Origin: Flavobacteriia bacterium
GTDB taxonomy: Bacteria > Bacteroidota > Bacteroidia > Flavobacteriales_D > Crocinitomicaceae
Reading direction: 5' to 3'
DNA: 52,706 nt
Assembly (NCBI GenBank): GCA_947464135.1
Contig: CANHVK010000009.1
Span: forward strand, 1-52,706
The stretch's first letter is position 1. Each line of letters opens with the position of its first letter. Below the pieces are notes generated by a model. That model was not told where the DNA came from. It searched no databases and saw nothing but the letters and a program-made list of their open reading frames with translations. This document shows positions 1-52,706 of this stretch, in pieces. The position numbers and the translations under genes were made by a program.

Positions 1-96
1 AGGAATCAAGAAATTACGACCATAACCGTTTTTTACAGTTACAACTTCATCTCTATATCCTAATTTATCTACGTTTTTCTTTAAGATTATTTCCAT
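1..96 (-). CDS. rplI: 50S ribosomal protein L9, N-terminal part (cut by window edge)
   Basis: This is the first 32 codons of ribosomal protein L9, a 23S rRNA-binding protein of the large subunit. The visible start, [14 protein letters not shown], followed by a GYGRNFLIP segment, is the conserved N-terminal domain of L9. The ATG is at 94-96 on the minus strand and the rest lies beyond the window edge. It follows rpsR by 31 bases and so ends the usual rpsF-rpsR-rplI order. Recognition is from sequence; the truncation is only the window boundary. Confidence 0.95.
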
Positions 97-127
97 GACA
101 GTAAAAAATATTTAATATTATCAACGA

Positions 128-391
128 TTATTTTAACATATCACCAACATAAGGCAAGATAGATAAATGACGTGCTCTCTTGATTGCCTTATTTACTTGT
201 TTTTGATATTTAGCAGATGTACCAGTTAAACGTCTAGGTAAAATTTTACCTTGTTCGTTAACTAATTTCAATAAGAAGTTAGCATCTTTATAATCGATGA
301 ATTTAATACCGCTTTTTTTGAAACGACAGTATTTTTGTTTTTTAATGTCGATGTTAATCGGCGTTAAGTAGCGAATATCGTTTTGTGACAT
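128..391 (-). CDS. rpsR: 30S ribosomal protein S18
   Basis: Small-subunit protein S18, which binds 16S rRNA as a heterodimer with S6. It has 87 residues, slightly longer than the roughly 75 of E. coli. The diagnostic parts are a basic [13 protein letters not shown] segment and the C-terminal block around [16 protein letters not shown], followed by [13 protein letters not shown]. It lies 25 bases downstream of rpsF and 31 upstream of rplI, so it is probably co-transcribed from the rpsF promoter. Nothing unusual. Confidence 0.98.
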
Positions 392-416
392 TGTGTTCTT
401 TTTTTAAGGTTAAAAA

Positions 417-761
417 TTAAGCTTCTACAGTTTTTCCAGCTTTAGCTCTTCTTTTCTCAGCATAAGCAACATGGTGTGCATCCATCTTTACAGTTAAGAA
501 ACGCATTACACGCTCGTCACGTTTGAAAGATAATTCTAAGTCAGCAACTACATGACCTTCTGCTTCGAATTCTACTAAATAATAAAATCCAGTAGTTTTC
601 TTTTGAATTGGGTAAGCTAATTTTTTCAAGCCCCATTTCTCTGTGTGCTTTAATTTTCCACCAAAGGTAGCAATCTCACCTTCGAATTTTTGCACTGCTT
701 CCTTTGCCTGATCGTCAGACAAAACGGGAGTTAAAATGAAAACAGTTTCGTAATGATTCAT
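417..761 (-). CDS. rpsF: 30S ribosomal protein S6
   Basis: Small-subunit protein S6, partner of S18. It has 114 residues beginning [18 protein letters not shown], the normal S6 start, with the conserved [18 protein letters not shown] strand and a [10 protein letters not shown] segment. It is the first gene of the rpsF-rpsR-rplI operon. A good Bacteroidota promoter lies about 30 bases upstream (792-822). The predicted leader is too short to hold the S6:S18-binding leader motif known in some other phyla. Confidence 0.98.
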
Positions 762-791
762 AAAAATTTAATTTATGTTATTATAAGTTTG

Positions 792-822
792 CAAATTTAT
801 GTTTTTCTATGACAATTAACAA
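792..822 (-). promoter_or_regulatory. Promoter of the rpsF-rpsR-rplI operon
   Basis: On the minus strand there is a TTG (-33) at 820-822, a 20-base spacer, and TAAATTTG at 792-799, matching the Bacteroidota TTG-N19/20-TAnnTTTG consensus. The start codon of rpsF is about 30 bases downstream. Confidence 0.75.
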
Positions 823-844
823 CATTCATCTGAAATAAATATTT

Positions 845-852
845 TACATTTG
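845..852 (+). promoter_or_regulatory. -7 box of the queuosine precursor transporter gene
   Basis: TACATTTG matches TAnnTTTG and ends 21 bases before the ATG at 874. No clear -33 TTG is visible at the right distance. The 5' leader would be too short for a preQ1 riboswitch. Confidence 0.5.
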
Positions 853-873
853 ACTTTATTCTTTTAATATAAA

Positions 874-1536
874 ATGTTTAGTTCCAAAAGAGATTTAATA
901 TTTGTTGTTCTTGCAGGTATATTTATTACAAATGCTGTTGTTGCTGAGTTGATTGGTGGAAAGCTAATTCAAATTTTAGGTTTTACTTTTAGTTTGGGTA
1001 TTTTACCTTGGCCAATTGTATTTATAACTACGGACTTAATTAATGAATATTTTGGCCATAAAGGTGTTCGGAAGTTAACCCTAATTACTGCCGTGTTGAT
1101 TTGTTATGCTTTTATCTTGTTATTTATGGGGATGCAAATACCCGCTGCTTCATTTTCTCCTGTTCAAGACAAAGAATTTTCACTCGTGTTTGGTCAAAGT
1201 ATGTGGATTATTGTAGGTAGTGTTATAGCCTTTGTCGTTTCTCAATTATTAGATGTATTTATTTTTGGGCAATTTAAGAAGAGAACAGGTGATAAACATA
1301 TTTGGTTGAGAGCTACGGGATCAACAATGTTGTCTCAATTGATAGATACATTTATTGTGTTAGGGATTGCCTTTTACTTACCTGGAAAAATTTCGGGTAA
1401 ACAATTTTGGGAAATGGGAAGTGTTGGCTATTCAACAAAACTGATTATTGCAGTATTGTTAACTCCTTTAATTTACTTAGGACATTGGGTGATAGGTTCT
1501 ATTTTGAAAAAAGATAGTATTAATAAATCAAATTAA
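874..1536 (+). CDS. yhhQ: Queuosine precursor transporter, YhhQ/Vut_1 family (DUF165)
   Basis: A 220-residue inner-membrane protein with about six hydrophobic segments. The family (DUF165/Vut_1) imports queuosine precursors such as preQ0/preQ1 for modification of tRNA anticodons. Family signs are the early segment LPWPIVFITTDLINEYFG, the QLLDVFIFGQFKKRTG loop and the late GSTMLSQLIDTFIVLG helix. The ATG at 874 gives a normal length. It is a single-gene unit: its own -7 box lies upstream and aconitase has a separate -7 box at 1572. Substrate specificity is assigned from the family. Confidence 0.88.
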   Translation: MFSSKRDLIFVVLAGIFITNAVVAELIGGKLIQILGFTFSLGILPWPIVFITTDLINEYFGHKGVRKLTLITAVLICYAFILLFMGMQIPAASFSPVQDKEFSLVFGQSMWIIVGSVIAFVVSQLLDVFIFGQFKKRTGDKHIWLRATGSTMLSQLIDTFIVLGIAFYLPGKISGKQFWEMGSVGYSTKLIIAVLLTPLIYLGHWVIGSILKKDSINKSN

Positions 1537-1571
1537 TTTCTTTCACACTTATATATAAGGTCAAGTTTTTG

Positions 1572-1579
1572 TAAATTTG
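1572..1579 (+). promoter_or_regulatory. -7 box of the aconitase gene
   Basis: TAAATTTG matches TAnnTTTG. It ends 36 bases before the chosen ATG at 1616. Its last three bases are the TTG that would otherwise serve as an upstream start codon (1577), which argues against that longer start. Confidence 0.6.
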
Positions 1580-1615
1580 GGCTTCAAATTTTGTACACTA
1601 TTTAAAACAAATACT

Positions 1616-3880
1616 ATGGTTTTTGATTTAGACATGATTAAAAAGGTCTATGCTGCTTTTCCAGAGCGCGTTGAAGCTGCAAGAAAAGTGGTTAACAAAC
1701 CTTTAACTTTAGCTGAAAAAATCCTTTATGCTCACTTGTGGGATGGGAATGCAACTACGGCTTATGAAAGAGGTAAATCTTATGTTGATTTTGCACCGGA
1801 TAGAGTTGCTATGCAAGATGCTACAGCTCAAATGGCATTGTTGCAATTTATGCAAGCTGGTAAGAAAAAAGTAGCAGTTCCTTCAACGGTTCATGCTGAC
1901 CACTTAATTCAAGCAAAAGTTGGAGCTACTAAAGATTTGCAAGAATCATTAAATCAAAATAATGAAGTTTACAACTTCCTTTCTTCAATTTCTAGTAAAT
2001 ATGGTATCGGATTCTGGAAACCAGGAGCAGGTATCATTCACCAAGTAGTTTTAGAAAATTATGCGTTCCCTGGTGGAATGATGATTGGTACTGACTCACA
2101 CACTGTAAATGCAGGTGGTTTAGGAATGGTTGCAGTTGGTGTTGGTGGTGCTGATGCTGTTGATGTAATGGCAGGTATGGCATGGGAATTAAAATTTCCG
2201 AAACTTATCGGTATCAAATTAACTGGTAAATTAAATGGATGGACTTCTGCAAAAGATGTTATCCTTAAAGTTGCTGATATTTTAACTGTAAAAGGAGGTA
2301 CTGGAGCTATTGTTGAGTACTTTGGTGAGGGAGCTGTTTCTTTATCTTGTACAGGAAAAGGGACAATTTGTAATATGGGTGCTGAAATTGGTGCTACAAC
2401 TTCAACATTCGGTTACGATGATTCTATGCGTCGTTATTTAATTGCTACAGGTCGTCAAGAAGTAGTAAACGAAGCAGATAAAATTGCAGATTACTTAACA
2501 GGAGATAAAGAAGTTTATGAAAATCCTGAAGCTTATTTTGATCAAGTAATTACGATTGATTTAAATACATTAGAGCCACATGTGAATGGTCCTTTTACTC
2601 CAGATAGAGGTACTCCAGTTTCTCAATTAAGAGCAGAAGCAGAAGCAAATGGATGGCCATTGAAAGTAGAGTGGGGATTAATTGGTTCTTGTACAAACTC
2701 TTCTTATGAAGATATCGCAAGAGCTGCTTCAATAGTTGAGCAAGCGGTTGAAAAAGGCTTAACCGCAAAAGCTGAATTTGGAATCAACCCTGGTTCTGAA
2801 CAAGTTCGATATACAATTGATAGAGATGGATTTGTTTCTACCTTTGAGAAGTTAGGAACGAAAATCTTTACAAATGCTTGTGGACCTTGTATCGGACAAT
2901 GGGATCGTGAAGGTGCTGAAAAAGGAGAGAAAAATACAATCATTCATTCTTTTAACCGAAATTTCTCAAAAAGAGCAGATGGTAACCCAAATACACATGC
3001 TTTTGTAGCTTCTCCTGAAATGGTTGCTGCTTTAGCGATTGCTGGAGATTTAGGTTTTAACCCATTAACTGATACTTTAACGAATGCTAATGGTGAGCAG
3101 GTTAAGTTAGATCCACCAACAGGAGATGAATTACCAAAAAGAGGATTTGCAGTTGAAGATAATGGATATCAAGCTCCTGCAGCTGATGGTTCTTCGATTG
3201 ATGTAATTGTTGCTCCAGATTCTTCACGTTTACAATTGTTAGAAAACTTCCCAACTTGGGACGGACAAAACATTACTGGTGCGAAATTGCTAATCAAAGC
3301 GCAAGGTAAATGTACAACAGATCATATCTCTATGGCAGGTCCTTGGTTACGTTACCGTGGTCACTTAGATAATATTTCAAACAACATGTTAATAGGTGCT
3401 GTTAATGCATTTAATGGTGAAGCGAACAAAGTGAAAAACCAATTAACGGGTGAGTTTGGTGAAGTGCCAGCTGTTCAAAGAGCATATAAAGCTGCAGGTG
3501 TTTCTTCAATTGTTGTTGGAGATCATAATTACGGTGAAGGTTCTTCAAGAGAACATGCAGCAATGGAACCTAGACATTTAGGAGTTAGAGTGGTGTTGGT
3601 TAAATCTTTTGCACGTATTCACGAGACAAACTTGAAAAAACAAGGTATGTTAGGTTTAACATTTGTTAATGAAGCAGATTATGACAAAATCCAAGAAGAC
3701 GATACTTTCAATTTTGTGGATTTAGTTGATTTTGCTCCGAACAAACCTTTAACAATTGAAATTAATCACAAAGATGGTTCTTCAGAAACTATTCAAGTGA
3801 ATCATACTTATAATGATTCTCAAATTGAGTGGTTTAAAGCAGGGTCTGCATTGAACTTAATCAAATTACAAGAAGCATAA
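1616..3880 (+). CDS. acn: Aconitate hydratase (mitochondrial-type)
   Basis: Interconverts citrate and isocitrate in the TCA cycle with a [4Fe-4S] cluster. The protein has 754 residues, typical of the mitochondrial-type aconitases common in Bacteroidota. Cluster cysteines are visible in [10 protein letters not shown] and ACGPCIGQW, and the substrate-binding GTDSHT motif lies in the N-terminal third. The C-terminal swivel domain contains [16 protein letters not shown] chose the ATG at 1616 ([10 protein letters not shown]) over a TTG at 1577, because homologues start here and the TTG is part of the -7 box. It is monocistronic, with a strong terminator at 3899. Confidence 0.97.
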
Positions 3881-3898
3881 TTTATTTTGTTTTTTTTG

Positions 3899-3934
3899 AA
3901 AGGCTGACTAATTTTAGTCAGCCTTTTGTTTTTT
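3899..3934 (+). terminator. Rho-independent terminator of aconitase
   Basis: A 12-bp perfect stem (AAAGGCTGACTA / TAGTCAGCCTTT, 3899-3910 and 3915-3926) with a 4-base loop is followed by a T-rich tract. It lies 18 bases after the aconitase stop codon. Confidence 0.93.
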
Positions 3935-3978
3935 ATATGATTGAATTTAGTAAATTCAAAGTCTTGAAATTTAATTTT

Positions 3979-4599
3979 ATGAATAGGTTTTTTTTCATTC
4001 TATTTATTTTCTTTACTTTGAATGTGAAGTCTCAATCTCTATATCCAGGAAATATAATGTTGGATTTATATGGTGGTGCTCCTAATTTAGGAAAGATTTT
4101 AGTTGCATCTAACTTGGGAGTCTATGAAACAATAAAAATGAATGGTTTAGGTCCTTCTGGCTTTCGTGCAGAATATATGTTAGATGATAATTTAGGTGTA
4201 GGGGTTGATTTTATTTATAATTATGTAGATTTCAGATATAAATTGACTGATACTTTATGGTTTGGAGATAATTTAGTTTTAAGCTCCAATGAATTTCACT
4301 CAGTCATGAAACGAACTCGACTGCAATTCAGATTAAATTATCATTTTGAACATGACAATCCAAGATTTGATTCCTATTTTGGTATGGGGGTAGGTTATAA
4401 TACAAGAACGTATAAGTCTACCAAAAATAATATTGACAATACGGAAGAATTTCAAAATCGAATTCAATTGATTCCTTTTCCTATTTCAATGAGAATTTGT
4501 TTAGGCGGTCGATATTATTTTTCTCAAAATATAGGATTGGTGGGTGAGGTAGGATTAGGTGGACCATTAGTTTCTTTAGGTATAGCTTTAAAACGTTGA
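3979..4599 (+). CDS. Outer-membrane beta-barrel protein, uncharacterised
   Basis: A 206-residue exported protein. The ATG at 3979 gives a clean signal peptide (MNRFFFILFIFFTLNVKSQS); an upstream in-frame ATG at 3937 would put charged residues before it. The mature part alternates hydrophobic and polar residues with many Gly and aromatic residues. It ends in strand-like segments (IGLVGEVGLGGPLVSLGIALKR), as expected for a small outer-membrane barrel of the OmpA/porin-like fold seen widely in Bacteroidota. One base separates its stop from the next gene, which suggests co-transcription. The specific function is unknown. Confidence 0.75.
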   Translation: MNRFFFILFIFFTLNVKSQSLYPGNIMLDLYGGAPNLGKILVASNLGVYETIKMNGLGPSGFRAEYMLDDNLGVGVDFIYNYVDFRYKLTDTLWFGDNLVLSSNEFHSVMKRTRLQFRLNYHFEHDNPRFDSYFGMGVGYNTRTYKSTKNNIDNTEEFQNRIQLIPFPISMRICLGGRYYFSQNIGLVGEVGLGGPLVSLGIALKR

Positions 4600-4600
4600 T

Positions 4601-5107
4601 ATGGATGAGATTAGAAATAAGGTAAAAGAAAGTGGGTTACTATCTTTAGATTTGGCTGATTTTAAGCCTGATCAATCAAAAATAGTTGGAATTGATATTG
4701 CTAATCAACTATGGGAGAGATTAGTATTAAAGGAAAAAATGTTTCGGGAATTTATAGATTCGAATGACTGGAATCAGTATCAATCTAAGTATGTACATAT
4801 TTATTGTTCAGCAGATGCAATTGTTCCAACTTGGGCATTTATGTTGGTTAGTTCAAAACTGGTAGGAATTGCTGATTTTGTAATTACTGGTTCAAGAAAT
4901 GATCTTGATAAAAAGTTAATTTCTTTACAAATTGATTCATTAGAGTTGGACCCATTTAAAGATGGAAGAATAATTATTAAGGGATGTGCTGATGTTGTTG
5001 ATCCTGAGTTTGCTATGTCTGAATTAATTCAAAAGTTACAGCCAATTGCAAAATCTATTATGTATGGTGAACCATGTTCGACAGTTCCAATTTATAAAAG
5101 AAAATAA
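4601..5107 (+). CDS. DUF2480 family protein
   Basis: A 168-residue soluble protein of the Bacteroidota-specific DUF2480 family; no function has been assigned. Characteristic segments are an N-terminal SGLLSLDLADFKP, then VGIDIANQLWERLVLKEKMF, and a central YVHIYCSADAIVPTWAFMLV. No signal peptide or membrane segment is seen. It starts one base after the upstream barrel protein, and its stop codon overlaps the ATG of the cupin gene, so these three genes probably form one transcript. The family link is from pattern recognition and the role is unknown. Confidence 0.8.
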   Translation: MDEIRNKVKESGLLSLDLADFKPDQSKIVGIDIANQLWERLVLKEKMFREFIDSNDWNQYQSKYVHIYCSADAIVPTWAFMLVSSKLVGIADFVITGSRNDLDKKLISLQIDSLELDPFKDGRIIIKGCADVVDPEFAMSELIQKLQPIAKSIMYGEPCSTVPIYKRK

Positions 5108-5499
5108 TGAAAATCATCCTATTTCTTACAGTGTTTTTTATAACAAACTCTTTTTTTAGCCAAATTCATTTACAATTAGATACTATTCTATCTAAATCAG
5201 AAGAACCTTTAAAAGTGGAAAAAATTGGAGGAGATTCTCTTACTACATCATTTGTTATATCTATCAAACAAGGAGTAAAAAAACATTTCCATAAAGAACA
5301 TTCAGAAACAATTTATATTCTTGAAGGTCAGGGAAAAATGCTTTTGGGAGAAAAAACAATAAATATCAAAAAAGGAGATTATATTTTTATTCCAAAGAAT
5401 ACTCCACATAAAGTAGATGTAACTTCAGAAAATCCTTTAAAAGTTTTATCAATACAATCCCCTTATTTTGATGGTAAAGATCGTTTTTTATTAGAATAG
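5107..5499 (+). CDS. Secreted cupin-domain protein
   Basis: A 130-residue single-domain cupin with a signal peptide (MKIILFLTVFFITNSFFSQ). Cupin motif 1 is visible as KKHFHKEHSETIYILEGQGKM (two His plus Glu as metal ligands), and motif 2 as GDYIFIPKNTPHKV. It is probably periplasmic and metal-binding. Cupins cover many reactions, including isomerases, dioxygenases and non-enzymatic binders, so no reaction is assigned. Its ATG overlaps the stop of the DUF2480 gene by one base, which suggests translational coupling. Confidence 0.8.
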   Translation: MKIILFLTVFFITNSFFSQIHLQLDTILSKSEEPLKVEKIGGDSLTTSFVISIKQGVKKHFHKEHSETIYILEGQGKMLLGEKTINIKKGDYIFIPKNTPHKVDVTSENPLKVLSIQSPYFDGKDRFLLE

Positions 5500-5605
5500 T
5501 AAACGGTTTTCCAAAAAAATGAGTTTTATCATATCTTTTGTTAATTATATTGCTGAATATTGAATCAGCGTAACATTTATCAGAAAATATATCAGTAAAG
5601 GTTAC

Positions 5606-5625
5606 CTTATGATAGTTGTCATAAG
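5606..5625. promoter_or_regulatory. Inverted repeat upstream of the beta-CASP nuclease gene
   Basis: The 7-bp arms CTTATGA and TCATAAG are separated by 6 bases. They lie about where the -33 element would be for a TATATTTA -7-like box at 5632-5639. It could be an operator or a chance hairpin. The 153-base gap 5500-5652 holds nothing else recognisable. Confidence 0.3.
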
Positions 5626-5652
5626 ATGGTTTATATTTAATTAATTATACAA

Positions 5653-7026
5653 ATGAAAGAAAATTCAATCTCTATTAAATTTTTAGGAGCTGCAGGTACT
5701 GTTACTGGATCAAAGCATTTACTTAAAACTAAACATACACAAATATTAATTGATTGTGGACTATATCAAGGCTTAAAGAAATTAAGAGAAAAAAACAGGG
5801 AGCCCTTTCCGGTGCAAATAGCATCCATTGATGCTGTTGTTATCACGCATGCGCATTTAGATCATTGCGGTTATCTACCTGTATTAGTTAAAAATGGATA
5901 TAAAGGTAGGGTATTGATGACACCACCAACAAAAGAATTGGTCGAATTAATTTTAAGAGATAGTGCTAAAATACAAGAAGAAGAAGCTCAACAAGCAAAT
6001 AAAGAAGGGTATTCTAAGCATTCACCTGCTATCCCTTTGTATACTGAAAGTGATGTTGATAGAGTAATAGAATTAATTGAAACACATCAGGATAGAGAAC
6101 GAGTTCGAATTAGTGATGATGTAACAGTTGAATTTATAAAAAATGGTCACATTTTAGGTTCTGCGAGTTTAGAATTCCATATTGAAGGTAGAAAAGTTAT
6201 TTTTTCTGGTGATTTAGGTCGTGCAAATGATGACTTACTTGCTGCTCCAGAGGTTTCTGAAGGAGCAGAGTTTTTAGTGTTAGAAAGTACTTATGGAGAT
6301 CGAATCCATCCGAAACAAGATGTATTAGATTTATTGGAAAGAGTTGTTTTAGATACTTGGGAACGAGGAGGAACAACGATTATCCCTAGTTTTGCTGTTG
6401 GTCGTGCTCAAGAGATTTTATATTTACTAAACGAGTTAAAAGATCTAAAAAGAATTCCAGCTATTCCTGTATATTTAGACAGCCCAATGGGAACAAGTGC
6501 GACTGAAATTTTTCTTCGCTATGCTGGTTGGCATAAAATTTCAAATAAAAAAATCTATAACTTGGACAGGCACGTGAAGTTTGTAAAAGATGCGCGTGAA
6601 ACCCAACGTGTAATTAATGATGAGAAACGGAAAATTGTGATTGCAGCAAGCGGAATGATTACTGGAGGTAGAGTATTAAATTACATTTCACAATTAGGTT
6701 GGGATCCTTTAAACACAATACTTTTAGTTGGTTATCAAGGGGAGGGGACTAGAGGTAGAAGTTTAAAAGAAGGAGCGAAAGAGTTGAAAATAAGAGGTAA
6801 ATATGTTAAGATTGGTGCGGAGATTCAAACAATAGATTCTTTGTCTGCTCATGCAGACCAAAAAGGCATGATTGATTGGGTAAAGGCAATGAATCAGATT
6901 CCTGAAAAAATTATATTAGTTCATGGTGAGCCAACTGCTCAAAATGTTTTTAGAGTAAAATTACAAGATGAGCTAGGTGTAGAAGTATTAGTTCCTGAAT
7001 TATTGGATGAAATCAGATTACAATGA
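5653..7026 (+). CDS. Beta-CASP metallo-beta-lactamase-fold RNA nuclease
   Basis: A 457-residue zinc-dependent nuclease of the RNA-processing beta-CASP group (CPSF-73/YsiA-like). The metal-binding motif THAHLDH is at residues 65-71. It is followed by NGHILGSASLEF, FSGDLGR and a C-terminal SLSAHAD motif. The beta-CASP region spans roughly residues 205-390, including STYGD, PSFAVGRAQE and SGMITGGR. It is about the usual length for bacterial single-subunit members and has no signal peptide. The stop overlaps the start of the ATP-cone nuclease gene by four bases (ATGA), implying translational coupling. RNA as substrate is inferred from the family. Confidence 0.9.
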   Translation: MKENSISIKFLGAAGTVTGSKHLLKTKHTQILIDCGLYQGLKKLREKNREPFPVQIASIDAVVITHAHLDHCGYLPVLVKNGYKGRVLMTPPTKELVELILRDSAKIQEEEAQQANKEGYSKHSPAIPLYTESDVDRVIELIETHQDRERVRISDDVTVEFIKNGHILGSASLEFHIEGRKVIFSGDLGRANDDLLAAPEVSEGAEFLVLESTYGDRIHPKQDVLDLLERVVLDTWERGGTTIIPSFAVGRAQEILYLLNELKDLKRIPAIPVYLDSPMGTSATEIFLRYAGWHKISNKKIYNLDRHVKFVKDARETQRVINDEKRKIVIAASGMITGGRVLNYISQLGWDPLNTILLVGYQGEGTRGRSLKEGAKELKIRGKYVKIGAEIQTIDSLSAHADQKGMIDWVKAMNQIPEKIILVHGEPTAQNVFRVKLQDELGVEVLVPELLDEIRLQ

Positions 7027-7856
7027 GTCATAGAAATATAAAAGTAAAAAAGGCATCAGGAAAAATGGAAACGTTTTCTGAAAATAAATTACGTAATTCA
7101 TTGATTCGTTCAAATGCAACTAATGAAGAGGCAAATAGTGTGATAGATCAACTGCAAAGTGAAATAGTGAATGGTATTTCAACTAATAAAATTTATTCAC
7201 TCGCGTTTCGTTTATTAAAAAAGCAAAATTCGCACAATGCTTCAAGGTATAATTTGAAAAATGGAATGATGGAACTGGGGCCTTCAGGTTATCCATTTGA
7301 AAAATTTATTGCCGCTTTATTCTCTGCTCAAGGGTATACTACTGAAACAGGATTAATACTTCAAGGGAAATGCATTACTCATGAGATTGACGTTAAGGCA
7401 CGAAAAGGAAAAGAGCTTATGTTGATGGAATGTAAATACAAAAATCAAGGAGGTATTTCTGTGGATGTTAAAGTACCACTATATATTCACTCTAGGTTTG
7501 AAGATATCCTACAAAATAATTCGGAACTTGGAGATTATAAAAACTTTAAAGGATGGATAGTTACTAATTCAAGATTTACAGATGACGCAAAGGCTTATGG
7601 TAATTGTAAAAATATGCATTTATTAAGTTGGGATTATCCGGCGAAATTTGCTTTAAAAGACCTGATTGATGAAACAGGACTTTATCCTGTAACTTGTTTA
7701 TCTTCATTGTTAGATGATGAGAAAAAATCTTTATTGGATGAAAATATAATTTTAGCTAAAGATTTAAGTTTTAACCGTAAGGTATTAATTCGAATAGGTA
7801 TTACTGAAAAGCGGATAGATGAAATATTGAAAGAAGTAAAAAATCTATGTGAATAA
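7023..7856 (+). CDS. ATP-cone domain fused to a PD-(D/E)xK (Mrr-like) nuclease
   Basis: A 277-residue two-domain protein. Residues about 5-85 resemble an ATP-cone (IKVKKASGKMETFSENKLRNSL), the nucleotide-sensing regulatory domain best known from ribonucleotide reductases and NrdR. Residues about 88-190 look like a restriction-endonuclease fold of the Mrr type, with E93, H120-E121-I-D123 and E136-C-K138 as the likely metal-binding and catalytic set. The C-terminal 60 residues are helical (possible helix-hairpin-helix). It overlaps the beta-CASP gene by four bases. No methylase or specificity subunit is nearby, so a classical restriction system is unlikely. Activity and nucleotide control are inferred. 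Confidence 0.82.
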   Translation: MSHRNIKVKKASGKMETFSENKLRNSLIRSNATNEEANSVIDQLQSEIVNGISTNKIYSLAFRLLKKQNSHNASRYNLKNGMMELGPSGYPFEKFIAALFSAQGYTTETGLILQGKCITHEIDVKARKGKELMLMECKYKNQGGISVDVKVPLYIHSRFEDILQNNSELGDYKNFKGWIVTNSRFTDDAKAYGNCKNMHLLSWDYPAKFALKDLIDETGLYPVTCLSSLLDDEKKSLLDENIILAKDLSFNRKVLIRIGITEKRIDEILKEVKNLCE

Positions 7857-7863
7857 ATAATAT

Positions 7864-8655
7864 TTATACCTTTTTCAAATCGTATTTTTCAAAGAATAAG
7901 GATGCTGAAACCAAGGCATATGTCGGAGCTAAAAACCAACCTATTACTGGGATTAATAGTATAAACATAAATCCTAAACCAATAGAAAAGAGTGCAAATT
8001 TATTCTTTTTATAAAATAGAAAGCTTTCAGAAATAGAATATCCTTTTTGTTCTAATGTATAATCTGTAATTAGAATTCCATTGTAATAGGCTTTAATAAT
8101 AAAACCAAAAAAAGGAGTCAGGTACTCTAAAAATGGAATAAATGAAATAGCAAGGATTAAAATAAACCAAAGGAATTGTTTGAAGGTATTTCTTATTGAG
8201 ATATTTAATCCACGAATTATTTCAAAATAGAATTTTTTCCAACTGAATTTTGTGTCATTTTGTGTTACTAATTTCTGAATTTTACTACTTAAAAATGAAA
8301 GGTAGGGAGTACCTAAGATTAAAAATAGAGATAAAAAAATAGAGTCTTTATTAGATTTTAATGCGTGTTTTATAATCCAAAAAGCACCTTGAGTAATATA
8401 GCTGATGTAATCCGAATCTAAATTAATATAGGTTTTCAAAAAATGTTGAATGTCATCTGTATATTCAGTCTCTGTCCAATTAATAAACTTTAGTAAAAAT
8501 GTAAGTCCAATAGAAAAAATAATGATTAGAAAAATTCCAGTAAATAATAAATGTCGATATAGCTTATGTTTAATTATAAACGAATGACCATCAAAAAATA
8601 GATTTAACGATTGAATAATCTGTTCGTTATATTCACTTATTTTTGATTTTTTCAT
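7864..8655 (-). CDS. EI24 domain (CysZ-like) membrane protein
   Basis: A 263-residue integral membrane protein with about five hydrophobic segments. Two are near residues 33-57, one near 110-120, one near 155-190, and a late VIGWFLAPTYALVSASLFF segment. The pattern of helix pairs and the C-terminal AAP/APTYA-type motif match the EI24/CysZ family, some of whose members are sulfate channels; the substrate here is not shown. Its ATG follows the deacetylase stop by one base, so it is the last gene of an operon running from the DUF2723 gene. Eight bases separate its stop from the convergent nuclease gene. Confidence 0.75.
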   Translation of the reverse strand: MKKSKISEYNEQIIQSLNLFFDGHSFIIKHKLYRHLLFTGIFLIIIFSIGLTFLLKFINWTETEYTDDIQHFLKTYINLDSDYISYITQGAFWIIKHALKSNKDSIFLSLFLILGTPYLSFLSSKIQKLVTQNDTKFSWKKFYFEIIRGLNISIRNTFKQFLWFILILAISFIPFLEYLTPFFGFIIKAYYNGILITDYTLEQKGYSISESFLFYKKNKFALFSIGLGFMFILLIPVIGWFLAPTYALVSASLFFEKYDLKKV

Positions 8656-8656
8656 T

Positions 8657-9268
8657 TTATTTTATTGTTTCGAAAGTTATTTTTTTTTCTTTTAAATATC
8701 GAATTAGTTTTGGTAAAAGTATTTTCTGTTTTTCAGTGATTTTAGGGTTGTCGTGAAGTACTAGAATATCACCAGATTTAATTTTAGTTGCTTTATTTAA
8801 GATATCACTTACACTAATGTTACTGTCATAATCATAAGAAAGCCATGACCACATTATAACTTTATAGTCTTTTATTAGATCGTTTTCCCATAAAATTGGT
8901 AATCTGCCATAGGGAGGGCGGTATAAAGTAGATTGTATATATTCGGATGCTTCGTGTATTGAACTAAGATATTCTTTTTTAGTTGATTTAGATGCGTTAT
9001 TATGGTACATACTGTGATTTCCTACGGAATGCCCATCATTAATTATTTGATTATAAATTTCAGGAAATTTTCTCACGTTATCTCCTACACAAAAGAATGT
9101 CGCTTTTATATTTTCTTTTTTAAGTAAATCTAAAATCCAAGGTGTAATTTCTGGGTGAGGCCCATCGTCGAAAGTAAGAAAAACGATGTTGTCTATATGA
9201 TTAAAACCCCATATACGATTAAAAAATAATTTTTTAACCAGGTATGGGGTTTTAAATAAACGAATCAC
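8657..9268 (-). CDS. Polysaccharide deacetylase (NodB homology domain)
   Basis: A 203-residue carbohydrate esterase family 4 enzyme, expected to remove acetyl groups from N-acetylated glycans such as peptidoglycan or surface polysaccharide. All five motifs are visible: TFDDGPHP (base Asp and metal Asp), HSVGNHSMYH (metal His pair), YRPPYGR, a WSWLSYD segment and ILVLHDN (acid His). No clear signal peptide is seen, so it may be membrane-associated or anchored through the N-terminal hydrophobic residues. It lies 10 bases downstream of the DUF2723 gene and one base upstream of the EI24 gene. Confidence 0.9.
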   Translation of the reverse strand: MIRLFKTPYLVKKLFFNRIWGFNHIDNIVFLTFDDGPHPEITPWILDLLKKENIKATFFCVGDNVRKFPEIYNQIINDGHSVGNHSMYHNNASKSTKKEYLSSIHEASEYIQSTLYRPPYGRLPILWENDLIKDYKVIMWSWLSYDYDSNISVSDILNKATKIKSGDILVLHDNPKITEKQKILLPKLIRYLKEKKITFETIK

Positions 9269-9278
9269 GAATCAACGA

Positions 9279-12200
9279 TTATTGTTGACTTTGCATAAGT
9301 TGTTGAATTTGTTCAGGAGTTAGCGTTTGTCCACCACCTTGATTTTGTTGCATTTTTGGTTTAGAAATAAAATTAAACTTCATTGCAACAGCTTCAGTAT
9401 GGTTTTTGAATTCAGTCACATCTTTTATGTCAAAACCACCCATTTTTAATTCGTTAACAATTCTTGGAAGAACAGTATTATAGAATTTTAGGATATAATT
9501 TTTCATTTTAGTTGCTGTTTTTCCATTTGGATTTCCAATTTCTTGATCACCAACAAAAGTAGCAACTAACATATAGTTATGAAGTGCAGAAATTAAATCC
9601 ATTTTATTTTTTAGGGCAAATTTAGGGTTGCTATTTTCAAAATAACGAAGAATTGTTTCTATTTCATCACCTACTTTTGAAGCAAGTGCATCTCCTCCTT
9701 TTTTATCTCCTGCTCTGAATAGGATTCCAACATAATCTTGAAGTATACCATCAGTAAACGCTTGGAATGTAAGTCCATTTCCATTGTCATAATTTTCGCG
9801 ACCAGGAGTTGGTTCACCATAATCTATCACACGCTCAATCGGCATCACTTCGAGAGAACGTTTAATTAGTTTAATTGCAAACGCTTTATTTTCTTTTATT
9901 GTTTTATCCGCATTTGTTAAAATCTTTTGAAGTGAATCGGCTGATTTAGATTTCCCCATTCCTCTTAATATACTGATCTGGCCAGGATAAATATTTTTAT
10001 TTGAATTGATTTCATCCGCTTCAGACAAATAGGCATCGGCTAAACGAGTAAACTGATCTCTGTACTGTGAAGTATGTCTACGAGTATAGTAATCATTTAA
10101 TACTCCTTTTTTGTTCATTTTACCAAAGTTGTAAGTTTTAGTTAAATTAGTTAACATTTTTACTTTGTTTATTGGATTTCTTTCTTGAACAGGAGTAAAT
10201 TCATAAGCTACACCATTTTGTTGAACATAGCCACTTGTATAAAGAGCGATTGATACATCTGATCCACCAGGAGAAGAAAAATATATTGGACGTTTCCAAT
10301 CATTATTTGCAATCACGTCTAACATCATTACTTGTTCTCTTGTTATAGCCTGTTTATCAATTACAAATCGTATTTCAGAAGGAATATCTTCCGCTTTATC
10401 TTTAGATACAATACCTGAAGCAACCACATTCTTTTTGTTCACCGGAACTATAAATCCTTTACAAGGGAATACACGTAGTTTACTGTTGTTATTATTGATT
10501 TGGTTATTGTCATCACGTACAAATTCCATTGCTTTATCGATAGGTAAGAAATCCCAGCTTGTTTCCCAATCTTTTAAAAATTGTTGAAACTGTTCTGCCT
10601 GACCTTGTGGAAGATCAATCATCCCATTTGAATAACCAACCAAAACTTCTAATGCAGCGGTCATATATTTATCAACATCTTTATAAGAAGGATTTGTTAC
10701 AGGATTAGTTAACAATGCTTTAATTTCATCAACTCTTCCTTGTGCAGTAGGGTTTTTAGCTTTAACAGTATTTCCCAGTACACTGCAATTATTTTTAAAT
10801 TGTTCAAAAGCAACAGTGAAAGTAGTTTTATTATATTTGATTTTCTCTTTGTATAATTTTTCTAAAACTTCTTTTGAAATGCCTGCATTCATCAAATCAA
10901 ACATAGATAAGAAATATACCTGATCAGTATTTCCTGCATACATCAAGATTTGATCTTCTCTGAATTTGATAGGTAAAGGCTCAGACTCATAAGCTTTCAT
11001 CATCATTTGTTCAGTATACCAGTCTGTTTGCATTAATGAAAGGTTACAAACTCTTACGTCAGTTCTTTTTTCTTCTACTTCTTGTAAGTACCACAAAGGG
11101 AATGTATCGTTATCACCATTTGTAAATAAAATAGCATTACGATTACAAGATTCTAAATAGTTATATGCTAAATCTCTTGCAGACGTTTTATCACTTCTAT
11201 CATGATCATCCCATCCTTGAACTGCTAAAAGCAACGGAGCAATTATCGTGATTAAAAGAGATAAGATAGCTCCTTGTGATTCATTTTTTAGTTTTTTACC
11301 CAAGAAGTTCATAATAAATACTAAAATGAAACCAGTTATAGCAATGTATAACCAAGTGAAAGATGCTGTGTAAGAATCACTTTTTGAATCAATGATAAAC
11401 ATAAATACTAAAATCCCTGCTGTAATGATAGCGCTTCTTTTAAGTGCCGTTTTTTCAATACTTCTAAAGATATCAAATAGTGCAAAAACGGACAAACCTA
11501 TCCATAAAGCAAATGCGTAAAAGGATGCAGCATAAGCATAATCACGTTCTCTTGGTTCAAAAGGTTTTTGATTCAGATAGATGACAATTGCTAATCCTGT
11601 AAAAAAGAAGGTAAGTAAAACTACAAATGCATCTTTTGGAGCTCTGTAAAAGTGAAACATCATACCGATTATTCCTAGTATTAGTGGGAATAAAAAGAAT
11701 TTATTATGTGATTCATTATTCACTGTATAGGTAGGTATATTGTCACCTTGATCACCTAAGTGCATTTGATCAATAGATTTAAATCCTGAAATCCAGTTTC
11801 CACGCATCGCATCACCATGTCCTTGAATGTCATTTTGACGCCCCGCAAAATTCCACATGAAATACCTCCAATACATCCAATTAATTTGGTAACGGAACAA
11901 ATAAGTCATGTTTTCTCCAAAAGTTGGAAGTCTTTTCCCGTCAGTTCCTAATTCTGAACCTGATCCATCTGTTTCATCGTATCCTGACCAAGATTTGTAA
12001 GCATCAATTTTTTGTTGATCTTGGCTCCAATACATTCTTGGTAAAAATGTATTTTGTAAATAGGTTGGTTCTTGATGTTCTCTGTAATTTTCGTTTGTTA
12101 CAAAGTATTTTTCTATGATTTCATGGCCAACCCCCAATGTTTTTACATATTCTTTGGCATGTTGTTCACTTTTAAATGCTTTCAAATCAGTGTCTCCGCG

Positions 12201-13346
12201 CATCACTACAAATCTTCTTGCATAGAAACGAGAACGATCTCCCCAATGTGTTTGGTCATCATCCATTTTCGAGTTCCAATATGGACCATACATAATAGGC
12301 CAACTTCCATATTGCTCACGTTTTAAATACGCATGTAAGGTAACTAAATTTTCAGGGTCATTTTCATCTAAAGGAGTGTTTGCACTTGAACGAATAACGA
12401 TAGTAGCAAATGATCCATATCCAATTAGAAATACAATCAATCCTAAAGCGGCTGCATTTAAAATTGGTTTATCATTTTTTCTACTCCATCTCACTAAAAA
12501 TACAACTCCAATAATTAATAAAATAAAGAAAAACATACTTCCAATATAGAAAGGCATTCCCATACTATTAACAAATGTTACTTCAAATTTCGAAGCCATT
12601 GAAATCGTTCCAGGAATAATACCTTCTTGGATAAATCCTAATGTAAAAATTGAAATAATACCAGTAATAAAGAATCCTTTCCACGAAAAATCTTTTGATT
12701 GATTGAAATAGATTACATAAGCAATTGCTGGAACAACAAGTAATCCCAATAAATGGACCCCTATAGCTAATCCAAACAAGAATAATATCAATACCATCCA
12801 TCTAAGTGGACTAGAGTCAGACTCTAATTCATTGTTTTTTATTGCTGTAGTTTCTTCATCCCATTTAAGAATTGCCCAAAATATAATAGCCGTAAATAAA
12901 GAAGACATAGCATAAACTTCCCCTTCAACTGCTGAAAACCAAAAAGAATCGGTGAATGTGTAAGCGATTGCACCGATAAATCCACTACCTAACACGGCTA
13001 TTTGTTCTCCAATAGTCATTGTTCTTTTGTCTTTCAATGCCATTTTTTTTGCGAGCATTGTTATCGACCAAAACATAAATAGAATTGTGAATGAGCTTGA
13101 TAATGCAGACATTCTATTAATCCATACTGCGACCATGTCAGGAGAAGCAAAGAACGAGAATAATCTTCCTAAAAGCATAAATAGGGGAGCGCCAGGAGGG
13201 TGACCTACTTCTAATTTGTATGCTGCAGTGATATACTCACCACAATCCCAAAGACTTACAGTGTCTTCAATAGTGATAAAATAAACGATGGTTGCAATTA
13301 AAAATGTAATCCAACCTAAAACAATGTTACTTTTTTTGTAATTCAT
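9279..13346 (-). CDS. DUF2723 family membrane glycosyltransferase (TMEM260-like)
   Basis: A 1355-residue membrane protein. The N-terminal part has the DUF2723 signature: TIEDTVSLWDCGEYITAAYK, with the D/E pair expected of GT-C enzymes, then GHPPGAPLFMLLGRLF. About 12-14 membrane segments fill the first 700 residues, followed by a large soluble C-terminal region with a Gln/Asn-rich tail (MQQNQGGGQTLTPEQIQQLM). Human TMEM260 carries this domain and is a protein O-mannosyltransferase, so a lipid-linked-sugar-dependent protein or glycan glycosyltransferase is the likely role. It is first in an operon with a deacetylase and EI24. The donor and acceptor are unknown. Confidence 0.85.
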   Translation of the reverse strand: MNYKKSNIVLGWITFLIATIVYFITIEDTVSLWDCGEYITAAYKLEVGHPPGAPLFMLLGRLFSFFASPDMVAVWINRMSALSSSFTILFMFWSITMLAKKMALKDKRTMTIGEQIAVLGSGFIGAIAYTFTDSFWFSAVEGEVYAMSSLFTAIIFWAILKWDEETTAIKNNELESDSSPLRWMVLILFLFGLAIGVHLLGLLVVPAIAYVIYFNQSKDFSWKGFFITGIISIFTLGFIQEGIIPGTISMASKFEVTFVNSMGMPFYIGSMFFFILLIIGVVFLVRWSRKNDKPILNAAALGLIVFLIGYGSFATIVIRSSANTPLDENDPENLVTLHAYLKREQYGSWPIMYGPYWNSKMDDDQTHWGDRSRFYARRFVVMRGDTDLKAFKSEQHAKEYVKTLGVGHEIIEKYFVTNENYREHQEPTYLQNTFLPRMYWSQDQQKIDAYKSWSGYDETDGSGSELGTDGKRLPTFGENMTYLFRYQINWMYWRYFMWNFAGRQNDIQGHGDAMRGNWISGFKSIDQMHLGDQGDNIPTYTVNNESHNKFFLFPLILGIIGMMFHFYRAPKDAFVVLLTFFFTGLAIVIYLNQKPFEPRERDYAYAASFYAFALWIGLSVFALFDIFRSIEKTALKRSAIITAGILVFMFIIDSKSDSYTASFTWLYIAITGFILVFIMNFLGKKLKNESQGAILSLLITIIAPLLLAVQGWDDHDRSDKTSARDLAYNYLESCNRNAILFTNGDNDTFPLWYLQEVEEKRTDVRVCNLSLMQTDWYTEQMMMKAYESEPLPIKFREDQILMYAGNTDQVYFLSMFDLMNAGISKEVLEKLYKEKIKYNKTTFTVAFEQFKNNCSVLGNTVKAKNPTAQGRVDEIKALLTNPVTNPSYKDVDKYMTAALEVLVGYSNGMIDLPQGQAEQFQQFLKDWETSWDFLPIDKAMEFVRDDNNQINNNNSKLRVFPCKGFIVPVNKKNVVASGIVSKDKAEDIPSEIRFVIDKQAITREQVMMLDVIANNDWKRPIYFSSPGGSDVSIALYTSGYVQQNGVAYEFTPVQERNPINKVKMLTNLTKTYNFGKMNKKGVLNDYYTRRHTSQYRDQFTRLADAYLSEADEINSNKNIYPGQISILRGMGKSKSADSLQKILTNADKTIKENKAFAIKLIKRSLEVMPIERVIDYGEPTPGRENYDNGNGLTFQAFTDGILQDYVGILFRAGDKKGGDALASKVGDEIETILRYFENSNPKFALKNKMDLISALHNYMLVATFVGDQEIGNPNGKTATKMKNYILKFYNTVLPRIVNELKMGGFDIKDVTEFKNHTEAVAMKFNFISKPKMQQNQGGGQTLTPEQIQQLMQSQQ

Positions 13347-13370
13347 TCTTTTTTATATGTTTATGAGTGT

Positions 13371-13401
13371 AAAAGCTAAAAAAAATTAATTTTTAAACCA
13401 A
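13371..13401 (-). promoter_or_regulatory. Probable promoter of the DUF2723 operon
   Basis: On the minus strand there is TTG at 13399-13401, a 20-base spacer and TAGCTTTT at 13371-13378. This is one base off the TAnnTTTG consensus and lies 25 bases upstream of the start codon. The rest of 13402-13587 is very AT-rich, and I see no gene in it. Confidence 0.5.
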
Positions 13402-13587
13402 CGAAAATAAGGATTTTATGCTTTTGAATTTCATTTTCAAATTAATAAACGTTAAAAAAACAATCCAAAAAGTTTATTATAAATTAATATTGGTGAAAAC
13501 AGATTGCTTAAACTTCAAGTAAATCATTGAATAACAATTAGCTTATTAATACAGTATAATTTTTTTTCAAAAAAAATCTTTACACTC

Positions 13588-13617
13588 TTGCAACAATAAA
13601 AAAACTTACTAATTTTG
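13588..13617 (+). promoter_or_regulatory. Promoter of tRNA-Gln
   Basis: TTG at 13588-13590, a 19-base spacer and TAATTTTG at 13610-13617 form a near-perfect Bacteroidota promoter. The mature tRNA begins 12 bases downstream. Confidence 0.82.
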
Positions 13618-13628
13618 CATTCAGATAC

Positions 13629-13701
13629 TGGCCTATGGTGTAACTGGCAACACGTCTGATTTTGGTTCAGAAGAGTCTAGGTTCGAGCCCTAGTAGGCCA
13701 A
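13629..13701 (+). tRNA. tRNA-Gln (anticodon UUG)
   Basis: A complete 73-base cloverleaf. The acceptor stem is TGGCCTA / TAGGCCA, the D stem GTGT / ACAC, the anticodon stem TCTGA / TCAGA with loop TTTTGGT (anticodon TTG), and the T arm CTAGG-TTCGAGC-CCTAG. The discriminator base is A. CCA is not encoded (the next bases are CAA). A consensus promoter precedes it and a terminator follows directly. No duplicate of its 3' end was found in the window, so there is no sign of an integrase attachment pair. Confidence 0.97.
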
Positions 13702-13702
13702 C

Positions 13703-13735
13703 AAAAGCTTCACAGAAATGTGAGGCTTTTTTGTT
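13703..13735 (+). terminator. Terminator of tRNA-Gln
   Basis: A 12-bp stem with one G-U wobble (13703-13714 with 13719-13730) and a GAAA tetraloop is followed by T residues. It begins two bases after the tRNA. Confidence 0.85.
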
Positions 13736-13858
13736 TATAATTAGTTTGTTATCTTTTATTTATTCTGTTTGAAATTTTCAATAGGGTCCGGAAAAGGGTA
13801 CAAGAAGTGATAATTCACTTAGTAATTTTTTTATTATTTTGGGTTGATATGAAACAAA

Positions 13859-13885
13859 AATGGGCTATGAAACTCATAACCCATT
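13859..13885 (-). terminator. Terminator of the FISUMP lipoprotein gene
   Basis: A 12-bp stem (13874-13885 with 13859-13870, one G-U wobble on the minus strand) has a 3-base loop and is followed by TTTTTG on the minus strand. It lies 18 bases beyond the gene's stop. The rest of 13736-13858 contains only a small AAGTGA/TCACTT hairpin (13806-13821). Confidence 0.72.
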
Positions 13886-13903
13886 CTTTAGATGTTAAAG
13901 AAA

Positions 13904-14662
13904 TTAGTCTTTAATGCAACGGATAGACATACCAGATGATTTACCAGCAAATTCAATCCCTGTTATTGAAGTTTTGTAAGAATTATATAAAACCCAAGCA
14001 CCTTCATATGATTTCGTTGTTGTTGTATCTGTTGAACTCCACCAACCACAACTTTGACCCCAAGCTGGGTTTGATATTCCACCGCCTTCACCTCCACTTC
14101 TATTACCACTTGGTAAAGAAGTAAATAATGAAAGATTTGTACTTACTGAACCTGATTTTTTCCAATGAATATCACCTGCTTCTCTCATTTTTTCACCTGC
14201 TACACTTTCCCCACCTAGATAATCAACTAGTATTTTCCATTCTTTTAAGGATGGAATATGCCAATTTAAAGGACATACATTTTTATTTGAAATATTGAAT
14301 ATTGTATATCCTTTGTATAATTTTCCATAAATTGAATCATACATTTTGTCATCTCCTGGATAACACCACGCAGGAGATTTACTTAATGCCCAGGAATAAT
14401 TTGAACCATTATGGGCTACGTATTCTATAGGTGTATTATCGTTGTATTTTGTTGTCATCAAATTTTCTCCCATCCACTCTTGTGTCCCAATTATGACAGT
14501 TTTATATTTATTTCCTTCAATATCTGTAACTCCATTGCCATATTTTGCTATGGATGTTGGATTATTCGTCGAATTAGTAGTATTAGATGTTGGATTACTA
14601 CTTTCTTTTTTACAAGAGAATAGCAGTAATACACCTGCTATTAGATAAATAGTTTTTTTCAT
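13904..14662 (-). CDS. FISUMP-domain lipoprotein
   Basis: A 252-residue surface lipoprotein. The signal peptide MKKTIYLIAGVLLLFSC ends in a lipobox with Cys17, followed by a Ser/Thr/Asn-rich linker. Residues about 45-250 form a FISUMP domain (Fibrobacter succinogenes major paralogous domain). Its hallmarks are TDIEGNKYKTVIIGTQEWMGENL, a CPLNWHIPSLKEWKILVDYLG segment, a WGQSCGWWSST stretch and the terminal SGMSIRCIKD. The family is common on the surface of Bacteroidota and Fibrobacter, and its function is unknown. The upstream region contains a TAnnTTTG box and a dyad shared with the nearby XRE regulator gene, so it may be under that regulator's control. Confidence 0.85.
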   Translation of the reverse strand: MKKTIYLIAGVLLLFSCKKESSNPTSNTTNSTNNPTSIAKYGNGVTDIEGNKYKTVIIGTQEWMGENLMTTKYNDNTPIEYVAHNGSNYSWALSKSPAWCYPGDDKMYDSIYGKLYKGYTIFNISNKNVCPLNWHIPSLKEWKILVDYLGGESVAGEKMREAGDIHWKKSGSVSTNLSLFTSLPSGNRSGGEGGGISNPAWGQSCGWWSSTDTTTTKSYEGAWVLYNSYKTSITGIEFAGKSSGMSIRCIKD

Positions 14663-14685
14663 TTTTTATTATTTTAATCTTGTTT

Positions 14686-14712
14686 CAAAATTATAAATTA
14701 TTACCGTTCGGT
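14686..14712 (-). promoter_or_regulatory. FISUMP gene promoter with a candidate XRE operator
   Basis: On the minus strand, TAATTTTG at 14686-14693 is a consensus -7 box. The dyad ACCGTTCGGT at 14703-14712 falls in the spacer towards the -33 position. The same ACC-N4-GGT core occurs twice in front of the XRE gene (15253-15266 and 15289-15302). Confidence 0.5.
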
Positions 14713-14743
14713 TATTATTTTGTTTCCAAATATTTTTAATCAA

Positions 14744-15174
14744 TTACATCAATCCCTCATCACTCATAGATACATACCCAGACCTACTTACAATAATATG
14801 GTCTAGTACTGTAATGTCTAGTATGTGTCCTATACTGACTATTTTTTCTGTAAGTGTAATGTCTTCTTTACTCGCTTTGAGTATACCGCTGGGGTAGTTG
14901 TGACTAATAATAATTCCGTGTGCATTACATTTTAAAGCAGTAGCTAATATTATTTTGGGGTCTACGAGTGTAGCAATAGTTCCACCTGTACTAATCCGCA
15001 TCCAACCAATGGTGTTGTTTGCTCTATTTAAAAATAAGGCATATGCAGATTATATATAGTCCACGGTGTCTTCATGATATAGTTCTACCAAAATACACTA
15101 AATGCATCTAAGGATGTGCTTATTTTTGTTTTCTTGTAGTTGCCAGCCTTGTATTTCAATGTGATTTCTTGCAT
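14744..15174 (-). pseudogene. Short RadC-like (JAB/MPN) protein, decayed
   Basis: Reading all frames recovers a nearly complete RadC-like gene of about 144 codons. It starts MQEITLKYK at 15174, continues to DAFSVF, shifts frame near 15088-15093 (a run of four A on the plus strand), and resumes as ELYHEDTVDYI. It then meets an in-frame TAA at 15050-15052 and continues as SAYALFLNRANNTIGWMRIS to the end. The metal site reads HNYPSG where the family has HxHPSG (Tyr codon 14894-14896). The total is 431 bases, one short of a whole number of codons, which fits a single-base deletion. Short RadC proteins of this kind are typical of mobile elements. The last 85 codons remain open but are unlikely to make a working metalloprotein. 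Confidence 0.88.
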
Positions 15175-15252
15175 ACATTATGTATATGTTTTCATCGTAC
15201 TTTTATTTTTTATTGTTTTTCAAAAATTGTGTACCGTACCCAAGTTACATAC

Positions 15253-15302
15253 TGACCTTTCGGTAATTGTGATGTGTGTGATTATTTATGACTTTTCGGT
15301 CA
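15253..15302 (+). promoter_or_regulatory. Two dyad sites, candidate autoregulatory operators
   Basis: TGACCTTTCGGTAA (15253-15266) and TGACTTTTCGGTCA (15289-15302) share the core AC-Y-TTTCGGT with TGAC/GTCA-type symmetry. Their centres are 36 bases apart, and the second overlaps the ATG of the XRE gene. Small XRE repressors usually bind such paired dyads at their own promoter. The region also separates the divergent radC remnant. Confidence 0.55.
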
Positions 15303-15508
15303 TGGATAATGATAAAGAAATTTTACTCAAACTTGCTGTAAGGTTGAAGGCTTTACGAAAATCTATGAAGGTTACTCAGGAGGAAGTGTATAATGCAACT
15401 GGTGTGCATATAGCCCGAGTTGAACAAGGTAAACGTGATATTTCCTATACTACGCTGCGTAAATTGGCACAGTACTTTCAGGTGAGTTTGTCAGAATTTG
15501 ATGAATAA
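15302..15508 (+). CDS. Small XRE-family DNA-binding regulator
   Basis: A 68-residue protein that is almost entirely one helix-turn-helix domain of the Cro/C1 type: LKALRKSMKVTQEEVYNATG, then IARVEQGKRDISYTTLRKLAQYF. I chose the ATG at 15302 (MDNDKEIL); a longer in-frame reading from 15140 adds 54 residues that run through the decayed radC gene and do not look like protein. No ligand or dimerisation domain is present. Two dyads lie directly upstream, one over the start codon, suggesting autorepression. It is probably left over from, or still controls, the accessory genes to its left. Confidence 0.87.
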   Translation: MDNDKEILLKLAVRLKALRKSMKVTQEEVYNATGVHIARVEQGKRDISYTTLRKLAQYFQVSLSEFDE

Positions 15509-15574
15509 TTTTTTGGTAAGTCAATTTTTAGATTTTAAATGAATTTCAATATTTTTGAGTTTAAAATTTTTTGA

Positions 15575-16633
15575 ATGTTTTATAAACTTACATATCTATT
15601 TCTATCTTTTTTATTTTTCGCATGTACATCAACACAAGAAAAAGTGGGATTTATTCCAACCAAAGAAAAAGTGAGATTTGTTGGTCGATTTGATTTTACC
15701 GGAAAGCCTAAAGTTTGGGCTCCAGGTGCATACATTGAATTTTGGTTTAAAGGAACAAATTGTTCTCTAGAAATTGAAGATGATCCAGCTTTTAATTCAC
15801 ATAATTACATTGAAATTCAATTGGATGAGCTGCCTGTGAGAAGAGTTAAGTTAGAAGAAACTAAAAATTTGATTTCAGTTCTGAAATCTGCTAAAAATAA
15901 ACTTCACCATGTTTATATAGTCAAATGTACAGAAGCTGGAATAGGTAGTATTTCGTTCGGTAAAATTTACTGTGAAAAATTAATCAAACCAAGAAAGAAG
16001 CATAAATTACTTTATGAGTTTATTGGTGATTCTATGACCTGTGGAAATGGTGCTGATTGTTCTTCACCTATAGATGTTCGTGGTGAGTGGTATGAGCAAC
16101 ACGATGCATATCAAAGTTATGGTCCAACCCTAGCTCGATCTTTTCAAGCAGATTGGATGTTAAGTTCAGTTTCAGGTTTTGGTTTGACACGAAGTTGTTG
16201 TGGAAACGATGAAACTATTCCAGAAGTATACGATTTTGCAGATCTAGGTGGACAAGAGTATCGTTATAATTGGAAAAAACACCAACCTGATATCGTATTT
16301 ATCTGTTTAGGTCAAAACGATGGGCTACAAAAACAAGATAAGTATTGCTTTGATTATGTAGGTTTTGTAAGACGGATTAAAAAAGCGAACCCAAATACAC
16401 AAATTGTTTGTTTAGATAGTCCGATGGCTAAAACGAAACTAAAAAAACATTTGGATACATGTATTCTTGCTGCTGTTAACACGCTTCAAAAGCAATATGG
16501 AAATTCTATTCATTCATATTTTTTCAAAAAACGATACTATCACGGTAGATTAAAACACCCCAATATCTCAGAACATAAACAAATGGCATTAGAGATAGAA
16601 TTATTTCTGAAGAACTCTAAAATTTTGAAATAA
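15575..16633 (+). CDS. SGNH-family lipoprotein esterase (CE2-like)
   Basis: A 352-residue lipoprotein: its signal peptide has the lipobox LFFAC (Cys17). Residues about 30-135 look like the beta-sandwich N-terminal domain of carbohydrate esterase family 2, with WAPGAYIEFWFKG. Residues about 145-350 form an SGNH hydrolase: block I FIGDSMTCGNG (Ser153), block III GQNDG, and a C-terminal KHPNISEH supplying the catalytic His. CE2 enzymes remove acetyl groups from polysaccharides; the substrate here is inferred. A TATTTTTG -7 box (15550-15557) lies 17 bases upstream, so it has its own promoter. Confidence 0.85.
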   Translation: MFYKLTYLFLSFLFFACTSTQEKVGFIPTKEKVRFVGRFDFTGKPKVWAPGAYIEFWFKGTNCSLEIEDDPAFNSHNYIEIQLDELPVRRVKLEETKNLISVLKSAKNKLHHVYIVKCTEAGIGSISFGKIYCEKLIKPRKKHKLLYEFIGDSMTCGNGADCSSPIDVRGEWYEQHDAYQSYGPTLARSFQADWMLSSVSGFGLTRSCCGNDETIPEVYDFADLGGQEYRYNWKKHQPDIVFICLGQNDGLQKQDKYCFDYVGFVRRIKKANPNTQIVCLDSPMAKTKLKKHLDTCILAAVNTLQKQYGNSIHSYFFKKRYYHGRLKHPNISEHKQMALEIELFLKNSKILK

Positions 16634-16639
16634 CTGAAT

Positions 16640-16872
16640 CATTTGATTTTTTAAGAAATGTTAAAATCCAACAAAGCGAAAGCGTTCTCGCAAATCCAAT
16701 GCACCTAGTAATAAGATTGCGTATATTTTGAGGAAATGAAGCGTATTACAAATTGGTGTTTGAGGAGGAACGACGAGTTTCAATTAGTAAAGCGAAAAGC
16801 CCCGTAAAAATTAGCAATTTTGTTACAGTGCTAGACCTTTTTGTTACTTTTTGGGGCAATGCCAAAAAGTAA
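16640..16872. repeat. Non-coding tract with possible dispersed-repeat remnant and an 11-bp hairpin
   Basis: This stretch is visibly richer in G+C than its surroundings. Read on the plus strand it gives two broken peptide-like frames, one containing EEERRVSISKAKSPVKISN and FVTFWGNAKK, the other MKRITNWCLRRNDEFQLVK. It ends in a perfect 11-bp inverted repeat, 16844-16854 with 16862-16872, 9 bases beyond the Crp-type gene's stop. The composition and broken frames suggest a decayed repeated element. I have an impression of similar tracts elsewhere in Bacteroidota but cannot confirm it here. Confidence 0.4.
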
Positions 16873-16880
16873 AATCTTTA

Positions 16881-17504
16881 TTATTTCAAAACAATAATCT
16901 TATTCCTTCCTAATTCAACAAAACCATCTTCTTCCAATACTTTCAATAAACGAGAAATAACAACACGTGCTGTTCCTAATTCATTAGCTAATTGTTCGTG
17001 TGTAATATTTAGTGTTTTTGAATTTGCAACTTCACTTTTCTTATGAATAAAGTCAAGTAAGCGTTCGTCCATTTTTTTGAATGCAACATTATTTACCACT
17101 TCCAATAATTCTTCAAAACGTTTATGATATAATCTGAAAATATAATCTAGCCATTCAGGGAATTCTTTAATTAATAGTGATACTTTATCTATTGGAATAA
17201 AAAGAATTTCGGTATCTTCTTCAGCGATAGCTTTTACTTTGCTTGTATCTTGATGTATTCCTCCTAAAAAAGACATAATACAAGTTTCACCTGACCTTAT
17301 GTAATAAAGCAAGAGTTCTCTGCCATCTTCGTCTGTTCTCATGACACGAATACTTCCTTTTGTAACTATTGGAATTGCTTTGATATATGCGTTTTCATTA
17401 AGAATTATTTCGTTTTCTGCAAATTCCTTGGCAAATCCAATGGTTAAAAGTCTTTCTCTTATTTTTGGAGATGCTTTAAACTCATTTATTTCTTGTAATT
17501 CCAT
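16881..17504 (-). CDS. Crp/Fnr-family transcriptional regulator
   Basis: A 207-residue regulator. Residues about 20-125 are a cyclic-nucleotide-binding-type beta-roll (KGSIRVMRTDEDGRELLLYYI, then GETCIMSFLGG), and residues about 140-205 a winged helix with recognition segment THEQLANELGTARVVISRLL. No four-cysteine Fnr iron-sulfur pattern is present, so oxygen sensing of the Fnr type is unlikely. It belongs to the Bacteroidota Crp/Fnr group whose ligands are mostly unknown. It is divergent from thiL across 72 bases. Confidence 0.9.
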   Translation of the reverse strand: MELQEINEFKASPKIRERLLTIGFAKEFAENEIILNENAYIKAIPIVTKGSIRVMRTDEDGRELLLYYIRSGETCIMSFLGGIHQDTSKVKAIAEEDTEILFIPIDKVSLLIKEFPEWLDYIFRLYHKRFEELLEVVNNVAFKKMDERLLDFIHKKSEVANSKTLNITHEQLANELGTARVVISRLLKVLEEDGFVELGRNKIIVLK

Positions 17505-17576
17505 AAAGTCTTAATTGAATTTTAAAATTACACTTTTCCTTTTGATTTTGTATTTTTACTCAATAAATAAAGGAAT

Positions 17577-18614
17577 ATGTCAGAAAAGAGAACAGAAATT
17601 AGTGATCTAGGAGAATTCGGTTTGATTGATACACTTACCAAAGATTTTGTAAGTTATTCACAAACAACGATAAAAGGAGTAGGGGATGACGCAGCAGTAA
17701 TTGCAACTTCAGAAGATGAAGTAATGTTAGTTTCAACGGATATGCTAGTGGAAGGAATTCATTTCAATTTGATGTATTCTCCTTTGATGCATTTGGGTTA
17801 TAAATCTGTGGTGGTAAATTTGTCTGACATATATGCGATGAATGGAACACCGAAGCAAATTACTGTTTCAGTAGCAATTTCAAGTAGATTTCCTTTAGAA
17901 GCAGTAGAAGAATTATACAAAGGAATTAAAAAAGCATGTGATTTATATCAAGTTGATTTAATTGGTGGAGATACAACATCGTCTTTATCCGGTTTAATGA
18001 TTTCGATTACAGCGATTGGTACAGCAAAGAAAGAAGAAGTTGTTTATAGAAGTGGAGCTAAAGAATACGATTTATTAGTTGTCTCAGGAGATTTAGGTGG
18101 TGCTTATATGGGGTTGCAATTACTAGAGAGAGAGCGTGAAGTTTTCAAAGCAAATCCAAATATCCAGCCAGATTTAGATGGCCATGATTATTTGTTAGAA
18201 AGACAATTGAAGCCTGAAGCACGAAAAGATGTGATTCAAATTTTAAAAGAATTAGAAGTTCAACCTACGTCAATGATTGACATTTCTGACGGCTTGGCTT
18301 CTGAAATTATGCATATTTGTAAAGCAAGTGAAGTTGGATGTACGATTTACGATGAGCGCATTCCGTTAGATGCGAAAACTTCGATAGCTGCAATTGAGTT
18401 CAATGTTGACCCGGTAACAACAGCATTAAATGGTGGAGAAGACTACGAATTGTTATTCACCATTAAACAAGAAGATTATGATAAAGTAGTATCAAATCCT
18501 AATTTCACAGTAATTGGACACATTACAGATAAAAATAGCGGGGTGAATTTAGTAGATAAAAATGGTTCGCATATTACCCTGAAAGCACAAGGATGGAATC
18601 ATTTTGCAGAATAA
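17577..18614 (+). CDS. thiL: Thiamine-monophosphate kinase
   Basis: Phosphorylates thiamine monophosphate to thiamine diphosphate with ATP, the last step of cofactor synthesis. The 345-residue protein shows ThiL/AIR-synthase-fold hallmarks: KGVGDDAAVI near residue 35, STDMLVEGIHFNL, SDIYAMNGTP, GGDTTSS, SMIDISDGLASE and GGEDYELLFT. No TPP riboswitch or other thiamine gene is adjacent. A bidirectional terminator follows. Confidence 0.96.
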   Translation: MSEKRTEISDLGEFGLIDTLTKDFVSYSQTTIKGVGDDAAVIATSEDEVMLVSTDMLVEGIHFNLMYSPLMHLGYKSVVVNLSDIYAMNGTPKQITVSVAISSRFPLEAVEELYKGIKKACDLYQVDLIGGDTTSSLSGLMISITAIGTAKKEEVVYRSGAKEYDLLVVSGDLGGAYMGLQLLEREREVFKANPNIQPDLDGHDYLLERQLKPEARKDVIQILKELEVQPTSMIDISDGLASEIMHICKASEVGCTIYDERIPLDAKTSIAAIEFNVDPVTTALNGGEDYELLFTIKQEDYDKVVSNPNFTVIGHITDKNSGVNLVDKNGSHITLKAQGWNHFAE

Positions 18615-18648
18615 ATTAATCTAATCTAAAAAATTAAATTGATTTAAG

Positions 18649-18687
18649 AAAGGTGGTTAAGAATCTCGAAACCACCTTTATTTTTTA
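18649..18687 (+). terminator. Bidirectional terminator between thiL and the deoxynucleoside kinase gene
   Basis: The arms AAAGGTGGTT (18649-18658) and AACCACCTTT (18670-18679) form a perfect 10-bp stem followed by a T-rich tract. It lies between two convergent genes. Confidence 0.9.
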
Positions 18688-18689
18688 TT

Positions 18690-19304
18690 TTAAAACAATC
18701 CGTTGATTTCAGCATCAATAGATTGAATGATTTTACCAAAGTCTTCTTGGTTTTCAGGGAAGCGATTGTTATCAATGTCAATTACTAACAATTTTCCTTT
18801 ATCATATGTCGAAATCCATGCCTCGTAACGATCGTTTAATCGTTTTAGGTAATCCAAACGAATACTTTCTTCGTATTCTCTACCTCTCAATTGAATATGA
18901 TTAACAAGTGTAGGAACACTTGCTCTTAAGTAGATTAATAAATCAGGTGCAGAAACAAATGACTCGATAAGATTAAATAAAGAGAAATAATTTTCAAAAT
19001 CACGCGTAGTCATTAATCCCATTGAATGCAAATTAGGAGCAAAAATAAATGCATCTTCATATATCGTACGATCTTGAATCACCGTATTACTTGCTTCTTT
19101 GATTTCTTGAATTTGAGTGAAACGACTATTTAAATAATAGATTTGTAGGTTAAAAGACCATCGTTGCATATCCTCATAAAAGTCATTCAAATATGGATTT
19201 TGTTCAATATCTTCAAAATGTGTATCCCAACCGTAATGTTTTGCTAACATCTGAGTTAACGTTGTTTTTCCTGCTCCGATATTACCTGCTACTGCTATAT
19301 GCAT
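18690..19304 (-). CDS. Deoxynucleoside kinase
   Basis: A 204-residue kinase of the dNK/dGK-dCK family, which phosphorylates salvaged deoxynucleosides. The P-loop GNIGAGKT is at residues 7-14; also visible are FEDIEQNPYLNDFY, the DRT catalytic segment in QDRTIYEDAFIF, and an RGREYEESI lid with arginines. The length is normal. Purine versus pyrimidine preference cannot be told from sequence by eye. It has its own transcription unit, convergent with thiL. Confidence 0.92.
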   Translation of the reverse strand: MHIAVAGNIGAGKTTLTQMLAKHYGWDTHFEDIEQNPYLNDFYEDMQRWSFNLQIYYLNSRFTQIQEIKEASNTVIQDRTIYEDAFIFAPNLHSMGLMTTRDFENYFSLFNLIESFVSAPDLLIYLRASVPTLVNHIQLRGREYEESIRLDYLKRLNDRYEAWISTYDKGKLLVIDIDNNRFPENQEDFGKIIQSIDAEINGLF

Positions 19305-19359
19305 AGTTCAATTGTATTAATTCGTTTCCATACAAATATACATCCTACAAATGAAAAAA

Positions 19360-20163
19360 TCAGTTGAGTAATGTAAATTTTGAAATTTTGTTTTTTTCGG
19401 TAAAAAAGAGAAAAGCACCATTTTTACCAATAACAACAGAATTGATTGGTATTTTAATGATTCCTAACTGTTTTTTCTGAGTAATATTATAAATTAAAAT
19501 GTTTTCTTTTAACTGAATATAGAGATTATCTTTGTCTATAATTATGGTTTTATATTCAGTAAAATCATACGTTGACTTCAGGTTTCCGTATATATCAAGA
19601 ATTACAACTTTTCCAGAAAAATCTAACAAATACAAAAGGTTATTAGCTTCGATGATTTTATCAATCGATGTTAAATTAACTAGTTGTTTTATATTTATAA
19701 TAGTTTGAAATTGTTGTTCGTTTTTTCCAATCAATTTCAAAATACTATTATCCTGATTATACGCCCAACATTTATCCATTTGGTCGGATCCTGATGTACT
19801 TACAACATTGTTTAAATCAAAAGTAATTAGTTCTATTGTTTCATTTTGTAAAGATAAACTGTTATCGATAAAGTTTATACTTTGTTGATTTTCAGAGAAA
19901 AGTAGGATTTTGAATGGGTTACGCGCATCAATTTCTTTGATTTTTCCAAGAGATTTAACGCTTTGATGAAACAGCAATTCTCCCATAGGGTTCAATTTAA
20001 TTATTTCGGAGTCATCAAATAAAATAGCATTTTGTTGTTCATCGATACTTCCTACTAAATTACCATTAAAGGATTTTTCCCAAATTAATTTCATTTTTAG
20101 GGTATCTTGTCCAAAAACAATTATATGAACAAAAAGACATAAAAAAGACAACAATTTAAACAT
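19360..20163 (-). CDS. Secreted protein of unknown function, repeat-like
   Basis: I do not recognise a named family. The 267-residue protein has a signal peptide (MFKLLSFLCLFVHIIVFGQ). The rest is a series of short beta-strand-like units (NAILFDDSEIIKLNPMGELL, KVVILDIYGNLKSTYDF, NILIYNITQKKQLGIIKI), which reads like a small beta-propeller. It lies one base after the GH3 gene stop, so it is co-transcribed with GH3. A periplasmic or outer-membrane location is likely. Confidence 0.65.
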   Translation of the reverse strand: MFKLLSFLCLFVHIIVFGQDTLKMKLIWEKSFNGNLVGSIDEQQNAILFDDSEIIKLNPMGELLFHQSVKSLGKIKEIDARNPFKILLFSENQQSINFIDNSLSLQNETIELITFDLNNVVSTSGSDQMDKCWAYNQDNSILKLIGKNEQQFQTIINIKQLVNLTSIDKIIEANNLLYLLDFSGKVVILDIYGNLKSTYDFTEYKTIIIDKDNLYIQLKENILIYNITQKKQLGIIKIPINSVVIGKNGAFLFFTEKNKISKFTLLN

Positions 20164-20164
20164 A

Positions 20165-21676
20165 TTAGTTTATGTAATTAATTAATTGATCTGCAATTTC
20201 TCTTGTACTATTTAATCTAGGAATTTTATGTTGTCCTCCTAACTTGTTTTGTTTTTTTAGCCAAAGCTCAAATGTGTTTTCAATCAGAATGTGAATTTTT
20301 GGAAAAGTTAAAACGAAATCACCTTGTCTTTTAGCTGCGTAATCTGAATTTATGGATTGTAGTTTATTATCTAAAATAACTGTAAATTCATTTAAATTAT
20401 TTGGTTGTTTTGAAAATTCAATAAACCATTCGTGACCACCTTTCTGATTGTTTTTAGGAAATATAGGGAAAACTGCATAATCTTTTATGAATGCATTCGT
20501 TTCTTTACAGGTTTCGGCAATTGCTCGATCGGCATTTTCAACAATAACTTCTTCACCAAATACATTTAAGCATTGGGTAGTTCTGCCGGTAATTTTAAAA
20601 CGATAGGGTGAAGTACAGGTAAATAAAATAGTATCACCAATGATATACCTCCATAATCCAGCATTTGTACTGATTACTAATGCATAATTTTTATTTATTT
20701 CTACATCTTCTATTGGAATCACTTTTTTACTATTCAACCCATTAAATTCTTCTACTGGTATAAATTCATAAAATATACCATAGTCTAGCATAAGTAATAA
20801 TTCATTAGTTTCGGGTTGATCTTGAATTCCATAAAATCCCTCGCTGGAATTGTATGTTTCAACATAGTTGATTTTTTCTCCTATAATAGACTCAAATTCT
20901 GCTTTATAAGGAGAAAAGTTTACCCCACCATGCATATACAATTCTAAATTTGGCCAAACTTCTTTGATGGATTTTTTACCTGTAAATTCTAAAATTCGTT
21001 TTAATAACACCAATGTCCAGCTTGGAACACCAGCAAGAATATAGACATCTTCTTCGATAGTTTCCCTTACTAATTTATCTAATTTTTCTTCCCAATTAGA
21101 AAGTAAACTTGTTTCCCTAGATGGAGTTCTTCTTATTTCAGCCCAAAAAGGAAGGTTTTTTATTATGATAGCAGATAAATCTCCTATATATGATTTTTTA
21201 TCTAGTATATTGATTTCGGAACTTCCTCCAATTATCAGGTGTTTACCATTATATAATTTGCGATTGGGATAATTATGATAATAAAGAGAAAGTAAATCTT
21301 TACCTCCTTTGTAATGACAATCATAAAGGTGTTCTTTTGTTACAGGTAGAATTTTGCTACGATGTGAAGTGGTGCCTGAAGATTTAGAAAACCAATGTGT
21401 TGAACCTTTCCAAAGAATATTTTTTTTCCCTGTTAACGTTTCTTCAATAAACGTATATATGGACGTATAATCTTGAATAGGTACTTTTTGAGTAAAATCA
21501 ATATAGTTTTTGATTTCTTTAAATGAAAAAAGCTCTCCAAACTTTGTTGAAGAGCATTTCAGTATCATATCTTTCAGTAATTTTTGTTGAACTACTGAGG
21601 GATTATTTTTGAAAAATTCAATTTGTTGAAGACGTTTTTTAATCAACCATGCAAAAATGTTGTTAAAAAACATCAT
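20165..21676 (-). CDS. GH3 auxin-responsive-promoter-family (acyl-adenylate-forming) enzyme
   Basis: A 503-residue protein of the GH3 family. In plants these enzymes adenylate acyl acids such as indole-acetate or jasmonate and join them to amino acids. Bacteroidota carry a related group of unknown substrate. The ATP-binding segment SKSSGTTSHRSKILPVT (about residues 90-106), a central ETYNSSEGFYG motif and NAGLWRYIIGD match the family. No transporter or pathway genes nearby suggest the substrate. It is followed at one base by the secreted protein and preceded, 11 bases away, by a 33-residue membrane peptide. Confidence 0.88.
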   Translation of the reverse strand: MMFFNNIFAWLIKKRLQQIEFFKNNPSVVQQKLLKDMILKCSSTKFGELFSFKEIKNYIDFTQKVPIQDYTSIYTFIEETLTGKKNILWKGSTHWFSKSSGTTSHRSKILPVTKEHLYDCHYKGGKDLLSLYYHNYPNRKLYNGKHLIIGGSSEINILDKKSYIGDLSAIIIKNLPFWAEIRRTPSRETSLLSNWEEKLDKLVRETIEEDVYILAGVPSWTLVLLKRILEFTGKKSIKEVWPNLELYMHGGVNFSPYKAEFESIIGEKINYVETYNSSEGFYGIQDQPETNELLLMLDYGIFYEFIPVEEFNGLNSKKVIPIEDVEINKNYALVISTNAGLWRYIIGDTILFTCTSPYRFKITGRTTQCLNVFGEEVIVENADRAIAETCKETNAFIKDYAVFPIFPKNNQKGGHEWFIEFSKQPNNLNEFTVILDNKLQSINSDYAAKRQGDFVLTFPKIHILIENTFELWLKKQNKLGGQHKIPRLNSTREIADQLINYIN

Positions 21677-21687
21677 TTGAATTCAAA

Positions 21688-21789
21688 TTATCCCCAAATA
21701 ACGATTGAAGCGATAACACCAATAGCAATGATTGTATAAATAAAACCTACTGCTGCAGTTGATTTATCGAAAAAAGTATCATCTGACAT
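21688..21789 (-). CDS. 33-residue single-span membrane peptide
   Basis: The peptide has a short acidic N-terminus (MSDDTFFDKST) and one hydrophobic helix to the C-terminus (residues about 11-32, ending VIWG). I chose the ATG at 21789; a longer in-frame reading to 21900 overlaps rfaE2 and adds an unlikely sequence. On the minus strand a TATATTTG box lies about 20 bases upstream, between rfaE2 and this gene. It sits 11 bases before GH3, and its function is unknown. Confidence 0.65.
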   Translation of the reverse strand: MSDDTFFDKSTAAVGFIYTIIAIGVIASIVIWG

Positions 21790-21844
21790 AATCTTTAATT
21801 TTTTTTGTACAAATATAATATAATTTATGAAGTTCGCTTCAGGT

Positions 21845-22360
21845 TTAAACCTTGATTTTGGAGATAATGTTAGTAGTAGAATATCCTGCTTCCAAGTCAA
21901 TGGTTTTTACCGTTCCGCCAATTGATTTTACAAAATCACTCCCTACAATGTATTTTTTATTCGATGGATCTGTTTCATTTTCATCGTAATCAGCACCTTT
22001 AACAAGAATTGTTGGCTTGATCTTTTTTATTAACTTTTCAGGTGTTTTTTCTCCAAAAAGAACAACTAAATCAACAAATCCTAGGCTAGCTAACACTTGT
22101 AATCTCGCAAATTGATCATTTATAGGTCTTTCTGGACTTTTGTTTTGAGCTCTAACAGATGCATCTGTATTTAGAGCAACAATCAATTTATCACCTAAAT
22201 CAGCAGCTTTTGCTAAATAAGTTACATGCCCTTTGTGAAGAATATCAAAACATCCATTTGTAAATACTATTTCATTATTTTTTAGTTTCCAAGAGCAAAC
22301 TAATCGGGCAGCGTCTTCAGCTGAAACTATCTTTGAATGAATATAATCAATTCTCGACAT
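21845..22360 (-). CDS. rfaE2: D-glycero-beta-D-manno-heptose 1-phosphate adenylyltransferase
   Basis: A 171-residue nucleotidyltransferase corresponding to the C-terminal half of E. coli HldE, which makes ADP-heptose precursor for lipopolysaccharide. The signature is FTNGCFDILHKGHVTYL (HxGH motif), followed by ALNTDASVRAQNK, RPINDQFARLQVLASL and ILVKGADYDE. Having the domain as a stand-alone gene is normal in Bacteroidota. Its start overlaps the flippase-like gene by 14 bases, indicating coupled translation. No heptose kinase gene is in the window. Confidence 0.92.
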   Translation of the reverse strand: MSRIDYIHSKIVSAEDAARLVCSWKLKNNEIVFTNGCFDILHKGHVTYLAKAADLGDKLIVALNTDASVRAQNKSPERPINDQFARLQVLASLGFVDLVVLFGEKTPEKLIKKIKPTILVKGADYDENETDPSNKKYIVGSDFVKSIGGTVKTIDLEAGYSTTNIISKIKV

Positions 22361-23366
22361 CTTCTTTAGAGTGATTTTTAGGAAGTAAAATGAAAGAGAT
22401 TAAGCCCAAAATAATTAATAAAATAGTCTGTGATGCCCAAATTATCATTCCAATGGCATTGCCAATTGCTAATGCATTGGGAGTTTTGTCTTTCATTACA
22501 AAATTTACAACTAAACCTACTAATAATGGGAAAGTACCTATCCCTCCATTTGTAAACATTATTCCCAGAGATCCAGCAATAAATCCCAGTAAAATTCCAC
22601 TAATCGGGAAGTCTTTTGTTTCTTCCAGTGAGTAAAAGCAAACACCAAAATAAGTGATGTATGATACCCAGATGAAAAGTGTATGAAAAATATATCCGGA
22701 TGGATTTTTAGATTTGAAAATTGAAGTTAGACCAATAAAAATATCTTTTACGAATGAAATTATTTTAGCGCGTAATGCTGGTTTTTTACGTATGAAAATA
22801 AAACCCGCTATTGTTACAATTATAAAAAATATTTCTATTACCAATTTAATTGGAAAGCCATCTTTTTTAGTTGATGATGGAGTAAATGTATTTTGAATTT
22901 CTATGAAAATAGCTTTGAAATCTTGAAAACCAATCAATGCTGTAACAGATGCAAGTATCAATAACATAACAAAATCAACAGCTCTTTCGGCTATAATTGT
23001 TCCAAATGATTTACTAAAAGGTACACCTTCAGATCGATATAACATAGCCGATCTTGAAGCTTCTCCAGCCCTAGGGATAGTTAAGTTGATAATGTATCCA
23101 ATCATTAACGAATGGTACCTGTTCCACAAACTTGTTTTATAACCCAAGGGTTCTAACATGTATTTCCATCTGTAAGCTCTTGATAAAAAGGCTAAGAAAC
23201 TTAAAATAACAGAAAGAATAATCCAAGAATAATTGGCATTTTTAATAGCAAAGAAAAAATAATCCTTTGCTTTAGCATCCATATTATTAAAAAAGTACCA
23301 AATCAGGTATATTCCTAATAGTAGGGGAAGGGCTATTTTTAAAACTTTGATTAAAGCCGATTTCAT
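22347..23366 (-). CDS. Flippase-like (UPF0104/YbhN, LPG-synthase TM-type) membrane protein
   Basis: A 339-residue integral membrane protein with about eight segments. It belongs to the lysylphosphatidylglycerol synthase transmembrane (YbhN/UPF0104) family, typified by LSFLSRAYRWKYMLEPLGYK near residue 60, NLTIPRAGEASRSAMLYR near residue 95 and a late FTNGGIGTFPLLVG. The soluble acyltransferase domain of MprF is absent, so it is not an LPG synthase. The family is thought to move lipids or lipid-linked sugars. It starts six bases after panD and overlaps rfaE2. Confidence 0.88.
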   Translation of the reverse strand: MKSALIKVLKIALPLLLGIYLIWYFFNNMDAKAKDYFFFAIKNANYSWIILSVILSFLAFLSRAYRWKYMLEPLGYKTSLWNRYHSLMIGYIINLTIPRAGEASRSAMLYRSEGVPFSKSFGTIIAERAVDFVMLLILASVTALIGFQDFKAIFIEIQNTFTPSSTKKDGFPIKLVIEIFFIIVTIAGFIFIRKKPALRAKIISFVKDIFIGLTSIFKSKNPSGYIFHTLFIWVSYITYFGVCFYSLEETKDFPISGILLGFIAGSLGIMFTNGGIGTFPLLVGLVVNFVMKDKTPNALAIGNAIGMIIWASQTILLIILGLISFILLPKNHSKEDVEN

Positions 23367-23372
23367 AACAAA

Positions 23373-23720
23373 TCAAATTAGATTTGTTTCTTCATTTGGA
23401 AAAACAAGAGATGGTTTGAAAGATTTTGCTTCTTCAAAATCCATGTAACCATAACCTATAATAATAATTGGGTCACCTACAGCAACACGTCTTGCTGCAG
23501 GACCATTTAGACAAATGGTACCTGTATTTGGATCTCCTTTGATTACGTAAGTCTCAAAGCGTTCACCATTATTGATGTTAACGATTTGAACTTTTTCTCC
23601 TTCAATGATATTTGAAGCATCCATTAAAGCTTCATCTATTGTGATACTACCAATATAATTAAGATCTGCTTGAGTAACGCGAACTCTGTGGATTTTAGAT
23701 TTTACGACTTCGATTAGCAT
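23373..23720 (-). CDS. panD: Aspartate 1-decarboxylase
   Basis: Makes beta-alanine from aspartate for pantothenate (coenzyme A) synthesis. The 115-residue proenzyme has the self-cleavage site Gly24-Ser25 in [14 protein letters not shown]; Ser25 becomes the pyruvoyl group. Also present are [15 protein letters not shown] and LNGPAARR. It is in the same direction as panC, 72 bases downstream, but with its own TAACTTTG box (23740-23747). A 14-base palindrome (23758-23771) overlaps its -33 region. Confidence 0.97.
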
Positions 23721-23739
23721 ATTTTCGATTTTCGAAGGG

Positions 23740-23771
23740 CAAAGTTACATTAATTATTAGTCTAAAGACTA
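23740..23771 (-). promoter_or_regulatory. panD promoter with overlapping palindrome
   Basis: On the minus strand, TAACTTTG (23740-23747) is a consensus -7 box. TAGTCTAAAGACTA (23758-23771), with TAGTCT/AGACTA arms, covers the -33 area and could be a regulator site. The box and dyad are seen directly; regulation is inference. Confidence 0.45.
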
Positions 23772-23792
23772 TCGAATACTAAAAAGTTGTTC

Positions 23793-24632
23793 TTAACTTA
23801 GAATCATATTGTCAATTAATCTTATTTTATTACAATAAGCAGCGATACATACAACTAAGTTTTTTTTAACTTTTTCGTTTGATTGTGTTAGTGTATTTTG
23901 ATCCACTATTTCCAAATATTCAAGAGTTAAGTTTCCTTTATGAAAATAATTAATTGCCTTGTCTTTCAGTGTTTTTATAGAGTCAAAATTTTCTAGATTT
24001 TCTTTGATAAATTGTAATGTGTTGAATATGATGAGAGAGTCTTTTTTTTCTGCTTCTGAAAGCCTTAAATTTCTGCTACTCATTGCTAAACCGCTTTCTT
24101 CTCTAATTGTTTGGCATGCAATAATTTCAATTGGAAACAAAAAGTGTTTTGTCATAAATTTTATGACAGCAACTTGTTGAAAATCTTTTAATCCAAAATA
24201 AGCCTTTGTAGGTTTTATTAAATCAAACAAACGATAAACTACCTGACAAACTCCTTTAAAGTGACCAGGACGAAATTTACCTTCCATAACCAGTTCTAAC
24301 TCTTTTAAATCGATCTCTGGAAAAATATAATTATCATAAATTTCATCAATACTTGGCATAAAAAGATAATCACAACCTAAATCTTCCAAAATAGTAATAT
24401 CTTTTTCCTCCGTTCTTGGGTAGTTTTCCAAATCTTCAGGTTTATTGAATTGAGTTGGGTTTACAAAAATAGAACATATAACTATTTGGTTTTCAGATTT
24501 TGATTTGGTGATTAAAGAGCTATGCCCTTGATGAAGTGCACCCATAGTAGGAACAAATCCAATTGATGAACTTTTATAATTTTCTAAATTTGTAAGTTTA
24601 TTAAGTTCTTCAACTGTTCGAAGTATTTTCAT
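23793..24632 (-). CDS. panC: Pantothenate synthetase
   Basis: Condenses pantoate and beta-alanine with ATP to give pantothenate. It has 279 residues from the ATG at 24632. Motifs are PTMGALHQGHSSLI (HIGH-type ATP site), FVNPTQF, RPGHFKGVCQVVYRLF, YFGLKDFQQVAVIK and the KMSK-like MSSRNLRLS. I chose this ATG, the start most homologues use, because the in-frame TTG at 24656 overlaps a TAGTTTTG -7 box (24654-24661). It is divergent from the GT5-domain gene. Confidence 0.96.
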   Translation of the reverse strand: MKILRTVEELNKLTNLENYKSSSIGFVPTMGALHQGHSSLITKSKSENQIVICSIFVNPTQFNKPEDLENYPRTEEKDITILEDLGCDYLFMPSIDEIYDNYIFPEIDLKELELVMEGKFRPGHFKGVCQVVYRLFDLIKPTKAYFGLKDFQQVAVIKFMTKHFLFPIEIIACQTIREESGLAMSSRNLRLSEAEKKDSLIIFNTLQFIKENLENFDSIKTLKDKAINYFHKGNLTLEYLEIVDQNTLTQSNEKVKKNLVVCIAAYCNKIRLIDNMILS

Positions 24633-24653
24633 TTCAGTATACTTAGATGTTTG

Positions 24654-24700
24654 CAAAACTATTTATTTTCTTTATGTTTCGCTAATTTTTTGTAATTTTG
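24654..24700. promoter_or_regulatory. Divergent promoter region of panC and the GT5-domain gene
   Basis: On the minus strand, TAGTTTTG (24654-24661) serves panC. On the plus strand, TAATTTTG (24693-24700) serves the GT5-domain gene. Both fit TAnnTTTG, and neither has a perfect TTG at -33. Confidence 0.55.
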
Positions 24701-24727
24701 TATACTTTATAAATTTAACCTTACCTC

Positions 24728-25552
24728 ATGGAGAAAAAAAGAATTCTTTTTGTTTCACAAGAAATAACTCCTTTTTTACCAAAAACAGAAATGTCTCACA
24801 CTGCTAGAAGACTACCTCAAGTTATTCAAGATGCTGGAAAAGAGATACGTGTTTTTATGCCTAAATTTGGCGCTATTAATGAAAGACGCCATCAACTTCA
24901 TGAAGTAATCAGATTATCTGGTTTGAATTTAGTTATTGATGACAAAGATCATCCTTTGATTATTAAAGTAGCATCTATTCCAACAGCAAGAATGCAAGTT
25001 TACTTTATTGATAATGAAGAGTTTTTTAAGAGAAAAAATACGATTCAAGATGAAAGTGGTGAAATGTATTCAGATAATGATGAACGTTCCATGTTCTTTT
25101 GTAGAGGCGTATTAGAAACAGTTAAGAAGTTGGGATGGAAGCCGGATGTTATTCATTGTCATGGTTGGATGGCTTCATTAATGCCATTGTACATTAAGAA
25201 GATATATAACAAAGATCCACATTTTTCAGATACAAAAGTAGTAGTGAGTTTGTATGATTCTATCTTTGAAAATGGTTGGGATCATAGATTTAATGAGAAA
25301 TTGAATTTTGATGGGTTTGATGCTGAAGTAACTGAAGGTGTGAAAGATGCATCATATTTAAACGTGTTAAATACTGCTATTAGATATGCTGACGGATTGA
25401 CTGTAGGTTCTGAGAGTTTAGATGCTGTTTCTCAAGAAATATTTGATTCAGCAAACTGTATTAAGTTAAATTACATTCCTGAAGAAAATCAAGCAAAGGT
25501 TTTTTCTGAATTTTTTGATAAGGTAATCGAGGAGGAAGTAGCTGCACAATAA
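24728..25552 (+). CDS. Stand-alone GT5 (glycogen/starch synthase) N-terminal domain protein
   Basis: A 274-residue protein homologous only to the N-terminal Rossmann half of glycogen synthase: ILFVSQEITPFLPKTEMSHT, VFMPKFGAIN, DVIHCHGWMASLMPLYIK, and a YADGLTVGSE segment near the end. The whole C-terminal half, which binds ADP-glucose, is absent. The KTGGL motif of true synthases reads KTEMS here (residues about 19-23). A sugar-transferring reaction is therefore doubtful; it may be a structural or regulatory descendant. It starts an apparent operon with the DUF4270 lipoprotein and glmS. Confidence 0.85.
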   Translation: MEKKRILFVSQEITPFLPKTEMSHTARRLPQVIQDAGKEIRVFMPKFGAINERRHQLHEVIRLSGLNLVIDDKDHPLIIKVASIPTARMQVYFIDNEEFFKRKNTIQDESGEMYSDNDERSMFFCRGVLETVKKLGWKPDVIHCHGWMASLMPLYIKKIYNKDPHFSDTKVVVSLYDSIFENGWDHRFNEKLNFDGFDAEVTEGVKDASYLNVLNTAIRYADGLTVGSESLDAVSQEIFDSANCIKLNYIPEENQAKVFSEFFDKVIEEEVAAQ

Positions 25553-26797
25553 TTGAAATATTTAATTTTTATATTAGTTTTTATTGTTTCCATTTCTTGT
25601 AAAAAAGAAGTGAATAGTTCTGGTTATAATTTAATTGGAGCTGATCCTGCTATGGTTGGAGCAGTAGATACTTTTACTATTAGAACATCTTCTAGAAATT
25701 TAGATACATCTGCAACAAATTCTCCAGCTTATCTTTTATTAGGTTCTATTAATGACCCTATTTTTGGAAAAACCGAAGCTTCTTTTTGTTCTCAATTGAG
25801 ACTTATTACAACTTCACCCGATTTTGGAGAAATTAGCAGTTTAAAAATAGATTCAGTTGTCCTGTCAATGAGGTATCTTGATAATTATGGTTTAAATAAA
25901 CCTTTGAAATTTGATGTTTTTAGAATTTCTGAAAATCTTGATATTAATAAAGTCTATTATTCGAATTCAAAGATCAATTGTTACAGTGAAAACCTTTCTA
26001 TTAATTCTAATTTCAAAACACCATTAGCTCCAGGAAAATATTTTATAAATCAATTTAAGGATACTATTTATGATCAAATTTCTATAGAACTTGATACGAT
26101 GTTGGGTAGAGAATTGATAAATAAATCAAAGGAATCTCCATCTACTTACGCTTCAATAGAAAATTTTAATAGTTGGTTTAAAGGTCTTAAGATTGTTGCT
26201 AAAAATGAAACTCAAGCTTATTTAGATGGTGCTATCTATTACATAAGTTCTGCACCAAGATTAACAATTTATTACAAACAAGGGGGTAAAAACAAACAGT
26301 ATTATTTTGAATTAAATCAAAATGCGGTTAGGATTAATTTACTTGATTTTAATAAATCTGGTTATGAAGCTGACAAACCATTAGCTAATAGTAATTTTTA
26401 TACACAATCGAATTCATTGAGGGCATATGTCGAATTACCTTACATCACAAGTATTTCAACAAATTCTGTAGTTCATTCAGCTAAACTTGAATTGCCCTAT
26501 GACAATACAAATAATTTTATTTATACTCCAGGTAATCAAGTTTCGGTGATGATAGAAAATTCATCTGATGATAAGAGATTAAGAATGATAGGTATGGGTA
26601 GTATAGATACAATAAAAAAAGTGTTTACCATTGATTTACGTGAGCATATACAATCAGTTGTTGCTAAAAAAAGAATCAATTCAGGCTTATTTATTTCACC
26701 TAGAGAATTTAGTACTACTTCTACTAGGATAAAATTTATTAATAATGGAGAAATTACTCCAAAATTATATTTAAAAGTTTCAAGTTTTAAAAAATAG
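25553..26797 (+). CDS. DUF4270 family lipoprotein
   Basis: A 414-residue exported lipoprotein of the Bacteroidota DUF4270 family. The start must be the TTG at 25553, directly after the upstream stop: the codon before is that stop, and the next in-frame ATG would remove the signal peptide. The signal (KYLIFILVFIVSISC) has a lipobox Cys followed by KKEV. The rest is beta-rich, with a conserved early NLIGADPAM segment and late regular strands. It is probably surface or periplasmic, and its function is unknown. It lies between the GT5 half-protein and glmS (5-base gap). Confidence 0.82.
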   Translation: MKYLIFILVFIVSISCKKEVNSSGYNLIGADPAMVGAVDTFTIRTSSRNLDTSATNSPAYLLLGSINDPIFGKTEASFCSQLRLITTSPDFGEISSLKIDSVVLSMRYLDNYGLNKPLKFDVFRISENLDINKVYYSNSKINCYSENLSINSNFKTPLAPGKYFINQFKDTIYDQISIELDTMLGRELINKSKESPSTYASIENFNSWFKGLKIVAKNETQAYLDGAIYYISSAPRLTIYYKQGGKNKQYYFELNQNAVRINLLDFNKSGYEADKPLANSNFYTQSNSLRAYVELPYITSISTNSVVHSAKLELPYDNTNNFIYTPGNQVSVMIENSSDDKRLRMIGMGSIDTIKKVFTIDLREHIQSVVAKKRINSGLFISPREFSTTSTRIKFINNGEITPKLYLKVSSFKK

Positions 26798-26802
26798 TAT
26801 AT

Positions 26803-28650
26803 ATGTGTGGTATAGTTGCATATATTGGAAAAAAAGATGCATTTCCAATTTTAATTAAAGGGTTATCACGTTTAGAATATAGAGGCTATGATAGTGCTGG
26901 AATTGCACTATTAAATAAAGGTGAATTGAATCTATATAAAAAACAAGGTAAAGTAGCAAATTTAGTTCAATTTACTGAAGGTAAAGATATTACAGGTAGT
27001 GTTGGTATAGGTCATACTCGTTGGGCAACCCATGGAGAACCAAATGACGTTAATGCGCATCCACATTATTCAATGGATAAACGTATTGCGGTTATTCACA
27101 ATGGTATAATTGAAAATTACGATTCAATTCGTGAAGAGTTAATTACAAGAGGATACGTTTTCAAGAGTCAAACCGATACTGAAGCATTAGTTCATTTAAT
27201 TGATGATATTCAAAAAACAGAAAAAGTTGACTTATTAGAAGCAGTTAGACACGCCTTACAAAGTGTAATAGGTGCCTATGCTTTGGTAGTAATTTCTAAA
27301 GATCATCCAAATCAATTGATTGCTGCTAGAAAAAGTAGTCCATTAGTAATTGGTATAGGTGAAGATAATGGTGAGTTTTATTTAGCATCAGATGCAACTC
27401 CTATTGTTGAATATACAAATCAAGTAGTTTATTTAAATGATGAAGAAATTGCATTAGTTGATATTCATGAAGGGTTAAGGATTACCAACATAGCAAATCA
27501 AGTGAAGACTCCATATATTCAAGAGTTGGAACTTCATTTAGAAGCGCTTGAGAAGGGCGGCTATGAACATTTTATGATGAAAGAAATCTTTGAACAACCT
27601 CGTTCAATTCACGATTGCTTCAGAGGTCGTTTAAATGCTGCTGAAGGGTTCATTCAGTTAGGTGGTTTAAAAGATTATGAGAAAAGAATACTTAATGCGA
27701 AAAGAATTGTTTTTGTTGCATGTGGTACTTCTTGGCATGCATGTCAAGTTGCTGAGTATTTAATTGAAGATTTAGCAAGAATAAATGTAGAAGTTGAGTA
27801 TGCTAGTGAATTTAGATACAGAAATCCTATCATTTCTGAAAAGGATGTCGTAATAGCAGTCTCTCAGTCGGGTGAAACGGCAGATACTCTTGCAGCTTTA
27901 GAATTAGCAAAAGCAAGAGGAGCATCAATTTTTGGTATATGTAATGTAGTTGGTTCTTCTATATCAAGAATTACTGATGCTGGTTCTTATACGCATGCAG
28001 GTCCTGAAATTGGCGTAGCATCAACTAAGGCTTTTACAGCCCAAGTTACTGTATTAACTTTATTAGCTTTAAGATTAGCTTATAAGAAAGAAACATTAAG
28101 TAATTCAAGATTTAGATCTTTATTGACTGAGTTAGAAGCAATACCTGAAAAAGTTAAAAGAGTACTTGATAAAAATGAATTAATTAAAAGTATTGCAGCT
28201 CATTACAAGGATTCATCTAATGCGTTATATTTAGGAAGAGGTAGTTCATTTCCTGTAGCTTTAGAAGGAGCTTTAAAATTAAAAGAGATATCTTACATCC
28301 ATGCAGAGGGTTATCCAGCAGCGGAGATGAAACATGGTCCTATCGCGTTAATTGATGAAGATATGCCTGTATTCGTAATTGCAACAAAGGGAACGTCTTA
28401 CGAAAAAGTTGTTAGTAATATTCAGGAAGTTAAAGCAAGAAAAGGAAAGATTGTCGCAATTGTTACTGAAGGAGATATACAAGTAAAAGAGATGGCTGAT
28501 CACGTAATCGAAATTCCAGCGACAGATGAACATTTAGTACCTCTAATTGCTACAATTCCATTACAAATTTTATCTTATCATATCGCTGTAATGAGAGGAT
28601 GTAACGTAGACCAACCAAGAAATCTTGCTAAATCAGTTACAGTAGAATAG
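26803..28650 (+). CDS. glmS: Glutamine-fructose-6-phosphate aminotransferase (isomerizing)
   Basis: Makes glucosamine-6-phosphate from fructose-6-phosphate and glutamine, the entry step to peptidoglycan and LPS amino sugars. The 615-residue protein begins MCGIVAYIG, with Cys2 as glutaminase nucleophile. It continues with RLEYRGYDSAGI, HTRWATHG, and two SIS domains (VACGTSWHACQVAEY, SQSGETADTLAAL, GRGSSFPVALEGALKLKE), and ends QPRNLAKSVTVE. No glmS ribozyme is possible, as only five bases precede it. A perfect 52-bp palindromic terminator follows. Confidence 0.98.
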   Translation: MCGIVAYIGKKDAFPILIKGLSRLEYRGYDSAGIALLNKGELNLYKKQGKVANLVQFTEGKDITGSVGIGHTRWATHGEPNDVNAHPHYSMDKRIAVIHNGIIENYDSIREELITRGYVFKSQTDTEALVHLIDDIQKTEKVDLLEAVRHALQSVIGAYALVVISKDHPNQLIAARKSSPLVIGIGEDNGEFYLASDATPIVEYTNQVVYLNDEEIALVDIHEGLRITNIANQVKTPYIQELELHLEALEKGGYEHFMMKEIFEQPRSIHDCFRGRLNAAEGFIQLGGLKDYEKRILNAKRIVFVACGTSWHACQVAEYLIEDLARINVEVEYASEFRYRNPIISEKDVVIAVSQSGETADTLAALELAKARGASIFGICNVVGSSISRITDAGSYTHAGPEIGVASTKAFTAQVTVLTLLALRLAYKKETLSNSRFRSLLTELEAIPEKVKRVLDKNELIKSIAAHYKDSSNALYLGRGSSFPVALEGALKLKEISYIHAEGYPAAEMKHGPIALIDEDMPVFVIATKGTSYEKVVSNIQEVKARKGKIVAIVTEGDIQVKEMADHVIEIPATDEHLVPLIATIPLQILSYHIAVMRGCNVDQPRNLAKSVTVE

Positions 28651-28658
28651 CACTTAAT

Positions 28659-28710
28659 ATACAAATAAAAAAAGGGAAAGATTTAAATCTTTCCCTTTTT
28701 TTATTTGTAT
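28659..28710. terminator. Perfect 52-bp palindrome, bidirectional terminator (glmS / phaC)
   Basis: Every base from 28659 to 28684 pairs with 28710 down to 28685, with no spacer at the centre (ATTTAAAT). The core AAAGGGAAAGATTT/AAATCTTTCCCTTT is flanked by A7 on the left and T7 on the right, so it acts as an intrinsic terminator on both strands. It separates convergent glmS and phaC. Confidence 0.95.
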
Positions 28711-28720
28711 TAATTGTTAA

Positions 28721-29776
28721 TTAATCTCTCTCTTTGAGCCATTTAGTTACAGCTGGCGTTAATTCTTTTTGAGATTTTCCACCAACAAATACTCCAATAT
28801 GTCCACCTTCAAATTTATAGATTGTTTTATCTTTTGATCCGACATGCTCATTTAATGGAATTGTAGCGGAAGGGGGTACTAAATGATCATAGGTTGCATA
28901 TATATTTAATAAAGGCATAGTTAGATTTTTTAAATCAACTTTATGATCACCTATTACTAATTCTCCCTTGATTAATTTATTTCCTTGATATAAATCTTCC
29001 ATAAATTGTAAGAAACATTCTCCTGCTTGATCGGGACTTTCATTAATCCATCTCTCCATTCTTAAAAAGTTCAATAGTTTCGTTTTTTCATCCATTGAAT
29101 TAATAAGTCCTGTTGATTTATGAATTTTCATCATTGGTTTAAGCATTTCAAAACCATCATTAAGAAATGAACCAGGTACTAATCCATCAAAACCTTCAAC
29201 TAATTTCTTGAAGTCCATGTCTTTGCTCCATCTAAATAATAATCCATCATTAACAGAAAAATCAATAGGAGTAACATGTGTTACAAGGTTTTTAACTTTT
29301 TCAGGGTGTAATGCAGAATAAATCACACTAAATGTTCCACCTTGACATATACTAAGTATATTAATTTTGTCAACTTTATTTTCTTTTCTAATAAAATCAA
29401 CACATCTATCAATATAACCATTAATATAGTCATCCATACTTAAGTATTTATCCATTTTAGTTGGATACCCCCAATCAATTAAATAAACATCAAGTCCTGA
29501 GTCAATTAAGTTTTTAATGTAACTTCTGTCAGGCTGTAAATCTAACATTTGATACGTGTTTACCAATGCATAAACAATTAAAACCGGAGTTTTGTATGTA
29601 GGTTTATCTGAACGATTATATTTAAATAATCTTAATTTATCTTCTTTGTATACTTCTGTTTTAGGAGTTGTTGCGATATCAACTTCAACGATATCTTGTA
29701 GAAGCTCCATTCCTTTTAAGAATTTGGAAGTGTTTTCTGAAAAATCTTTTAGCATTGAAATGTGTAGGTCTTGCAT
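28721..29776 (-). CDS. phaC: Class III polyhydroxyalkanoate synthase, catalytic subunit
   Basis: Polymerises 3-hydroxyacyl-CoA into polyhydroxyalkanoate, here probably PHB. The 351-residue length is that of class III PhaC, much shorter than class I/II. The lipase-like box reads SICQGGT with catalytic Cys144; Asp297 (ATYDHLVPP) and His326 (EGGHIGVF) complete the triad, at the same mutual spacing as Cys149/Asp302/His331 of Allochromatium PhaC. Tryptophan-containing IDWGYP near residue 100 is also typical. phaE lies upstream in the same direction, but a terminator-like hairpin sits between them. Class III PHA synthases are uncommon in Flavobacteriales as far as I know. Confidence 0.93.
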   Translation of the reverse strand: MQDLHISMLKDFSENTSKFLKGMELLQDIVEVDIATTPKTEVYKEDKLRLFKYNRSDKPTYKTPVLIVYALVNTYQMLDLQPDRSYIKNLIDSGLDVYLIDWGYPTKMDKYLSMDDYINGYIDRCVDFIRKENKVDKINILSICQGGTFSVIYSALHPEKVKNLVTHVTPIDFSVNDGLLFRWSKDMDFKKLVEGFDGLVPGSFLNDGFEMLKPMMKIHKSTGLINSMDEKTKLLNFLRMERWINESPDQAGECFLQFMEDLYQGNKLIKGELVIGDHKVDLKNLTMPLLNIYATYDHLVPPSATIPLNEHVGSKDKTIYKFEGGHIGVFVGGKSQKELTPAVTKWLKERD

Positions 29777-29795
29777 TTTAATTCTATTTTACAAA

Positions 29796-29825
29796 AAAAG
29801 GGAAATAGATAACTATTTCCCTTTT
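29796..29825 (-). terminator. Intrinsic terminator/attenuator between phaE and phaC
   Basis: A perfect 13-bp stem (29813-29825 with 29796-29808) with a 4-base loop is followed on the minus strand by a run of T (TTTTTTTG, including the stem end). It lies 16 bases after the phaE stop and 19 before the phaC start, so some phaE transcripts should end here. Confidence 0.75.
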
Positions 29826-29841
29826 ATGAATTTTTAATTAA

Positions 29842-31182
29842 TTAAACTGTAGTTGTTTTTCTAGCAGTTGTTTTTGTAGTTTCAGTAGTGTTTAATCTTG
29901 ACTCTAAAGTCTTAATTGTCTTTTTTAAGTCGTGAATTGTTTTGTAAAGTTCACTCATTTCTGATTTAACAACTAAAGGAAAAGATTCAACTCTATTTTC
30001 AAATTGTTTTTCTAAGTTCTTTTTAATTTCCATTGAGATAGTTGTTAACTCTCCCTTTAATTTTGAAAATTCGTCAGTAGAAAATAATTGAGTGTAGTGT
30101 TTTTCATTTATGTTTACCCAATCATTAAAGAAAGGTTGGAAAGAAGAAGTCATAGTAGCATCTTTCATTTTTTCAGTCATGTGAGAAAACATTTCGTTTG
30201 AAACTTTCTGTCCTGTTGTATAAAGGTGATTTTGTAATAAATTCAACTTAGTTTGGTAAGTAGCAACTTTATCAAAATTAGCCATTGCCAATTCAATATT
30301 CTCTTTTTCTTTCGAAGGAGTTACTAATTTCATTAAAGGAGCAAAAGTATCAGTTAAAGAAGTGTTTACACCTTTAAACGTTTCTGTGAATTTTACAAAA
30401 TCTCCAGAAATTAAATGAGGGAATTTATCAGTAAATAATTTCCAGTATTCTTGAAAGTCTTTATTTACAGTATTATTGTTAGCAAAGAAATCCTTAACCA
30501 TTTTCACATTGTTTTCTAACATTGTATTTAGGTTAGAAGTAGGAAAGAAATTACCAAATAATTCTTCTGTTACTTTTTTATAATTTGTTGGATCAAATAA
30601 GTTTTTGAATCCATCAATAGTGAAATCTTTATTTTGAAAAGCTTGAAAGAATGGCTTATAAAACTCTTGTAATTTGAAATATAATGCATTTGTATTCATT
30701 GCATTTTGAAATAATTCTTTGTGCATTGTTCCAGGCATCATAGTATTTAATGAATGCATAGTAGAATTTAAAGTTTTATTCCAAGAATCAAATAAAGTGT
30801 TCCAAGTTGAATTTAAATCTAAAAAGTTTTGGTTTGTTTCATTTGTTGATTTACCAAAACTATTTAAAGAATTATACATTCCTAAGTTGAAGTCTGTAGC
30901 TTTTTTCAAAGCATCAACTTGAGTATTATACATATTTTTAAAGAACTCTTCAGTTTTACCAAAAGTTTCGTTTAGTTTATTCTCAGGTTTATGTTCAGTA
31001 GAAATGTTATTAAACATTGACATTTGGTTTTCCCACCAATTTTTATAAACCTCAGTAGATTTTTCCATTGGATTATCTGATTTCATAGCTTCTTGAAACT
31101 TATTTGCTGTTTCAACAAATGTGTTCATCGCTTTTTGTTGAGTTTCCATTACTGTTTCAAATAATTCTTTTGTATTATTCAT
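29842..31182 (-). CDS. phaE: PhaE-like subunit of class III PHA synthase, phasin-like and long
   Basis: A 446-residue, mostly helical protein rich in Asn, Phe, Lys and Thr. It is assigned as PhaE by position beside class III phaC and by its C-terminal coiled coil (MSELYKTIHDLKKTIKTLESRL), which matches the typical PhaE end. The N-terminal 60 residues (ETQQKAMNTFVETANKF) look phasin-like, and several such blocks recur further on. It is longer than usual for PhaE, which suggests combined synthase-activating and granule-coating roles. The low-complexity tail ends TTARKTTTV. A consensus promoter lies upstream at 31215-31245. The family assignment is good in context and weaker by sequence alone. 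Confidence 0.8.
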   Translation of the reverse strand: MNNTKELFETVMETQQKAMNTFVETANKFQEAMKSDNPMEKSTEVYKNWWENQMSMFNNISTEHKPENKLNETFGKTEEFFKNMYNTQVDALKKATDFNLGMYNSLNSFGKSTNETNQNFLDLNSTWNTLFDSWNKTLNSTMHSLNTMMPGTMHKELFQNAMNTNALYFKLQEFYKPFFQAFQNKDFTIDGFKNLFDPTNYKKVTEELFGNFFPTSNLNTMLENNVKMVKDFFANNNTVNKDFQEYWKLFTDKFPHLISGDFVKFTETFKGVNTSLTDTFAPLMKLVTPSKEKENIELAMANFDKVATYQTKLNLLQNHLYTTGQKVSNEMFSHMTEKMKDATMTSSFQPFFNDWVNINEKHYTQLFSTDEFSKLKGELTTISMEIKKNLEKQFENRVESFPLVVKSEMSELYKTIHDLKKTIKTLESRLNTTETTKTTARKTTTV

Positions 31183-31214
31183 TATCTATAATTTTAAAAA
31201 TTAAGGTTACGGTG

Positions 31215-31245
31215 CAAATTTCGAGCAATTATTTATTTAATCAAA
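31215..31245 (-). promoter_or_regulatory. Promoter of phaE
   Basis: On the minus strand there is TTTG (31242-31245), a 19-base spacer and GAAATTTG (31215-31222), one base off the TAnnTTTG consensus. The start codon of phaE is about 33 bases downstream. Confidence 0.6.
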
Positions 31246-31298
31246 ATTTTTTTTCAATTTATCAAGTATTTTTTTAACAATTTGAATTTAGTTTTCAA

Positions 31299-32039
31299 CT
31301 ACATGTACAAACCTCCGTTAATATTTAGACATTGCCCTGTCATGTAATCTGAATTTACAAGAAAAAGTACTCCTTTAGCAATTTCATTTGGATCGCCTAA
31401 TTTATTCATTGGAATTTTAGAAACAATATTTTTAAGTACATCTTCAGGCATTGCTGCTACCATTTCAGTTCCTATGAATCCAGGGCAAATGTTGTTGACG
31501 GTTATCCCATATTTTGCCGTTTCTAGTGCTAAAGATTTACTGAAACCTATTAATCCAGCTTTAGCAGCTGCATAGTTTGTTTGCCCAAATCCACCTGATT
31601 GTCCAATTACGGAACTAATATTTATAATTCTTCCGAATTTGTTTTCAATCATATCAGGCACAACTAATGAACACATGTTAAATGCACTTGATAAATTCGT
31701 ATTTATAACTTCTTGCCATTCAGATAAACTCATTTTTCTAAATGATCGGTCTCTTGTTATACCTGCGTTGTTTATTAGAATATCAATTTTTCCAAGTTTT
31801 TCTTTTACAGCACTAATCATTTTAGAACAGTCCTCGCTTTCAGCGATATTTCCTTGAATTTTGATTGCAGAACCTCCAGCTTCAATGATTTGATTTACAA
31901 TATTGTCAGCGTGTGATTCGTTATGATTGTAATTTACTACTACAAAATAACCTTCCGCACCTAATGCTAGTGAAATTGCTGCACCTATTCCTCGGGAACC
32001 TCCTGTTACCAAGGCTATTTTTTTATTTTCGGTTATCAT
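31299..32039 (-). CDS. phaB: Acetoacetyl-CoA reductase (PhaB/FabG-type SDR)
   Basis: An NAD(P)H-dependent short-chain dehydrogenase of 246 residues, expected to reduce acetoacetyl-CoA to (R)-3-hydroxybutyryl-CoA for PHB synthesis. Cofactor motif is TGGSRGIG, then NNAGITRD, catalytic Ser in NISSVIGQSGG, and the YxxxK motif in QTNYAAAKAG. The FGQTNYAAAKAG and GITRDRSFRKM segments resemble PhaB more than housekeeping FabG, though the two cannot be fully separated by eye. It lies 116 bases upstream of phaE in the same direction, and divergent from phaJ. Confidence 0.87.
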   Translation of the reverse strand: MITENKKIALVTGGSRGIGAAISLALGAEGYFVVVNYNHNESHADNIVNQIIEAGGSAIKIQGNIAESEDCSKMISAVKEKLGKIDILINNAGITRDRSFRKMSLSEWQEVINTNLSSAFNMCSLVVPDMIENKFGRIINISSVIGQSGGFGQTNYAAAKAGLIGFSKSLALETAKYGITVNNICPGFIGTEMVAAMPEDVLKNIVSKIPMNKLGDPNEIAKGVLFLVNSDYMTGQCLNINGGLYM

Positions 32040-32154
32040 AGATTATATTTTTAATAGAGTGTTTATACTTTTTCAAAAGATAGAAATTTTTTTTCAATTT
32101 TTAGGAGTTTTAAATGTTGAAATTAATTTGTAAATTGGACTTTCTAATTTTTTT

Positions 32155-32559
32155 ATGATGATTAATATTGGTGATAAATTTGAGCATAATTTTTCTTACA
32201 GTCAAGAAGATGTAGTTTTATTTTCTAAAGTTACAGGTGATAATAATCCTGTTCATTTAGATGATGAATATGCTTCAAAGACAATTTTTAAAAGACCTAT
32301 CATACACGGAATGTTAGGAGCTTCTGTTTTTTCTAAAGTTTTTGGAACGATGTTTCCTGGAGAAGGAACAATTTATTTGACCCAAAACATTCAGTTTTTA
32401 AAGCCAATGTTAGTTGATACAAATTACATTGCTTTTTTTGAAGTTATAGAAATAGATCGTGAAAAACACAGAGCAACTGTAAGTACATATGTTTTGAATG
32501 AAGACGGTAAAAAGGTGATTGATGGTAACGCTATATTAATGCATACTGAAAAGTTTTAA
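32155..32559 (+). CDS. phaJ: (R)-specific enoyl-CoA hydratase (MaoC-like)
   Basis: Hydrates enoyl-CoA to (R)-3-hydroxyacyl-CoA, linking beta-oxidation to PHA synthesis. The 134-residue single hot-dog domain has the hydratase-2 motif VTGDNNPVHLDDEYA, with Asp29 and His34 as catalytic pair, closely matching Aeromonas PhaJ. PIIHGMLGASVFSKVFG follows. Two ATGs (32155 and 32158) are equally possible. It is the first of a tight plus-strand set; the next gene begins within four bases. It is divergent from phaB. Confidence 0.92.
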   Translation: MMINIGDKFEHNFSYSQEDVVLFSKVTGDNNPVHLDDEYASKTIFKRPIIHGMLGASVFSKVFGTMFPGEGTIYLTQNIQFLKPMLVDTNYIAFFEVIEIDREKHRATVSTYVLNEDGKKVIDGNAILMHTEKF

Positions 32560-32562
32560 TTG

Positions 32563-33354
32563 ATGTTCGTTTTAACAAGTGATAATAAAAAAATATATAC
32601 TGAGTATCACATCAAAGATGCTAGTTTTGAAACAATAGTTTTATTAAACGGTTTGTCACAAACAACCGCTTCATGGGGTTTTGTAGTTCCACATCTAAAA
32701 AATAAGTATAATATTTTGCTTGTTGATTTTATTTTTCAGGGTAATTCTGATAAAGAAGGAAACTGGCGTGATTTTGATGAACATGCAAAAGATGTTATCT
32801 CAGTTTTAGATTTTTATTCCGTTTCTAAAGGAATTTTAATTGGACTCTCTTATGGTAGTATTGTCGCTCAACATGCTGCAGTTCTTTTTCCTAATAGAAT
32901 TTCAAAATTAGTTTTACTATCTACCTTTGCTAATAAAACTCCTTATTATGAAGCTATTGAGCTTTCTTGGAAAAGAGCATTGGAAATGGGAGGGTATGGA
33001 TTGATGTTGGATGTAATGTTGCCATACGTTTTAAGTGATTCATATTTTAGTCACCCTATAATTCCGATAGAATTACTAAAATCTATGAGAAAGGATGTTG
33101 TAGAAGCTAAGTCATTAGAAAAATTAATGACGGCGACTTTAAATATGAAAGATTACAGAAATGAATTAAAAAACGTTTTATGTCCAACATGTGTTATTCA
33201 TGGAGGAAAAGACCTACTTTTTCCAGTAGATCTTGGGAAATCAGTTTCGGATCATATTAAAGATTCTGAATTCCATGTATTGCCAAATGCAGGTCATACC
33301 TTGAATTTGGAAGAGGTTCCAAGTGTAATAAAATTAATAGAAGAGTTTATTTAG
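32563..33354 (+). CDS. Alpha/beta hydrolase within the PHB cluster
   Basis: A 263-residue alpha/beta-hydrolase. The nucleophile elbow is GLSYGS (Ser96); the acid is in HGGKDLLFP and the catalytic His in NAGHTLNLEE near the end. An oxyanion-hole segment LLNGLSQTTASWG lies near residue 30. It starts at the ATG at 32563, directly after the phaJ stop, and is followed by 3-hydroxybutyrate dehydrogenase after six bases. In this position a 3-hydroxybutyrate oligomer hydrolase, thioesterase or depolymerase is plausible, but the sequence does not fix the substrate. Confidence 0.85.
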   Translation: MFVLTSDNKKIYTEYHIKDASFETIVLLNGLSQTTASWGFVVPHLKNKYNILLVDFIFQGNSDKEGNWRDFDEHAKDVISVLDFYSVSKGILIGLSYGSIVAQHAAVLFPNRISKLVLLSTFANKTPYYEAIELSWKRALEMGGYGLMLDVMLPYVLSDSYFSHPIIPIELLKSMRKDVVEAKSLEKLMTATLNMKDYRNELKNVLCPTCVIHGGKDLLFPVDLGKSVSDHIKDSEFHVLPNAGHTLNLEEVPSVIKLIEEFI

Positions 33355-33360
33355 AATTAT

Positions 33361-34128
33361 ATGAAAACAGTTTTAATAACAGGAAGTACTAGTGGTATAG
33401 GACTTGGAATAGCAAAAGAATTTGCAAAAGAAGGGTATAATATTGCATTTAATGGTTTAGAAGTAAATGGAGCTGAGATTGCAGCACAAATTGGTACAGA
33501 ATATAGTGTTAAAACAGCATTTTACGGAGCAGATTTGAGAAATCCATCTTCTATTAACGAAATGATAACAAATGCTATAGAACATTTTGGAAAGATAGAT
33601 GTTTTAATTAATAATGCAGGAATACAATATGTTTCATCAATAGAGGATTTTCCTGTAGATAAATGGAATGCAATTATAGATGTAAATTTAAATGCAGTTT
33701 TTCATTTATCAAAAGCTGTTTGGAAATCAATGAAAACAAATAAGTTTGGGCGAATAATAAATATTGCATCAGCACATGGTTTAGTAGCTTCTGAATTCAA
33801 AGTTGCATATGTTTCTGCAAAACATGCAGTTGTAGGTATGACAAAAGTATTAGGATTGGAAGGAGCACCTGATGGAATAACAGTAAATGCAATATGTCCT
33901 GGATACGTTAAAACACCTTTAGTTGAGAAACAAATTGCTGATCAGGCTATTGCCCATGGCATTTCAGAAGAAGAGGTGATTTCTAAAATTATGTTACAAA
34001 AACATGCTATTAAAGATTTTGTCACACCTGAAACTTTAGGTAAGTTAGCATTGTTTTTGGCTTCAGATGAAGCTAGTACAATGACTGGTACAGCAATACC
34101 GGTAGATGGAGGGTGGACAGCACAATAA
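33361..34128 (+). CDS. bdhA: 3-hydroxybutyrate dehydrogenase
   Basis: An NAD-dependent short-chain dehydrogenase of 255 residues that oxidises (R)-3-hydroxybutyrate, the PHB monomer, to acetoacetate. It has TGSTSGIGLGIA at the cofactor site, NNAGIQYVSSIEDFP (typical of this enzyme), IASAHGLVAS with catalytic Ser, and YVSAKHAV with the YxxxK pair. VNAICPGYVKTPLVEKQI and the HAIKDFVTPE stretch are also characteristic of 3-hydroxybutyrate dehydrogenases. It is followed nine bases later by the patatin gene. The position supports a role in PHB breakdown. Confidence 0.92.
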   Translation: MKTVLITGSTSGIGLGIAKEFAKEGYNIAFNGLEVNGAEIAAQIGTEYSVKTAFYGADLRNPSSINEMITNAIEHFGKIDVLINNAGIQYVSSIEDFPVDKWNAIIDVNLNAVFHLSKAVWKSMKTNKFGRIINIASAHGLVASEFKVAYVSAKHAVVGMTKVLGLEGAPDGITVNAICPGYVKTPLVEKQIADQAIAHGISEEEVISKIMLQKHAIKDFVTPETLGKLALFLASDEASTMTGTAIPVDGGWTAQ

Positions 34129-34137
34129 AATTATAAA

Positions 34138-35172
34138 ATGAAGTTAAAAACAAAACACGTTGGACTTGCTTTGCAGGGGGGGGGAGCGCATGGAGCTTTC
34201 ACTTGGGGAGTGTTAGATCGTTTATTAGAAATAGATGAATTAATTGCTGATGGAATTGTCGGTACTAGTGCAGGTGCACTAAATGCTGTTGTTACAGCCT
34301 ATGGATTACATATAGGGGGAAAAGCAAAGGCGAAAGAGCTACTAGATAAGCTTTGGAAAGAAATAGCATTATCAGGAAACATTTTATTTAAACCATCAAT
34401 GGTGGATGCAATGTTTTCAAATGGTGACTTGTATAATACACCAGGATATGTCATGTTTAATGCCATGTCTCAATTTTTTTCTCCTTATCAGTTAAATCCT
34501 GCAAATATTAATCCTTTAAGACAAATATTAACTTCTATTGTAGATTTCGAAGAATTAAGAAGATACAATAAAAAAAAGTTATTTATTTGTGCAACGAACG
34601 TTAAAACTAATAGGGCTAAAGTTTTTGATAATGAAGAAATTTCAGTGGATGCCGTTTTAGCATCTACGTGTTTACCTTATTTGTTTCAAGCTGTAGAAAT
34701 TGATGGTGAGTTTTATTGGGATGGTGGTTATATGGGTAATCCGCCACTTTTTCCAATCATAGAGAATACAGATATTAGCGATTTATTATTAGTTAAGATT
34801 AATTCAATTAATATTAAAGACTTACCCACAAGCGCTAGAGATATAGAGGATCGTATAACTGAAATTTGTTTTAATTCAAGTTTAATCAATGAGATGAAGT
34901 TAATTCATTACAGAAATGAATTGGTTAGAAGAGGAATTTCGTTAGAAGAAGACAGAAAACCAAGGGAAATTTTTGTTCATTCAATTTCAGCACATGAAGC
35001 AATTGGTCATTTAAAATATTCAAGTAAAATGAATACTTCTTGGGAGTTTTTATTAGACTTAAAGCAAAAAGGAAGAGAATATGCTGAAAAATGGATTTTA
35101 AATGAGTATGATCAAGTAGGTATTAAATCGTCTTTTGATGTAGAAAAACATTTCTTTAACAAGTTTAAATGA
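34138..35172 (+). CDS. Patatin-like hydrolase, candidate PHB depolymerase
   Basis: A 344-residue patatin-family hydrolase. The glycine-rich oxyanion loop is ALQGGGAHGAF (residues 11-21), the nucleophile GTSAG (Ser44) and the partner Asp in WDGGYMGN (Asp195). There is no signal peptide, so it acts inside the cell. A patatin-like enzyme from Haloferax mediterranei is a PHB depolymerase, and here the gene sits directly after 3-hydroxybutyrate dehydrogenase. A phospholipase role cannot be excluded. A run of nine G (34176-34184) encodes part of the oxyanion loop. It overlaps the DUF2459 gene by four bases. Confidence 0.9.
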   Translation: MKLKTKHVGLALQGGGAHGAFTWGVLDRLLEIDELIADGIVGTSAGALNAVVTAYGLHIGGKAKAKELLDKLWKEIALSGNILFKPSMVDAMFSNGDLYNTPGYVMFNAMSQFFSPYQLNPANINPLRQILTSIVDFEELRRYNKKKLFICATNVKTNRAKVFDNEEISVDAVLASTCLPYLFQAVEIDGEFYWDGGYMGNPPLFPIIENTDISDLLLVKINSINIKDLPTSARDIEDRITEICFNSSLINEMKLIHYRNELVRRGISLEEDRKPREIFVHSISAHEAIGHLKYSSKMNTSWEFLLDLKQKGREYAEKWILNEYDQVGIKSSFDVEKHFFNKFK

Positions 35173-35852
35173 AACGAGTATTAAAAATTTCAATTTGGAG
35201 TATCGTGTCATTGATACTTTTTATAGGAGTTTATTTTTTAATTGCTCTTCTTTTAGGAAACATACAAAATAGTCGGTACAATTTTAAGAAAACAAAAAAA
35301 TACCAAGTATTGATTTTATCTAATGGTGTTCATACAGATCTTGTTCTACCTGTTAGAAATGATTTAGTTAATTGGAAATATTATTTCCCAATTTCAAATA
35401 CTAAAACAAAACAAGATCATAATGGATGGATTGCATTTGGATGGGGGGATAAAGGATTTTACTTAAATACTCCTACTTGGGGAGATTTAACTTTCTCGAC
35501 TGCCGTTAAAGCAGTGACAGGACTAAGTTCAACAGCTCTTCATGTTACTTACCGAGATTCAATAAAGATAGATTCATCAAATTGTATTAGTTTGAAACTA
35601 ACAAAAAATGAGTTTAAATCTTTAAGAAATTTTATTTTTGAATCTTTTCAAAAAACTAAAAACAAAAAAGCGATTTATATACCAACCGATGCAGTTTATG
35701 GTGATAACGATGCTTTTTATGAAGCAAATGGTACATATCATTTGTTTAACACATGTAATACCTGGACGAATGATGGATTAAAGAAATGTAATCAGAAATC
35801 ATGTGTTTGGACTCCATTTGAGTCAGGTATATTCAATTTGTATAAAGATTGA
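35169..35852 (+). CDS. DUF2459 (TIGR02117) family protein
   Basis: A 227-residue protein with one N-terminal membrane segment (residues about 8-30) and a soluble, probably periplasmic domain. The DUF2459 hallmarks are ILSNGVHTDLVLPV with a conserved His-Thr-Asp, WIAFGWGDKGFY, NTPTWGDLTFSTA and FNTCNTWTNDGLK. The Cys/His/Asp pattern resembles a hydrolase or peptidase-like fold, but no activity is established. Its start overlaps the patatin stop by four bases, so it is translated with the PHB breakdown genes. Related genes are known beside urease or PHA genes elsewhere. Confidence 0.82.
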   Translation: MKRVLKISIWSIVSLILFIGVYFLIALLLGNIQNSRYNFKKTKKYQVLILSNGVHTDLVLPVRNDLVNWKYYFPISNTKTKQDHNGWIAFGWGDKGFYLNTPTWGDLTFSTAVKAVTGLSSTALHVTYRDSIKIDSSNCISLKLTKNEFKSLRNFIFESFQKTKNKKAIYIPTDAVYGDNDAFYEANGTYHLFNTCNTWTNDGLKKCNQKSCVWTPFESGIFNLYKD

Positions 35853-35904
35853 AACAATGTTATTGTTATCTTTATTTCGTTAACTGAAAGATAAAAAAGA
35901 GATT

Positions 35905-36765
35905 ATGAAAGGAATTATTTTAGCTGGAGGGTCAGGTACAAGACTTCATCCTTTGACATTGGCAATAAGTAAACAGTTAATGCCTGTATATGATAAACCA
36001 ATGATATATTATCCTTTATCTGTTTTAATGGGGGCGGGAATTTCAGAAATTCTAATTATTTCAACGCCGCACGATTTACCACATTTTAAACGTTTGTTAG
36101 GTGATGGATCTAAATTAGGATGTAGATTTGAATATGCAGAACAGCCAACACCTAATGGATTAGCTCAGGCTTTTGTTATTGGTGCAGATTTTATTGGAGA
36201 TGATAGTGTTTCATTAATTTTAGGTGATAATATTTTTTATGGTTCTGGAATGAATGAATTACTTCGTGAAAATTTGAATCCTGAAGGAGGGATAGTGTAC
36301 GCTTACCATGTTAGTGATCCAGAGAGGTATGGTGTTGTAGAGTTTGATAATGACATGAAAGCAATTTCGATTGAAGAAAAACCGCTTAAACCAAAGTCAA
36401 ATTATGCAGTTCCTGGGCTATATTTTTATGATAATCAAGTTATAGAAATTGCAAAACAACTTAAACCATCAGCAAGAGGTGAATATGAAATTACAGATGT
36501 CAATGCTGAATATTTACGACTAAATAAATTAAAAGTTTCCTTATTGAGTAGAGGTACAGCTTGGTTAGATACAGGCACCTTTTCATCTTTAATGCAGGCA
36601 GGACAGTTTGTTCAAGTAATTGAAGAACGCCAAGGTTTAAAAATAGGATGTATTGAAGAAGTTGCATACAGAAATGGGTTTATAACAAAAGATCAATTGA
36701 TCGAGATAGCACAACCGTTATTAAAAAGTGGGTATGGTAAATATTTAATGACATTAATATCATAA
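35905..36765 (+). CDS. rfbA: Glucose-1-phosphate thymidylyltransferase
   Basis: Makes dTDP-glucose from dTTP and glucose-1-phosphate, the first step towards dTDP-rhamnose and other deoxysugars of surface polysaccharides. The 286-residue protein begins [18 protein letters not shown] and continues [45 protein letters not shown] and [10 protein letters not shown], all standard RmlA motifs. rfbB, rfbC and rfbD are not in the window. It overlaps the polyprenyl synthetase start by one base. Confidence 0.97.
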
Positions 36766-37724
36766 TGAAAACAATTAAAGAGTATACGCTTTATTTAGAA
36801 AATATTTTGAAGGAGTATCATTTTCCAGATACTCCTTCAAATTTATATGAACCACTAACTTATTTTCTAAGTTTGGGGGGGAAGAGAATTAGACCCCTTC
36901 TAACTTTAATGTCTGTTGAGATGTTCGGGGGAAATAAACAAGATGCATTACCAAGCTCATTGGCGATTGAATTTTTTCATAATTTTTCTCTTATTCATGA
37001 TGATATTATGGATTGTGCACCTTTAAGAAGAAATCAATTAACAATTCATTCAAAATGGAATAATAGTATTGCAATTTTATCGGGTGATGTTCTATTGGTA
37101 AAAGCGTATCAAGAATTACAAAAACAAGATGTAAAGCATTTGGGACATCTTTTAGCCATTTTTAATCGTACTGCGGTAGAAGTGTGTGAAGGGCAACAAA
37201 TGGATATGGATTTTGAGAGTAGGAATGATGTTTCGGTAGAAGAATATATTGAAATGATACGATTGAAAACATCTGTTCTTTTAGGAGCAGCTTTAGAAAT
37301 GGGAGCAGTTATTGCAAATGCAGATGAAGAACAACAGAAGTTAATTTACGATTTTGGTCAATATTTAGGTATTGCTTTTCAGATTCAAGATGATATTTTA
37401 GATTTGTATGGTGACCCTGAAAAGTTTGGAAAACAAGTTGGTGGTGATATTATTTCAAATAAAAAGACATATTTGTTATTAAGAGCGACAGAAAAGCAGA
37501 CAAATAATGAAATAGATGAATTATTATCTATTGAGAACACAACTTTAAAAGTTGAGAAGGCTCAAAAATTAATTAGGGATTTAGGTGTTTTTGATGATGC
37601 AAACCAATTAAAAAATAACTATCATTCTAAGGCTATGGAAGCATTATCCAAAATTAATGTACAAGATGAGTATAAACAAGCATTATTTGATTTGTCAGAT
37701 TTTTTATTTAATCGTGAAGTATAA
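36765..37724 (+). CDS. Polyprenyl synthetase
   Basis: A 319-residue trans-isoprenyl diphosphate synthase, extending allylic diphosphates with isopentenyl diphosphate. It has GGKRIRPLLTLMS, the first Asp-rich motif LIHDDIMD, EGQQMDMDFE, and the second Asp-rich motif FQIQDDILDLYGD. The length and sequence suit a farnesyl/geranylgeranyl or longer-chain synthase; chain length cannot be read with certainty. A run of seven G encodes the GG of GGKRIRP. It overlaps rfbA by one base and the MazG-like gene by one base. Confidence 0.93.
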   Translation: MKTIKEYTLYLENILKEYHFPDTPSNLYEPLTYFLSLGGKRIRPLLTLMSVEMFGGNKQDALPSSLAIEFFHNFSLIHDDIMDCAPLRRNQLTIHSKWNNSIAILSGDVLLVKAYQELQKQDVKHLGHLLAIFNRTAVEVCEGQQMDMDFESRNDVSVEEYIEMIRLKTSVLLGAALEMGAVIANADEEQQKLIYDFGQYLGIAFQIQDDILDLYGDPEKFGKQVGGDIISNKKTYLLLRATEKQTNNEIDELLSIENTTLKVEKAQKLIRDLGVFDDANQLKNNYHSKAMEALSKINVQDEYKQALFDLSDFLFNREV

Positions 37725-38110
37725 TGAAACATATAATTAAACACGTAGAAATTTTTCATGAATCTTTTGGTATCAAGAATAATTATGAGCCGACAGTTTC
37801 CCTTGCGAAAGAAGAAATAGAACTTCGCTATAAGCTAATGAAAGAAGAAAATGATGAATATTTAGAGGCTGCTTTAAATGGTGATTTAGTGGAAGTAGCA
37901 GATGCATTAGGAGATCAGTTATATATTTTATGTGGAACAATTTTGAAACATGGTTTACAACATAAAATTGAAGAAGTATTTGAAGAAATTCAGCGTTCCA
38001 ATATGAGTAAATTAGATAAAAATGGAAATCCTATTTTTAGAGAAGATGGAAAAATTTTAAAGTCTGAATTGTATTTTAAACCTAATATTAAATCAATCAT
38101 TGAAAAATAA
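37724..38110 (+). CDS. MazG-like nucleoside triphosphate pyrophosphohydrolase
   Basis: A 128-residue all-alpha NTP pyrophosphohydrolase of the PRA-PH/MazG type. The metal-binding pattern is visible in MKEENDEYLEAALNGDLVEV (ExxE) and ADALGDQLYILCG (ExxD helix). Such proteins hydrolyse non-canonical nucleotides or phosphoribosyl-ATP; no histidine genes are near, so house-cleaning is likelier. It overlaps the upstream gene by one base and the NUDIX gene by 11, so the three are coupled. Confidence 0.85.
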   Translation: MKHIIKHVEIFHESFGIKNNYEPTVSLAKEEIELRYKLMKEENDEYLEAALNGDLVEVADALGDQLYILCGTILKHGLQHKIEEVFEEIQRSNMSKLDKNGNPIFREDGKILKSELYFKPNIKSIIEK

Positions 38111-38525
38111 AAAGTTTAACGTTAGAGTATACGGTTTATTGATTAATGATAATAAGGAAATTTTAGTTTTAGATGAGACTAGAAATGGTTTTCATTTTAC
38201 AAAATTTCCAGGTGGAGGTTTGGAATGGGGGGAAGGAATTAAAGATTGTTTGAAAAGAGAATTTAAAGAAGAATTAGGAGTTCAAGTACAAGTGAATGAA
38301 TTATATTATTTAACAGAAAATTTCATTCAGTCAGCTTTTAATTCGGATGATCAGCTGATATCAATTTATTTTTTTGTTAGTATATTAGAAAATGAGAATA
38401 TAGGGACATTATCAGAAAATGAAGTACCCCGTTGGATTTCTTTAAGTAATATACATGAAGATTGTTTTACATTTCCAATTGATAAATTAGTAGTCGAAAA
38501 AATAAAATCAAGTATCAAAATATAA
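38100..38525 (+). CDS. NUDIX hydrolase
   Basis: A 141-residue NUDIX-fold hydrolase. The box is GGGLEWGEGIKDCLKREFKE, continuing ELG, fitting GX5EX7REUXEEXG. No ATG is available at the N-terminus: a stop closes the frame upstream, and TTG at 38100 is the only standard start that keeps the first beta strand (FNVRVYGLLIND). It overlaps the MazG-like gene by 11 bases. Its substrate is unknown; next to a MazG protein, a role in removing damaged nucleotides is reasonable. Confidence 0.88.
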   Translation: MKNKKFNVRVYGLLINDNKEILVLDETRNGFHFTKFPGGGLEWGEGIKDCLKREFKEELGVQVQVNELYYLTENFIQSAFNSDDQLISIYFFVSILENENIGTLSENEVPRWISLSNIHEDCFTFPIDKLVVEKIKSSIKI

Positions 38526-38557
38526 GGTATCGTTTTAAGTCCGAATTCTTACACATA

Positions 38558-38599
38558 AAAAAAGGTTGTCTAAGTTTAATCTAAGACAACCTTTTTTAA
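38558..38599. terminator. Bidirectional terminator between the NUDIX gene and the M43 protease gene
   Basis: The arms 38558-38571 and 38584-38597 form a perfect 14-bp stem (AAAAAAGGTTGTCT / AGACAACCTTTTTT) with a 12-base loop, with A and T runs on the outside. It lies between convergent genes. Confidence 0.93.
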
Positions 38600-38614
38600 T
38601 TAGATCGTATTTTA

Positions 38615-41600
38615 CTACTGAATAATTAGTTTTTTGATAGAAATATATTCTCCTTGAGATATTTTTAGAGTGTAATATCCTGCTTGAAGCTGATTTGTTA
38701 TCTTCAATGAATGAGAAATAGTTCCGTTTGTATTTGTATTAATTTCTTTAGTCAAAATTTTACCTTGTAAATCAATCAACTCAAATGTAACTGGTTTTTC
38801 ATTTCCAATATATTCAATGTTAATACCTTTATCGTTTGATGTTGGATTTGGTATAATGTTAAAATTCATTTCATTTAAAGGATTATCTTGAATATTTACT
38901 AATCCTGTAAGATTGATGTTATCAATGTATAAGTTATTTGAACTACTAGATGCAGTAAATTCAATTTTAAGTCTTACGCGAGTATCACTCGAATTAGATT
39001 CGATAGTAGCTAAATCGATATTTGCAGTTTTCCATACATCATCTGAATTTGGAATGAATTCTTTCCCTGAATAAATACCAGCAGTGATTAATTCTTTGCT
39101 AGTTGATTTTGTTTTAGAAACTAAATCAGAATAACATATAGTGTGGAAAGGGATCCAACTTCGACCACAATTAGTAGAATATGAGACTTCAATTTTCTCT
39201 GTAATTAGAGAGTCATAGAAACTAGTAGTAGCATACGAATAATCAAAATTTAGATTTGAATTTGAAAGTTTAGAAAAATCAATAGATGGAGAAATTAGTG
39301 CATCTTTACTTCCACCAAGTCTTTGAAAATATAAAAGATTATCTATATCATCAGGAGTTGAGTTTGATATATCTTTAAAGTTATTAAGTTTAAGTCCTTT
39401 TGTAGTTCTTCGTCCATTCCCAATTTGAAATTTAGCAAAATTATCTTCTTGATTAACGATTAACCAATCCGATAAATTTCCATTATCAAAGTTGTGACTA
39501 AAAAGATCACTAATTTCAGCAATTTCAGGTGATACAAAAATTGCATTATTAATAACTAATGAATCTTCACCTACACTATTTTTAATATGCAAAGAAACCT
39601 TTTTATATCCTGGTATGGTATCAAAAATAACTTTTGGGTTCGCAGATGTATCAGTACTTGGTTTACCATCTTGAAAATACCAAACTCTACTTGTCGCTTT
39701 TGAACTCCATGATTTGTCTCTAAAAGTAACTAAACTACCTTTACACACATTTGTAATATTATAGGTAAAGTAAGGTACAGGTTTACACACAACAGGTCTT
39801 AGCACATCTGTTCCTGTTTTAACAAGGTTTTGTTCGCTATGTAAATTATTCCTAATACTTTGCGGTAACGCTAGAATGGAAGTCATTAATGATGCTTGTT
39901 CTTTCGTAAACATTGTTGGACATTTACTGTAATCCATATAATTTTGGAAATTTTCTATAGTAGAACCTATTCCGTAAATTTTTAATGAATCAATTTCTAA
40001 AGTACCACTTAGGTCTTCTGAATTATAACCATAAATTCTAAAGAAAATATTATTGTTATCTCGAATATTTTTAAAAGACGCTAATGTTGTATTTACTCTA
40101 ACATTTACACCTAGGGTAGTATCTTTTATTATAAAAATTTTATTTCCAGTAACACTTGCGATTTTTGTGTTTTTTGAAATTGTAGAAATTGGAGTTTTAA
40201 AATTGTCGATACTTGATCTAATCTCAATATTTCTAACCCCTTTATCATTTCTATTAATATAAAAACAAATTGAATCCAAACTAATTAATTTTCTTTTTTT
40301 GGCTGTAACTTTGAATTCATAATATTTATTCAAGTTAATAGCGCCTTTCATATTAGATTGAGTAATTTCTTTATCGTTAGCACCTAAATCCCAAGAATTA
40401 AAAGCAAAAGAGTTCGGTTTAGTTGAGTTTTCACCGACTCCAACTGCTGTAGTTCTTGATAAATTAATTTTAGAGCTATCAGCCAATAAAAATACAGACT
40501 CTATGCCAAACGTTCCAGTTTTATTTTCAGAGTTCCAACCATACAATCTAAATGTAACAGTTTTACCATCTCTTAAATCAGTAAAACCTTCAGGATTGTT
40601 TACATGAAACACAAGTTGATTGTCTGATAATGAGTCACTTTTATAATTAGCTACGTTGTTAATGTTGCTTATATTTTTTTCCAAGAATTTAACTAAATTT
40701 AAATTAGATTTAAAATTGTCAGCACTTGAACGTACGGTTATACTTCTTACACCTTCTTTATTTCTAGATGCAACAAAAGATATCCCTTTTATATCAGTTG
40801 AATTAGAATAGCTTGATTTGTATGTTATTTCATAATATTTCGTAGTATCAACTACTTGAGAAAATTTTGAACTCAATGTTTCTCCATTTACAGTTCCTAC
40901 AGACCAATCACTGTAATCTACTTTTACTTTAGAAGAGCTTGCAGTAGAAATATTTTTTGTTTTAAATAAAAATTGTGCTCCTTTAGGTAAGGTATTAATG
41001 AAGTTCGTAGTGTCGGTTGTGTAGTTTCCTACGATTATATTTAAAAAAAATGAATTTATTTTACCTAAAATAGTATTTACATCTTTTTTCCCTGAGTTTG
41101 TAGTAATTCCACTGAATTCATTCGTTTCAGAAAATTTATTTATATCACAAGCTTCTGTATACGCGTTTGTAGCTCCATTTGTACAACTCATAGAAGAGTT
41201 GTAAGCACCACCTTTTGTTCTAGGAGTATCAAAAATATCATCATCTCCACAATCTTCACCTGTTTTGTTGACATTATTTATGGAATTAAAAGTGTGTTGT
41301 AGTCCTAAATAGTGTCCAACTTCATGAGTTAAAGTTCTGGTACTACCAACAACTTCTTTAGATAAAACAGTAACACCATCAGCATAGAATAAAGAGAATC
41401 TTACATCGCTAGGTAAAAAAGCTTTTCCTAAAATTTCTCCATTTGGAATAGCAGGAAAGCTTTTTACAATCCAAATATTTAAATACTTGCTTCTATTCCA
41501 TTGATTTAATTTACCAAAACTACTGCTGTTTTCGGTAAGAAAAGATTTAATATGATTTATCCCTGTGGTACAGTTTCCTTTAGGATCAATCGTAGCTAAT

Positions 41601-41986
41601 CTAAATTCAAAATTACAATTTGCTATTAAATCTTTAAACGCCGGATCAATGGATGAAGTATCACTGTTTAAAAGTTGAAAATCATCATTTAAAACTTTAA
41701 GTTGTTTGATAATAGATTCATCATCAATATTTTCTGAACCATCATTGTGAATGACATGAAATACTACTGGTATGATAAATTTCACTCTCTTTTTTCCATT
41801 TTTTGTATCAAAATTTCTAGCAGATTTAAGAAGTTCTTGGAAATCTGCATAAGCAGAAGGGTTTTGCTTCCAATATTCCATCTGATCTTGTTCGTGACCA
41901 CAAACACCTTGATCAGTCTGAGCAAAAATCGAATGATTAAATATTAAAGCTAATAAAATTGATAAAAGTGAAAATTTTAATTTCAT
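38615..41986 (-). CDS. Secreted M43 (pappalysin-type) metalloprotease with T9SS sorting domain and split catalytic domain
   Basis: A 1123-residue exported protein with a signal peptide (residues 1-22). Its zinc site HEVGHYLGLQH is at residues 221-231 (HExxHxxGxxH) and an M43-type Met-turn NYMDYSKCP at about 682-690. In ordinary M43 proteases the two are about 100 residues apart; here about 390 residues intervene. These hold two related beta-rich repeats (about 345-505 and 520-672), sharing YYE, RN(K/D)(E/K)GVR, RSS(A/I)DNFK, LRD/IRD and YG(W/Y)NSE. A PKD-like domain follows (about 745-830), then a beta-sandwich, and a T9SS type A sorting domain (last 80 residues, from NPTSNDKG to IKKLIIQ). 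It is probably cell-surface or released. Confidence 0.92.
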   Translation of the reverse strand: MKLKFSLLSILLALIFNHSIFAQTDQGVCGHEQDQMEYWKQNPSAYADFQELLKSARNFDTKNGKKRVKFIIPVVFHVIHNDGSENIDDESIIKQLKVLNDDFQLLNSDTSSIDPAFKDLIANCNFEFRLATIDPKGNCTTGINHIKSFLTENSSSFGKLNQWNRSKYLNIWIVKSFPAIPNGEILGKAFLPSDVRFSLFYADGVTVLSKEVVGSTRTLTHEVGHYLGLQHTFNSINNVNKTGEDCGDDDIFDTPRTKGGAYNSSMSCTNGATNAYTEACDINKFSETNEFSGITTNSGKKDVNTILGKINSFFLNIIVGNYTTDTTNFINTLPKGAQFLFKTKNISTASSSKVKVDYSDWSVGTVNGETLSSKFSQVVDTTKYYEITYKSSYSNSTDIKGISFVASRNKEGVRSITVRSSADNFKSNLNLVKFLEKNISNINNVANYKSDSLSDNQLVFHVNNPEGFTDLRDGKTVTFRLYGWNSENKTGTFGIESVFLLADSSKINLSRTTAVGVGENSTKPNSFAFNSWDLGANDKEITQSNMKGAINLNKYYEFKVTAKKRKLISLDSICFYINRNDKGVRNIEIRSSIDNFKTPISTISKNTKIASVTGNKIFIIKDTTLGVNVRVNTTLASFKNIRDNNNIFFRIYGYNSEDLSGTLEIDSLKIYGIGSTIENFQNYMDYSKCPTMFTKEQASLMTSILALPQSIRNNLHSEQNLVKTGTDVLRPVVCKPVPYFTYNITNVCKGSLVTFRDKSWSSKATSRVWYFQDGKPSTDTSANPKVIFDTIPGYKKVSLHIKNSVGEDSLVINNAIFVSPEIAEISDLFSHNFDNGNLSDWLIVNQEDNFAKFQIGNGRRTTKGLKLNNFKDISNSTPDDIDNLLYFQRLGGSKDALISPSIDFSKLSNSNLNFDYSYATTSFYDSLITEKIEVSYSTNCGRSWIPFHTICYSDLVSKTKSTSKELITAGIYSGKEFIPNSDDVWKTANIDLATIESNSSDTRVRLKIEFTASSSSNNLYIDNINLTGLVNIQDNPLNEMNFNIIPNPTSNDKGINIEYIGNEKPVTFELIDLQGKILTKEINTNTNGTISHSLKITNQLQAGYYTLKISQGEYISIKKLIIQ

Positions 41987-42062
41987 CTGTGTATTAATTT
42001 ACAATTGAACCGATAAATTTAATTCTTTCTTCTGAAAGTATGTTAAATTTTTTTTAAAAAAA

Positions 42063-42872
42063 TCATACTGCAACGTTATGTTCTCGAAGGGCATCGTTCA
42101 AAGATGTTTTTAAATCTGTGCTTTCTTTTCTTTTTCCGATAATTAAAGCACAAGGAACTTGATATTCGCCTGCAGGAAATTTCTTGGTATAAGAACCAGG
42201 AATGACCACGCTTCTTTCTGGAACATATCCCGTAAGTTCGAGTGGTTTTTCACCCGTAACATCAATTATTTTAGTAGATTTAGTGATACATACGTTTGCC
42301 CCAATAACGGCTTCTTTCCCCACTCTAACACCTTCAACAATGATGCTTCTTGAGCCAATAAATGCATTATCTTCTATTATCACAGGGGAAGCCTGAAGAG
42401 GTTCTAATACCCCCCCAATACCAACGCCACCACTCAAATGTACATTTTTTCCAATTTGAGCACAAGACCCTACTGTTGCCCAAGTATCGACCATGGTACC
42501 TGCATCTACATATGCTCCAATATTCACGTAAGATGGCATTAGAATAGTACCTGGAGCAATGTAAGACCCATAACGCGCAATAGCATGAGGCACTACGCGA
42601 ACACCTAATGCAGCATAGTTTCTTTTTAGCATCATTTTGTCATGAAATTCAAACGGTCCAACTTCAATAGTTTCCATTTTTCGAATTGGAAAATAAAGAA
42701 TTACTGCTTTTTTGACCCACTCATTCACAATCCAGTCACCTTTTAAATCCAGTTCTGCAACACGAATTAAACCTTTGTCTAATTCTTCGATAACATGTTC
42801 AATTGCTTGAATTGTTTCAGATTTATTCAGTAATTCTCTGTTTTCCCAAGCGTTTTCGATAATTGATCTCAT
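42063..42872 (-). CDS. dapD: Tetrahydrodipicolinate N-succinyltransferase
   Basis: Transfers succinyl from succinyl-CoA to tetrahydrodipicolinate in the succinylase branch of lysine and diaminopimelate synthesis. The 269-residue protein has a left-handed beta-helix of hexapeptide repeats from about residue 105. Typical DapD segments are NEWVKKAVILYFPIRKME, RVVPHAIARYGSYIAPG, GAYVDAGTMVDTWATVGSCAQ and SVVIPGSYTKKFP. It stands alone between the protease and ruvX, with no other dap gene nearby. Confidence 0.97.
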   Translation of the reverse strand: MRSIIENAWENRELLNKSETIQAIEHVIEELDKGLIRVAELDLKGDWIVNEWVKKAVILYFPIRKMETIEVGPFEFHDKMMLKRNYAALGVRVVPHAIARYGSYIAPGTILMPSYVNIGAYVDAGTMVDTWATVGSCAQIGKNVHLSGGVGIGGVLEPLQASPVIIEDNAFIGSRSIIVEGVRVGKEAVIGANVCITKSTKIIDVTGEKPLELTGYVPERSVVIPGSYTKKFPAGEYQVPCALIIGKRKESTDLKTSLNDALREHNVAV

Positions 42873-42968
42873 AAATAAGGTGTATTATTTCAATTTTTGA
42901 CAAATATATTTAGAAAGTTCATCAATTAGAATACTTCATCGTATCTTTACTATACTATAACGTAACAA

Positions 42969-43385
42969 ATGGGTAGAATTTTAGCTTTAGATTTTGGTTT
43001 AAAAAGAACAGGGATTGCTGTAACTGATGAAATGAATATTATAGCATCAGGATTAAAAACGATAGATAGTAAAACTTTAATTGATGAATTAAAAATTTTA
43101 ATTTCAAAATATAATATTGTTACAATTGTATTAGGTGAACCTAAACGTCTTGATGGTTCGGATTCTCATATTTCAGAGAATGTACGTTTACTTTTTGAAC
43201 ATTTAAAAAAAACATTTCCAGTTTTACAAATTGTAAAATATGATGAGCGTTTTACTTCCAAAATGGCATCTCAAAGTATTGCTATGATGGGATTGTCAAA
43301 GTCTAAAAAACAAGATAAATCCCTTGTCGATGAAGTGAGTGCCACCATTTTATTGCAATCTTATATGCAGTCTGTTGGGATTTGA
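42969..43385 (+). CDS. ruvX: Holliday junction resolvase-like YqgF/RuvX
   Basis: A 138-residue RNase H-fold nuclease of the YqgF/RuvX family, implicated in 16S rRNA 5'-end maturation and/or Holliday junction processing. It begins GRILALDFGLKRTGIAVTDE (first catalytic Asp) and continues VLGEPKRLDGSDS, YDERFTSKMA (Glu in DERFTS) and DKSLVDEVSATILLQSYM (last Asp). Its neighbour def has its own -7 box. Confidence 0.94.
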   Translation: MGRILALDFGLKRTGIAVTDEMNIIASGLKTIDSKTLIDELKILISKYNIVTIVLGEPKRLDGSDSHISENVRLLFEHLKKTFPVLQIVKYDERFTSKMASQSIAMMGLSKSKKQDKSLVDEVSATILLQSYMQSVGI

Positions 43386-43406
43386 ATTAACAAGTTATTA
43401 TTTTTG
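43375..43406 (+). promoter_or_regulatory. Promoter of def
   Basis: TTG at 43375-43377, a 21-base spacer and TATTTTTG at 43399-43406 fit the consensus. The -33 part lies inside the end of ruvX. The -7 box overlaps a TTG at 43404 that would otherwise be an upstream start. Confidence 0.55.
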
Positions 43407-43427
43407 TCAATCATATATTTAGAGAAA

Positions 43428-44024
43428 ATGATTTTACCTATCGTAGCGTACGGAGATCCTGTATTAAAAAAAGTAGCATTAGATATTGAAGCATCTTTCC
43501 CGAATTTGAAAGAGTTGATTGATAATATGTTTGAAACAATGTATAATGCTCAAGGTGTAGGTTTGGCTGCCCCACAAATTGGACAATCAATACGTTTGTT
43601 TATCGTTGATGGTTCTCCCTTTTTAGCTGATGAAGAAGATAAAAAGGATCCAAGATCAGAGGGTTTAGAAGGATTTAAAAAGGTTTTTATTAATCCTGTT
43701 ATTCATTCTGAAGAAGGGGAAGAGTGGGGATTTAATGAGGGGTGTTTGAGCATACCTAAAATTAGAGAAGAAGTTTACAGAAAAGAAGAAATTTTTATAT
43801 CCTATTATGATGAAGATTGGAATTTTTACGAAAATGTTCATTTTAAAGGGTATGCTGCTCGAATAATACAGCACGAGTATGACCATATTGAAGGGATTCT
43901 TTTTACGGATCATTTATCGATTTTGAAGCGAAAATTACTTACAAAAAAATTAACGAATATATCAAAAGGAGTCATACCTGTTGAATACCGAATGAAATTT
44001 CCTGCTGCCAAAAAATTCAAGTAA
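43428..44024 (+). CDS. def: Peptide deformylase
   Basis: Removes the N-formyl group from nascent proteins. It has 198 residues from the ATG at 43428 (MILPIVAYGDPVLKK). All three motifs are present: GVGLAAPQIG, EGCLSIP (metal Cys) and HEYDH (metal His pair with catalytic Glu). A longer reading from TTG at 43404 overlaps the -7 box and is rejected. An insertion of about 15 charged residues after FIVDGSPF is common in Bacteroidota deformylases. The lipoprotein gene follows one base later. Confidence 0.97.
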   Translation: MILPIVAYGDPVLKKVALDIEASFPNLKELIDNMFETMYNAQGVGLAAPQIGQSIRLFIVDGSPFLADEEDKKDPRSEGLEGFKKVFINPVIHSEEGEEWGFNEGCLSIPKIREEVYRKEEIFISYYDEDWNFYENVHFKGYAARIIQHEYDHIEGILFTDHLSILKRKLLTKKLTNISKGVIPVEYRMKFPAAKKFK

Positions 44025-44025
44025 A

Positions 44026-44601
44026 ATGATTCGACTTTTTATTCCCTTTTTTTTATTTTTTGTTTTTTTTTCTTGTTCTCGAAACAGTGAAAAAAAAGTG
44101 GTTTCTATTGGTTATCAAGGTTCAGATAGTTTAAAAGGGCTTATTCGTATTAAAGAAAAAAATTTAACAAAGTATTACAAGAATTTGGTAGAAGGGGAGA
44201 TTAGCAGTGACACTTTACCAAATCAAATGATAAACGATTTATTGAAAGAGTATCAGGTTTTTTACAAATCCTATCCAAAAGATACACTCTCACCCTATTT
44301 TATTGATAAAATTCATCAATTGCTTACACAAGAAAAACAATATACTTATGCAGTAGACTGGGTTGACACTTTGTTATTTCATTATCCAAATTATCGAAAT
44401 AAAACGTTGGTTTTGTATAGTGCTGCAACTACTTCTGATATGTATTTGTTAGATTCTAATAGAGTTAAAAAGTATTACAGTAGGATGCTTAATGAATGCC
44501 CTAAATTAAAAAATGAGGTTAAAAAACAAATTCAACATAGACTAAAATATATAAGGTTTACTTATAATGAGTATTTCGATAATCAAACTATCTTGAAATA
44601 A
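44026..44601 (+). CDS. Lipoprotein of unknown function, helical (TPR-like)
   Basis: A 191-residue lipoprotein with signal peptide MIRLFIPFFLFFVFFSC (Cys17). The mature part is helical, with spaced Tyr, Leu and Ala residues suggestive of degenerate tetratricopeptide helices (LLKEYQVFYKSYPKDT, YAVDWVDTLLFHYPNY). No named family is recognised. It starts one base after def, so it is co-transcribed. Its location is probably the periplasmic face of a membrane. Confidence 0.7.
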   Translation: MIRLFIPFFLFFVFFSCSRNSEKKVVSIGYQGSDSLKGLIRIKEKNLTKYYKNLVEGEISSDTLPNQMINDLLKEYQVFYKSYPKDTLSPYFIDKIHQLLTQEKQYTYAVDWVDTLLFHYPNYRNKTLVLYSAATTSDMYLLDSNRVKKYYSRMLNECPKLKNEVKKQIQHRLKYIRFTYNEYFDNQTILK

Positions 44602-44646
44602 TTTCTTAAAGAATCTTAAAATCTTCAGAAGAAGAAAATTTAAAGT

Positions 44647-44654
44647 TATATTTG
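44647..44654 (+). promoter_or_regulatory. -7 box of the DUF1573 gene
   Basis: TATATTTG fits TAnnTTTG and ends 27 bases before the ATG at 44682. It contains the TTG (44652) that a longer reading would use as start. Confidence 0.5.
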
Positions 44655-44681
44655 AATTATAAATCTGAAAAAAAAGTAGAT

Positions 44682-45119
44682 ATGAAAATTAAAATTTTTA
44701 TGTTGCCATTAATGTTTTTCTTGTTTTTATTTTCAGGAAAATCTTTTGGTCAATTAAATGGAGCAAAAATTGACTTCAAGAAAGAAACGCATGATTACGG
44801 GAATGTTAAGTTTGGTGGTAATGGAGAATGTAAGTTTGAATTTACAAACAATGGAAATGCACCATTAATTATTTCTGATGCGAAAGGATCTTGTGGATGT
44901 ACAGTTCCTACATGGCCGAAAGAACCAATTCCCCCAGGTGGAAAAGGAACAATTACTGTTAAATATGATACTAAGAGACCTGGACCAATTGCTAAAAGTG
45001 TAACAATTACATCTAATGCTTCAAATGAGCCTACAAAGACTTTAAGAATTAAAGGGAATGTAGCTCCAGCACCTGAAGGAGATTCACCGGTTAATAATGC
45101 TGGACCTAAGGCTAATTAA
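44682..45119 (+). CDS. DUF1573 secreted protein
   Basis: A 145-residue exported protein of the DUF1573 family, an immunoglobulin-like single domain common in Bacteroidota. The ATG at 44682 gives a signal peptide (MKIKIFMLPLMFFLFLFSG, then KSFGQ). The hallmarks are FKKETHDYGNVKFGG, EFTNNGNAPLIISDAKGSCG, CTVPTWPKEPIPPGGKG and VKYDTKRPGP. The role is unknown; the domain resembles Ig-like domains of cell-envelope proteins. A -7 box lies upstream and a strong terminator downstream. Confidence 0.9.
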   Translation: MKIKIFMLPLMFFLFLFSGKSFGQLNGAKIDFKKETHDYGNVKFGGNGECKFEFTNNGNAPLIISDAKGSCGCTVPTWPKEPIPPGGKGTITVKYDTKRPGPIAKSVTITSNASNEPTKTLRIKGNVAPAPEGDSPVNNAGPKAN

Positions 45120-45132
45120 TTTCAAGATATTA

Positions 45133-45172
45133 TATATTTGTAATCCGTTTTCTTAGAAGACGGATTTTTTAT
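45133..45172 (+). terminator. Terminator of the DUF1573 gene, overlapping the pabB upstream region
   Basis: A 12-bp stem with one wobble (45142-45153 with 45155-45166, built on AATCCGT/ACGGATT) is followed by T residues. Directly before it, TATATTTG (45133-45140) fits a -7 box for pabB, so the hairpin would fall at the 5' end of a pabB transcript started there. Confidence 0.75.
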
Positions 45173-45176
45173 TTTT

Positions 45177-46361
45177 ATGAATACGAATTTTGCCTATTTT
45201 CCAAATCAACGATTATTATTTTTAGGATGTAAGGATTTCTTTAAGTCAGAAAAATCTCCTTTAGAAGAAATACAATTATTTATTGATAAGCATCAAGGTA
45301 AATATATCTTTACTGCTTTAGGGTATGATTTAAAAAATCAAATTGAAAATATAACTTCTAATCATATAGATGTTTTTCAATTTCCTGATTTACTATTATT
45401 TGTTCCTGAACAAGTAATCAAAATAGAAGGTGAAGATATTGTTGTATTAGAAGGCAAAAAGGAAATATCTGAATTCGGTAGAACAGTAATCAATAAAATA
45501 ATTAAATCCTGTTCTGTTGATTTTCCTTCTGCTTCTTTGATTCCTTTTATTGAAAAACCAACATATATTCAACGAGTAAAAGAAGTTCAGTCAGAAATAC
45601 AATATGGTAATTGTTATGAGTTGAATTTTTGTCAGCAATATGTTGCTAAAAATGTTGAACCATTCGATACATTTGGAGTTTTTCAGCATTTATATCAAAA
45701 GACAAAGTCCCCTTTTTCAGTATATTTTAAATTTCAAGAATGGGAAGTGATGTGCTTGAGTCCGGAGAGATTTCTTCAGCGCATTGGCAATAAGTTGATT
45801 AGCCAACCAATTAAAGGTACAATTCGTCGTGGGGTTAATGAGTTAGAAGATTTACAATTGCAAAATCAACTTAAAACAGATATAAAAGAACGTTCAGAAA
45901 ATATAATGATTGTAGATTTGGTTCGAAATGATTTATCCAAAATTGCTACAAAAGGGAGTGTCCATGTTGATGAACTATGTGCTATATATCAATTTGAAAC
46001 TTTACATCATATGATTTCTACAATCTCTTGTGAAATTAAATCTGACACCGATTTTATTGATTGTATAAAATCATTATTTCCAATGGGTTCTATGACAGGA
46101 GCACCAAAGAAAAAAGTAATGCAATTGATAGAGAAATATGAAGTTTTTAAAAGAGGATTGTATTCAGGATCGATAGGAATGATTTTGCCAAATGGAGATT
46201 TTGATTTAAATGTAGTTATCCGATCTCTTTTTTATAATAATTCAAATAAATCGCTAAGTTGTGCAGTAGGTAGTGCAATTACTAAAAAAGCAGATCCTGA
46301 AAAAGAATTTGACGAATGTGGTGTTAAGGTTGGAAAATTAATTCAATATTTTCAATCATGA
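45177..46361 (+). CDS. pabB: Aminodeoxychorismate synthase component I
   Basis: Converts chorismate with ammonia to 4-amino-4-deoxychorismate for folate synthesis. The 394-residue protein is of the chorismate-utilising family, shorter than E. coli PabB at the N-terminus. QPIKGTIRRG carries the Lys of the PIKGT motif that distinguishes PabB from anthranilate synthase (PIAGT). ENIMIVDLVRNDLSKIA, GSMTGAPKKKVM and GLYSGSIGMI complete the active site. It overlaps tilS by four bases. pabA and pabC are not in the window. Confidence 0.93.
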   Translation: MNTNFAYFPNQRLLFLGCKDFFKSEKSPLEEIQLFIDKHQGKYIFTALGYDLKNQIENITSNHIDVFQFPDLLLFVPEQVIKIEGEDIVVLEGKKEISEFGRTVINKIIKSCSVDFPSASLIPFIEKPTYIQRVKEVQSEIQYGNCYELNFCQQYVAKNVEPFDTFGVFQHLYQKTKSPFSVYFKFQEWEVMCLSPERFLQRIGNKLISQPIKGTIRRGVNELEDLQLQNQLKTDIKERSENIMIVDLVRNDLSKIATKGSVHVDELCAIYQFETLHHMISTISCEIKSDTDFIDCIKSLFPMGSMTGAPKKKVMQLIEKYEVFKRGLYSGSIGMILPNGDFDLNVVIRSLFYNNSNKSLSCAVGSAITKKADPEKEFDECGVKVGKLIQYFQS

Positions 46362-47617
46362 TTTCAATTAATTCACTTTATAATCGTTGGTCTTTTTTAA
46401 AGGGAAAAAAAATATATGTAGGAGTAAGTGGGGGAGTAGATTCAGTGGTGTTAATGCGGATATTTAAATCATTCGACTTTGATATTACTGCTTTACATGT
46501 TAATTATAAATTGAGAGAGTCAGAGAGTGATAAAGATGAAGAATTTGTAAAGGTGCTTTGCGAAGAGTTGAATATTCCTTTGTTTACAAAACAAATTGAC
46601 ACTAAAAAGTTGTTAGATGAAAAAGGAGGGAATTTACAAGAAGTAGCACGAAAAATTCGATATGAATTTTATCAATCTTTTGTTTATCAACAAAATGATT
46701 CTTTTTTTGCATTAGCCCACCATCAGGATGATCAGGTAGAGACTTTTTTTTTGAATTTAGCACGTAAATCAGGATTGAGGGGTATGTCGTGTATGTTGGA
46801 AGAAGATGGGTTTAAAATCAGGCCCTTATTAAATTATACCAAACAGGAAATCATTGATTTTGCAAAAATAAAGTGTTGGAATTGGAGAGAAGATTTAAGT
46901 AATCAAAGTATAAAATATCGAAGAAATCTTCTAAGAAATAGGTTGATTCCAGAGATGAAAGCAACTAATCCTGAAATACAACATTCTGTTATTGAATTGA
47001 TTCGTTTTTTTCAAGGAAATTTAAAAGATACTCAAAACTCTATTGAAACTCTTTTTGAAAAAGTTAAAAATACTGGAAATATAATTGATTCAGATTTTTT
47101 AAATTTAACTGAAAATCAACAAGTAGAACTTTTGTTCCAATTGGGTTTTGAATCAAATGATATTTCTTCATTTCACAAGTTATTTTCTTCTCAGAAGGGG
47201 AAGTTTATCAAGTTGAAAAATCGATCTAAAGTTTTTAGAGAATCTAATGGTTTTTCTTTTGAAGCATATTATTCTAAAGTTTCATTTCAAATTATTAATA
47301 CTGAAGTAGAAGCATTGCCAATACATTATTCAAAGAGTGAATTTTATTTTGATCAATCTAAGATTAAAGGTGAAATTCGTTTAAGAGAATGGACACAAGG
47401 AGACCGAATCGCTCCAATTGGATTAAAGGGAAGCAAATTAATTTCAGATGTTTTAAACGATTCAAAAATGGCTGCGATTGATCGATTACATTGGCCTATA
47501 TTGATCGACGATGAAGGTATTTTAGCATGTCCTTTAATATCGGTTTCAAAAGAAAAGGTAGCAGATAAAAACACAAAAAAAATTATTTGTATTCGATTAG
47601 AACGAATAACTAGTTAA
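46358..47617 (+). CDS. tilS: tRNA(Ile)-lysidine synthase
   Basis: Adds lysine to C34 of tRNA-Ile (CAU) so that it reads AUA. The 419-residue protein has the PP-loop GVSGGVDSVVL near residue 23, ALHVNYKLRESESDKDEEFV, AHHQDDQVETFFLNLARKSG and RRNLLRNRLIPEM. The C-terminal domain (about residues 330-419) contains RLREWTQGDRIAPIGLKGSK. Its start overlaps pabB, so the two are coupled. Confidence 0.96.
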   Translation: MISINSLYNRWSFLKGKKIYVGVSGGVDSVVLMRIFKSFDFDITALHVNYKLRESESDKDEEFVKVLCEELNIPLFTKQIDTKKLLDEKGGNLQEVARKIRYEFYQSFVYQQNDSFFALAHHQDDQVETFFLNLARKSGLRGMSCMLEEDGFKIRPLLNYTKQEIIDFAKIKCWNWREDLSNQSIKYRRNLLRNRLIPEMKATNPEIQHSVIELIRFFQGNLKDTQNSIETLFEKVKNTGNIIDSDFLNLTENQQVELLFQLGFESNDISSFHKLFSSQKGKFIKLKNRSKVFRESNGFSFEAYYSKVSFQIINTEVEALPIHYSKSEFYFDQSKIKGEIRLREWTQGDRIAPIGLKGSKLISDVLNDSKMAAIDRLHWPILIDDEGILACPLISVSKEKVADKNTKKIICIRLERITS

Positions 47618-47682
47618 TTAATAAGTATCTATTAGATTACTTGTGATAGTACGTAAATCTAATTTATGTAGATTTTTTTTTG

Positions 47683-47690
47683 TATGTTTG
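47683..47690 (+). promoter_or_regulatory. -7 box upstream of the small conserved gene
   Basis: TATGTTTG fits TAnnTTTG and lies 47 bases before the ATG at 47738. No good -33 is seen. The gap 47618-47737 holds nothing else recognisable. Confidence 0.4.
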
Positions 47691-47737
47691 TGTATTAGTG
47701 GAATATTACCTGAATATTAACTGTTAAAATTAGACTT

Positions 47738-48016
47738 ATGGAAATCTCAGAATATAAAACAATAGAGAAAGAAATGGTTTCATCTATGACTTTCAATAAA
47801 GAAATGGAAATTGAGCAACATGAAGATTTGAGGCATCAATTGGAACAGGCTACTCGTTTGGGTAATGGATATCATTCTAAAGTTTCGATTTATTTTCATG
47901 ATGACGAAGGTCCAAAACGTGTAGAAACGACAATTTGGGCAACTGGTTCAAAGTATATTTGTTTAAAAGGTGGAGTTTGGATTCCTATTAGTCGTATTGT
48001 GGAAGTTAAATATTAA
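47738..48016 (+). CDS. Small conserved protein of unknown function
   Basis: A 92-residue soluble protein with no signal peptide or membrane segment. The first half is helical and acidic (EKEMVSSMTFNKEMEIEQHE). The second half is beta-rich (HSKVSIYFHDDEGPKRVETT, then IWATGSKYICLKGGVWIPIS) and ends VEVKY, which could be an Sm-like or small barrel fold. I think it is a conserved Bacteroidota hypothetical, but I cannot name the family. It has its own -7 box and stands between tilS and dsbD. Confidence 0.75.
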   Translation: MEISEYKTIEKEMVSSMTFNKEMEIEQHEDLRHQLEQATRLGNGYHSKVSIYFHDDEGPKRVETTIWATGSKYICLKGGVWIPISRIVEVKY

Positions 48017-48047
48017 TAAAAAAATTAGTAACGTACTTTTTGTTACA

Positions 48048-48076
48048 TTGAGATTATCCGTTTTGTGTTAGTTTTG
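48048..48076 (+). promoter_or_regulatory. Promoter of dsbD
   Basis: TTG at 48048-48050, an 18-base spacer and TAGTTTTG at 48069-48076 fit the consensus well. The dsbD ATG is 38 bases downstream of the box. Confidence 0.68.
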
Positions 48077-48078
48077 TC

Positions 48079-48099
48079 TATCCGAAACGGATTTTTTGC
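48079..48099 (+). terminator. ATCCG/CGGAT hairpin with T-run before dsbD
   Basis: A short stem (ATCCG, loop AAA, CGGAT) is followed by TTTTTT and lies just after the predicted dsbD transcription start. It can terminate readthrough from the small gene upstream. An alternative, longer pairing with ATCCGTTT at 48056-48063 is also possible. Confidence 0.5.
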
Positions 48100-48114
48100 T
48101 TTAAATAAATACTT

Positions 48115-50205
48115 ATGAAGAATTTTGTCGTTAAGTTTTTTTCGTTTATTTTCCTTTTAGTTAGTTCTCAGGTTGTTTTAGCACAATTTGGTCCAGATTG
48201 GCATGATAAAATTTCTTGGGATTTTTCCTTGGAAAAGAAAGATGATTCCCATGCTTTTATTGTTGCATCTGCAAAATTAAAAAAGGGGTGGCATGTATAT
48301 TCCGTTAATCACAATCCTGAAAAGGCAAGTTTTACCGGAGCTCCAACAAAACTAACCTTCATTCCATCTAAAAAATACAAGTTGGTAGGTAAGTTAATCG
48401 ATACTAAAAAACCGCAAACACACAACGATGATTTAGGTCAGTCACTTTATTTCGAAGGTTCTGCACTATTTAAACAAGAAGTTGAATTTTTACAAGATGC
48501 ACCGGTAGATATCGCTTTTACTTATTCATTTATGATTTGTTCTGATGAGTTTGGGTGTTTGCCACCTGTTGATGAAACTTTTAATTTAAAAGCATCAGGC
48601 TATAAGGCTATTAAAATAGAAACTAATTCAATTGATACAACGTCAAAACAAGTTGAAAATAAAACGAATCTTGAAGAAGAAACTAAAAAGATTGATTCAT
48701 CTAAGCAATCAATTAAAAAAACATCTAAACATACAGTTGTACAATCAGAAAAGGTAAAAGATTCTCTTTGGGTTATTTTTCTTAAGGGATTTGGAGGAGG
48801 ATTGATTGCCTTACTTACTCCTTGTGTATTTCCTATGATTCCAATGACTGTTACTTTTTTTACTAAGCGATCAAAAACCCGAGCAAAAGGGATTGCAAAT
48901 GCATTATTGTATGGTTTTTCCATCATTTTTATTTATGTTGCTTTAGGATTATTAGTAACAGCTGCTTTAGGTCCTTCAGGGTTAAATGATTTGTCAACTA
49001 ATGTATGGATGAATCTGATTTTCTTTGCTATTTTCATCTTTTTTGCGATTTCATTTTTAGGAGCATTTGAGTTGCGTTTACCAAATTCTTGGGTAAATAA
49101 AGCGGACAGTAATGCAGATAAAGGGGGGCTTATTGGTATTTTCTTTATGGCTTTTACCTTGAGTTTAGTTTCATTTTCATGTACAGGACCAATTATTGGT
49201 TCATTGTTAGTAGAATCGGCTGCGGATGGGGCAATGTTAGCACCAGCAATTGGAATGGGTGGATTTGCAGTGGCATTAGCGTTGCCATTTGCATTATTTG
49301 CTGTTTTTCCGGGATGGTTAAATTCACTTCCACAATCTGGTGGATGGCTGAATTCAGTAAAAGTTGTTTTAGGATTATTAGAGCTCGCTTTGGCAATGAA
49401 ATTCTTATCAGGAGTTGATTTAGCTTACCATTGGGGAATCCTTACACGAGAATTGTTTGTTGCTATTTGGACAGTGATTTTCTTTATTATAGGGTTTTAT
49501 TTATTAGGTAAATTAAAATTTTCGCATGATTCAAATGTCGAGAAACTGACTGTTACTCGTTTTCTATTTGCTCTATCAGCATTTGTTTTTGGATTGTATT
49601 TATTGCCTGGTATGTGGGGTGCACCTTTACAATTGATTGATGGAGTAGCTCCACCAAGAACGCATAGTGAAGATAATTTCAGTTTTGTTCGAGGAGAATA
49701 TGGAGCATCAACTTCAACAAAAAGTGAAAATTATGAAGCCTTTAAACAATATATGCATCCTGTTTCTGATGGAAGTATTATGGTTTTCCATGAATTGGAA
49801 AAAGCAAAAGAATTAGCGAAGTTAGAGGGAAAAAATATCTTATTAGATTTTACCGGTCATAATTGTGCGAATTGTCGTAGAACTGAATCTAAAATATGGT
49901 TAGATCCAACTATAAAACCATTGCTTCAAGATAGTTTGATAATTGTTTCATTGTATGTAGATGATAGAACACCTTTACCTGTCAAACAACAAAAATATTC
50001 GAAAGCTTTACAAACTAAAATGACTACAGTAGGGATGAAATGGTCAGATTATGAGATTACGCACTACAATCAAATCACTCAACCCTTATATGTTATTATA
50101 GATCAAGATGGAAATGATATTACTGAACCAATGGGATATGAACCGAATGTTGAGAAATATAAAGCCTTTTTGAAAGATGGGGCTTCGAGAGTCTCAGCCC
50201 ACTGA
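48115..50205 (+). CDS. dsbD: Thiol:disulfide interchange protein DsbD
   Basis: Carries electrons from cytoplasmic thioredoxin across the inner membrane to periplasmic thiol proteins. The 696-residue, three-domain protein has a signal peptide (1-23). Its N-terminal domain contains FMICSDEFGCLPPVDE (two redox Cys). A Lys/Thr-rich linker is followed by a core of about eight membrane segments from residue 220, with LTPCVFPMIPMTV and SFSCTGPIIGSLL (the Cys pair of the CcdA-like core). The C-terminal thioredoxin domain contains FTGHNCANCRRTE (CxxC). It has its own promoter. Confidence 0.95.
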   Translation: MKNFVVKFFSFIFLLVSSQVVLAQFGPDWHDKISWDFSLEKKDDSHAFIVASAKLKKGWHVYSVNHNPEKASFTGAPTKLTFIPSKKYKLVGKLIDTKKPQTHNDDLGQSLYFEGSALFKQEVEFLQDAPVDIAFTYSFMICSDEFGCLPPVDETFNLKASGYKAIKIETNSIDTTSKQVENKTNLEEETKKIDSSKQSIKKTSKHTVVQSEKVKDSLWVIFLKGFGGGLIALLTPCVFPMIPMTVTFFTKRSKTRAKGIANALLYGFSIIFIYVALGLLVTAALGPSGLNDLSTNVWMNLIFFAIFIFFAISFLGAFELRLPNSWVNKADSNADKGGLIGIFFMAFTLSLVSFSCTGPIIGSLLVESAADGAMLAPAIGMGGFAVALALPFALFAVFPGWLNSLPQSGGWLNSVKVVLGLLELALAMKFLSGVDLAYHWGILTRELFVAIWTVIFFIIGFYLLGKLKFSHDSNVEKLTVTRFLFALSAFVFGLYLLPGMWGAPLQLIDGVAPPRTHSEDNFSFVRGEYGASTSTKSENYEAFKQYMHPVSDGSIMVFHELEKAKELAKLEGKNILLDFTGHNCANCRRTESKIWLDPTIKPLLQDSLIIVSLYVDDRTPLPVKQQKYSKALQTKMTTVGMKWSDYEITHYNQITQPLYVIIDQDGNDITEPMGYEPNVEKYKAFLKDGASRVSAH

Positions 50206-50230
50206 AGAGAAACAGTTAGAATTAAATAAG

Positions 50231-50267
50231 AAAAGTCCTTATTTTTTTAATTTTAGGGCTTTTTTTA
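50231..50267. terminator. Terminator between dsbD and pepT
   Basis: The stem AAAAGTCC (50231-50238) / GGGCTTTT (50256-50263), with one G-U wobble, has an AT-rich loop and is followed by T residues on the plus strand. It overlaps the last bases of pepT by three. Confidence 0.65.
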
Positions 50268-51515
50268 ATTCCCTTTCTCCTCCCAAATTTGGATTAATTC
50301 CACACATGTATCTACTGCTTTTTGCATGTCTTGAACACTTACATATTCATGACGCGAATGGATTGCCATTTCACCAGTAAAAATATTAGGACAAGGTAAT
50401 CCCATAAAAGAAAGTTTTGAACCATCTGTTCCACCACGAATAATTGTTGCTTCTGTTTCAATACCAATACGTTTCATTGCTTCGATAGCATATTCAGTCA
50501 CGAAAGGAACCGTATTAAGAACTTCTTTCATATTTCTGTATTGCTCTTTTATTTCGAAAGAAGTTTCTAATTCAGGGTAGTTGTTAAGAATAGAATCAAC
50601 GATGTTTTTTAAACGCGTTTCGTGTTTTTCCAGTTTTTTTGTTTCATGATCACGCACGATGAAATTTATCGTAGCGGATTCTAATTCTCCTTTGATGGAT
50701 GTTGGATGAACAAAACCCTCTCTTTTTTCAGTTGTTTCGGGAGACCATTCATTTTTTGGTAATGCAGCTATAATTTCTGAAGCTACTTTTATAGCATTGA
50801 CCATTTTTCCTTTGGCATATCCTGGGTGTGCACTTTTTCCGTGGATTGTAATAGTTACTCCATCAGCTGAGAAAGATTCATCTTCAAGTGAACCTAATGT
50901 ACCTCCATCCAAGGTATATCCGTAGTCCGCATTTAATTTTTCCATATCTAATTGCTCAACCCCTCTACCAACTTCTTCGTCAGGAGTAAATAAAATACGA
51001 ACGTTTCCATGTTTTATTTGAGGATTAGTCATTAAATAATGAGCAAAATCCATAATTATTGCAATTCCTGCTTTGTCATCTGCTCCCAATAAGGTCAGTC
51101 CGCTTGCTGTAACGATATCATCACCAATTTTAGCTTTTAAATAAGGGTGTTTTTCAGTTGTAATTATTTGAGTTGTGTCGTCTGGAAGTGTAATAGGGTT
51201 TCCATCGTAATTTTTATGTACGATTGGTTTTACATTTGTTCCACTACAATCTGGAGCGGTATCCATGTGAGAACAAAAACAAATAGTAGGTATGTCTTTT
51301 TTATCTGAATTAGAAGGAATTGTTGCGTATACATATCCCCACTTATCCATTTCAGCGTCTTTAATTCCCATACCAATTAGTTCTTCAACTAACACTTTTG
51401 CTAAATCTTTTTGTTTTTCAGATGAAGGGAAAGTGGGTGATAGTGGATCAGCAGTGGTGTCGATTTGAACGTATTTAAGAAAACGGTCAAGAACGGTATG
51501 GGTATAGTTTTGCAT
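50265..51515 (-). CDS. pepT: Peptidase T (tripeptide aminopeptidase)
   Basis: A cytoplasmic zinc aminopeptidase of family M20B that removes the N-terminal residue of tripeptides. It has 416 residues, the normal length. Motifs are CFCSHMDTAPDCSGTNV (metal His and Asp), LLGADDKAGIA (bridging Asp), FTPDEEVGRG (catalytic Glu and metal Glu) and GYTLDGGTLG (metal Asp), with IIRGGTDGSKLSF and IHSRHEYVS (last metal His) at the C-terminus. It is a single-gene unit. Confidence 0.97.
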   Translation of the reverse strand: MQNYTHTVLDRFLKYVQIDTTADPLSPTFPSSEKQKDLAKVLVEELIGMGIKDAEMDKWGYVYATIPSNSDKKDIPTICFCSHMDTAPDCSGTNVKPIVHKNYDGNPITLPDDTTQIITTEKHPYLKAKIGDDIVTASGLTLLGADDKAGIAIIMDFAHYLMTNPQIKHGNVRILFTPDEEVGRGVEQLDMEKLNADYGYTLDGGTLGSLEDESFSADGVTITIHGKSAHPGYAKGKMVNAIKVASEIIAALPKNEWSPETTEKREGFVHPTSIKGELESATINFIVRDHETKKLEKHETRLKNIVDSILNNYPELETSFEIKEQYRNMKEVLNTVPFVTEYAIEAMKRIGIETEATIIRGGTDGSKLSFMGLPCPNIFTGEMAIHSRHEYVSVQDMQKAVDTCVELIQIWEEKGN

Positions 51516-51617
51516 TGTATATTTTTTCTCAAAAGTAGGAATTTAAATTTTCATTTCTTTTTTCACAAATGAAAAGAAACAAAAGAAGAGAAATTGTTTT
51601 TTCTTAAGGCTTTTTTA

Positions 51618-51666
51618 TTTATATACATAAATTTCTTAGGTATATAAAAAATAAATTATATATTTG
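51618..51666 (+). promoter_or_regulatory. padR promoter with 9-bp inverted repeat (candidate operator)
   Basis: The perfect arms TTTATATAC (51618-51626) and GTATATAAA (51640-51648) have a 13-base spacer and lie upstream of the -7 box TATATTTG (51659-51666), covering the -33 area. The box ends only four bases before the padR ATG, so the transcript should be leaderless or nearly so. Confidence 0.6.
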
Positions 51667-51670
51667 TATC

Positions 51671-52009
51671 ATGTATTCATCAGAATTAATCAAAGGGACT
51701 TTAAAAACGATCATTTTAAAGTTATTGTCAGAGTCAGACGAGATGTATGGCTATGAACTTACTCAACGAGTGAAAGAACTTACGGGTGGAAAAATTCAAT
51801 TGACCGAAGGTGCGTTGTATCCTACATTGCATGCATTAGAGGCACAAGGAGTTTTGACTACCAATGTGGTAAATGTAGGAAACCGCATCAGAAAGTATTA
51901 TTCGATTACTCCAACAGGAAAACAATTAGCCAATGATAAAGTGAATGAATATGCCGATTTCATCGATACGATGACTTTTCTTCTAGGTTTAAAACCTAAC
52001 ATGGGATAA
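51671..52009 (+). CDS. PadR-family transcriptional regulator
   Basis: A 112-residue winged-helix repressor of the small PadR type. It begins MYSSELIKGTLKTIILKLLS, then MYGYELTQRVKELTGG, the classic PadR start, followed by QLTEGALYPTLHALEAQGVL (recognition helix) and RKYYSITPTGKQLAND (wing). The only C-terminal extension is a short helix. Such regulators usually repress themselves and the adjacent membrane-protein gene, which here starts one base after the stop. A 9-bp inverted repeat upstream is a candidate operator. Confidence 0.95.
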   Translation: MYSSELIKGTLKTIILKLLSESDEMYGYELTQRVKELTGGKIQLTEGALYPTLHALEAQGVLTTNVVNVGNRIRKYYSITPTGKQLANDKVNEYADFIDTMTFLLGLKPNMG

Positions 52010-52010
52010 G

Positions 52011-52706
52011 ATGTACGTGTTAAATAAATCACAGGTGGATTATATTCTCGATGACATTAGACGTAATGGCATTGAGACGGAGGAACTGCAGTTTAACCTC
52101 TTGGATCACATCTGCTGTGTTGTTGAGAATGAAATGTCGCCCGATATGAGTTTTGAAGAAGTATATGGTAATGTGTTACCTCGATTTTTTAAAAATCATT
52201 TAAGGGAAATTCAAGAAGAAACAAATTTATTATTAACATTTAAAAATTATTACGCCATGAAAAAAGTGATGATTAACAGTGGTTTATTTACTGCTGTAAC
52301 TTTTATAGTTGGATCTATATTAAAATTACTTCATCTTCCGGGTGGGGCCATTCTTTTGGTATTAGCAATTGCTAGTATGAGCTTTGTGTTTTTACCATTA
52401 TTTTTTTTATTGAAATCTAAGGAAGAAAAAGTAAAAAGTGCAAAAGTAATATTGGGTTCTGGAGTTGTTTTTGGAATCTTATTTTGTTTGTCGACCTTGT
52501 TTAAAATAATGCATTGGCCGTATGCGGATGTTATGTGGTTTATTGCATTAGGAATTTTGTTTTTTGTTTTTCTACCTCTTTTTTATTTTACAGGTATACG
52601 TAAGCCAGAAACAAAAATGAATACAATTTTAGCATCAATAATGATTTTAACGGTGGGAGGATTATTATTTAGTTTAACAAATTTACGTTCAAACTTAAAT
52701 AAAGAG
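52011..52706 (+). CDS. GldL-related membrane protein, cut by window edge
   Basis: The first 232 codons of a membrane protein; the frame is still open at the window end. Residues about 1-80 are soluble and helical (MYVLNKSQVDYILDDIRRNG, FNLLDHICCVVENEM). Then come paired hydrophobic segments, including SILKLLHLPGGAILLVLAIA and TLFKIMHWPYADVMWFIALG. The repeated K(L/I)(L/M)H(L/W)P pattern recalls the membrane helices of GldL, the proton-channel subunit of the gliding/T9SS motor, though this is not GldL itself. Its ATG is one base beyond the padR stop, so it is co-transcribed and probably under PadR control. Confidence 0.75.
   Translation, partial: MYVLNKSQVDYILDDIRRNGIETEELQFNLLDHICCVVENEMSPDMSFEEVYGNVLPRFFKNHLREIQEETNLLLTFKNYYAMKKVMINSGLFTAVTFIVGSILKLLHLPGGAILLVLAIASMSFVFLPLFFLLKSKEEKVKSAKVILGSGVVFGILFCLSTLFKIMHWPYADVMWFIALGILFFVFLPLFYFTGIRKPETKMNTILASIMILTVGGLLFSLTNLRSNLNKE

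Follow-up and report, generated by a model that had tools for sequence, protein, structure and literature searches.

Does a single divergent locus in a lake bacterium encode a complete intracellular PHB store, and if so, which of its products degrade the polymer? To our knowledge, little has been learned about PHB mobilisation beyond the model Proteobacteria. The locus lies in a window of 52,706 nucleotides, the whole stretch of DNA that was analysed, which is an entire contig from a 2.31-Mb metagenome-assembled genome (84% complete). The initial annotation proposed that one locus runs the storage cycle. The present analysis supports this more strongly than it was claimed, because a patatin-like protein of the cluster is very probably a depolymerase; the thiolase and CoA-transferase steps are encoded elsewhere. 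Judged by its gene content, it is highly probable that the locus specifies the complete store.

All eight open reading frames of the cluster were found at the coordinates first reported, and family assignments with Pfam and TIGR models established that the PHB gene set is real and correctly placed. The minus strand carries phaB-phaE-phaC, with the class III PHB synthase, and the plus strand carries phaJ, abh (an alpha/beta hydrolase gene), bdhA, a patatin gene and a DUF2459 gene. The activities given below are predictions from family models and motifs.

phaC, 28721..29776, minus strand: class III PHA synthase catalytic subunit (TIGR01836, 440 bits; C144, D297 and H326 invariant in 46 sequences)
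phaE-phaC gap, 29777..29841, minus strand: intrinsic-terminator-like hairpin at 29796-29825 with a U tract, from a terminator scan; possible attenuator
phaE, 29842..31182, minus strand: second class III synthase subunit, 446 aa, long and divergent (PF09712, 82 bits; TIGR01834 under cut-off)
phaB, 31299..32039, minus strand: acetoacetyl-CoA reductase (TIGR01829, above cut-off)
divergent intergenic region, 32040..32154, no strand: 115 bp, A+T-rich; presumed, from its position, to hold the promoters of both operons
phaJ-like, 32155..32559, plus strand: (R)-specific enoyl-CoA hydratase with a MaoC domain (PF01575) and the motif D29-x-N-x-x-H34; D29 and H34 invariant
abh, 32563..33354, plus strand: alpha/beta hydrolase with GLSYG (S96), D217 and H245; candidate depolymerase or 3HB-oligomer hydrolase
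bdhA, 33361..34128, plus strand: 3-hydroxybutyrate dehydrogenase (TIGR01963, 343 bits, above cut-off)
patatin, 34138..35172, plus strand: probable PhaZh1-type intracellular PHB depolymerase (PF01734; G14-16, GTS44AG, D195GG)
DUF2459/TIGR02117 protein, 35169..35852, plus strand: 4-bp overlap with the patatin gene; probably co-transcribed as a bystander

Given gaps of only 3, 6 and 9 nt, followed by the 4-nt overlap of the patatin and DUF2459 genes, the plus-strand genes probably form one operon. On the synthase strand, 116 nt separate phaB from phaE and 65 nt separate phaE from phaC. The start of abh is probably the ATG at 32563 rather than the TTG at 32560. Conservation of the intergenic region 32040-32154 is good in the nearest relatives only. 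A scan for sigma-70 promoters yielded no more hits than shuffled sequences did (30 vs 41). Between phaC and glmS the window contains a long convergent terminator hairpin of 20 pairs (28661-28708).

The assignment of the synthase to class III was borne out: PhaC scores 439.8 bits against TIGR01836 (cut-off 365.3), the full Cys-Asp-His triad is present, and phaE is adjacent. PhaE is well above the cut-off of PF09712 (82.1 vs 25.7 bits) and is called divergent because it falls under that of TIGR01834 (51 vs 155 bits). PhaB scores 313 bits against TIGR01829, for which the cut-off is 302. The nucleophile box of PhaC (window positions 29336-29353) reads SICQGG; of 46 related PhaC sequences, 32 have Ser where the first Gly is usual. 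PhaR is no defining part of class III systems. The absence of phaA had been listed as a variant trait, a point that did not survive a search of the genome. Three thiolases exceed the TIGR01930 cut-off, one of which scores best with acetyl-CoA C-acetyltransferase models, while another is of the PcaF type and the third adjoins a FadB-like protein. Since a PhaA-like thiolase is encoded elsewhere, the lack of phaA at this locus reflects nothing more than gene layout. A CoA-transferase subunit is likewise encoded outside the cluster, which offers a route from acetoacetate to acetoacetyl-CoA.

The hairpin between phaE and phaC, which is followed by U residues, keeps its position in all relatives tested from the same family (f1), and hairpins with different stem sequences occupy the same position in families f53 and f39. 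Within the sampled contigs, hairpins are present in 15 of 16 phaE-phaC gaps vs 15 of 87 other co-directional gaps (family-level p = 0.018, in a test chosen post hoc, after the hairpin had been noticed); the exception is the phaE-phaC gap of L086 (family f49). It is plausible that partial termination at this site keeps PhaE in excess of PhaC. The hairpin could also be an ordinary terminator without any stoichiometric role, phaC then having its own promoter, a reading that we regard as quite possible without favouring it. Similar hairpins do occur in about 17% of other co-directional gaps, but only about 20 nt lie between the hairpin and the phaC start, too short for a promoter downstream of the hairpin, and the conserved position in three families despite differing stems also speaks against this reading, with the reservation that the family-level test is post hoc. 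A literature search on phaE-phaC terminators or stoichiometry returned nothing relevant. A hairpin with a U tract was also recorded in the phaE-phaC gaps of L016-L035, L083-L085, L088, L095 and L101, which represent three families.

The gene order recurs on long contigs of the same genus and of a sister genus; glmS and rmlA flank the locus in its own genus only. The cluster is under strong purifying selection, with dN/dS values of 0.02-0.12 where calculable (window vs nearest relative, plus closer pairs; for abh vs L016, synonymous sites are saturated). Recurrence of the order in two genera and these low ratios argue against a chance arrangement. Of the 24 genera of the family, two carry the synthase: the same genus, with 12 genomes out of 13, and a second one, with 10 genomes; in an order-level sample, a strong match was confined to the same genus. 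Class III PhaC above the cut-off occurs in 38 of 395 genomes of the class Bacteroidia. In the PhaC tree the two genera group together, within Bacteroidia sequences of other families. This pattern fits acquisition from another member of the Bacteroidia and subsequent vertical descent, with loss elsewhere as the alternative. The description of the genome as Flavobacteriales-like is plausible, as bins of related contigs are mostly labelled Flavobacteriia (several others bear doubtful NCBI names); within the family, the synthase is restricted to two genera. Much of the cluster was also seen on a 13.5-kb contig (L020/L089) of a genome assigned to another family (G410, f42), with PhaC 82% identical; this may reflect either recent transfer or a binning error.

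The initial annotation regarded a canonical PhaZ as missing. We conclude from motifs and gene context that the patatin is very probably the depolymerase that had seemed to be lacking: it resembles the PhaZh1 type, its gene lies beside bdhA, and all 35 Bacteroidia genomes with an orthologue have PhaC. It contains the GXSXG serine, the Asp and the glycine-rich oxyanion motif of PF01734, and G14-16, S44 and D195 are conserved among the Bacteroidia orthologues compared. The essential residues in the original PhaZh1 paper are reportedly Gly16, Ser47 and Asp195. PhaZh1 (HFX_6464) of Haloferax mediterranei is a patatin-like, granule-associated PHA depolymerase whose gene adjoins bdhA (PMC7137286; PMC11205408).

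Patatin orthologues (E <= 1e-40) were identified in 35 of the 395 Bacteroidia genomes; all 35 have PhaC, class III or class I-like, and none of the 324 PhaC-negative genomes has the patatin (p = 1.4e-30). Relatives are not independent in these counts, and the family-level value (p = 0.001) comes from an 80-genome subset partly picked by patatin presence. Half of the PhaC-positive Bacteroidia (36/71) are without the patatin. Because the patatin gene is mostly not beside phaC, the association is not explained by linkage. Plasmid-borne orthologues with approximately 45-48% identity occur in rhizobia and Azospirillum. The bdhA-patatin pair is adjacent in both Rhizobium plasmid records examined; in two Azospirillum records the patatin gene sits with alr and not beside bdhA. 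In families f19 and f57, a short conserved protein of about 250 aa is encoded directly next to the patatin-bdhA pair (L178:14364-15116 and L180:6801-7541); its likeness to acetoacetate decarboxylase was judged by eye only.

The second hydrolase, abh, matches general alpha/beta-hydrolase models only. Its catalytic set S96, D217 and H245 is invariant in the orthologues compared, and its predicted structure (pLDDT 93.6) has the standard alpha/beta hydrolase fold. Orthologues (E <= 1e-25) are present in 34 of 52 PhaC-positive vs 0 of 28 PhaC-negative genomes (family-level p = 4e-4), and bdhA, whose product scores 343.4 bits against TIGR01963 (cut-off 307.05), in 38 of 52 vs 0 of 28 (family-level p = 1e-5). 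As these 80 genomes were partly chosen by patatin presence, the fair part of the comparison is the zero count in the 28 synthase-free genomes together with the family-level tests. The abh gene lies beside bdhA, phaB, phaC or patatin in six families (f1, f18, f19, f32, f49 and f57). It accompanies patatin and bdhA in f49 and f57; f32 and f18 have bdhA-abh-phaB layouts, running on into phaC in f32; in f19 the order is abh-phaB-phaC, and patatin and bdhA lie close by. The f53 copies of abh (L184, L185) show no such linkage, and a search of plasmid records for abh gave no match at 1e-20. Its co-occurrence with PhaC and its proximity to PHA genes in these six families make abh a candidate for a second depolymerase or for an oligomer hydrolase. 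There is good support for a PHA-linked role, with polymer or oligomers as candidate substrates, and abh and patatin, which both track the PHA synthase across many Bacteroidota, are the likely polymer-degrading enzymes.

Which of the two would be the main depolymerase is a separate question. In Haloferax, PHA mobilisation in vivo was not significantly affected when phaZh1 was deleted (PMC4823750), so another enzyme than the patatin could have the main part. Abh, as an enzyme like the PhaZ of Bacillus thuringiensis, might then attack the polymer while the patatin cuts granule lipid or another ester. Besides the tolerated loss in Haloferax, three PhaC-positive genomes (G311, G404 and G667) have abh without patatin, next to bdhA and/or phaB, and in a profile search with abh only one solved structure ranks above the PHB depolymerase of B. 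thuringiensis (1.4e-26). In structural alignment of the abh model, however, an enol-lactonase and general esterases rank first (Z 36 for 2xua), and the score against i_nPHAscl (NF050089) is far below the cut-off (71.8 vs 300 bits). PhaZ is not among the 50 structural matches listed for abh, which excludes nothing. The biochemical precedent is on the side of the patatin. We thus consider it rather unlikely that abh is the main depolymerase and prefer the patatin in this role, possibly assisted by abh.

PhaJ had been interpreted as a second entry route by which fatty acids feed the polymer. The hydratase motif in its MaoC domain fits such a route, in which (R)-3-hydroxyacyl-CoA from beta-oxidation would enter the polymer, and the genome encodes a FadB-like protein with an adjoining FadA-like thiolase. 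Yet the mobilisation strand begins with phaJ, and PhaJ of Haloferax mediterranei works in PHA mobilisation (PMC4823750). The feed from fatty acids is therefore only one option, unproven, and in our view a doubtful one. The position of phaJ is not decisive, as in one f53 genome (L085) it adjoins phaB instead.

The MaoC, patatin and DUF2459 domains each exceed their Pfam cut-offs. DUF2459 is a family with a papain-like fold (PMC10318531). It had been included in the PHB cluster, but we consider it a bystander because it does not co-occur with PhaC, which is present in 15 of 69 DUF2459-positive vs 56 of 326 DUF2459-negative genomes (Fisher p = 0.39), and it is replaced or missing in relatives, being absent from this place in L017 and L031. 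Its usual place in L017 (1715-4357) is occupied by an 880-aa open reading frame that appears RND/MMPL exporter-like, by eye only.

Taken together, the minus strand would conduct synthesis, with acetoacetyl-CoA from the thiolase encoded elsewhere being reduced by PhaB and the product polymerised by PhaE-PhaC; the hairpin may reduce phaC expression relative to phaE. The plus strand would conduct mobilisation. The PhaZh1-type patatin would cut native granules to 3-hydroxybutyrate, abh may assist by attacking polymer or oligomers, BdhA would oxidise 3-hydroxybutyrate to acetoacetate, and the CoA-transferase would reactivate the latter. PhaJ may join beta-oxidation to the pool of 3-hydroxyacyl-CoA, with flow possible both ways. 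More tentatively, abh may found a hitherto unnamed Bacteroidota family of PHA-granule hydrolases (depolymerases or oligomer hydrolases) working with patatin and BdhA, and at the same time Bacteroidia class III loci may set the PhaE:PhaC ratio by a conserved intercistronic attenuator; we put this combined proposal forward as speculative. The new evidence is the genome-wide tie of patatin and abh to the PHA synthase in Bacteroidia. A hydrolase that tracks the synthase across this class is a concrete candidate for the missing steps and could serve as a marker of the storage trait in metagenomes. The distribution also indicates which freshwater lineages of Bacteroidota are probably able to store carbon.

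Three known systems invite comparison. With the intracellular PhaZ of Bacillus thuringiensis (8ynv), abh shares the alpha/beta-hydrolase fold and a serine nucleophile motif, but in structure it is nearer to many esterases and lactonases, and it lies far under the i_nPHAscl cut-off. Haloferax mediterranei, which has PhaEC and PhaJ as well, carries the phaZh1-bdhA module, where, as in this cluster, a patatin-like hydrolase is encoded beside a 3-hydroxybutyrate dehydrogenase; the likeness is one of motifs and gene context, and here the synthase is in the same locus, together with an additional alpha/beta hydrolase. Like other class III PHA synthases (TIGR01836/PF09712), the locus combines a PhaC above the curated cut-off, with its Cys-Asp-His triad, and an adjacent PhaE. 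It differs in the length of PhaE (446 aa) and its score below TIGR01834, in the terminator-like hairpin that separates phaE from phaC, and in the box SICQGG in place of the usual GxCxGG. In its layout the locus is best described as a variation on the known class III systems, and sequence gives its predicted storage cycle good support.
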